This document shows, piece after piece, positions 1 through 36,462 of a stretch of 36,462 bases of DNA. Positions within the stretch are counted from its first letter, which is position 1, and every line of letters begins with the position of its first letter. Below the pieces are notes generated by a model. That model worked only from the letters and a program-made list of their open reading frames with translations, was not told the origin of the DNA and ran no database searches. Made by a program: the position numbers and the translations under genes. Source of the DNA: Candidatus Minthosoma equi (lineage in GTDB: Bacteria; Bacteroidota; Bacteroidia; Bacteroidales; Bacteroidaceae); contig JAGHUI010000066.1 in assembly GCA_018064885.1 (NCBI GenBank), forward strand, positions 1-36,462. The letters are read 5' to 3'.

Positions 1-83
1 TCTCACTCCTGCAACTTTATTTAGCTATTTATTCTATTAATATTCAATAATATAAATTGTGCTTTTTAGGCAAAAACTTGCCA

Positions 84-1157
84 CTAAATTGACGCAGAAC
101 CTAAATTTGACAGCAACTTAAAATACAATGAGATAGCATTGTCTATCTCGCTGATTTTTATGTATTCATCGGCTGTGTGAGAACGAGATGAGTCGCCTGG
201 GCCGAGTTTGAGGGAAGGGAATCGCATGAGGGCTTGATCGGATAGGGTTGGTGAACCAAATGGTTTCAAGCCTTCGCGAATACAGGCTTGGACGAAAGGA
301 TGACTCTCATCTATCCTTGAACTGCTAAGACGGAAAGAACGAGCCTTGAGTTCAGAAGTGAGATGTTCTTGGAAGAAGGCGAAGATTTCCTCGTTGGTGT
401 AGCATTCGTTGGAGCGGACATCGATAGTGAATGTGCATTGATCTGGGATGACATTGTGTTGGGTGCCTGCATTGACTATTGTGACGGTATTCTTCACAGG
501 TCCAAGGAGTTCCGTTTGCTTTGGGAACTGCCATTCGGAAAGCCACTGGATGTCTTTTATTGCATGATAGATAGCGTTATCTCCTTCGTTACGAGCAGCA
601 TGCCCCGCTTTGCCGTGAGCCGTTGCATCAATGACCATAAGTCCCTTTTCTGCGATAGCTGGCTGCATGCCTGTTGGCTCACCAACAATGGCAAAGTCAA
701 TCTTTGGGAGAAGAGGAAGAACTGACTCAATACCGTTCTTGCCAGACACTTCTTCTTCACATGAAGCGAGATACACCAAATTATAATTCTTTAATCCTTC
801 CTCATTTAAAATAATAAATGTTTGAAGAAGCGCCATAAGTCCACCGCCACAATCATTTGAACCAAGTCCATAAAGCGTTTCTCCTTCAAGAGTTGGTGTG
901 AACGGATCATGCAGCCAACCTGCCACAGGCTTTACTGTATCAATATGAGCATTAAGAAGGATGGTCGGTTTCGCTTCATCGAAAGTAGAATTCACGCACC
1001 AAAGGTTGTTGCCATGGCGCTTAGGATGCAGGTTTTTACTTTCTAGATATTCCTCCAGAACATCTGCAGCTTTTTCTTCATCACGACTGATACTTGGAGT
1101 GGCAATAAGCTTTTTAAGCAGTTCCACACCTTCGTTTGTATGGTCTTTATACGTCAT
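84..1157 (-). CDS. argE: M20 family deacylase, ArgE-type (acetyl-/succinyl-ornithine deacylase)
   Basis: A 357-residue cytoplasmic zinc peptidase-family enzyme, probably removing the N-acyl group from acyl-ornithine in arginine synthesis. The metal-site residues of the M20 fold are all visible: H71 and D73 in NAHIDT, D102 in GSNDCGGG, E134/E135 in ASCEEEVSG, E160 in VGEPT, and a C-terminal His near 327 in SRSHTADEY. The dimerisation (lid) domain lies roughly between residues 170 and 280. The gene diverges from glyS, and a TAnnTTTG box lies 28 bp upstream of its ATG. Bacteroidetes are known to use succinylated intermediates in this pathway, so the substrate may be N-succinylornithine rather than N-acetylornithine. 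The sequence alone does not decide this, and dipeptidase-type M20 enzymes are a weaker alternative. Confidence 0.8.
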   Translation of the reverse strand: MTYKDHTNEGVELLKKLIATPSISRDEEKAADVLEEYLESKNLHPKRHGNNLWCVNSTFDEAKPTILLNAHIDTVKPVAGWLHDPFTPTLEGETLYGLGSNDCGGGLMALLQTFIILNEEGLKNYNLVYLASCEEEVSGKNGIESVLPLLPKIDFAIVGEPTGMQPAIAEKGLMVIDATAHGKAGHAARNEGDNAIYHAIKDIQWLSEWQFPKQTELLGPVKNTVTIVNAGTQHNVIPDQCTFTIDVRSNECYTNEEIFAFFQEHLTSELKARSFRLSSSRIDESHPFVQACIREGLKPFGSPTLSDQALMRFPSLKLGPGDSSRSHTADEYIKISEIDNAISLYFKLLSNLGSASI

Positions 1158-1184
1158 TTTCAGTAATTTTAGTTATTTTAAGGA

Positions 1185-1192
1185 CAAAGGTA
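1185..1192 (-). promoter_or_regulatory. -7 box for the M20 deacylase gene
   Basis: The minus strand reads TACCTTTG, a perfect match to the Bacteroidetes primary-sigma -7 element TAnnTTTG. It lies 28 bp upstream of the ATG at 1157, in the divergent gap with glyS. No clear -33 TTTG was found. Confidence 0.65.
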
Positions 1193-1215
1193 GTGCATTT
1201 TATCGAGAAAACTCG

Positions 1216-1223
1216 TAACTTTG
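1216..1223 (+). promoter_or_regulatory. -7 box for glyS
   Basis: TAACTTTG followed by CA matches TAnnTTTG. It lies 42 bp upstream of the glyS ATG, which would give a leader of about 35 nt. It is divergent from the box at 1185-1192. Confidence 0.7.
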
Positions 1224-1265
1224 CATAATTATTATGCTTAAACATAAAGAAAACAACGAAATATA

Positions 1266-2819
1266 ATGGCACAGCAAGAAGACATTTTCAAGAAAGTGAT
1301 TAGTCACTGCAAGGAATACGGCTTCGTATTCCCATCATCTGAGATTTACGACGGACTTGGCGCAGTTTATGACTACGGTCAGAACGGTGTTGAGTTGAAG
1401 AACAATATCAAGCAGTACTGGTGGCAGTACATGGTTAATGTTCACGAGAACATCGTGGGTATCGACTCTGCCATCTTCATGCACCCAACAATTTGGAAGG
1501 CATCAGGTCACGTTGACGCATTCAACGACCCATTGATTGACAACCGCGACTCAAAGAAGCGCTATCGTGCTGACGTTCTCATCGAAGACCAGATTGCTAA
1601 GTATGAGGACAAGGTTGAGAAAGAAGTTGAGAAGGCCCGCAAGCGTTTCAAGGAGAATTTCGACGAGGCACAGTATCGTGCTACATCTCCAAAGGTGCTT
1701 GAAATCCTTGAGAAGCGTGATGCACTCCACAAGCGCTATCAGGAGGTGATGAACGCTGAGGGCGGCATTGACCTCGACGGCATGAAGCAGATTATCCTCG
1801 ACGAGGAAATCGTATGCCCTATCTCTGGCACAAGAAACTGGACAGACGTTCGTCAGTTCAACCTTATGTTCAAGACAGAGATGGGTGCTGCTGCAGAAGG
1901 CGCTTCAACAATCTACCTCCGTCCAGAGACAGCACAGGGTATCTTCGTCAACTACCTCAATGTTCAGAAGACAGGTCGTATGAAGATTCCATTCGGTATC
2001 GCTCAGATTGGTAAGGCATTCCGTAATGAAATCGTTGCACGCCAGTTCATCTTCCGCATGCGTGAGTTCGAGCAGATGGAGATGCAGTTCTTCGTAAAGC
2101 CAGGCACAGAGCTTCAGTGGTTCCAGACATGGAAGGAGCGTCGTATGGCATGGCATCAGGCACTTGGCTTCGGTGCTGAGAACTACCGTTTCCACGACCA
2201 CGACAAGTTGGCTCACTATGCCAACGCAGCTACTGACGTTGAGTTCCACATGCCATTCGGCTTCAAGGAGGTTGAAGGTATCCACTCTCGTACTAATTTT
2301 GACCTTAGCCAGCACGCTAAGTTCTCTGGCAAGAAGATTGAATACTTCGATCCAGAGGAGAACAAGAGCTACACTCCATACGTAATCGAGACATCCATCG
2401 GTGTTGACCGTATGTTCCTCTCTATCATCTGCCACAGCTACGAAGAAGAGCAGCTTGAAGGCGGTCAGACACGTACAGTCATGCACCTCCCTGCAGCCCT
2501 TGCTCCAGTTAAGCTCGCTGTGTTCCCTCTCACAAAGAAGGACGGTCTGCCAGAGAAGGCTCGCGAAATCATCGACGACCTCAAGTTCCACTTCAACTGC
2601 CAGTATGAAGAGAAGGATCAGATTGGCAAGCGCTATCGTCGTCAGGACGCTATCGGTACACCATTCTGTGTTACTGTTGACAACCAGACACTTGAAGACA
2701 ACACTGTCACTCTCCGCTACCGCGACACAATGGAGCAGAAGCGCGTTGCTATTTCAGAGCTCCGCGGCATTATCGAAGACCAGGTTAGCATTCCAAGCCT
2801 TCTCAAGAATCTGAAATAA
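1266..2819 (+). CDS. glyS: Glycyl-tRNA synthetase, single-chain homodimeric type
   Basis: A 517-residue class II aminoacyl-tRNA synthetase that charges tRNA-Gly in the cytoplasm. It starts MAQQEDIFKKVISHCKEYGF, as in the eukaryote-like alpha2 GlyRS. Class II motif 2 is seen around residues 215-265 (RPETAQGIFVNY, then GKAFRNEI and FRMREFEQME). Motif 3 ends at GVDRMFL, followed by the anticodon-binding domain (APVKLAVFPLTKK, then FCVTVDNQ). There is no N-terminal WHEP domain. The ATG is the first after the promoter; no Shine-Dalgarno sequence is seen, as is normal here. An FKBP lipoprotein gene follows after only 3 bp, so the two are probably cotranscribed. Confidence 0.95.
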   Translation: MAQQEDIFKKVISHCKEYGFVFPSSEIYDGLGAVYDYGQNGVELKNNIKQYWWQYMVNVHENIVGIDSAIFMHPTIWKASGHVDAFNDPLIDNRDSKKRYRADVLIEDQIAKYEDKVEKEVEKARKRFKENFDEAQYRATSPKVLEILEKRDALHKRYQEVMNAEGGIDLDGMKQIILDEEIVCPISGTRNWTDVRQFNLMFKTEMGAAAEGASTIYLRPETAQGIFVNYLNVQKTGRMKIPFGIAQIGKAFRNEIVARQFIFRMREFEQMEMQFFVKPGTELQWFQTWKERRMAWHQALGFGAENYRFHDHDKLAHYANAATDVEFHMPFGFKEVEGIHSRTNFDLSQHAKFSGKKIEYFDPEENKSYTPYVIETSIGVDRMFLSIICHSYEEEQLEGGQTRTVMHLPAALAPVKLAVFPLTKKDGLPEKAREIIDDLKFHFNCQYEEKDQIGKRYRRQDAIGTPFCVTVDNQTLEDNTVTLRYRDTMEQKRVAISELRGIIEDQVSIPSLLKNLK

Positions 2820-2822
2820 TAA

Positions 2823-3434
2823 ATGAAGAAGATATTTTTCATATTAACAGTTATCGCCTCAATCGTTTCGTTCTCCTCCTGCACGGAGAAGAACGAGGCG
2901 GCTGAGTACGACAATTGGAAAGAAAGAAACCAGCACTATGTAGATTCCATCGCCGCTCTTGCCCATTCGAACAAGGACGGATGGACAAAGATTCTTGCCT
3001 TCAATTTGATGGATTCAGTAGAGAATATCAATCCGAACGTAAATCATTATGTTTACGTGAAGAAACTTGAAAATGGCGCAGGCAAGGTGAAGCCAGAGTT
3101 CATGGACTCCGTGCGCGTCCACTATCTGGGCCGTCTCATTCCATCGGCATCTCACTCACAAGGACAGATATTTGACAAGAGCTATAACAGTTATACTCTT
3201 AACGAAGAGACGGATGTGCCATCCCTTCTTTCCGTAAGAGGCACAGTCGTAGGTTATTCCACAGCCTTGCAGCACATGGTTGAAGGTGACAGATGGAAGG
3301 TTGTCATTCCATACTATCTCGGCTATGGAGAGATTGACTACAGTCAGATTCCTGGCTATTCTGCTCTCATATTCGACATCAAGCTGTCTCGAATCTACAA
3401 GAGGAACATCGACACCAATACTACTTGGCACTAA
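2823..3434 (+). CDS. FKBP-type peptidyl-prolyl cis-trans isomerase, lipoprotein
   Basis: 203 residues. The N-terminus is a lipoprotein signal with a charged KK, a hydrophobic stretch and a lipobox ending at C20 (SFSSC), so the mature protein should be lipid-anchored in the periplasm or outer membrane. From about residue 90 to 195 it reads as an FKBP domain: VRVHYLGRL, then GQIFDKSY, then LQHMVEGDRWKVVIPYYLGYGE, and a final ALIFDIKLSRI. Such proteins catalyse proline isomerisation during folding of exported proteins. The gene starts 3 bp after glyS and ends before a strong hairpin terminator. An isomerase role is likely; the client proteins are unknown. Confidence 0.88.
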   Translation: MKKIFFILTVIASIVSFSSCTEKNEAAEYDNWKERNQHYVDSIAALAHSNKDGWTKILAFNLMDSVENINPNVNHYVYVKKLENGAGKVKPEFMDSVRVHYLGRLIPSASHSQGQIFDKSYNSYTLNEETDVPSLLSVRGTVVGYSTALQHMVEGDRWKVVIPYYLGYGEIDYSQIPGYSALIFDIKLSRIYKRNIDTNTTWH

Positions 3435-3461
3435 GGTTATTTTACACATACAAATAACAAC

Positions 3462-3491
3462 AAAGGGACCCCGAAAGGTCCCTTTTGTTTT
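3462..3491. terminator. Intrinsic terminator between convergent FKBP and asd genes
   Basis: A 9-bp perfect stem, AAAGGGACC / GGTCCCTTT, with a 6-nt loop CCGAAA, is followed by TGTTTTT on the plus strand. An A-rich run on the other side makes it usable in both directions. It lies between the two 3' ends at 3434 and 3529. Confidence 0.88.
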
Positions 3492-3528
3492 TCCTGTAAC
3501 GTCTTTATATATAAATATGTGTATCGAC

Positions 3529-4587
3529 TTACTTAACGTTGCCAACCTTGATGAGGTACTCTGCAATCTGAACAGCATTGAGAGCAGCACCCTTCTTGAT
3601 CTGGTCGCCTGTGAGCCAGAAAGTAAGACCATTCTCGTTAGCAAGATCCTTGCGAACACGACCAACGTAAACATCATCCTTGCCAGCAGCATAGAGTGGC
3701 ATTGGGTAAGGAAGACCAGCCATTGACTCAGCGTTAGCATCAGCATTAGCCTTTGCGCCAACTTTTGCGATATCATCAACAAGAGTAACGCCATCAGCAG
3801 CAGCGATAGCCTTCTTTGCAGCCTCAACATCAATAGGTTCGTCTGTTTCCACCCATACAGCCTCAGAGTGAGCGCGGAGAGAAGAGATACGAACGCACAT
3901 AGCAGAGCACTTAGCATCTGTGTGCATGATCTTCTTTGTCTCGTTGAACATCTTCATCTCCTCCTTAGTGTAGCCATTGTCCTGGAACACATCAATCTGT
4001 GGGATAACATTGTATGCAAGCTGATAAGCGAACTTGTTCACCGTTGGCTCGCCGCCCTCAGCAAGAGTCTTGTACTGCTCCTGAAGTTCTGCCATTGCAG
4101 CAGCACCAGCACCAGAAGCGCTCTGGTAAGAAGCAATGTGGATGCGGTTGATGTGGCTGAGCTTCTCAATTGGCTTGAGAACAACAACCATCATGATTGT
4201 AGTACAGTTAGGGTTTGCAATGATGCCACGTGGACGATTAAGAGCATCCTCAGCGTTGCACTCAGGCACAACCAATGGCACATCAGCGTCCATGCGGAAT
4301 GCACTTGAGTTGTCAATCATTACAGCACCATATTTTGTGATGTCCTCAGCAAACTCCTTAGAAGTGCCAGCACCAGCAGATGTGAATGCGATATCCACAC
4401 CCTTGAAGTCATCACCATGCTGAAGGAGCTTCACTTCATACTCCTTGCCACGGAAAGTGTACTTTGTGCCTGCACTGCGAGTTGAGCCGAACAGTACGAG
4501 ATCGTCAATTGGGAAATTTCTTTCATCGAGGACACGGAGGAATTCCTGTCCTACGGCGCCACTGGCACCTACAATAGCTACTTTCAT
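3529..4587 (-). CDS. asd: Aspartate-semialdehyde dehydrogenase
   Basis: 352 residues. It reduces aspartyl phosphate to aspartate semialdehyde, the branch point to lysine/diaminopimelate, threonine and methionine. The N-terminal Rossmann motif is [15 protein letters not shown] at residues 6-20, with STRSAG for phosphate binding. The catalytic Cys is C128 in NPNCTTI, and the catalytic His is H240 in [10 protein letters not shown]. Full length for the family. It diverges from the CPA2 antiporter gene and has its own TAnnTTTG box. Its leader carries a sequence block that recurs before the LURP-one-like gene at 29363 (see 4591-4618). Confidence 0.95.
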
Positions 4588-4590
4588 CTT

Positions 4591-4618
4591 ATTACCTTAA
4601 AAGTTATGATTTGTCTAT
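4591..4618 (-). promoter_or_regulatory. Leader block shared with the gene at 28779-29363
   Basis: On the minus strand the asd leader contains ATAGACAAAT, then a 3-nt gap, then AACTTTTAAGGTAAT, ending 3 nt before the ATG. The same 10-mer and 15-mer, in the same order, sit before the LURP-one-like start codon at 29363. AAGG could serve as a weak ribosome binding site; the rest has no assigned role. Confidence 0.5.
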
Positions 4619-4636
4619 ATTTCATCAAAATCGCTG

Positions 4637-4644
4637 CAAAAGTA
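4637..4644 (-). promoter_or_regulatory. -7 box for asd
   Basis: The minus strand reads TACTTTTG followed by C, matching TAnnTTTG. It lies 50 bp upstream of the asd ATG, so the transcript would include the shared leader block. Confidence 0.6.
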
Positions 4645-4699
4645 CGACTTTTTATACAAAAAAGAGAGAAGAAAAAAGAGAAAAATTGACAAAAGTTCG

Positions 4700-4707
4700 T
4701 AACTTTG
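4700..4707 (+). promoter_or_regulatory. -7 box for the CPA2 antiporter
   Basis: TAACTTTG followed by CA has the same context as the glyS box and lies 97 bp upstream of the TTG start. TTGAC is present 14 bp upstream, but that is too close for a normal -33 element. Confidence 0.6.
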
Positions 4708-4803
4708 CACAAACATAGTGACAAAAGTATAGATTTTTATCAATTCACTTGACACTTTTGTTCCTACTAACAGCAATTATTAACCCATAATTGACAACAT
4801 ACA

Positions 4804-6951
4804 TTGGACGCAATCACCACATACCTGCATCTGCCCATCACAGACCCTACATGGATCTTTTTCCTTGTACTCTGCGTGATATTGTTTGCACCTATGATTT
4901 TCAGCAAGCTTCACATTCCACATCTCATTGGAATGATTCTGGCAGGTGTGCTTATTGGTGAAAACGGAATCAATCTTCTTGAGCGCGATGCATCCTTCGA
5001 ACTTTTCGGCAAGGTAGGTATCTATTTCATCATGTTCCTTGCAGGTCTTGAGATGGACCTTCAGAATCTGAAAGACAACAGGACGAAAGGCATAATCTTC
5101 GGATTCATAACGACTGTCATTCCGTTTGCCTTCGGACTCATAGCCGGATACTATTTCCTCGACTACAGCATTCCAGCATCACTTCTCCTTGCCTGCATCC
5201 TTGCATCCCACACTCTTGTAGCATATCCGATTGTAGGAAGATACGGCCTTAGCAAATCGCCCTCTGTGACTATCTCCGTAGCTGCCACAATGATCGCCCT
5301 GCTCTTCGCCCTGCTCTTCCTTGCAGGACTATCAGGCACATTCAAGGGCAGCAACGACGTATGGTTCTGGCTTCTGTTTGCCGTGAAATTCGCATGCTAC
5401 ATCGTGGGCATGTTCGTGCTTCTGCCAAAGCTCATACGCATCTTTTTCAGGAAATACAGCGAACCAGTCATTCAGTTCACATTCACCCTTGCCGTCGTAT
5501 TTCTTGCAGCAGCCACAGCAGAGTTCTGCGGATTGGAAGGCATCCTTGGAGCATTCCTTGCAGGATTGGTGCTCAACCGTTTCGTGCCTAACACATCACC
5601 TCTGATGAACCGCATTGAGTTCGTAGGAAATGCGCTTTTCATACCATACTTCCTTATCGGAGTAGGAATGCTGGTAAACGTAGAACCGCTGTTCCACGAA
5701 GGCAAAGCCCTTGCTGTCGTTGCCATAATGGTCATTGCTGGCACACTTTCAAAATACCTTGCAGCACTCATCAGCCGCAAAGCACTCAAGCTCTCTCACC
5801 ATGAAGGCGTCATGATGTTCGGACTTACCGAAGCGCATGCCGCAGGAGCGCTTGCCATGGTCATGGTAGGTGTCAATTTAGAGATTGCGCCAGGCGTGCC
5901 ATTGATGAACAGCGCCGTGCTTGATGGTGTAGTGATGATGATTCTCATTTCATGCATCATCAGTTCCATTGCCACAGATCAGGCTGCCAAGAAGCTGAAA
6001 ATAGAAATTGAGAACTCCGGCAAAAAGGAGAGGCGAGACAGCACGGCACGCGATGACGAAAAGATACTCATTCCTATCAATGAGCCAAGCAACATTGAAA
6101 CGCTGATGTCAACAGCCTTCATGATGCGAAACCAACAGCTGAAACGAGGGCTCATCTGCCTGAACATCATCAACGATGCCGACATGAGCAACAAGGCGCA
6201 GGCACATAGCCGTGAGTGCTTGGAAATGGCAACAAAACTTGCCTCTGCAGCCGATGTGCCTATTCAGACGCAGACACGCCTTGCCGTTAATTTCGTCACA
6301 GCAACCATACACTCGCTCAAGGAAAACGACGCCAGCGAGCTTCTCATAGGCCTGCACCGCAAGCGCCATAACGGCGACTCCTTCATTGGCCAGTTCGCCC
6401 AGGGACTCATCGACGGAATGTCACGACAGCTGATCATCGTGAAAATGAACATGCCAGCAAACACCATCCGCAGGATTGTCGTCGCCGTGCCAGAGAAAGC
6501 AGAATACGAAAAAGGCTTCTATCGCTGGATAAACCGACTTGCACGCATGGCAGAAGACCTCGGATGCCAGATGGATTTCTATTCTACAGAAATCACAGGT
6601 CATCAGATTATGAGATACATGAAAGACCGCCACAAGAACGTTCGCGCCGACTTCGAGATCCTCGAATCATGGAAAGAATTCCCTGCACTCCGCCACGAAC
6701 TGAATGAAGATCATCTTCTTGTTGTCGTCACCGCTCGTCCTGGCAGCATCTCATATCAGAAAGCATTCTCCAAACTTCCATTGCAGCTGCAGAAAGACTT
6801 TGCCGACAACAGTCTTATGCTCATCTATCCTGATCAGCAGGAGGAAAACAATGAGTTGTATGCATTCACCGACCCTCACCATCAAAACACATCGAGCGTC
6901 AACACCATGGTGGGCAGATGGCTGAGCAAATGGATTGGAGAAATGGGATAG
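4804..6951 (+). CDS. CPA2-family cation/proton antiporter with C-terminal USP-like region
   Basis: 715 residues. The first ~400 form a multi-pass inner-membrane Na+/H+ exchanger domain, with helices such as [16 protein letters not shown] and [19 protein letters not shown] and the exchanger core around [17 protein letters not shown]. The remaining ~300 residues are soluble and resemble tandem universal-stress-protein modules ([13 protein letters not shown], then [16 protein letters not shown]); no TrkA-N domain is seen. Probable role: monovalent cation and pH homeostasis. The start must be a TTG at 4804, because an in-frame stop lies 12 bp upstream and the next Met is at about residue 31, inside a membrane helix. 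A low-complexity tract begins right after its stop codon. Confidence 0.85.
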
Positions 6952-6955
6952 TCTT

Positions 6956-7072
6956 ATTTACTATTTTACTATTTACTATTTAACTATTTGTTATTTAAGT
7001 ATTTACTATTTAACTATTTATTATTTAACTATTTATTATTTAACTATTTACTATTGGACTATTTACTATTTA
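6956..7072 (+). repeat. AT-rich tandem tract of 7/8-bp units (15-bp period)
   Basis: The gap between the antiporter stop and the ABC gene is filled with imperfect ACTATTT / ACTATTTA units, giving a 15-bp period for about 7 copies. Because 15 is divisible by three, one frame stays open and would prepend a Tyr/Leu/Thr-rich stretch to the ABC protein. That frame begins inside the antiporter gene and is judged non-coding. Confidence 0.85.
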
Positions 7073-7081
7073 GCAACAAAA

Positions 7082-7858
<777 letters not shown>

Positions 7859-8774
7859 AAAAGAACATGGCATGTACCTCGAAGGAGGTGAAATAGGCGA
7901 CATACTTCTTCCTAAGCGATACATCCCACAAGGAGCGAAAGTCGGCGATGTGCTCGACGTCTTCCTCTATCTCGACCAAGAAGAACGCCTCGTCGCCACA
8001 ACCGAGCAGCCACTCATCGAAGTCGGACAGTTCGCCTACCTGGAATGCACATGGACAAACGAATACGGAGCCTACCTCAACTGGGGACTCATGAAAGACC
8101 TCTTCTGCCCATTCCGTGAGCAGAAAGTGCGCATGCAGCGAGGCCAGCGCTATCAGGTGTATTGCTACATCGACGACAAAACCTATCGCATCGTCTGCTC
8201 ATCAAAGATAGAGAAATTCCAGAAAGCAATAACAGAAAAGAACGAAGGCAAGACCGAAAAGCGAGGCACACCAACCGACCGCCGCGTCATCATTGGCGAC
8301 TTCTCTACCCGTCTCTTCGAACACCTCAAGCTCACCCCCAACGGATTCTCATCATACCACGACAAATCGCCAGCCGAAGAAATCTACTCCATGTTCGGAG
8401 TCAGCAAGAAAGTCTTCAAGCAAGCCGTCGGAGACCTCTACAAAAAAGAGCTCATCACCATCAAGCCTAACGGCATTGAGCTTACTGTAAAAGGCAAAAC
8501 CATAGACGTAGAAGATTGAAAAGGTAGGTCATCATATCCCTTTCTGTACTATATCAAATACTCGTCACTCGTCACACACACCCAGTAATGGCGTGAAATA
8601 TAGTGACTTGCAATGGTGATGAGTACTTTCTGACTCGTCACCACTCGTCACCAACTCATCACACGCATAAAATGCAGAGAATCAAATATCTGTGTAGAGA
8701 TGGTGACGAGTGATGAGTGTTTTAAATTCTCTCAGGTATTGTATAGTTCGCTGAAACCGTGACAAAATGAAAAT

Positions 8775-8924
8775 CACTCTTCACTCTCCATAAACAGCCT
8801 GTAACTGACTGTTAATCTTAGTTATACGACTATGAAGAGTGCATGAAGAGTTACAAACAACTCTTCATAGCGTTAAATACTTTAATTTCAGTTGTTTATG
8901 GGCAGATTATGAAGAGTGAAGAGT
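8775..8924. repeat. Nested inverted repeats built from the heptamer GAAGAGT
   Basis: Outer arms: CACTCTTCACTCTCCATAAA at 8775 is matched, inverted and imperfectly, by 8893-8923. Inner arms: CTATGAAGAGT (8830-8840) and ACTCTTCATAG (8860-8870) form a perfect 11-bp stem with a 19-nt loop. There is no U-tract after the inner stem, so it is not a standard intrinsic terminator. Confidence 0.7.
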
Positions 8925-8985
8925 TTGTTGCTAAATTCATTTCCGCAGAACAATCCAAAGCGATATTCTGATATAGCAAAAATTT

Positions 8986-9077
8986 CATGCTAAGTGCATG
9001 CTGTTATTCAATTCGTGTGAATAACGTTATTCATGCTAATAACATGCAGTTATGCAGTTCGTATGAATAACCGCATT
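8986..9077. repeat. Two tandem 46-bp units with a 16-bp palindrome
   Basis: Units 8986-9031 and 9032-9077 agree at 36 of 46 positions. Both start CATGCTAA and contain TGAATAAC. A further CAT follows the second unit. The first unit spans a perfect 16-bp palindrome, TGAATAACGTTATTCA (9018-9033). It lies 34 bp beyond the end of the nuclease gene. Confidence 0.8.
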
Positions 9078-9111
9078 CATAAGGCGTGGATATTGCCTAT
9101 TTGTATCCATT

Positions 9112-11313
9112 CTATAGCGTAGAGTTTATTCTCTGTTCCTTGCAATGCTTGAAGAACTCTTCCTTCGTTTTGCATACACCACGATAAGCGTAACGTACCA
9201 ATCCGAATTTTGCAGGCGCATCAAGCGTTGTCCAATCTGCAACATCAAATGTTATGCGAATAGGGTATTCTTCACCAGCAAGTTCTATCCATCTTGCAGA
9301 TTTCACCTTGTAGTAGCCTGTAATGTGACATCCATTGATGGCAGGAGCAATATACCTAACGCTCTGAATATCCTTGGTTTCCTCCATTCCCTTGCGTCCC
9401 ATGATTATAGTCGAAGCCTTGCCTGCAAGGATACTATCCACATCAGCATTCACACAATCGTCAATGGTCAGAATCATATAGGTAGGTTCCTTTGGTTCTG
9501 TATTGCTGTAGAACATTCCCTTTTGCGGAATTGCATCAGCGAGAATCTCTGTTGCAGCATTGTCGATAAGTCCCTTTATGAAATTCTCCAAGAGTGCGCG
9601 GTTGCGTTCATCTTTTGGTCGCAACGGGAAAGCACCGATGTTTACCTCGTCTATTGTTCTGTAGAAGCGTGACACCTCAACATCAGCAGGTTCACCATCG
9701 CCAGGGAACAGTATATAACCACCAATGACCTCCTTCTTCAACTCCTCTGAGCCACGGCCTTTATAGTAGATGGCGTCACGATACCGATGCATCTGATTTA
9801 TGGCATCCTCTGGAGGAGTATCTACTCCCCTTGAATCTCTGCCGTCAATACGATACTTGGCATCGAAGAGATACGTCATCTTCATGCCTTTCTGCATATC
9901 GTCTTTTGTGAGTTGCAGAACGATGTCTGGCTTCTGCGCAACGGTCGGCACATAGATATTCTCCATCGAGATGTTGTCGTTCTCCTTCTCCGTATGTTTT
10001 GGGTTATAGACAAGCTCTGCCAGCGCCACATTGTCCTTTTTGAACAAGATGCGTGAATGCTCTCCCTTGCCAAGTTCCCAAGTGAACATGCCGTTCATCT
10101 CCATACGGTTGCGGTGGTCTACTTCCGTATCTATACCCAACTGATTCTTAACAATATGACTCACCTCAATGAAGCACCATATCTCATATAGTGTTGCAAT
10201 GTCCTTTGACTGAAGCCGATAGATGCCATCATTCAGCGAGTATGCTCTGCGTAGCAAGTTCCATGTGCGATACACCTGACTATAGCCACTCGCCTTCTGC
10301 AAGATAAGACTCTCCTGTGTCAATCCCTTGAAACGTCCTACGGTACGGAAGAACGGATTATGCTGAAGCTGCTTCATTGTGGCAAGCATCGTCTTCATTT
10401 CTTCACGCATGGAGTCGCTGGTGTTTCTTATTGCCTCAATGCGATTCTTCAGAGTTTCGTACTTTGAAGTTATCTCTCCGAGCGCATATTTCAGAAAACG
10501 GTTTTCCTGAGTATCATTGCTTGGCGTCTGTTCCTCAACATGATACAGATGGGCAGGTTCGCGCCTATGCTCAGCAAGTTCGTTCTCAATGTTGCTGCTT
10601 ATTCTTCGCAACATATCAGCACGTTGGAAAGTGCTGATGTTGTGCAGCCGATGCCGAGGACGCTCAATGATGCTGCGTACAGCCTTTATGAACTTCTCCT
10701 GCTCTCCTTGAAATACGCTCCACCACACGAGATCAGGACGGTCGCCTTCCTTGTCGGGAGAGAAACCATGGAACGTGCGCTTCATGTAGTCAAGCGACAG
10801 CATTCGATACTCTGTCTCTATGTCCTCTATGATCTGTTTCCAATGCTCGTGGTAGTTCAGTTTCGTACTCAACACCTCATAGCCAAAAGTAAAAGTATGC
10901 GTTTGCCCCTCTATATTATATATAATGTGTATCTCGCTTCTACCAATGTCATTGCCATAGTTCAGGAAACCGCTCAGAATGCGTCCACGCTTGTGAAAGC
11001 TGAAACGCTCGTTGTCTGCTTGTAGCATAGAACAAAACCGGGCAGAGGTAACCTTTGGATTAGTGAACTCCACCCATATAGGGTAATCGGCATTGTCGAA
11101 GAAGATGGCAGGAGCAGGCTCTCCCATAGCGATCGGTTGTGGATTGTCACCCTCTGGCAATCTCTCTACAGACACAACACCTTCCGACCAAGTGTAGGTT
11201 GAAGTCAGATTCTCTTCTCCAACATTACGTTTGGCTTTCTCCCAGATGCCATCGGACTTCGTGCATTCGATGTACATCTCAAAGTCCTGGTGTACTATCT
11301 TTAGTAGTTCCAT
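9112..11313 (-). CDS. DUF2357/McrC-type PD-(D/E)xK nuclease of a McrBC-like restriction system
   Basis: 733 residues, the last gene of the five-gene island operon. The N-terminal ~400 residues resemble the DUF2357 region that links McrC-type nucleases to their motor, including ENRFLKYAL (271-279) and a helical, coiled-coil-like stalk (~280-320). The nuclease core follows: KPDIVLQL (PD at 462-463), then FDAKYR (D484-A485-K486), then QMHRYRDA (507-514). This gives the PD...DxK...Q order of catalytic PD-(D/E)xK enzymes. A C-terminal region (~610-733) has strand-rich sequence that could be a PUA/ASCH/EVE-like reader of modified bases; that part is inference. It starts 6 bp after the AAA+ motor gene, the usual McrB-McrC order. 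Predicted role: DNA cleavage when recruited by the motor. Confidence 0.83.
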   Translation of the reverse strand: MELLKIVHQDFEMYIECTKSDGIWEKAKRNVGEENLTSTYTWSEGVVSVERLPEGDNPQPIAMGEPAPAIFFDNADYPIWVEFTNPKVTSARFCSMLQADNERFSFHKRGRILSGFLNYGNDIGRSEIHIIYNIEGQTHTFTFGYEVLSTKLNYHEHWKQIIEDIETEYRMLSLDYMKRTFHGFSPDKEGDRPDLVWWSVFQGEQEKFIKAVRSIIERPRHRLHNISTFQRADMLRRISSNIENELAEHRREPAHLYHVEEQTPSNDTQENRFLKYALGEITSKYETLKNRIEAIRNTSDSMREEMKTMLATMKQLQHNPFFRTVGRFKGLTQESLILQKASGYSQVYRTWNLLRRAYSLNDGIYRLQSKDIATLYEIWCFIEVSHIVKNQLGIDTEVDHRNRMEMNGMFTWELGKGEHSRILFKKDNVALAELVYNPKHTEKENDNISMENIYVPTVAQKPDIVLQLTKDDMQKGMKMTYLFDAKYRIDGRDSRGVDTPPEDAINQMHRYRDAIYYKGRGSEELKKEVIGGYILFPGDGEPADVEVSRFYRTIDEVNIGAFPLRPKDERNRALLENFIKGLIDNAATEILADAIPQKGMFYSNTEPKEPTYMILTIDDCVNADVDSILAGKASTIIMGRKGMEETKDIQSVRYIAPAINGCHITGYYKVKSARWIELAGEEYPIRITFDVADWTTLDAPAKFGLVRYAYRGVCKTKEEFFKHCKEQRINSTL

Positions 11314-11319
11314 TGGTTA

Positions 11320-12933
11320 TTAGCTCCAGAAGCTTGTGTAGCCGCTTGCCAGTTTCTTTGTCATCTCATTGAGCTTAGCGAGAGAGATAGATTTGAATGT
11401 CTCATCAGTTTCTTCTATTCCGAACGGACCTTCAAAGACATTTTCAAGCTGTTCCTTGATTGCGTCACTCAATCCCTTCAGGAACTTCTCGCTCACCTTT
11501 GTCTCGTCTCCTTCAATACGAGATAGAATCTTCATGTTGGTGATTTCATCCAAGGCACGAGCTATGACATAGTTCTGGTCGAGTTCCTCACCATCTTCAT
11601 CCTTGTTGTAAGGCAGGTTGTTGACCACATAGAGCAGAAACTCGTTTCTCGTACGATAGGCAATCTTAAAAGGAGTGCCTTCGAGTTTGTCATTTACCGC
11701 TTTCAGGTAAGCAATCACCTTGTCGCATACAGCTTTGTGAGCAGAGTAAACATCCACGCCTTCAACACAAGTGCCGATAAGTTCTGCTGTTCCCAACTTA
11801 CCAATATTTTCATGTCTGTCCGTCAAACCGCCTTCCAGATCAACCTCATTCATCTCTATGGTCATGGCTCTGTCAAGCACCTTGCGTGAGAAAGAGAATG
11901 TTGTTTCGTCCATATTGACAGTGCCAATGACTATGAGGTTTTGTGGAATACAGATGCCATGTTTCAGAAATCTTGTTTTCACATCTTTATCAGATGTTAG
12001 TTCATTCACCAAGTTTCTGTACCAACCAACAGGTCTTTTCAAACCTAAATGATCTTCCTCATAACTTACACTCAGAATCGGGTCAGTCACAACTCCTTCT
12101 TCCGTTGCCTTTCTGCTTTCCACCACACTCAGATACTCAGCAAAGTATTGTTCCACTGGAGCAAGGTTCATCTCGTCAAGACAAAGGAAATAAGGCACAT
12201 CCTGTTCTTCCCATGCTCTCGCAATAAACTTAAGGAAATCACCTGCTACGAACGTCACTCCATTACCATCCTTGTCTGCACCTATTCGGCTCACATAACC
12301 CAGCAACTCACTCGAATCGTGCCAGTTAGGTTTCACCTGCACCATCTCAAAGTTCCTTGGCTTATGTTCCTTATATTCCTCGCTTCCTTCATCCCAGCAA
12401 GCACGAGCCAACTCACGTACGATTCTACTTTTGCCAGTGCCAGAGATTCCTGCAAGTAAGAGGAATGGCTTGGATTTGATGGCGGTAATGTAGGGGCGGT
12501 AGCTTGATTTTATTGTTTCGGTATCTTCAGGCTGTGTCTCTATACTTGACGACAACAACATATGCTTTTCATCTTTCTCAAACAACTCTAACAAGGCATC
12601 ATGCTTCTTATCGCTATTTGGTATACTACGAACACAGAAACTTCTACCTAACTTTTCGAATATCAATAGGTCACCTTCGTTTAATTTTTCGCCTTTCTCA
12701 GTAAGGAATTTGTTGAGTTTTGTACTCCATCTTAGATTTGTGGCTGGTTGAATTTCTATTATTTCAAAAGAACGCACATCGCTTATATGGCATACATTGA
12801 TGCCTGTGTTCTTTGAATTTTCAATATTATCCAAAGGAACATTGAAGAAATCTGTACCAACTTTCTTTGGTATGTCAATCTGGTTGCCAGATGCTTGGAA
12901 TCCAGATACCTTACAAACGTATATTACATTCAT
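11320..12933 (-). CDS. McrB-type AAA+ GTPase motor subunit
   Basis: 537 residues. The AAA+ core has Walker A GISGTGKS (162-169), Walker B FLCLDEMN (249-256), the McrB-type nucleotide signature GTVNMDE (337-343, in place of the classical MNTAD) and KVLDRA (351-356). McrB motors hydrolyse GTP, translocate on DNA and activate the McrC-like nuclease, whose gene follows 6 bp later. The N-terminal ~110 residues (ending in GDLLIFEKLGRSFCVRSI) lack the E. coli McrB N-domain. They are strand-rich and may be a B3-like DNA-binding domain as known for LlaJI.R1; this is inference from position and sequence feel. Target recognition probably resides there. Confidence 0.87.
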   Translation of the reverse strand: MNVIYVCKVSGFQASGNQIDIPKKVGTDFFNVPLDNIENSKNTGINVCHISDVRSFEIIEIQPATNLRWSTKLNKFLTEKGEKLNEGDLLIFEKLGRSFCVRSIPNSDKKHDALLELFEKDEKHMLLSSSIETQPEDTETIKSSYRPYITAIKSKPFLLLAGISGTGKSRIVRELARACWDEGSEEYKEHKPRNFEMVQVKPNWHDSSELLGYVSRIGADKDGNGVTFVAGDFLKFIARAWEEQDVPYFLCLDEMNLAPVEQYFAEYLSVVESRKATEEGVVTDPILSVSYEEDHLGLKRPVGWYRNLVNELTSDKDVKTRFLKHGICIPQNLIVIGTVNMDETTFSFSRKVLDRAMTIEMNEVDLEGGLTDRHENIGKLGTAELIGTCVEGVDVYSAHKAVCDKVIAYLKAVNDKLEGTPFKIAYRTRNEFLLYVVNNLPYNKDEDGEELDQNYVIARALDEITNMKILSRIEGDETKVSEKFLKGLSDAIKEQLENVFEGPFGIEETDETFKSISLAKLNEMTKKLASGYTSFWS

Positions 12934-12940
12934 ATCCTAA

Positions 12941-13582
12941 TCAATTAAAATGTTCAAAAAAGGCTTTCTTGTCATCACGATGATTCATTACATCAACACT
13001 ACCACTTTTGCTTACAAGAAGTTTCATGTCGTTGTCACTATCTACTTCGATAATATTTGAATACTCGTTGAGCACAAATTTCACACAACCGATATTGCCC
13101 ATTTCACCACCGAACAAAGCTGCTCCTGCAGTTGCAAGATTAGGTTTGTTTGGATGATTTTCTAGATAATCAACCAAACCATACAACAAGTTTATAGAAG
13201 GATAAACATTTATGAATCCCTTCTTCGTAAATGGATTTGGCACATAATACTTTTGTATCCACTTATACATATAAGTAGTTGCTTCCTCTCTCGTAATGTC
13301 ATGATCAAAACGAGGAATGTATTCCTTGCTGTCTTCGTAATACAAACCTAGTTGCAATGCCAACTGATAAGGGGTGCGAAAGAATGCGCCATTATAGAAC
13401 TTACCCATGTAATCACGGAAACGATCTTTTGAAAGTCGTGTTTTGGGTAAGAAGCTTACAAGTTCCACTACTGTATCCACAGAAGCAGTTCTCCATTTAC
13501 ACAATGGATCTGATTTCGTGTTAGGATATTTAACCATGGCACGACCACTTGGATTGTCTGTACTTGTTGAGTATCTTGCCAT
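12941..13582 (-). CDS. Unrecognised protein of the restriction island
   Basis: 213 residues with no family I recognise. It begins MARYSTSTDNPSGRAMVKYP and is basic at first, then helical. Visible motifs include WRTASVDTVVELVSFLPKTR, FRTPYQLALQLGLYY, HDITREEATTYMYKWIQKYY and NVYPSINLLYGLVDYL. The C-terminus is more acidic (IIEVDSDNDMKLL). There is no signal peptide, membrane helix, Walker motif or PD-(D/E)xK motif. It sits 5 bp after the second methyltransferase-like gene and 7 bp before the motor gene, so it is almost surely cotranslated with the system. By position it recalls the extra small restriction subunit of BsuMI-type systems (ydiR), but I cannot show homology. Target recognition, assembly or control are all possible. 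Confidence 0.8.
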   Translation of the reverse strand: MARYSTSTDNPSGRAMVKYPNTKSDPLCKWRTASVDTVVELVSFLPKTRLSKDRFRDYMGKFYNGAFFRTPYQLALQLGLYYEDSKEYIPRFDHDITREEATTYMYKWIQKYYVPNPFTKKGFINVYPSINLLYGLVDYLENHPNKPNLATAGAALFGGEMGNIGCVKFVLNEYSNIIEVDSDNDMKLLVSKSGSVDVMNHRDDKKAFFEHFN

Positions 13583-13587
13583 AATCG

Positions 13588-14556
13588 TTACTTATTATTA
13601 TTCCAATAGTTAATCAATGCCTGTTCTCGCTCTTCAATTTCCTGTACAAGTTCTTTCTTGAAGTGAACAGGATATTTTTTCTTTTCCAAAAGTTCATCAA
13701 CCTCAACAGAAGTGTATCGGATGCCACCAGTCATCTTGTCAAGTAACTCAAGGTAATCCTTACCCAAAATTTCCCATTCCTTCTCGTCAAGCAGATTTTC
13801 TTCAGCGGCAATCTGAATTGTCCATTGTTCTGCAATCACTCGTGCAATGTTGGGGAATGTCTTGCTTCTCCACTTCTGTCTTTCCACAGCAGATTTTGTT
13901 TTTGTGAATCCGTCAGAATACCATTTTGGCTGAGACTTGCCACTACCAAAGAAGATACGTTCTCCATGGTCATCCGTTTCTTTTGAAGGATGCAAAGGAC
14001 GAAGGTTCTTTATCCAAAGACAGGTATTCTTTGAATAAGGATCGCCAAACATGTAGGGTTGGATTGATTGGTCAGGCTTTCTCCAACGAGTGCTCATGAT
14101 ACCCACGGGATTCTCGATTGCGATACGCTTAACGTCAGCACCTGCAAGAAAGAGGAAGAAGTTTGCACCATCTTCTCTATCTTGTGCGCGATTAGGATAA
14201 CGAGGGTGAGGTCTTCTTTGTTCAAATGGTTTGTCCTTATCATCAGGATGATAATACCATTGTGCACCACTCACTGCAAGATAAGTGCATGGTGGGTGTC
14301 CAATCATAATATCCCATTCTCCATCGACCTTTGCTTGGGTACCATCCTGCAAAGTGAGGTCTGTTTTATTCAAAACGGTGCTCACATCATGGTTAAAGTG
14401 CCATTCTGGATGCGGCTCTGCTATGTCAGTTCCGAAAATAGTACCACTACAGTCAAAAAGGTCACAGCTATATGCATTATGCCCCATTGCGCGAAATGCA
14501 CGACAACAAGCTTGACTCTCTTCGCAAGCTATTAAAATGTTCAACTTCCTTTTCAT
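13588..14556 (-). CDS. Compact C5-cytosine DNA methyltransferase-like protein
   Basis: 322 residues. It has motif-I-like NILIACEESQACCRAFRAMG (6-25), a Pro-Cys catalytic motif GHPPCTYL with C90, and IENP (147-150) in place of the ENV motif. These three elements in order define a C5-cytosine methyltransferase fold. The usual long target-recognition domain and the motif IX/X region are not obvious; instead the C-terminus is helical and charged (DEKEWEILGKDYLELL, then EIEEREQALINYW). Similar compact proteins occur in phages. It lies 3 bp after the canonical methyltransferase gene. In LlaJI and BsuMI two methyltransferases serve one site, so it may modify the other strand or a second motif. It could also be a partner lacking independent specificity. 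Confidence 0.78.
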   Translation of the reverse strand: MKRKLNILIACEESQACCRAFRAMGHNAYSCDLFDCSGTIFGTDIAEPHPEWHFNHDVSTVLNKTDLTLQDGTQAKVDGEWDIMIGHPPCTYLAVSGAQWYYHPDDKDKPFEQRRPHPRYPNRAQDREDGANFFLFLAGADVKRIAIENPVGIMSTRWRKPDQSIQPYMFGDPYSKNTCLWIKNLRPLHPSKETDDHGERIFFGSGKSQPKWYSDGFTKTKSAVERQKWRSKTFPNIARVIAEQWTIQIAAEENLLDEKEWEILGKDYLELLDKMTGGIRYTSVEVDELLEKKKYPVHFKKELVQEIEEREQALINYWNNNK

Positions 14557-14559
14557 AGC

Positions 14560-15807
14560 TTACTTGGAGATTAAGACATCATACATTGCTTCTGCTATTC
14601 CTTTTGCAAACAATACAGGAACAGCATTACCTATCATCTTGTAGCAGTAGGGATTAGAGGCAACAAATTTGTAATCAAGAGGGAAAGATTGTAACAGAGC
14701 TGCTTCTCGAATGGTGATAGTACGGAGCTGCTCAATGTCAGGATGAATAAACATGTATCCATCCTTGTGCAAGTGAGCAACAACAGTAGGAGAAGGCTTG
14801 TCCCATTCTATGTTTCTATACTTGATGTGCTTAGAGGTGTGACCTGTAATCTTTGTATAGAAATCCATTTTCTCCTTTTGGGAAAACTTGTTCATGCTGT
14901 TGGCAAGCCATTCCGTAAAGAGCTTTTGGTCACGCTCCCCATGATATCGTGGAATATGTAGGTCGATAGTATCACCTTCTAACTGCTCATGCGAAACATT
15001 ACTTCTTCCTATCTTCTCTACTTTTGCCTTAGGAGTAAGCTTTGGCATATTTCCAATTGCGTCACGAACTGTCTTGTGAGGAGATTTGCTCTTGCGAGCT
15101 GTCAACGATTCATAGAATTCTTCTGTGTCAAAGTCGGAATCGTGTTTCGTCCCAATAATGATGATACGATTGCGCTTCTGAGGTACATCGTAGTCCTCTG
15201 CACAATACACAGAGTTCTTCAATGACTCAGGAGTACGAATGTTGTAACCGATAGCTTTGAAAGCCTCATAGATGCGTACACGCACAGGTGTATCACCAGG
15301 ACATGCACTAAGCAATCCGGGGACGTTTTCAAAAACAAAAGCTTTTGGCTTGAAGTGGTCAACAATCTTTACGAAACTCTCAAACAGATAGTTTCGGTAA
15401 TCATCTTTCATACCTGTTGGCGACTGAGCACGACCTGCGATAGAATATGCTTGACAAGGAGGTCCGCCGATTATCAAATCTACAGGACGGCCATTTACCA
15501 AAGCCTCTAAACCACCTTCTACAATGTCTGTATGGTTCTCCTTTTCATATGTCTTGCGTGTTTCTTCACTCCAATTTCCATGGATGAGTTCGTCTGTTTT
15601 TTGAACATCAAACTTGATAACACGTTTCTTCGCGTCAACTTCCGTGTGTCCCCATTTGTCAATCAATCGTTGACGTAAGGTGTTGATCATGGGAGATTCC
15701 CATTCCACATGAGCAATTCCTTCAAACTTACCAGTCTGTAGGAAACCTTCACTAAGACCTCCACATCCAGCAAACAAATCAATAAACGTGAACTTCTTTT
15801 CCTTCAC
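14560..15807 (-). CDS. DNA (cytosine-5-)-methyltransferase
   Basis: 415 residues, the first gene of the island operon. Canonical C5 motifs: I FIDLFAGCGG (8-17), IV GGPPCQAYS with catalytic C118, VI ENVPG (160-164), VIII QKRNRIIIIG, then a target-recognition region (~250-345), and IX/X TIREAALLQSFP and MIGNAVPV near the end. It methylates cytosine at C5 using SAM and should protect host sites from the motor-nuclease. The start is taken as GTG at 15807 (MKEKKFTFIDL). The frame stays open for ten more codons upstream, into the arm of the hairpin at 15826-15903, so a longer form with an unusual start cannot be excluded. Its recognition site cannot be read from the sequence. Confidence 0.9.
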   Translation of the reverse strand: MKEKKFTFIDLFAGCGGLSEGFLQTGKFEGIAHVEWESPMINTLRQRLIDKWGHTEVDAKKRVIKFDVQKTDELIHGNWSEETRKTYEKENHTDIVEGGLEALVNGRPVDLIIGGPPCQAYSIAGRAQSPTGMKDDYRNYLFESFVKIVDHFKPKAFVFENVPGLLSACPGDTPVRVRIYEAFKAIGYNIRTPESLKNSVYCAEDYDVPQKRNRIIIIGTKHDSDFDTEEFYESLTARKSKSPHKTVRDAIGNMPKLTPKAKVEKIGRSNVSHEQLEGDTIDLHIPRYHGERDQKLFTEWLANSMNKFSQKEKMDFYTKITGHTSKHIKYRNIEWDKPSPTVVAHLHKDGYMFIHPDIEQLRTITIREAALLQSFPLDYKFVASNPYCYKMIGNAVPVLFAKGIAEAMYDVLISK

Positions 15808-15825
15808 TTTCGCTTTATCGTTTAT

Positions 15826-15903
15826 AAAGCGTGGAGGCTAAAACACAAAACTGCGCAGCTCTGGACGGGCCTTCTTGGAGTTCATGCAATAGCCGTCCAC
15901 GCT
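15826..15903 (-). repeat. Hairpin element 1 next to the methyltransferase start
   Basis: AGCGTGGAGGCTA at 15828-15840 pairs with TAGCCGTCCACGCT (15890-15903), a 13-bp stem with one bulged G, enclosing ~49 nt. Element 2 (16146-16221) shares the 10-nt left end AAAGCGTGGA and the 13-nt right end AGCCGTCCACGCT, but its interior is different. The stem foot lies 18 bp upstream of the GTG start at 15807. Confidence 0.8.
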
Positions 15904-15991
15904 GTGATTAGTAATTTCTTTTCACAACGGGACAGCGATGCATCATACTTCTCCAAGAATTCTTTTGGTAGATTGTCCAGATCTGCGCAGT
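15850..15991. repeat. 142-bp imperfect inverted repeat overlapping element 1
   Basis: ACTGCGCAGCTCTGGAC (15850-15866) recurs inverted at 15975-15991 with 16 of 17 matches. Inside, TTCTTGGAG (15872-15880) is matched by CTCCAAGAA (15951-15959), and ATGCA (15884-15888) by TGCAT (15939-15943). The left arm lies inside the loop of hairpin element 1, so both folds cannot form on one strand at once. Confidence 0.75.
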
Positions 15992-16145
15992 TAGAGAATG
16001 ACGACTTACTCTCTGTCGAGTACGCTACCTATAGGGATAGCAGCCTATTTTGTTTTACGTGATGCTTTTGAGCATTATACGTGTTGTATCTGCATTATCT
16101 GTGGTGTGTGGGCAAATGCACAAGAGCCTATGAATGAAGACAGAA

Positions 16146-16221
16146 AAAGCGTGGAACGCTTCTTATCTTCAACCAAAGGCCCTGAGAAATGCCCACTATA
16201 TACAGATAAGCCGTCCACGCT
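16146..16221 (-). repeat. Hairpin element 2
   Basis: AGCGTGGA (16148-16155) and TCCACGCT (16214-16221) form a perfect outer 8-bp stem. Inside it, CTTATC (near 16162) pairs with GATAAG (16205-16210), with a small internal loop between. The ends match element 1 and the interior does not, as expected for a structured end pair with a free interior. Confidence 0.75.
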
Positions 16222-16364
16222 AAATGCGCAGACGTTCTTGTTCTACTGTATATAGTTGCTTCTGAATCAGATAAAGAATTTCTCAGGTTCTTGGTTGATT
16301 CGATAACACAGAACGTTGTTAGTAAAAATATGTCTGTCAAAGGGCATAAATCCCAATGGCATTG

Positions 16365-16372
16365 CAAAGATA
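16365..16372 (-). promoter_or_regulatory. Candidate -7 box for the restriction operon
   Basis: The minus strand reads TATCTTTG followed by CA, a full match to TAnnTTTG. It is the only good match I saw on that strand between the EnvC-like gene and the first methyltransferase. A transcript starting here would have a leader of about 550 nt containing both hairpin elements. Confidence 0.45.
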
Positions 16373-16394
16373 AACAAAAGTATCAAAACAAAAG

Positions 16395-16425
16395 CACCGA
16401 TAAGCAGAAAATTTGCTTATCGGTG
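16395..16425 (-). terminator. Terminator downstream of the dut-to-EnvC operon
   Basis: CACCGATAAGCA (16395-16406) and TGCTTATCGGTG (16414-16425) make a perfect 12-bp stem with a 7-nt loop. Read leftward it is followed by CTTTTGTTTTGATACTTTTG, a T-rich tail. It separates the EnvC-like gene's transcript from the restriction operon. Confidence 0.75.
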
Positions 16426-16440
16426 ATAAAATAATTTCCA

Positions 16441-16550
16441 AAGGGTAAATGATGGGTAAGTGATGTGGTAAGTGTTGCAAAAACACTTACCACATACAAT
16501 ATGCTGACATATAAGATGTTACTTCAAAAAGGGTAAGTGGTAACATCTTT
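16441..16550. repeat. Cluster of GGTAAGTG repeats with two hairpins
   Basis: GGTAAGTG or close variants occur near 16443, 16455, 16467 and 16532, and inverted at 16484. ATGTGGTAAGTGT (16463-16475) and ACACTTACCACAT (16483-16495) form a perfect 13-bp stem with a 7-nt loop. AAGATGTTAC (16513-16522) pairs with GTAACATCTT (16540-16549). Confidence 0.75.
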
Positions 16551-16626
16551 TCTTAAAATCTTTATTTTATTTGAGAATGCCGCATGCTAAAATGAAATTC
16601 GCCACGGTGTAGCGTATTTCAGCTTA

Positions 16627-18171
16627 TTATCGAACCCATTGTTCTGGATTCAATCTTGAGCTTTCGTTGCGCAGCTGGAAATGGAGGACGCAGCGGCCAT
16701 CGGAGTCTTGTCCTATGGCTCCGAGGGTGTCTTTGGTCTTTACATTCTGACCTTTTCGGACGGATACGTTGGAAAGTCCTGAATAGACGGAGATGTATGA
16801 GCCGTGGCGAAGCATGACGATGTAGCTTCCTCCGTACTGGAACACGGAGCTTACCTGTCCATCGAATACGGCACGGGCTGCACAGCCTTGCTGTCCTCGG
16901 ATGTCTATGCCTTTGTTGTCGAGGGTCACGTTTCTGAGTCCTGACACGTTATAATTACCATAATGGCCAACAATGGTGTAGCTTCCTGTGATAGGCATTG
17001 GCAAACGACCTTTGTTGCTTGCGAAGTTGCTTGACAGCTTTGAACTGCTGCCTGCGTCGCTGCTCTTCCAAGCCTCAACCCTGGTGCGTTCCTCTTTCTC
17101 TTCCTTGGCTGCAACCTTCACCTCAGCCTCGCTTGTCTTCACTGCCTCATTGGCAGCCTTGGCGTCTGCTTTTGCTTTTTCCTCGGCAACCTTGGCTGCA
17201 GCACGCTCTTCTTCGCTCTTGGCTCTCTTGCGAGCATCTTCGGCAGCCTTGCGAGCCGCTTCTGCTGCTTCTGCTTTCTTCCTTGCAGCCTCGGCAGCAG
17301 CCTTAGCCTCGGCGAGCTTGCGGGCTTTCTCTCTCGCTTCTGCCTCTGCCTTGCGCTTGCGCTCTGCCTCTGCACGACGCGCTGCTTCTATCTCTGCCTG
17401 AATGATGCGGTCAATCTCAGCATTCAAGGATTGCTCTTTCTTCTGGTATTCCTGAATCTGCTTCTGCACGGTAGAGATGTTCTGGTTGAGGAAGTTTACT
17501 TGTTTCTGACAAGAAGTCTTCATAGTTTCCAAAGAACGTTTCTTTTCTTCCACGGTTCGCAGGTTCTGCTCTTTTTGCGCCTTGGCTGCCAAGAGTTCGT
17601 TCTGCTTTGCCTTGACCTCAAGCTGCTTCTCTTTCAAGAGTTCTCCTTGCGCTTTCTGGAATGTGGAATACTCCTGCATGTAACGCATGCGGCGGACAAG
17701 CTGGGAGAAGTTCTCGGCTGAGAATACAAACATCAGCTTATTCTGGACAGACTTATTGCGGCGCATATACACCATAGCCTTGGCATAGCGTTTTTTCTTG
17801 ATTGCCAATTCTTTTTCCAGCTTGGCTATCTGCGTATTGAGGGTGTCGATGGTAGCATCGAGCACAACAATATCATGATTGAGGCTGTCGATGGACGACT
17901 GGTTCTTGCCTATCTGATTGTCGAGAATGAGCACACTATCAAGGCTTGCCTTTACGTTCTTGTTCAACTGAGCCAGCTGGGCCTGTGACTGCTTGCGCAT
18001 CTTCTGCGTTGCCGCTTGCTCGTTCTTCAGCTGCGTCTTCTTATCCACCTGCTTTTTGGCGGTAGTTTTCGTTGTGGTCTGCTTTTTAGACGATGAGGTT
18101 TTCCCTCTGCTCTGTGCAGAAAGAGGGAGAATCAACACGAAAGATAACAAGAGTAAGAAGAAGCGCTTCAT
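16627..18171 (-). CDS. EnvC-like murein hydrolase activator (LytM/M23 domain, coiled coil)
   Basis: 514 residues, exported: signal peptide FFLLLLSFVLILPLSAQS at 4-21. Long coiled coils follow (about residues 45-260, with heptads such as NSLNHDIVVLDATIDTLNTQ in this general pattern), then a very Ala/Glu/Lys-rich helical segment (~260-365). The C-terminal LytM domain (~400-514) retains GIDIRG and LHFQLRN. The first zinc-binding His of active M23 enzymes (H in HxGxD) appears to be Asn in DNKGIDI, so the domain is probably a non-catalytic activator of amidases, like E. coli EnvC. It should help cell separation in the periplasm. It is last in the dut operon, and a hairpin terminator lies 200 bp downstream. 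Confidence 0.85.
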   Translation of the reverse strand: MKRFFLLLLSFVLILPLSAQSRGKTSSSKKQTTTKTTAKKQVDKKTQLKNEQAATQKMRKQSQAQLAQLNKNVKASLDSVLILDNQIGKNQSSIDSLNHDIVVLDATIDTLNTQIAKLEKELAIKKKRYAKAMVYMRRNKSVQNKLMFVFSAENFSQLVRRMRYMQEYSTFQKAQGELLKEKQLEVKAKQNELLAAKAQKEQNLRTVEEKKRSLETMKTSCQKQVNFLNQNISTVQKQIQEYQKKEQSLNAEIDRIIQAEIEAARRAEAERKRKAEAEAREKARKLAEAKAAAEAARKKAEAAEAARKAAEDARKRAKSEEERAAAKVAEEKAKADAKAANEAVKTSEAEVKVAAKEEKEERTRVEAWKSSDAGSSSKLSSNFASNKGRLPMPITGSYTIVGHYGNYNVSGLRNVTLDNKGIDIRGQQGCAARAVFDGQVSSVFQYGGSYIVMLRHGSYISVYSGLSNVSVRKGQNVKTKDTLGAIGQDSDGRCVLHFQLRNESSRLNPEQWVR

Positions 18172-18202
18172 GTTTGCTGTGACGAATAGAGAGAGAAAAG
18201 AA

Positions 18203-18856
18203 TTATTGACCTACCAAACTGTTAAACAGCCTGTTTGCATCTGTCTTGGTATATTTGCTTGAAACCGAGGTATGAGTCTCCCAGTTGGAGGAGCTGCCTT
18301 TGTCGGAAAGCTTCAAATCGAGTTTGATGGATGACTTTGCAGGAATGTCGTAAGAGAACTCGTTTGAGGTCTGAGCCTGCTGCCAGAAGAAGTCTTGAAT
18401 CTTTGCAAAATCAATATTGTTACTCTTGAAAGCGGCAAATTCGCTGTATGTGCTCTCTACATATCTTTTATTTATGCGATCTATTATCAGCATGGAAGAA
18501 GGAGACAACTCCATTCTGCCTACTTCTGTGATGCCGAGAATAGGATCGGCAAGAGTGAGCTGGATAACGTCGTTGTATCTCATGCGGAGATTACCGCTTG
18601 TCGAGATGTCCTTGCCATCCTTTGTGATCTTGACTCTTACTCTTGCTGTAAAGTTAGTGCCGTCAGCAATTGTCACCTGATCCTTGCCAGAAACACCATT
18701 CTTCTTATCACCTTTTTTTGTATCTATTGTTGTGATGTTATTCTTCTTGTCGCTATCATCTCCATTGTGCATTTTCTTTGAAGAATGACAAGATGCCATG
18801 AGCAGCACCATGAGAGATAATACTGCAAACTTGATTGTGGATGATTTTATTTTCAT
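18203..18856 (-). CDS. DUF4292-type lipoprotein
   Basis: 217 residues with a lipoprotein signal (FAVLSLMVLLMASC, lipobox Cys near residue 23), so it is likely lipidated and facing the periplasm. The mature part begins with a polar Asp/Lys-rich linker, then strand-rich sequence (FTARVRVKITKDGKDIS, then GNLRMRYNDVIQLTLADPILGITEVGR would be one continuous sheet region). This matches the LolA/LolB-like DUF4292 family common in Bacteroidetes, whose role is not established but whose fold suggests lipid or lipoprotein handling. It lies 10 bp after the TPR gene and 31 bp before the EnvC-like gene, an order conserved in Bacteroidales. Confidence 0.8.
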   Translation of the reverse strand: MKIKSSTIKFAVLSLMVLLMASCHSSKKMHNGDDSDKKNNITTIDTKKGDKKNGVSGKDQVTIADGTNFTARVRVKITKDGKDISTSGNLRMRYNDVIQLTLADPILGITEVGRMELSPSSMLIIDRINKRYVESTYSEFAAFKSNNIDFAKIQDFFWQQAQTSNEFSYDIPAKSSIKLDLKLSDKGSSSNWETHTSVSSKYTKTDANRLFNSLVGQ

Positions 18857-18866
18857 CGTTCTGTTT

Positions 18867-20480
18867 TTACTTTGCTTTTTTATTTATTTGAATAATGTGT
18901 TCCTGAATAGCAGAATCTTCCGCCAACTCTTCAGGATCTATGATTTCCTGCACTTTATCAATATATACCTTAGCCTCGTTGTATCGCTTCATCTGGAAAA
19001 GCACCCATGCGTAGGTATCCAGATATGTGGCATTGTTCGGCTCTATCTCGTTGGCTTTCTTGCTCATTTCCTCTGCCTTCTGAAGATTTTTCTTGTTGAG
19101 GGAGAGATAGTAAGCATAATTGTTCAAGACCATTGCATCATTTGGCTTGTAGATAAGGCACGAGTCGTATGCCAAGTAGCACTTATCTTCCTGACCCATG
19201 TCGTGATAGAGGTCACCGAGAATAGCGTACATGTTGGCATAAAGATTTGTCTTGTTCTCACGACTGCCCTCTTCCACATGCTGCAAACCTTCACGGAAAG
19301 CATCAACAGCCAACTGCTTCTGATCTGTCTGGAAATAGCCGACACCTAAATAATAGTAGAACACAGGATCCTGAACCTTATAATCCACAGCAGGCTTGCA
19401 CACGTTGATTATGCCAATGGTGTCGTTCTCGTTTATAGCATAGGAAAGCAGCTGCTGGCGAGCCACATCGTTTTCTGGATCAATATCAAGAATCTGATAG
19501 AGGTAAGGCTTAACATCGTCAGACGGCATGTTCTTTGTCACCATATAACGGATTTTCAGCTCAAGGATGTCCGTCTGCTCCTGCGGCATTTCAAGCACTT
19601 TGTCAAAAAGGCTGAGAAGCAAAGTGGAATCCTGATTTTCCTTTCCAAGATTCTCATACACAAGACCTGCCATCATTCTGGCACGAGTTGCCTCGTCAAC
19701 ATTAGGATTTGTGACGAGCTTGGTGAGATAATGCTGATAGAGAGAATCCTGTCCTGTCTGCTGGTAATACTGATACATGGACAGCTGGAGAGTGACATTA
19801 TTAGGGTCTTTAGCCTCAACGCTCTTGAACTGCTTTAAGGCATCTTCTTTTTTGCCAGCATCAAGGTAGAGGTCGCCAATAACTACTTGATAACGAAGGT
19901 CGTTAGGATATTCCTTTGCAAGGTTCTGCATCTCGGCAAAGGCATTCTTCTCATCGTTCAGGCGCAAGTAGATATTGAATTTCTCCATGGAGATCTGCTC
20001 GCTCTTGCCTTCCTTCGTCTCGATTTTCTCAAGAGTCTTAATCATGTTAGGGAAGTCCTGATTCTTCTCGTAAAGGTCTAAGAGCATCAGCAGCACATCG
20101 CTCTTCTCAGGAAAGCGAGCAGCCATATCCTCAACAACTTTCAAAGCCTCATTGTTGCGGCGGCCGTTGAAGTAAAGAAGGACAAGCCTGTCCTTATACC
20201 AATAATTGTCTGGATAAAGATTGCTTGCCTTTTCCAAAAGCTTTATCGCTGTGGTGTCGTTATGGACAGATCTATACATATCTGCAAGTTCGAAGAGAAC
20301 GGCACCAGATTCAGGATTGAGCTTGAGGCAATAATCAAATAGATCGAAAGCAGCATCATTATTCCTTGCCAATTTCTGACGCATTGCCTCTTGGAAAACA
20401 TAGTCAAACTTCTCATTCTGAGCCAGAACAAGAAGAGATGAATTTAATGCAAAGAATATGAATATGAGTATTCGGCGCAT
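18867..20480 (-). CDS. Exported tetratricopeptide-repeat protein
   Basis: 537 residues with an N-terminal signal peptide (ILIFIFFALNSSLLVLAQN). The rest is a chain of about ten TPR-like helical pairs, for example AAFDLFDYCLKLNPESGAVL, TAIKLLEKASNLYPDNYWY and DALKQFKSVEAKDPNNVTLQ. Near the C-terminus are YNEAKVYIDKVQ and the end QINKKAK. TPR arrays mediate protein contacts, so a scaffold role in the envelope is likely. It follows dut after 38 bp and precedes the DUF4292 lipoprotein gene by 10 bp. The grouping with an EnvC-like activator suggests a role in envelope or cell-wall assembly, but no direct function is known to me. Confidence 0.85.
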   Translation of the reverse strand: MRRILIFIFFALNSSLLVLAQNEKFDYVFQEAMRQKLARNNDAAFDLFDYCLKLNPESGAVLFELADMYRSVHNDTTAIKLLEKASNLYPDNYWYKDRLVLLYFNGRRNNEALKVVEDMAARFPEKSDVLLMLLDLYEKNQDFPNMIKTLEKIETKEGKSEQISMEKFNIYLRLNDEKNAFAEMQNLAKEYPNDLRYQVVIGDLYLDAGKKEDALKQFKSVEAKDPNNVTLQLSMYQYYQQTGQDSLYQHYLTKLVTNPNVDEATRARMMAGLVYENLGKENQDSTLLLSLFDKVLEMPQEQTDILELKIRYMVTKNMPSDDVKPYLYQILDIDPENDVARQQLLSYAINENDTIGIINVCKPAVDYKVQDPVFYYYLGVGYFQTDQKQLAVDAFREGLQHVEEGSRENKTNLYANMYAILGDLYHDMGQEDKCYLAYDSCLIYKPNDAMVLNNYAYYLSLNKKNLQKAEEMSKKANEIEPNNATYLDTYAWVLFQMKRYNEAKVYIDKVQEIIDPEELAEDSAIQEHIIQINKKAK

Positions 20481-20518
20481 GAGTTCCTATTCAGTTTTTG
20501 CTAAGCAGCAGTTTAACA

Positions 20519-20953
20519 TCATTTCACACCTGAATGTCCAAAGCCTCCAGCACCTCTCTCTGTCTCGTCAAGCACATCAACCTCAATAAGTTCTGGCTGC
20601 TCATGCTTTGCTATGACCATCTGGGCAATGCGCTCGCCATCGTTGATGACGAAAGGTTCGCTGGAAAGGTTTACAAGAATCACGCACACCTCGCCACGGT
20701 AATCGGCATCGATAGTGCCTGGAGTGTTCAGAACTGTGATTCCTTTCTTTATTGCCAAACCGCTGCGAGGACGAACCTGTGCTTCGTAGCCTGCAGGCAA
20801 TGCCATAAACAATCCTGTTGGCACCAAGGTGCGAGCCAAAGGAGCGAGGGTTATCGGTTCCTCAAGATTAGCACGCAGATCCATGCCAGCTGACTGCGGA
20901 GTTGCGTACTGTGGCAGAGGATGATGCGACTTATTTATAATTTTAACTTCCAT
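20519..20953 (-). CDS. dut: dUTP diphosphatase
   Basis: 144 residues, the normal length for trimeric dUTPase. The five motifs are present in order: AGMDLRANL (23-31), [26 protein letters not shown] and the C-terminal [10 protein letters not shown]. The enzyme hydrolyses dUTP to dUMP and PPi, keeping uracil out of DNA and supplying dTMP synthesis. It is the first gene of a four-gene leftward operon. A -7 box lies 18 bp upstream of its ATG, and the region where its -33 element should lie is a 7-bp tandem repeat shared with the divergent dGTPase-like gene. Confidence 0.95.
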
Positions 20954-20970
20954 AAATGCATAATTTTGTG

Positions 20971-20978
20971 CAAAGTTA
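20971..20978 (-). promoter_or_regulatory. -7 box for dut
   Basis: The minus strand reads TAACTTTG followed by CA, the same form as at glyS and the CPA2 gene. The 5' leader would be only about 11 nt. The expected -33 position falls in the AGTGAAG repeat. Confidence 0.65.
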
Positions 20979-20986
20979 GAAAAAAA

Positions 20987-21014
20987 AGTGAAGAGTGAAG
21001 AGTGAAGAGTGAAG
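20987..21014. repeat. Four perfect AGTGAAG repeats between divergent promoters
   Basis: Four exact head-to-tail copies of the 7-mer AGTGAAG lie between the -7 boxes of dut (20971-20978) and of the dGTPase-like gene (21024-21031). The 45-bp space between the boxes is mostly this repeat. The same heptamer, as GAAGAGT, recurs at 8775-8924. Confidence 0.93.
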
Positions 21015-21023
21015 ATTTTATGT

Positions 21024-21031
21024 TATTTTTG
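21024..21031 (+). promoter_or_regulatory. -7 box for the dGTPase-like gene
   Basis: TATTTTTG followed by CA matches TAnnTTTG and lies 21 bp upstream of the ATG at 21053. The -33 region lies in the 7-bp tandem repeat. Confidence 0.55.
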
Positions 21032-21052
21032 CACAATAAACAGAGTACATCA

Positions 21053-22363
21053 ATGAATTGGCAACAACTTATATCTAACAAACGACTTGGTCAAGAAGAA
21101 CTTCACCTGAAACGCAAAGACGATCGCACAGAGTTCAAACGTGATTACGACAGGCTTATTTTCTCTTCTCCATTCCGTCGTCTTCAGAATAAAACACAGG
21201 TGTTTCCCCTTCCGGGAAGTGTATTCGTACACAACCGACTGACTCACTCTCTTGAGGTGGCAAGCGTAGGACGCAGTCTTGGCGATGATGTTGCCAAGCA
21301 GCTTCTGGAGCGCAGTCCTGAACTTGCCAGCACTCAATTGTCTGAAATCGGCTCAATAGTCAGCGCTGCTTGTCTTGCTCACGACATGGGCAATCCGCCT
21401 TTCGGTCATAGTGGCGAACGTGCCATTGCTACATACTTCAGCGAGGGGCCAGGACAGAAATACAAATTGGAGCTTACTGACGCACAATGGGCAGACATCA
21501 CTCACTACGATGGAAATGCAAATGCTTTCCGCTTGCTCACCCATCAGTTCAAGGGCCGTCGCCAGGGAGGTTTCGTACTCACCTACTCCACCCTTGCAAG
21601 CATCGTGAAATATCCTTTCCCTGCCACAGATGCCAAGAAGCAGAAATTCGGATACTTCGTTCAGGATCAGGACAGTTACAAGAAAATTGAAAATGAGCTC
21701 GGCTTGGAAACCAACGGAAAAGCACTCCGCCATCCGCTTGTCTATCTCGTAGAAGCTGCAGACGACATTTGCTATGAGATAATGGACATTGAGGATGCTC
21801 ACAAGCTGAAGATACTATCTTTCGAGGAAACTCGTGACCTCATGCTCGGCTTTGTCAGCGAAGAAAGCCGCAATCACATCATTGAGCGTTCTCACGACGT
21901 TGACGATCCGAACGAGAATATCGTATATTTCCGTTCATGCGCCATCGGAGCATTGGAAAGAGAATGTGTGCGTGTTTTCGTGGAAAATGAAGAGGCAATA
22001 CTTAACGGAACATTTGAAGGTTCACTCATTCAGCACGCTTGTCCACTCATTCATGATGCTTACGAAGCATGCGTCAAGGTGGCTTATGCACGCATCTACC
22101 GCAGTCGTGAAGTTGTTGATACTGAGCTGGCTGGTTACAAGATAATGTCAACCCTCATCCATCTTTTCACAGATGCTGCCATGAACCCGACTCATGCCTA
22201 CAGCCAGCTGCTTCTCGACAGAGTGTCCAGTCAATACGAAGTGGACAGCCCCGACACGTATTCACGCATCATGGCTGTCCTTGACTTCATATCCGGCATG
22301 ACAGACGTCTTTGCCCTTGACCTTTACCGAAAGATCAACGGAGAAAGTCTGCCAATGATTTAA
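21053..22363 (+). CDS. dgt: dGTP triphosphohydrolase-like HD-domain protein
   Basis: 436 residues from the ATG at 21053 (MNWQQLISNKRLGQEELH). An earlier in-frame ATG at 21002 lies in the tandem repeat upstream of the predicted transcript start, so it is rejected. HD-domain motifs are HNRLTHSLEVASVGRSLG (first metal His) and CLAHDMGNPPFGHSGERAI (the HD pair and following His), plus EAADDICYEIMDIEDAHKL with the fourth ligand. Members of this family release tripolyphosphate from dGTP or other dNTPs, controlling nucleotide pools. It diverges from dut, another nucleotide-pool enzyme. The exact dNTP preference is not readable. Confidence 0.9.
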   Translation: MNWQQLISNKRLGQEELHLKRKDDRTEFKRDYDRLIFSSPFRRLQNKTQVFPLPGSVFVHNRLTHSLEVASVGRSLGDDVAKQLLERSPELASTQLSEIGSIVSAACLAHDMGNPPFGHSGERAIATYFSEGPGQKYKLELTDAQWADITHYDGNANAFRLLTHQFKGRRQGGFVLTYSTLASIVKYPFPATDAKKQKFGYFVQDQDSYKKIENELGLETNGKALRHPLVYLVEAADDICYEIMDIEDAHKLKILSFEETRDLMLGFVSEESRNHIIERSHDVDDPNENIVYFRSCAIGALERECVRVFVENEEAILNGTFEGSLIQHACPLIHDAYEACVKVAYARIYRSREVVDTELAGYKIMSTLIHLFTDAAMNPTHAYSQLLLDRVSSQYEVDSPDTYSRIMAVLDFISGMTDVFALDLYRKINGESLPMI

Positions 22364-22381
22364 TAAAAGAAAAGCGAAAAC

Positions 22382-23491
22382 TCAATACTCAAAAGCACTT
22401 CCTCCGATGAACTCACGCAACAATGAGTAAGGAGGAAGAAGGTTCTCGTCCATATCGTGGAAATGGCTCATCACCCAGATAAGTCGCTGAGCCTCTGTAT
22501 AGTAAGGAGAATCTTCCTTCACTTCTTGCAACAAAGGGATTGCCTGGTTCTTCATCATGCCAAGCTCATACTGGAAGGCGGTGCAGAAATTAACATCGGC
22601 ATTCTCTTGGAAAGGAGTGATCCATTTCTCCTCGCCTTGTCTAACGCTTGCCCATCTTGCCAAAGTAGATTCTGCTGTCGTATTGCGGTACTTCGCATCG
22701 CGTATCATACGGCGAATCAAGCGGTTGTCCGTTGTTGGGAAATATGTTCCATCATCCTGCTTGGCAACAGTAAGACCTGAGATATAGATGCGGGACAGAA
22801 AATCGTTAGGGATGCTTCCTGTCAGGATTGGGTTCAAAGCATGGATTCCCTCTATTATTAATATTGTGTCATCGCCAAGACTCACATGCTTTCCACTCTT
22901 CACGCTCATGCCTGTAGGGAAATCATATCTTGGCAACTCCACCTCACCGCCATTCAACAGCTCGCCAACCTGCTGCTGAAAAAGCTCTATGTCCTCAGCA
23001 TAAATGCTCTCGTAGTCATACTCGCCCTTCTCATCTTTTGGCGTGCGGTCACGAGAAACGAAATAGTCATCCAGAGAAACAGCAATAGGATTCAATCCAT
23101 GTTTTTCCAGAGCCTGACTCAGTTTCTTGCTGAACGTAGTCTTTCCGCTTGATGATGGTCCGGCAATGAGCACAACCTTCGCTTTGCACTCAGCAATCTC
23201 ATCTCCAAGCACCTCAATGGAGCGAACCTGCAAAGCCTCGGAAATCTTCACCATAGCATCTGAATGTCCATCATCAATAATGCGGTTCATCATGCCGATT
23301 GAGTAGCTTACAGTCTTGAGACGCTTGCTGAACAAAAACTTGCGTTCAATCTTATTTGCAAAATAATTTATAGCCTCATCGAGTGTTTTTCCTGCAATTT
23401 CATGCTTTATTTGGTCAGAAATCTGTAAAAAAGCTTCATTGACTTCAAACTTTTCTGAACTTTTATTATTTTTGCAGTCGAATTGTGTCAT
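22382..23491 (-). CDS. Nucleoside (uridine-type) kinase, short form
   Basis: 369 residues. The C-terminal ~260 residues form a PRK/uridine-kinase domain: Walker A AGPSSSGKTTFSKKL (about 110-124), SLDDYFVSRDRTPKDEKGEY, then LIIEGIHALNP, ISGLTVAKQDDG and TTDNRLIRRMIRDAKYR. Family members in Bacteroidetes and Clostridia are commonly ~550 residues, with an N-terminal TGS-like and tRNA-synthetase-editing-like region. Here only about 105 residues precede Walker A, so most of that region is absent. The ORF is intact and has its own promoter, so this seems a genuine short form. It should phosphorylate uridine or cytidine in the salvage pathway. It converges with the dGTPase-like gene, 18 bp apart. 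Confidence 0.83.
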   Translation of the reverse strand: MTQFDCKNNKSSEKFEVNEAFLQISDQIKHEIAGKTLDEAINYFANKIERKFLFSKRLKTVSYSIGMMNRIIDDGHSDAMVKISEALQVRSIEVLGDEIAECKAKVVLIAGPSSSGKTTFSKKLSQALEKHGLNPIAVSLDDYFVSRDRTPKDEKGEYDYESIYAEDIELFQQQVGELLNGGEVELPRYDFPTGMSVKSGKHVSLGDDTILIIEGIHALNPILTGSIPNDFLSRIYISGLTVAKQDDGTYFPTTDNRLIRRMIRDAKYRNTTAESTLARWASVRQGEEKWITPFQENADVNFCTAFQYELGMMKNQAIPLLQEVKEDSPYYTEAQRLIWVMSHFHDMDENLLPPYSLLREFIGGSAFEY

Positions 23492-23536
23492 AACTGGTTT
23501 GGTAATTAAGAACTGATGGTTTTAGAATTATCGTGC

Positions 23537-23544
23537 CAAAATTA
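23537..23544 (-). promoter_or_regulatory. -7 box for the nucleoside kinase
   Basis: The minus strand reads TAATTTTG, matching TAnnTTTG, 45 bp upstream of the ATG. A TTGG lies about 18 bp further upstream and could serve as the -33 element. Confidence 0.5.
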
Positions 23545-23594
23545 CAACAAATAATTGACAATCCAATAGCAAAAACCAATAAAATTACAACACG

Positions 23595-25334
23595 ATGCAA
23601 GAATTAACCCAAATTCTGGTTCTCATTGGTTCTGTAGCAATGCTCATGTATGGTATGAAAGTCATGAGTGAAGGTCTGCAGAAAATGGCAGGTAGCAAAC
23701 TTCGTAATGTGCTCGGCACAATGACAACCAACAGATTCACCGGTGTGCTTACCGGTGCATTCATCACCACATCCATCCAGTCTTCCACAGCGACCACCGT
23801 CATGACGGTATCATTCGTAAGCGCTGGACTTCTCACATTGGCACAAGCCATCTCGGTAATCATGGGTGCCAATATCGGTACAACAGCAACGGCATGGATC
23901 ATGGTGCTAAGCGGCGGAGGCGGCTCGTTCGATATGCGCATCGTGGTGTATGCAGCAATCATAGCTTCTATCATTCTTATCTATACCAAGAAAAACATCA
24001 ACCTCGGAGAATTCATCATTGGTCTCGCATTCATGCTTCTCGGTCTCACAACACTGAAGACAAATGCCAACGACATGCATCTTGATGAGATTCCAGCAAT
24101 CAGCAACTTCTTCTCACACATCAGCGGCTGGGGCTACGGAAGCTACTTCCTGTTCCTTCTCATAGGCGGTCTGCTTACATGCGCCGTTCAGAGCTCTGCA
24201 GCCATCATGGCAATCACCATGACTCTCTGTTCTACAGGCGTCTTGCCTATCGACATGGGTATTGCGCTTGTCATGGGTGAGAATATCGGTACAACAGTAA
24301 CATCAAACATCGTCGCACTCTCAGCCTCCACACAGGCTCGCCGAGCAGCCATGGCACACCTTGTGTTCAACCTCTTCGGCGTTATCTGGGTGCTCTGCAT
24401 CTTCCCATACTTCGTGGAATTCATCTGCTCACTCTGGAACGTGGACTTCACTCCTGGCGAAGTGGGCGGCGGTGTTGACAAAGAGAAGCTGAATGCTGTG
24501 CTTGCCACATTCCACACAGGCTTCAATGTCTGCAACGTGCTCATTCTCATCTGGCTCATCAAGCCAATGGAGAAACTCGTTTGTGTACTCATCAAGCAGA
24601 AGGAAGGCAAGACAGAGGATGTGGAAGGCAGACTCAGATTCATCGGCGGCGGTATTCTCTCCACAGCCGAGCTCTCCATCCTTGAGGCAAAGAAAGAAAT
24701 CAATGTCTTTGTTGAACGCTGCGTGAAGATGTACTCTCTCACAGAACAGCTCCTGCACACAGAGAAGGGCGACGACTTCAACAAACTATTCTCCCGCATT
24801 GAAAAATATGAAAGCATCACCGACAACATGGAAGTTGAGATCTGCGACTACCTCGCCAAGGTCAGCGAAGGCCGCCTGTCTGTAGAGTCAAAATTCGAGA
24901 TTCAGCACATGATGCGTGTGTGCGACGAACTGGAATCTATCGGCGACAGCTGTTTCAACATCGCTCGCACCGTAAGCCGCAAGCGCCAGTATGCCAACGG
25001 CGATTTCACAGAAAAGCAGTACGAGCATATCCACAACATGATGCAGCTTGCCGAAGAGGCAATCACACAGATGGCAGTTGTCATCGAGCATGGCGAGCAT
25101 CGCTATGTTGACCTCAACAAGAACTACAATACTGAACACGAAATCAACAACTACCGCACTCAGCTGAAGAACCAGAACATCGTGGACATCAACAACAAGC
25201 TCTACGACTACCAGATTGGCGTGTTCTACATGGATCTCATCGCCGAATGTGAGAAACTTGGCGACTACATCATCAACGTCATCGAAGCTTCTGGCATCAA
25301 AGAAAAGAAAAAGAACGGTTTTAATGTAGGATAA
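23595..25334 (+). CDS. Na/Pi cotransporter family protein with PhoU-like tail
   Basis: 579 residues. The first ~340 carry 8-9 membrane helices with the two inverted QSS repeats of the PNaS/NptA family: [17 protein letters not shown] and [16 protein letters not shown], plus two GANIGTT/GENIGTT motifs. These bind sodium and phosphate. The cytoplasmic tail (~355-579) is helical and PhoU-like ([18 protein letters not shown], then [19 protein letters not shown]). It probably imports or exports phosphate across the inner membrane. The start is the first ATG after a gap shared with the divergent nucleoside kinase. menB starts 1 bp after its stop. Confidence 0.9.
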
Positions 25335-25335
25335 T

Positions 25336-26193
25336 ATGCGTAACTGGCAGACTATAAAGGAATACGAAGAAATAAAGTTTGAGCTTTGGGAAGGCATAGC
25401 GAAGATCACCATCAACCGTCCTCGCTACCGCAACGCCTTCACTCCGCTCACCACATGGGAGATGAGCGACGCAATGTATATCGCTCGCGAGAGAGCCGAC
25501 GTGCGCATCGTAGTGTTCACAGGCGCCGACTCTCCACGCCTTGAAGGTCAAAGCGAAGAAGACTGGCTCAAGACCTGCGCCTTCTGCTCTGGCGGCGACA
25601 TGAACGTCAAGGGGCGAGGCGGCTACATCGGCAAGGACGGAGTGCCACGCCTCTCCGTACTCGACGTGCAGAAGCAGATTCGCAGCATACCTAAACCCGT
25701 GATAGCCATGGTGAACGGCTTTGCCGTAGGTGGCGGTCATGTGCTCCATGTTGTCTGCGACCTCACCATAGCCGCCGACAATGCCAAGTTCGGACAGACA
25801 GGCCCTAAAGTGGGCAGCTTTGATGCAGGCTTCGGAAGCAGCTACCTCGCTCGCATCGTAGGCCAGAAGAAAGCAAGAGAGATATGGTATCTCTGCAAGC
25901 TCTACACAGCAGACGAAGCAGAAAAGATGGGGCTCGTCAACAAGGTCGTTCCTCACGACAAGCTGGAAGACGAAGTCGTAGAATGGGCAAAGACCATGAT
26001 GAAGCGTTCGCCAATAGCACTCCGCATGATCAAGGCAGGACTCAATGCCGAGCTTGACGGTCAGGCAGGCATACAAGAACTGGCAGGCGACGCAACCATG
26101 CTCTACTATTTCTGCGACGAAGCACAGGAAGGCGGCAAGGCATTTCTTGAGAAAAGAGACCCAGATTTCGACAAATATCCATATATTCCGTAA
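25336..26193 (+). CDS. menB: 1,4-dihydroxy-2-naphthoyl-CoA synthase
   Basis: 285 residues, crotonase fold. It catalyses ring closure of o-succinylbenzoyl-CoA in menaquinone synthesis. Family marks: [20 protein letters not shown], the oxyanion-hole region [16 protein letters not shown], the MenB-specific [20 protein letters not shown] and [19 protein letters not shown], and the end [12 protein letters not shown]. It starts 1 bp after the Na/Pi transporter stop, so the two are probably cotranscribed even though they are unrelated in function. No other men gene is in the window. A long antisense frame over it is a shadow. Confidence 0.95.
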
Positions 26194-26265
26194 CAAAAAA
26201 CCATTTTTTCGGGGCAAAAAAGTAAAAATCTTAATTATCAACACATAATTCTTAATTAAAATTCT

Positions 26266-26273
26266 TACCTTTG
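26266..26273 (+). promoter_or_regulatory. -7 box for the tRNA pair
   Basis: TACCTTTG followed by CA matches TAnnTTTG and lies 23 bp before the first tRNA base. Confidence 0.65.
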
Positions 26274-26295
26274 CACCCGCAAACGCGAAAATCGG

Positions 26296-26367
26296 GCTCC
26301 TATAGTTCAATGGATAGAACAAATCTCTCCTAAAGATTAGATCCGAGTTCGATTCTCGGTGGGAGTA
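26296..26367 (+). tRNA. tRNA-Arg(CCU)
   Basis: A 72-nt cloverleaf: acceptor GCTCCTA / TGGGAGT (with two G-U pairs), D stem GTTC/GAAC, anticodon stem AATCT/AGATT with loop CTCCTAA (anticodon CCT), T stem CCGAG/CTCGG with loop TTCGATT, discriminator A. CCA is not encoded. It reads AGG codons. Confidence 0.93.
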
Positions 26368-26386
26368 CCCCTCCTGCAAGCAGCAC

Positions 26387-26459
26387 ACGGGGTTAGTTTA
26401 GTTGGTAGAATATCGGTCTCCAAAACCGAGGGTCGGGGGTTCGAGTCCCTCACCCCGTG
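26387..26459 (+). tRNA. tRNA-Trp(CCA)
   Basis: A 73-nt cloverleaf: acceptor ACGGGGT / ACCCCGT, D arm GTTT/GAAT, anticodon stem TCGGT/ACCGA with loop CTCCAAA (anticodon CCA), T stem GGGGG/CCCTC with loop TTCGAGT, discriminator G. CCA is not encoded. It lies 19 bp after tRNA-Arg. Confidence 0.94.
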
Positions 26460-26467
26460 CAAAATTG

Positions 26468-26510
26468 AACGTCTTAAAAGCTTGATACAAGCCATTAAGG
26501 CGTTTTTTTT
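26468..26510 (+). terminator. Intrinsic terminator of the tRNA operon
   Basis: AACGTCTTAA (26468-26477) pairs with TTAAGGCGTT (26495-26504) with one G-U pair, and the T run continues through 26510. An inner GCTTG/CAAGC pair shortens the loop. Confidence 0.9.
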
Positions 26511-26528
26511 ATAAAGAAAAAGATTCAC

Positions 26529-26996
26529 GTGGATTCAATAAACCAATTCTTCATAGAGTACGGATACATAGGAATGGCATTAGCCTCCTTCCTTGCAGGC
26601 ACCTTTGTGCCCATAAGCTCCGAAGCAATCATGGCAACCCTGCTTGCCACCACAGACATGGACCCCTGGCTCACCATCGCCAGCGGAACCATAGGCAACG
26701 TCATGGCATCAATGTTCAACTACTACATCGGACGCATAGGCAGCGTAGAGCAGATATCACGATGGATGCACATCAAGGAAAGGCGACTGCGCAAGACACG
26801 AGACTATGTAGAGCGCAAAGGCTCATGGATGGCAATGTTCTCCTTCCTCCCATTCTTCGGAACAGCAATAGGCATATCGTTAGGCATACTCCGAGCAAAC
26901 GTATTTGGAGTCATGATATTCTCCCTCATAGGCAAGTTCACCCGCTACGTCATAGTGGCATTCTCAGCCGTAGCCATGAAATACAGCGGATTGTAA
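26529..26996 (+). CDS. YqaA/DedA-type small membrane protein
   Basis: 155 residues with about four membrane helices. It resembles the YqaA branch of the DedA/SNARE-associated superfamily: IEYGYIGMALASFLAGTFVP at the N-terminus, TIASGTIGNVMASMFNYYIGR in the middle, then a polar loop and FLPFFGTAIGISLGILRA. DedA relatives are linked to lipid flipping and membrane homeostasis; the exact substrate here is unknown. The start is GTG at 26529, directly after the tRNA terminator. The stop codon TAA is the first unit of a heptamer tract leading to the next gene. Confidence 0.82.
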   Translation: MDSINQFFIEYGYIGMALASFLAGTFVPISSEAIMATLLATTDMDPWLTIASGTIGNVMASMFNYYIGRIGSVEQISRWMHIKERRLRKTRDYVERKGSWMAMFSFLPFFGTAIGISLGILRANVFGVMIFSLIGKFTRYVIVAFSAVAMKYSGL

Positions 26997-27021
26997 CCCC
27001 TAACCTCTAACCTCTAACCCC
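26994..27021 (+). repeat. Four TAACCYC heptamers joining two genes
   Basis: TAACCCC, TAACCTC, TAACCTC, TAACCCC run head to tail. The first TAA is the stop codon of the YqaA-like gene, and the last unit ends 4 bp before the next ATG. The 7-bp period places a TAA in all three frames. Confidence 0.93.
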
Positions 27022-27025
27022 AATC

Positions 27026-27379
27026 ATGGACATCATGCCAATTCGTGCCATCATACACTACGGAATGCACTTCGCCGTGCCATTTCTCCTTGCCCTGATA
27101 ATCTTCAAAAAAAAGAAAAGGCTAAAAGCATCACTCACAATGATAGCCACGATGCTTGTAGATCTTGACCACCTGCTTGCAGACCCCATCTTCGATCCAA
27201 ACCGCATGAGTTTAGGGTTCCACCTGCTGCACTCCTACTACCTCATACCCCTCTACGTCATCATGTGCTTCTTGCCATACAAGAAGATGCACCTTCCCTG
27301 GTGGTTGCAAGCCATCGGCATCGGTCTCACCTTCCACATGATAACGGACGCACAAGACTACCTCCTGTGGAGGGTATAG
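27026..27379 (+). CDS. DUF6122-like small membrane protein
   Basis: 117 residues with three or four membrane helices. Conserved polar marks are IIHYGMHFAVPF, MLVDLDHLLADPIFDP, FHLLHSYYLIPLYV and GLTFHMITDAQDYLLW. The repeated His and Asp residues facing a membrane pocket recall the YdjM-like membrane-bound metal-dependent hydrolases. It matches what I know of DUF6122, but catalysis is unproven. The start is ATG at 27026; another Met three codons later is possible. It is codirectional with and just downstream of the YqaA-like gene, joined by a heptamer tract. Confidence 0.75.
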   Translation: MDIMPIRAIIHYGMHFAVPFLLALIIFKKKKRLKASLTMIATMLVDLDHLLADPIFDPNRMSLGFHLLHSYYLIPLYVIMCFLPYKKMHLPWWLQAIGIGLTFHMITDAQDYLLWRV

Positions 27380-27394
27380 GGGGGGCAGTCGGCA

Positions 27395-28765
27395 CTACCT
27401 GCCATTATCTTTCTTTTCTACAACCAAGTATATAGATGGAAGGGAAGTGCGACGAGTGAGCCAGTTCTGCATGCGCTGAAAGTTGTTTTTGTCAACAGGC
27501 TGAGACATACGGACAAGGACAAAGTGCGCAATAGAATCGCCTGCCAACGAATCATTTGCATAGGCGGTCCTTCCGCGAGAGATAGACAGAGACTGCACAT
27601 CAGGGTACAGCACCTGAAGCTCTGGCAAGATTGTGCGTGCAAGGTTCTCCTCATTTTGGTATTCATCCAGCTGATGCTGTATTTCTGATGATTTCTCCTC
27701 AGCTATTGTCAAGAGCTCAGCATTCACATTTAGTTCATTGGCATGATTAGACACAAGCAGCTGAACCTCGCTATTTGTCATTCCTGCAGAACCTTGAACA
27801 ACTTTCAACGATGTATTTTCCAAAGAATAATCAGCCATCCTTTGCTCTGCCTGAGCAATGGTAAGGGAATCTATCTCTTGTCCCAAAAGAACAACATTGA
27901 TGCTGCGCGTATCAAAGTCTATAGTGTGGTTCACAACGTGCGACTTCTCAAAATCGAACTCGCCATGAATGAAGCTCTTGGCATGTTGCTCGAAGATTGT
28001 TCTCTGCACAATCCTTACAGTCATAAAGATGCTTGGCACAATGGTCAGCACAACAATGACATAGATGATGTTGCGCACCTTCTTCTGGTGCGTCTGATCT
28101 ATCTGCGTCTGCTTATGGAATCCCATGCAGTTTACGCCAATGAATGTGCTGAGGGCAATGAAGATTGTGTTGATGAGATAGAGATAGAAGGCACCAGCCG
28201 CAAACAGCCAATTTGCTGTGGCAAGTCCGAAGCCTACAGTACAGAGAGGAGGCATGAGAGCCGTTGCAATAGCTACGCCTGGAATGACATTACCCGTACG
28301 TTGGCTCTTGCTGCTGAGTCCTATGATTCCAGCAAGACCGCCACAAAGGGCAATTGCCACATCGTATATCGTAGGAGAAGTACGTGCCAGCAATTCCGAT
28401 TGTGCCTCTTGAATAGGACTCAACAGGAAATATACCGTAGCTGTAGCCACACTGAACAGCGTAGCAATTAGGTAATTGCGGAAAGCACGTTTGAGAAGCT
28501 GGAAGTCATAAACGCCAACGCCAAATCCCATGCCAATGATAGGCCCCATGAGAGGCGAAATGAGCATAGCACCGATGATCACAGCCGTACTGTTCGTGTT
28601 GAGACCAAGAGACGCTACAAAAATAGCGAGGACAAGAATCCACAGCTTAGCACCGCTGAACTCCACTCCCGACTCTATCGCCGCAGCAGTCTCAGTTTCC
28701 AACGCCTTGTCATGCCCCATGTGAATGAGCCTGCGCAAGCGATCGATCAACGAAATATTTTGCAC
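27395..28765 (-). CDS. DUF389 family membrane protein
   Basis: 456 residues. The first ~230 hold six or so membrane helices with the DUF389 hallmark: LGLNTNSTAVIIGAMLISPL then MGPIIGMGFGVGVYDF, and a second Gly/Pro-rich block (GLSSKSQRTGNVIPGVAIAT). The rest (~235-456) is a soluble region after one more helix (IIYVIVVLTIVPSIFMTV), with charged helical segments. The function of DUF389 is not established. The start is GTG at 28765, preceded at 2 bp by a run of seven G on its strand, itself preceded by seven A that include the previous gene's stop codon. Confidence 0.83.
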   Translation of the reverse strand: MQNISLIDRLRRLIHMGHDKALETETAAAIESGVEFSGAKLWILVLAIFVASLGLNTNSTAVIIGAMLISPLMGPIIGMGFGVGVYDFQLLKRAFRNYLIATLFSVATATVYFLLSPIQEAQSELLARTSPTIYDVAIALCGGLAGIIGLSSKSQRTGNVIPGVAIATALMPPLCTVGFGLATANWLFAAGAFYLYLINTIFIALSTFIGVNCMGFHKQTQIDQTHQKKVRNIIYVIVVLTIVPSIFMTVRIVQRTIFEQHAKSFIHGEFDFEKSHVVNHTIDFDTRSINVVLLGQEIDSLTIAQAEQRMADYSLENTSLKVVQGSAGMTNSEVQLLVSNHANELNVNAELLTIAEEKSSEIQHQLDEYQNEENLARTILPELQVLYPDVQSLSISRGRTAYANDSLAGDSIAHFVLVRMSQPVDKNNFQRMQNWLTRRTSLPSIYLVVEKKDNGR

Positions 28766-28766
28766 G

Positions 28767-28780
28767 CCCCCCCTTTTTTT
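28767..28780 (-). repeat. Homopolymer pair A7-G7 before the DUF389 gene start
   Basis: On the minus strand seven A are followed by seven G and then a single C before the GTG start. The A run overlaps the stop codon of the LURP-one-like gene. The G run could act as a very strong or slippage-prone ribosome binding site. Confidence 0.8.
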
Positions 28781-29363
28781 AGTTATTTTCCTTGAGAATC
28801 ATGTCGATAGCAGCAGCGGTAGATGCAATGGCTATGCGCTGTGCCTCATCAGTCACGCTTGGTTCAATATTGACAACATACTTATCAGCATCAGTGAAAA
28901 GTTCCTTAGCCAAACCGTTGAACTTCTTGGATATAGAGCCAAGAGGATTGTTGTTTGTATCGGTGATGTTGAAATCCCAAGCAGTCCAGTTGCCCTGAAT
29001 AGTGGCAATCTTAGCACCACTCATATCAAGGAGTTCAAACTTAGGCTTCAGTCCAAACTTCTGCTTGATAGTAGCCACCTGTGTGCCATTCTCGTCCAGC
29101 ACCTTCATGTTTGACATAAAGAGTGTGAAGCCGCGAGTGAGCGAAGCAATCATCTTTCCCTCCATGTTGTAAACCTCAAGAGTCATTGGCAGGTTCTGCT
29201 TGCTCACGATAAGACTGAGCAGAATGCGAGAACCAGGCATGTTCTCCTTGATGAGACCGATTTCGTTGTTGTTAGCGTCATACACCTTGTAGCCGTTAGT
29301 CAGCTTGAGCACCTGTACCTTTTCGTCGATAACATAGGTGTTGTTCAAAAAGAATTTGTCCAT
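28779..29363 (-). CDS. LURP-one-related / scramblase-like protein
   Basis: 194 residues, cytoplasmic, with repeated beta-hairpins typical of the tubby-like LURP-one/scramblase fold: VIDEKVQVLKLTNGYKVYDA, then NNEIGLIKENMP and LEVYNMEGKMIASLTRGF. Three more strands follow (MKVLDENGTQVATIKQKFG, FELLDMSGAKIATIQGNWTA, FNITDTNNNPLGSISKKF). The C-terminal helix (RIAIASTAAAIDMILKENN) is less hydrophobic than the buried helix of true scramblases. The function in bacteria is unknown. It precedes the DUF389 gene with a 13-bp gap, so they are probably cotranscribed. Its leader shares a 15-mer and a 10-mer with the asd leader. Confidence 0.78.
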   Translation of the reverse strand: MDKFFLNNTYVIDEKVQVLKLTNGYKVYDANNNEIGLIKENMPGSRILLSLIVSKQNLPMTLEVYNMEGKMIASLTRGFTLFMSNMKVLDENGTQVATIKQKFGLKPKFELLDMSGAKIATIQGNWTAWDFNITDTNNNPLGSISKKFNGLAKELFTDADKYVVNIEPSVTDEAQRIAIASTAAAIDMILKENN

Positions 29364-29368
29364 AAATA

Positions 29369-29399
29369 ATTACCTTAAAAGTTTTAAAAATTTGTCTAT
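29369..29399 (-). promoter_or_regulatory. Leader block shared with asd
   Basis: The minus strand carries ATAGACAAAT, 6 nt, then AACTTTTAAGGTAAT, ending 5 nt before the ATG. The same two words in the same order are found before asd at 4591-4618. No perfect TAnnTTTG box was found nearby (the best is TTAATTTG, 29407-29414). Confidence 0.5.
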
Positions 29400-29441
29400 T
29401 GGACTGCAAATTAACAACTTTTTTCGTTTTCCGCCAAACTT

Positions 29442-30209
29442 TCATTCATTTTTCCCATAAGAATAATGGAAATATGCATTCATCTCTTCCTCAAACTCAT
29501 CGGAATAAGATGTGATGCGTACTGGTATATTGTGCATCAGTGGCATATAGTCTATCTCATCAAGGATAAACGGTTTAATATTCTCTAACAGCAAATGTAA
29601 GCCTTGTTTCGTGCCTTCTGTATCTGCAATTTCTTCATTGAGATTGTAGTTTATAGTGTAGGTGAAAGCATGTTCCACAAGCTTTCCACCCATCAGCACT
29701 ATGTAGAAATTGTCGGCACTGATCACATTGCCATGCTGATCGTAGTTGTATTCCATTCTTTGTTTGAGATGTCCGTCTCGATATATTTCTTTCTTGATAA
29801 TCTTGTGACCTTCGGAGTAAGTATAGCGAATGGTGTCATCAGTATCGTAATCACGGTGCAGGATTATGTTGCCATCTTTATCGCACAGGTCTCGACTGAC
29901 TTCTATCCATTGCGGTTCTGTTTCCACAATCTTATCGCCATGCCAGAAACGAGAGCCTTGATTGACAAGACACTTGCGGTAGGTAAGTATGCCTTTCTTA
30001 TTATACATGTTTACATACTTTCTGTTTTCGTCAGTATTGTTCTGATTGAACTTCAGAGAATCATACTCAAACACAATAACATGTTTATTTCCCCAGCTGC
30101 CATCACATTTAACGCTGTCGAGGCGCAAGGTGCTTTGAGCAAGAACAGGTATGGCAAACATTATGTTCAAGAATAAAAGAAAAGGAATCTTGTAGTTTCT
30201 CCGTATCAT
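29442..30209 (-). CDS. Exported protein of unknown function with YD-like repeats
   Basis: 255 residues with a signal peptide (IPFLLFLNIMFAIPVLAQS). The middle has tyrosine/aspartate-rich beta-repeat sequence like that of RHS/YD or MORN-like proteins: DKDGNIILHRDYDTDDTIRY, KEIYRDGHLKQRMEYNYDQH and GNVISADNFYI. Such repeats usually form extended sheets in cell-surface or periplasmic proteins. I recognise no enzyme domain. Its ATG overlaps the stop of the DUF4419 gene by 4 bp (ATGA-type coupling), so it is the third gene of an exported-protein operon. Confidence 0.72.
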   Translation of the reverse strand: MIRRNYKIPFLLFLNIMFAIPVLAQSTLRLDSVKCDGSWGNKHVIVFEYDSLKFNQNNTDENRKYVNMYNKKGILTYRKCLVNQGSRFWHGDKIVETEPQWIEVSRDLCDKDGNIILHRDYDTDDTIRYTYSEGHKIIKKEIYRDGHLKQRMEYNYDQHGNVISADNFYIVLMGGKLVEHAFTYTINYNLNEEIADTEGTKQGLHLLLENIKPFILDEIDYMPLMHNIPVRITSYSDEFEEEMNAYFHYSYGKNE

Positions 30210-31396
30210 TTCTCTCCCTCCTTTTTAGGTGCTTTTCTCACTATCCACCCAATGCGCGCTTTCAATTCGTAGGTGTCTTGATTCTCATCTATGCCAACAA
30301 AGCCTGCATGGAACTGCATTGGTGTTTCAAGCACAGTATTGCCCATAGCATCCTGCACCCTGTAGAGGAAATCTGCAGACTTAACGCTATTGAGCATATC
30401 GCGCGACTTTGTTATTTTCTCTGGTGTGCGGCCTTTGGTGTCGTAAGGGAAAAGGGCAAGGAACCAGCCGTCAAACAGCGTAGGCATGACATTGCTGCAA
30501 CCTCCGCCACGAATTTTATCAATCTCTATCTGCGTCATCATGCAGCGCCAGAACTGATGGTCGGGTTTGCCCTGTGCGGTTTTCACAAACTCTTCAAGGA
30601 CAGGGCATAGTCTGTCTGTCCACCACTTTAGATCGTACTGCTCAAGGGAGCGAGCTTTGTCAAGCACCTTCTGCCAGTCTTCTGGTGTGCCTTTGATGGT
30701 TATGTATGGGATGCCGCATGCAACCCTGAACACCTCGTAATTGAAGTATGGCTGCATGGCATTCATCAGCGTGATCTGTGAAGCAATGCGGCTATCCACT
30801 GTGGTTGTGGTGAAGTTGGCGCACATGTTGTCAACGATGTTGCCCTTTGCGTTCGCCTTCATCTGAGCCACAAAACCATCGAAGATTTTTGGCCAGTCAA
30901 TAGGCTTCAAGTTTGTTGTGTCAACACCTACATCTTCCTTTCCAAGCAGAAGCTGAGAAGTCTCCACCGAAAGAGTTATCTTGCCTTCATGAGAGACAAG
31001 CTTATCACGCAATGCCTCCGCATTCTGATTGACATGCTGGGCAAATCCCTGTGAGATACAAAGCCATACGTCATCGGGAGAAAGTATGAGAGGACGGTGG
31101 TGAGCGTATGCCATCATGAGCATGGAAAACATGGCATTGTCGCCAGTGTGGTAAAACTGAACATCATCGAAACTTGTTGCCACGATGGTCTTTCGTTCCT
31201 TTCCGTCACCCACTCTCCAATTGGCAATCTGTGCTCCGTCTTGCAAGTTCAAGTGTCCATTAGGTGCAGGCAGATTCTCGTCCACCACAAATGTAATGGA
31301 ACCTTCCGTCTGCTTTATTACTACATTCTTCTTTTCTTTCGCAAAAGTGCTTACTGCTATGATGGCTAAAAATAAGGTGAAAAGTATTCGTTTCAT
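30206..31396 (-). CDS. DUF4419-domain exported protein
   Basis: 396 residues with an N-terminal signal peptide (ILFTLFLAIIAVSTFAKE). The body fits DUF4419: SMLMMAYAHHRPLILSPDDV followed by WLCISQGFAQHVNQNAE, then KPIDWPKIFDGFVAQMKA and GGGCSNVMPTLFDGWFLALF. DUF4419 proteins are widespread in Bacteroidetes and fungi, and their biochemical role is not known to me. It starts 11 bp after the preceding exported-protein gene and overlaps the following one by 4 bp, so the three are likely one transcriptional unit driven from 32235-32242. Confidence 0.82.
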   Translation of the reverse strand: MKRILFTLFLAIIAVSTFAKEKKNVVIKQTEGSITFVVDENLPAPNGHLNLQDGAQIANWRVGDGKERKTIVATSFDDVQFYHTGDNAMFSMLMMAYAHHRPLILSPDDVWLCISQGFAQHVNQNAEALRDKLVSHEGKITLSVETSQLLLGKEDVGVDTTNLKPIDWPKIFDGFVAQMKANAKGNIVDNMCANFTTTTVDSRIASQITLMNAMQPYFNYEVFRVACGIPYITIKGTPEDWQKVLDKARSLEQYDLKWWTDRLCPVLEEFVKTAQGKPDHQFWRCMMTQIEIDKIRGGGCSNVMPTLFDGWFLALFPYDTKGRTPEKITKSRDMLNSVKSADFLYRVQDAMGNTVLETPMQFHAGFVGIDENQDTYELKARIGWIVRKAPKKEGEK

Positions 31397-31407
31397 GATA
31401 GTTGTTG

Positions 31408-32199
31408 TTATTGTTTTGACAGTTGTTGCATCTTCTTTAAAATAGCCTCGTAAAGATCATAATCACTGCATTCCTTCGGCACGAACTTTAGGAAATCTTC
31501 ATAGTTCTTTGCTATGGCTGGCATCAGCTCACTCCAGTTCTCTGTCTGTTGTTTATCCACCATTCGGCATACATCGCCCATCACGTTGACAAAGTTACAA
31601 GCAGGTGTGCCATGCTGTGGTTCATGAGTGTAAGCTGCCACAATGCCACAATACTGCGAGTATCCTGAATACGGAATGAGTGAATATCTCGTGCCGTCAA
31701 GCGTGGCACCGCCAACATGTATGGATGATGCTGTGCGAGAGGCGATTTCCAGCAAATCAGTTATTGCGACTCTAAACTCCTCGTCAACAGCAGCCGTTCT
31801 CTTTGTCTTTTTTATTTTGGGATCTTTGTTCTTCTTTTCCCTTCTTTCATTTGCTTCATCAGATTTCAAAGCTTCCCATTCATTCTTCACGAATATGAGT
31901 TTGTCTGACTCTATTATAAGATAACTTGCAGGTATGAATGAAGGTGCAATCTTATAAACGGCAATCGCATCTGGGTATTTCGAGAATACATCTTTGTACG
32001 CAATGGTCAAATAACTCTCTTTGCCTCGCTTGCTTGGCTTGAATTTTCTTTGTGGGTGCGCAGCCTTCTGCTTCTTATCTCTTACTTCATACGGTTCAAG
32101 TTCTTGAATGCTCACTGTATAAGGCTTCATTCCTGTGGTTTGCGCTACAGAAAGCATAGCAAAGACAGCTAAGAGAATTGACAAAAATGATCTTTTCAT
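31408..32199 (-). CDS. Exported protein of unknown function
   Basis: 263 residues from the ATG at 32199 (MKRSFLSILLAVFAMLSVAQ), chosen because it gives a clean signal peptide. An in-frame Met 8 codons upstream would place polar residues before it. After the signal comes a basic, Lys/Arg-rich stretch (KKQKAAHPQRKFKPSKRGKE), then mixed sequence with RVAITDLLEIASRTASSIHV and a C-terminal helical part (SELMPAIAKNYEDFLKFVPK). I recognise no family. It is the first gene of the operon with DUF4419, so a joint periplasmic role is likely. A TAnnTTTG box and direct TTTTACA repeats lie upstream. Confidence 0.72.
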   Translation of the reverse strand: MKRSFLSILLAVFAMLSVAQTTGMKPYTVSIQELEPYEVRDKKQKAAHPQRKFKPSKRGKESYLTIAYKDVFSKYPDAIAVYKIAPSFIPASYLIIESDKLIFVKNEWEALKSDEANERREKKNKDPKIKKTKRTAAVDEEFRVAITDLLEIASRTASSIHVGGATLDGTRYSLIPYSGYSQYCGIVAAYTHEPQHGTPACNFVNVMGDVCRMVDKQQTENWSELMPAIAKNYEDFLKFVPKECSDYDLYEAILKKMQQLSKQ

Positions 32200-32234
32200 A
32201 ATCAAATAGTTTTTGTGATTCAACTTTCATGTCG

Positions 32235-32242
32235 CAAAGGTA
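32235..32242 (-). promoter_or_regulatory. -7 box for the DUF4419 operon
   Basis: The minus strand reads TACCTTTG followed by C, matching TAnnTTTG, 36 bp upstream of the ATG at 32199. A TTGC lies about 21 bp upstream and suits the -33 position. Confidence 0.62.
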
Positions 32243-32274
32243 CAAACATTAACCACAACCATGCAAGAAAACAG

Positions 32275-32334
32275 TTTTACAAATAATTTACAATCGTTGA
32301 AAAAGGGTGTAAATCATTTTACAAATATTTTACA
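32275..32334. repeat. Direct repeats of TTTTACA half-sites upstream of the DUF4419 operon
   Basis: Two 18-bp copies (32275-32292 and 32317-32334; 17 of 18 identical) each hold two [AT]TTTACA words separated by 4 bp. One more, inverted (TGTAAAT), lies between them near 32308. All are 35-95 bp upstream of the operon's -7 box. Confidence 0.6.
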
Positions 32335-32406
32335 TATACAAGTGTCAAAGCCAAGAGCATCACTATATACCATTTCCCCTTTCCCGTTATTCTTTCGGAA
32401 GTTCCG

Positions 32407-33435
32407 TTACGCAAACAGGTCGCCCATCATCTGGCTTGATGGCACCTTCCTTCCCAGATGTCGATAGGCAAGTTCTGTGACTTCACGTCCACGAGGGGTG
32501 CGCTTGATGAATCCTTCCTTGATGAGGAATGGTTCGTAAACTTCTTCCACTGTGCCTGTGTCTTCGCCTATGGCTGTGGCTATGGTGCCAAGTCCGACGG
32601 GACCGCCTTTGAATTTGTCGATGATGGTGAGGAGCAGCTTGTTGTCTATCTCGTCGAGTCCGAACTTATCTATGTTGAGGGCTTCGAGTGCCATGTGGGC
32701 TATGCTGAGGTTGATGGTGCCATTGCCTTTGACCTGTGCGAAGTCACGCACTCGGCGCAGCAGGGCGTTGGCTATTCGGGGTGTGCCTCGTGAGCGGCTG
32801 GCAATCTCGCCTGCTGCATCAAAGTCACATGGTACGCCAAGCAATGTGGAGGAACGGAGGATGATCTTGCGAAGCACGTCGGTGTCGTAATATTCCAGAT
32901 GGAGGTTGATGCCGAAACGAGCGCGTAGAGGCGCTGTAAGCAATCCACTGCGTGTCGTTGCTCCAACGAGGGTGAAGGGGTTGAGGTCTATCTGTATGCT
33001 TCGTGCCGATGGGCCTTTATCTATCATGATGTCGATGCGGTAGTCCTCCATTGCGGAATACAGATATTCTTCCACAACGGGCGAGAGGCGGTGTATCTCG
33101 TCGATGAACAGCACATCGTTCTCTTCGAGCGAGGTAAGGATTCCTGCAAGGTCGCCAGGCTTATCAAGTACAGGACCTGAGGTAACTTTGAAGCCTACTC
33201 CAAGTTCGTTGGCAATGATGTTGGAGAGCGTAGTCTTGCCCAGTCCAGGAGGACCGTGAAGCAGGGTGTGGTCGAGGGGTTCGCCACGGAAGCGTGCTGC
33301 CTCGACAAACACGCTGAGGTTCTCGACGACCTTGGACTGTCCGCTGAAATCGTCGAAGCGCAAAGGACGCAGGGCATTCTCAAAATCCTTTTCCTTGGTT
33401 GTACGCTGTTCTCTTATGTCAAAATCTTCTGTCAT
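32407..33435 (-). CDS. ruvB: Holliday junction branch-migration helicase RuvB
   Basis: 342 residues, the usual length. It is an AAA+ motor that drives branch migration with RuvA during recombination and repair. Walker A is [11 protein letters not shown] (about residues 65-75), Walker B is [10 protein letters not shown], and sensor 1 is [11 protein letters not shown]. The arginine finger and small domain follow ([15 protein letters not shown]), then the RuvB winged helix ending in [15 protein letters not shown]. It starts 50 bp after the U32 gene's stop, in a gap filled with a heptamer tract. ruvA and ruvC are not in the window. Confidence 0.97.
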
Positions 33436-33470
33436 TTTCCATTAACTCTTTTAATTTTTAACTTCCCCAC

Positions 33471-33491
33471 TCAACTCTTAACTTTTAACTT
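33471..33491 (-). repeat. Heptamer tract at the U32 gene stop codon
   Basis: The plus strand reads TCAACTC, TTAACTT, TTAACTT. On the minus strand this gives AAGTTAA-type units whose stop codons fall in all three frames. The U32 stop codon (33485-33487) is part of the tract. A degenerate similar run extends left to about 33443, near the ruvB start. Confidence 0.85.
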
Positions 33492-34750
33492 ATTTGTGTC
33501 AGCCTGTCTGCTGCCTGCAGCACATACAGGCGGTCGTTCGGGCGCACACGTTCGCTGGTCTTTATCGATATGTGCTGACCACGGGTTGCCGCATCCACAG
33601 GCTGGAGGTCGTAGCGTATCTCGTCGCAAGGCTGTATGAGTGCGCCTGTTGTGGTTCCAGTCACAAGAATCTTGTCGCCTACATGAAGGTCAACATTCTC
33701 TATGAGAAATTCCGCCACGCCTATCTTAGAGAAATACTTCATGCATTTGCCCACATACACCTTCTTCTCCGTAGCTTTGCTGCCATACACCTCACACCAT
33801 TCTCCAAGCTTTGCCCCCTGATAATATCCATCCCAGAATCCTCGGTTGAACACAGTGCTGAGCTGGGCATCCCACTCGTCTTTTTCCTCTGCCGCATCGG
33901 CAAATGTGCCATCAAGAACTGAATTGATAGCCTCATCGTATGCCTTGACAACGGTATGAACATACTCTGGGCCTCTTGCCCTGCCCTCTATCTTGAACAC
34001 ACGCACTCCTGCATTCATCATGACATCGATGAAGCGGATGGTCTTCAAGTCCTTAGGGGACATGATGTATTTATTGTCAATGTTGAGCTTGTTGCCTGTC
34101 TCAAGGTCGGTAGCCTCATATCCTCGGCGACAAATCTGCACGCACTCGCCGCGATTGGCACTGCGTCCTGCATTCTGGAGAGAGAGGTAGCACTTGCCGC
34201 TGATTGCCATGCAGAGTGCTCCGTGGCAGAACATCTCAATGCGGATAAGTTCGCCATGAGGGCCGCGAATGTCCTGCTTGATGATCTGCTCGTAAATGTC
34301 ACGCACCTGCCACATGTTCAGCTCTCTTGCCAGCACCACGACATCGGCAAACTGAGCATAGAACTTCAGAGCCTCGATGTTGGAGATGTTCAGCTGAGTG
34401 CTCAGATGCACCTCCTGCCCCACCCTCTGACAATAGGTCATCACAGCCACATCGCTGGCAATGACAGCACTGATCTCTGCCTGCTTGGCAGCATCGATGA
34501 TTTCGTGCATCGTCTCAATGTCCTCGCCGTAGATAATGGTGTTGACCGTGAGGTACGACTTCAATCCATGCTCATGGCAGATGGCAGCAATCTCCTTGAG
34601 GTCGTCAATGGTGAATGCATTGGCAGAATGACTGCGCATGTTGAGTTTGCCAATGCCAAAATATACAGAATTTGCTCCAGCATTTATAGCTGCCGCAAGA
34701 CTCTCGCGACTGCCCACAGGAGCCATTATTTCAAAATCAGAACGTTTCAT
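33485..34750 (-). CDS. U32 peptidase family protein (TrhP/YegQ-like)
   Basis: 421 residues from the ATG at 34750 (MKRSDFEIMAPVGSRESLAA). The frame is open for 44 more codons upstream, but those cross a tandem repeat and the previous gene's end, so they are rejected. TIM-barrel U32 marks: GANSVYFGIGKLNMRSHS, then MFCHGALCMAISGKCYLS and the Cys cluster NRGECVQICRRGYE, which fits an iron-sulfur or metal site. Characterised relatives (TrhP/YegQ, RlhA) make 5-hydroxyuridine in tRNA or hydroxycytidine in rRNA, so RNA hydroxylation using prephenate-derived chemistry is more likely than proteolysis. It follows the THUMP-like methyltransferase gene with a heptamer tract in the gap. Confidence 0.87.
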   Translation of the reverse strand: MKRSDFEIMAPVGSRESLAAAINAGANSVYFGIGKLNMRSHSANAFTIDDLKEIAAICHEHGLKSYLTVNTIIYGEDIETMHEIIDAAKQAEISAVIASDVAVMTYCQRVGQEVHLSTQLNISNIEALKFYAQFADVVVLARELNMWQVRDIYEQIIKQDIRGPHGELIRIEMFCHGALCMAISGKCYLSLQNAGRSANRGECVQICRRGYEATDLETGNKLNIDNKYIMSPKDLKTIRFIDVMMNAGVRVFKIEGRARGPEYVHTVVKAYDEAINSVLDGTFADAAEEKDEWDAQLSTVFNRGFWDGYYQGAKLGEWCEVYGSKATEKKVYVGKCMKYFSKIGVAEFLIENVDLHVGDKILVTGTTTGALIQPCDEIRYDLQPVDAATRGQHISIKTSERVRPNDRLYVLQAADRLTQIS

Positions 34751-34776
34751 GTGTGCAAAGATAGGCATTTTAAACT

Positions 34777-34811
34777 TATAACCTATAACATATAACTTAT
34801 AACTTATAACT
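34777..34811 (-). repeat. Five TATAACY heptamers spanning the methyltransferase stop codon
   Basis: Five 7-bp units on the plus strand (TATAACC, TATAACA, then three TATAACT). The last five codons of the methyltransferase gene (SYKL and the stop) lie inside the tract. On the minus strand each unit holds a TAA or TAT, giving stops in several frames. Confidence 0.92.
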
Positions 34812-36023
34812 TTTTCTGCATTTGAACAGCATTTCCCCCACTCCGCTGACTTTTGCGCCAAACAGATAGACCTCGCCGCCATCCTTTATACCTGTACGCT
34901 GACGCAGCTGATCTGCCGTGAGAATAAAGTTGCGCACAGCGATGTTTGCCTTGGGAATGTCCTTCTTCAAGCGTTTGAGAGTCTTGGACGAGAATGGAAT
35001 CTGCTCATCAACGACAAATGCACGTCCAGGAAAGTCGGGAATGAACTGGGAAGACACGAAAAGATGCGTGTCAAAATCTAACTGGCAAACAGGATAATCT
35101 CGGCATATTTCTGCAAATGCCTGTGCCTTCATAAGCGTGACATCGGGTTCGTAGAGGAAATTAGTTGAGGGAGTTGAGAGGGGTGAGGGAGTTGAGGGGG
35201 GTAAGGGGGTTAAGGGGGTGAAAGAGTAATGCATCTTGCCAGACGACAGGAAATCCACACAATGGAAGGTTACCGTCCGTTCATCCTCCTGCTTGCCAGC
35301 AACCTGCTTGAAGAGCACCTCCTTACACTCATTCTTCACCGCCACTATATGAACCTCCGTCACATTTCGCAACTTGCGGAGAGCATCCGTTATGTCTATC
35401 ATCGGAGAAACCTTCGTCAGCACCATGTTGGCATGGGCAAGCAGATCGTCCTGCCACTCAATGACATTTGGCTCACAATCCTCAATGGCATACACACGGC
35501 TGCCATCCATAGCACGTCGGGCAGGATCAAGATAGATGACATCCACCGTAGGAATAGGCAAATCCCGACCATCGCCCACTCTCACCACCGCATCAGGATG
35601 CTGACCGTCAGCAAGTGCCGCGAAATTATGCCTTGCAGCCTCACAGAGATGCTCCTGACGCTCGGTGTAGATAGCCTCCCTCATGCCACGGCTCATATAC
35701 CAGAAATCAACACCCATGCCGCCAGTCATGTCACACAGCGACTCGCCATCAATAATCTCACGCTTATACTGCGCCGTAAGCTCGCTGCTGCACTGTTCGG
35801 CAGGCACACGCCCCCCCATGATGAGTTCAGCATTGGCAAACCAATCAGGCAGTTTCATCCTCAGCCGCTTTCTCGCCTCTATCTGGTCAACGGCAAAGGG
35901 CACATCAATATCAGGATACCTCTTTGCTGCCAATAGCAAAGAAGAAGTATCATCATTGATATGCTTCTGAATGAAATCACGAAGAGATGCAGTCAGCACA
36001 AGCGTTTTGAATGATGTCTTCAT
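34797..36023 (-). CDS. SAM-dependent methyltransferase with THUMP-like C-terminal region
   Basis: 408 residues. The class I Rossmann methyltransferase core is seen in SLCDMTGGMGVDFWYMSRGM (motif I, ~96-115), the acidic residue after VYATER-like IYTERQ, and VIYLDPARRAMDGSRVYA (motif IV-like DPAR). The C-terminal part (DVTLMKAQAFAEICRDYP, then GRAFVVDEQIPF and EVYLFGAKVSG) is the THUMP-like region typical of Bacteroidetes homologs. Methylation of RNA is likely; the target is unknown. Residues ~267-287 (TPLTPLPPSTPSPLSTPST) are an odd Pro/Ser/Thr-rich linker encoded by a heptamer-like tract. The C-terminal SYKL is encoded by another such tract. Confidence 0.82.
   Translation of the reverse strand: MKTSFKTLVLTASLRDFIQKHINDDTSSLLLAAKRYPDIDVPFAVDQIEARKRLRMKLPDWFANAELIMGGRVPAEQCSSELTAQYKREIIDGESLCDMTGGMGVDFWYMSRGMREAIYTERQEHLCEAARHNFAALADGQHPDAVVRVGDGRDLPIPTVDVIYLDPARRAMDGSRVYAIEDCEPNVIEWQDDLLAHANMVLTKVSPMIDITDALRKLRNVTEVHIVAVKNECKEVLFKQVAGKQEDERTVTFHCVDFLSSGKMHYSFTPLTPLPPSTPSPLSTPSTNFLYEPDVTLMKAQAFAEICRDYPVCQLDFDTHLFVSSQFIPDFPGRAFVVDEQIPFSSKTLKRLKKDIPKANIAVRNFILTADQLRQRTGIKDGGEVYLFGAKVSGVGEMLFKCRKSYKL
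35163..35222. repeat. Intragenic G-rich tandem tract
   Basis: On the plus strand, imperfect units such as GTTGAGG, GGTGAGG, GGTAAGG and GTTAAGG run for ~60 bp. The coding (minus) strand reads ACCCCCTTAACCCC-type sequence with no stop codon, while the plus strand has many TAA, TGA and TAG. It encodes the Pro/Ser/Thr linker of the methyltransferase. Confidence 0.85.
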
Positions 36024-36030
36024 ACCTCTG

Positions 36031-36054
36031 TTATCGTTTTCGTTATCGTTATCG
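36031..36054. repeat. Hexamer tract between the fucosidase and methyltransferase genes
   Basis: TTATCG, TTTTCG, TTATCG, TTATCG, then TTAC, in the 35-bp gap between two leftward genes. On the minus strand the units read CGATAA/CGAAAA, related to the AACGAA hexamers at 7735-7797. Confidence 0.88.
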
Positions 36055-36058
36055 TTAC

Positions 36059-36462
36059 TTAGTCAATCTTAAACACAATGCTTGTCTTGCAAGGCAACGA
36101 CTCAGGACACTCGATAGTGAGGCACTCGTTTGTCTGCTTCCATTTCAGCTTTGCCTTGCTGCCAAGCAGTTGCACGCTCTTCACCTTCTTGCCCTCCGAC
36201 TTTGCCAGCGAATATACCTTCACCGCATCGCCGCCATTTGGCAGAGCCATGCAGAAGGCATAGAGCGAACCGTTCTTGCCCATCGTGAAGCGAATGTCCT
36301 GAGCGCTGAACTTGAAGTTCTTGTGATTCTCCCCCAGCTTGCCGCCTGGCAATTTCTTCAACTTGCCATTCTTTGTGGTTTCGCCCTCGCCAATCTTCTT
36401 CCATGCCTTGCTGCCATACACTGCCTCGCCGTTTATGCTCATCCAGTCGCCCACCTCTTCCA
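36059..36462 (-). CDS. Alpha-L-fucosidase (GH29-like), C-terminal part only
   Basis: The gene runs off the right edge; the last ~134 codons are present, starting from EEVGDWMSINGEAVYGSKAW. This phrase (GDWxxxNGEAIYG) is typical of the end of the GH29 catalytic barrel, and the rest (IRFTMGKNGSLYAFCMALPN, then VKVYSL, and a final TSIVFKID) is the C-terminal beta-sandwich. The enzyme would release alpha-L-fucose from host or dietary glycans. The catalytic residues lie outside the window, so activity cannot be judged. It is followed 35 bp later by the methyltransferase gene, codirectionally. Confidence 0.8.
   Translation of the reverse strand, partial: EEVGDWMSINGEAVYGSKAWKKIGEGETTKNGKLKKLPGGKLGENHKNFKFSAQDIRFTMGKNGSLYAFCMALPNGGDAVKVYSLAKSEGKKVKSVQLLGSKAKLKWKQTNECLTIECPESLPCKTSIVFKID

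Follow-up and report, generated by a model that had tools for sequence, protein, structure and literature searches.

A predicted five-gene restriction-modification operon in Candidatus Minthosoma equi with a separately encoded putative DNA-reading subunit

The minus-strand operon described here, located in a 36,462-nucleotide contig of Candidatus Minthosoma equi (the window, by which we mean the whole stretch analysed), is quite likely to encode a motor-driven restriction-modification system cleaving DNA without its own methylation. Its third protein, P3, would be the DNA-reading subunit, a separately encoded version of a domain that forms the N-terminus of the motor in relatives. The features of the region are as follows.

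14560..15807, minus strand: M1, C5-cytosine DNA methyltransferase, 415 aa, GTG start
13588..14556, minus strand: M2, compact second methyltransferase, 322 aa (from phrog_757 and motif alignment)
12941..13582, minus strand: P3, putative stand-alone specificity (target-reading) subunit, 213 aa
11320..12933, minus strand: McrB-like AAA+ motor, 537 aa
12499..12933, minus strand: N-terminal ~145 aa of the motor, a possible second DNA-reading module
9112..11313, minus strand: DUF2357 + PD-(D/E)xK nuclease, 733 aa (from PF09823, PF04411 and the catalytic pattern)
15808..16626, no strand assigned: ~820-bp stretch ahead of M1, the presumed promoter region, containing inverted repeats and no recognised gene

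The operon itself is confirmed. The five ORFs and their intergenic gaps of 3, 5, 7 and 6 bp are as given in the first-pass annotation, and no Rfam family reaches its gathering score in 15808..16626. The conserved neighbourhood of all five genes is found again at a related locus, L006, in identical order and with BLAST identities of 69–87% (a separate comparison of the two nucleases gives 62% over 711 aligned residues), and also at locus L054, where P3 is fused to the motor. The pN/pS values against L006 are 0.18, 0.11, 0.22, 0.21 and 0.32 for the five genes, reflecting purifying selection on all of them, with synonymous sites near saturation in this comparison. Because L006 has the identical set and order of genes under purifying selection, the unit is not a product of chance, and because it carries the split between P3 and the motor too, the split is not an error of a single assembly. 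It is extremely unlikely that the operon is a degraded and inactive remnant of a larger system in which decay separated P3 from the motor; interrupted genes are present at related loci (a stop in L005/L010 and the M1 frame in L006), but the window genes are complete, lie 3–7 bp apart, contain their catalytic motifs, and have pN/pS values of 0.11–0.32 against a locus that shares the split.

The identities first proposed for the components also hold. M1 matches PF00145 in Pfam (E 1.2e-59) and TIGR00675 dcm in NCBIfam (4.8e-54), and the C5 catalytic motifs FAGCGG, GGPPCQ, ENV and GNAVP can be read off its sequence; we note that the M1 frame of L006 is broken near the C-terminal motifs. M2 matches the PHROGs family phrog_757, 'DNA methyltransferase' (5.2e-57), a profile that also touches the catalytic region of M1 (E 0.0042), and its HPPC and ENP motifs are kept in all three aligned proteins. 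We infer from its sequence that M2 is also of the C5 type, and as in LlaJI-type systems the operon would then contain two C5-cytosine methyltransferases, M1 by its Pfam match and M2 putatively. The M2 family is abundant in viral contigs, with at least 461 relatives. The nuclease matches PF09823 (DUF2357, 6.4e-45) and PF04411 (PDDEXK_7, 6.9e-35) and has the catalytic pattern KPD...DAK, present in all eight proteins compared; PF09563 (RE_LlaJI) has no match in the window's own genome and does match in a B. subtilis control genome. The motor is of the McrB type, with a Walker A (GISGTGKS), a Walker B (FLCLDEMN) and a sensor motif of the NxD type (GTVNMDE). Its Pfam AAA matches are weak and all below cut-off, and it is recognised by the PADLOC candidate-defence model PDC-M26A (1.8e-38), by PRK11331 McrB (1.7e-4) and by a solved McrB (2.3e-3). 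The NMDE motif is common to the window and L006, the motor of L037, a locus without P3, reads GTVNMDETT, and from residue 101 the window motor is 62% identical to the motor half of a P3-motor fusion (L052).

P3 of the window has no match at E<=1 in Pfam, PADLOC, NCBIfam or PHROGs, and none in plasmid or phage records; the P3 of L013 likewise has no match in plasmid records, nor that of L014 in phage records. A P3 profile finds nothing credible among solved structures, the best hit being an unrelated protein. Residues C28, P46, Q73, Y81, W108, N116 and P117 of P3 are conserved. The PHROGs scan covered the window P3 alone, and the other three collections were also searched with the 18 P3 members of an alignment, A2. 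Several weak matches there were judged to be due to chance: Sec3_CC (two of the 18 members, 0.0099) and three other weak families in Pfam, S1_dom_Ygs (two members, 0.0027) and two others in NCBIfam, and oMTase (two members, 0.0013) and NDT_II-A (L008, 0.0024) in PADLOC.

Although P3 had at first been called unrecognised, it can be placed through its fusions in relatives. Among 25 systems P3 is a free protein in two (the window and L006), the N-terminus of a McrB-like motor in 19 (14 with an NxxD motor and five with an NxD motor), and the N-terminus of an HNH nuclease in four (with HNH_2 at 4.2e-12 in L009). Duplicate contigs are counted once (L004 with L013, L050 with L007, and L038 with L017, whose coordinates it shares), and the count leaves out L005/L010, in which a stop separates P3 from the motor within an interrupted frame. 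At L054, P3 and the motor form one 624-aa protein beside near-identical methyltransferases (M1 85% and M2 81% identical to those of the window), and a free 127-aa ORF (L054:8278-8661) lies between M2 and the fusion. Partner nucleases of the RE_LlaJI family are encoded beside P3-motor fusions at L011 (7.1e-53), L012 (7.8e-36) and L013 (6.7e-7). Because relatives join the same domain to several DNA-cutting machines, P3 looks like the detached sequence-reading part of the cutter. In the four P3-HNH systems a nuclease is present and BLAST found no motor-like ORF in the fetched flanks, so that P3 is likely to be the reader in these.

A C5-methyltransferase lies upstream of P3 on the same strand in all 25 systems, within 150 bp in 19 of them and with one intervening ORF in six. 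Moreover, the divergence of P3 follows that of the methyltransferases and not that of the motor, with exceptions. Across 20 systems the partial Spearman correlation is 0.61 with the methyltransferases (equalled in 0 of 5000 permutations) and -0.28 with the motor, a statistic that controls for shared host ancestry through the motor only; the set omits L005/L010, the four P3-HNH systems and L051, which is 99% like L052. L055 and L057, for example, share 65% identity in P3 and 78% in their methyltransferases, and 17% in their motors. The exceptions are L019 with L053 (methyltransferases 90%, P3 37%), L054 with the window (83% and 37%), and L007 with L008 (62% and 81%). In the P3 tree the window, L006 and L054 cluster together (support 73/90, not starred). 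Motor type requires at least five changes on this tree and methyltransferase class six, which does not discriminate between them. A single clade of the seven P3s with NxD motors (window, L006, L049, L051, L052, L054 and L055) is rejected (p-AU 3.8e-65), a result that may be driven mostly by L055, which is set apart by a very long branch.

The constant company of methyltransferases bears on the possibility, raised by the first-pass annotation, of a modification-dependent McrBC module sitting beside methyltransferases by accident. In such a Type IV nuclease P3 would recognise methylated cytosine, and the methyltransferases would be either decoys or neighbours with no tie to it. Type IV systems are indeed known to use McrBC-type motors and DUF2357 nucleases (PMC11090510), and six of the seven DUF2357 loci without P3 pair the nuclease with an AAA protein and have no recognised C5-methyltransferase, L037 being the only one with such a gene alongside (one of the six, L036, is a 3.9-kb contig end, and the C5 type alone was sought). 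Because all 25 P3 systems have a same-strand upstream methyltransferase, compared with one of these seven, an accidental neighbourhood is disfavoured, and the co-divergence points the same way. Furthermore, a 5mC-reading cutter beside active C5-methyltransferases would attack its own host. The window also differs from McrBC Type IV systems in that neither its motor nor P3 has a Pfam match to the modified-base readers DUF3578, EVE or YTH at E<=1, and these are absent from the families listed for the 18 P3 members at E<=0.1. We consider a Type IV system very unlikely.

A different assignment of roles would make P3 a structural or loading adaptor and have the motor read the target with its own N-terminal ~145 aa. 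This extra region is kept in L006 (67% identical), and no similarity to it is seen in the P3 fusions with NxD motors, both of which are consistent with such a role. However, a search of 201 family genomes recovered its first 114 aa in one, the window's own, and they match no family above cut-off and no solved chain at E<=10; no motor-like ORF was found near the four P3-HNH fusions, and P3 tracks the methyltransferases rather than the motor. On balance the adaptor role is unlikely. In viral contigs 45 stretches fit the pattern of the motor N-terminus and none is a relative. A reciprocal swap between this N-terminus and the 127-aa ORF of L054, attractive by eye, was rejected as far as sequence similarity goes, which is no better than chance (BLAST E 0.56, hhalign probability 0.2%), the score being reached by 1232 of 2000 shuffles for the window and 811 of 2000 for L006.

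We therefore favor P3 as the reader of a restriction-modification system, which from the precedents could work as follows. M1 and M2, assigned to families by sequence, would methylate cytosines of a target sequence in the host. On incoming DNA, P3 would bind target sites that carry no methylation and would recruit or load the AAA+ motor, as its fusions and the role of R1.LlaJI as the sole specificity subunit (PMC1459862) suggest. The motor, by comparison with McrBC and PcaI, may be an NTP-driven ring that is activated by the nuclease through its DUF2357 part and moves or remodels DNA, after which the PD-(D/E)xK domain would cut. P3 presumably does not bind methylated self sites, and the host would be spared because these are left unbound. 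A more elaborate arrangement, tentative and unlikely, is that there are two DNA readers matched to the two methyltransferases, the free P3 and the motor N-terminus, perhaps with the reverse arrangement in L054, and that readers are interchangeable on and off the motor; if so, P3 would serve as a targeting module that can be plugged into unrelated nucleases.

With P3 as the reader, a likely role can be given to a domain that has no convincing match in Pfam, NCBIfam or PADLOC. This compact presumed reader exists as a free protein as well as attached to HNH nucleases and to McrB-like motors of two kinds, and it bears on how McrBC-like machines switch from methylated to unmethylated targets. As a separate subunit it can be assayed for target binding and removed with the motor untouched, which makes the question directly testable.

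Of the known systems, LlaJI of Lactococcus lactis has a similar composition, with two methyltransferases, a McrB-like motor, a PD-(D/E)xK nuclease and a reader that belongs with the motor, and in relatives the motor itself carries the P3 domain, with RE_LlaJI nucleases encoded alongside. There are several differences: the window nuclease is DUF2357/PDDEXK_7 and not RE_LlaJI (PF09563), its motor is NxD (GTVNMDE) and not NxxD, and its presumed reader is encoded on its own. The structure of the B3 domain of H. pylori LlaJI.R1 has been solved (PMC7680126), and searching solved chains with the P3 profile gave no credible match (best E 0.73). Thus the initial designation as LlaJI/BsuMI-like stands in that the operon probably works alike, and does not extend to the nuclease family or the motor motif. 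LlaI and BsuMI are reported as three-ORF cassettes with short motors lacking the N-terminal half (PMC1459862); they share three restriction genes with the window, and by analogy their third protein may be the reader, but their motors are 337–343 aa, whereas that of the window has 537 aa, including a ~145-aa N-terminus, and so is not a short motor of this kind. With the methyltransferase-associated NxD branch of McrBC described by Bell et al. in 2024, in which E or D usually follows the motif, the window shares NxD followed by E (NMDE), a DUF2357-type nuclease and the association with methyltransferases; the part of that paper available to us outlines the branch, defers it to a later paper and names no P3-like subunit (PMC11090510). 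PcaI of Pectobacterium consists of a methyltransferase, an AAA+ protein and a DUF2357 nuclease, methylates CCNGG and restricts unmethylated DNA (PMC8989522). It shares with the window, by gene content rather than sequence comparison, the motor/nuclease architecture and a C5-type methyltransferase, but has three genes and one methyltransferase, and its DNA-binding domain is assumed to be within the motor protein, with no separate reader in the available portion of its description (PMC8989522). The proposal of a new subtype is accordingly narrowed, since the set of DUF2357 nuclease, AAA+ motor and methyltransferase is known from PcaI. The principle of the system has precedents in LlaJI and PcaI; its new elements are the P3 family as an exchangeable module, the occurrence of P3 split from a motor of the NxD type, and M2, which comes from a family of methyltransferases abundant in viral contigs.

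The operon lies on the minus strand of the window, and the five open reading frames proposed in the first-pass annotation are present where it placed them, separated by 3, 5, 7 and 6 bp. The first product, M1, is a C5-methyltransferase (PF00145, 1.2e-59) and the last carries DUF2357 and PDDEXK_7 domains (Pfam), both as claimed. The second, M2, matches phrog_757 of PHROGs (5.2e-57). The motor has weak AAA/McrB matches in library and solved-structure comparisons, together with a match to the PADLOC candidate-defence model PDC-M26A (1.8e-38), and contains Walker A (GISGTGKS) and Walker B motifs and a sensor motif of the NxD type. The 213-residue product of the third gene (P3), which had been described as unrecognised, indeed has no match at E<=1 in four libraries. 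The operon and its immediate surroundings are as follows.

9112-15807, minus strand: M1, M2, P3, McrB-like AAA+ motor and DUF2357/PD-(D/E)xK nuclease genes, in that order
15808-16626: long leader without coding sequence; it contains an 18-nt inverted repeat (15849-15866/15975-15992) and one 13-mer occurring twice, 318 bp apart, and has no match to Rfam
8984-9075: just 3' of the nuclease gene, a 46-nt tandem pair with copies 78% alike
Below the nuclease gene, down to 8551: more inverted repeats

Relatives of P3 are present, counting its own genome, in 9 of 201 genomes of the family, 3 of 295 of the order and 3 of 395 of the phylum, and more loci come from genome contigs (15) and viral contigs (two), some being contigs already counted. 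Among the 25 systems compared, P3 is free-standing in two and forms the N-terminal domain of a larger protein in the others: a McrB-like motor in 19 (14 with an NxxD and five with an NxD sensor motif) and an HNH nuclease in four. The NxD fusions are partnered by DUF2357 nucleases, the L051 contig stopping before its nuclease. An additional system, L005/L010, has a stop between P3 and an NxD-type motor, with DUF2357 following; in L049, unlike L005/L010, the fusion is uninterrupted. The partner nucleases in L011, L012 and L013 belong to RE_LlaJI by Pfam, and the one in L020 does not; those of L016 and L018 are labelled from position and the remaining ones from BLAST. Ten residues, numbered after the window P3, are invariant in all 25 domains (C28, P46, Q73, A75, Y81, F92, Y104, W108, N116 and P117). 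The 18 aligned members gave no convincing match to Pfam, NCBIfam or PADLOC, nor did a P3 profile to solved structures.

Several patterns bear on the role of P3. First, a same-strand methyltransferase gene is upstream of P3 in 25/25 systems, within 150 bp in 19 and with one open reading frame between in the remaining six; the C5 type was assigned by Pfam or NCBIfam for M1, the L006 M1 and L004/L013, and by BLAST similarity for all others. In a contrast set of seven DUF2357 loci of the order that have no P3, one (L037) has two C5-methyltransferases; the adjacent motor shares 39% and the nuclease 30% identity with the window counterparts. No C5-methyltransferase was found by BLAST in the other six, one of which is a short contig end. 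Secondly, across 20 motor-containing systems, the similarity of P3 follows methyltransferase similarity (Spearman 0.57) and does not correlate with motor similarity (0.03); the partial coefficients are 0.61 (0/5000 permutations) and -0.28, respectively. The clearest pair is L055 and L057, with motors 17%, methyltransferases 78% and P3 65% identical. There are counter-examples: P3 is only 37% identical between L019 and L053 despite methyltransferases at 90%, and likewise 37% between L054 and the window despite 83%, while L007 and L008 share 81% in P3 and 62% in methyltransferases. Thirdly, the systems with both M1 and M2 (window, L006 and L054) cluster in the P3 tree with moderate support (73/90). 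A single clade of all NxD-motor P3s was rejected on this tree, one long branch being involved, and simple change counts were non-discriminating. P3 switches between machines, tends to accompany the modification enzyme, and is fused to HNH nucleases where a motor is not seen; it is therefore best read as the sequence reader.

The N-terminal ~145 residues of the motor may be a second reader; they were seen in the window and L006 alone, and the NxD P3-motor fusions have no similarity to them. In L054, P3 and motor form a single 624-residue protein, and the similarity of a 127-residue open reading frame between M2 and this fusion to the motor N-terminus is at chance level. L054 and the window share 85% identity in M1 and 81% in M2, which shows that the M1-M2 pair can persist while the rest of the operon diverges. 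Relatives of M2 are abundant in viral contigs (at least 461 confirmed). Near the best 80 of these, BLAST found no P3, motor or nuclease of the operon's kind, and a second C5-methyltransferase-like open reading frame in five; the closest of the listed viral matches (L074, 62% identical over residues 1-320) is surrounded by open reading frames unrelated to the operon. M2 thus looks to derive, by recruitment, from a methyltransferase of phage type that mostly occurs alone.

The five genes proposed as a unit are conserved, in the same order, in an uncultured Prevotellaceae (L006), with BLAST identities of 79% (M1), 87% (M2), 77% (P3), 74% (motor) and 69% (nuclease), and all five are under purifying selection between the two (pN/pS 0.11-0.32); in L006, M1 has a disrupted reading frame close to its final motifs. 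The window operon has a CvfB-type gene on one side and an M23 peptidase gene on the other. The M23 gene is present in 21/21 genomes of the genus (E<=0.001), and with 1.5-kb flanks two of the 11 loci from other genomes (L067 and L068) have both neighbours without the operon, the other nine having no CvfB in the stretch. This pattern fits variable insertion of the operon and does not give its age.

We note several further genes beside the related systems. An HNH-nuclease-like gene lies between the methyltransferase and P3-motor genes at L005:1661-2638, L011:6394-7359, L018:7941-8945 (the only one checked for HNH_2), L049:6770-7774 and L053:8617-9594, an arrangement in which a single methyltransferase may protect against a pair of independent cutters. 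A composite operon (L055:4423-13300) combines a P3-motor fusion with two M1-like methyltransferases and three nucleases, of the NgoFVII (PLD and B3-like), YhcG and DUF2357 types. A Vsr-type mismatch endonuclease gene (Pfam) adjoins the L006 operon (L006:13904-14533), and by eye others are beside those of L018, L049, L050 and L052-L056; none was recognised adjacent to the window operon. Two different P3 systems have a look-alike three-gene module by eye (L054:10873-14457, in which one gene is DUF6339, and L056:12352-15934), perhaps another defence module. Small helix-turn-helix-like open reading frames, also by eye, are upstream of methyltransferases at L021:3856-4062, L052:10724-10939 and L057:4907-5167, and are perhaps controllers. 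On a Mycobacteroides plasmid (L072:5326-7020), a 161-residue protein, possibly another split reader, immediately precedes a 402-residue motor, with a DUF2357 gene and a methyltransferase nearby.

By analogy with LlaJI, PcaI and the general McrBC mechanism (PMC7680126, PMC12707154 and PMC11090510), the operon probably works by marking its own sites and by P3-guided cutting of unmarked DNA. M1 and M2 would mark the host sites; P3 would locate unmarked sites on incoming DNA and recruit the AAA+ ring, and the DUF2357 nuclease would activate the ring and cut. PMC1459862 gives R1 as the sole specificity subunit of LlaJI, and describes short motors in related three-ORF cassettes; PMC8989522 describes PcaI as a methyltransferase, an AAA protein and a DUF2357 protein that restrict unmethylated DNA. 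A text search of mostly open-access literature, largely at listing level, recognised no P3-like subunit. The principle of such restriction is already known from LlaJI and PcaI; what is new is the P3 family of presumed readers, its occurrence split off as a separate protein, and its exchange between different motors.
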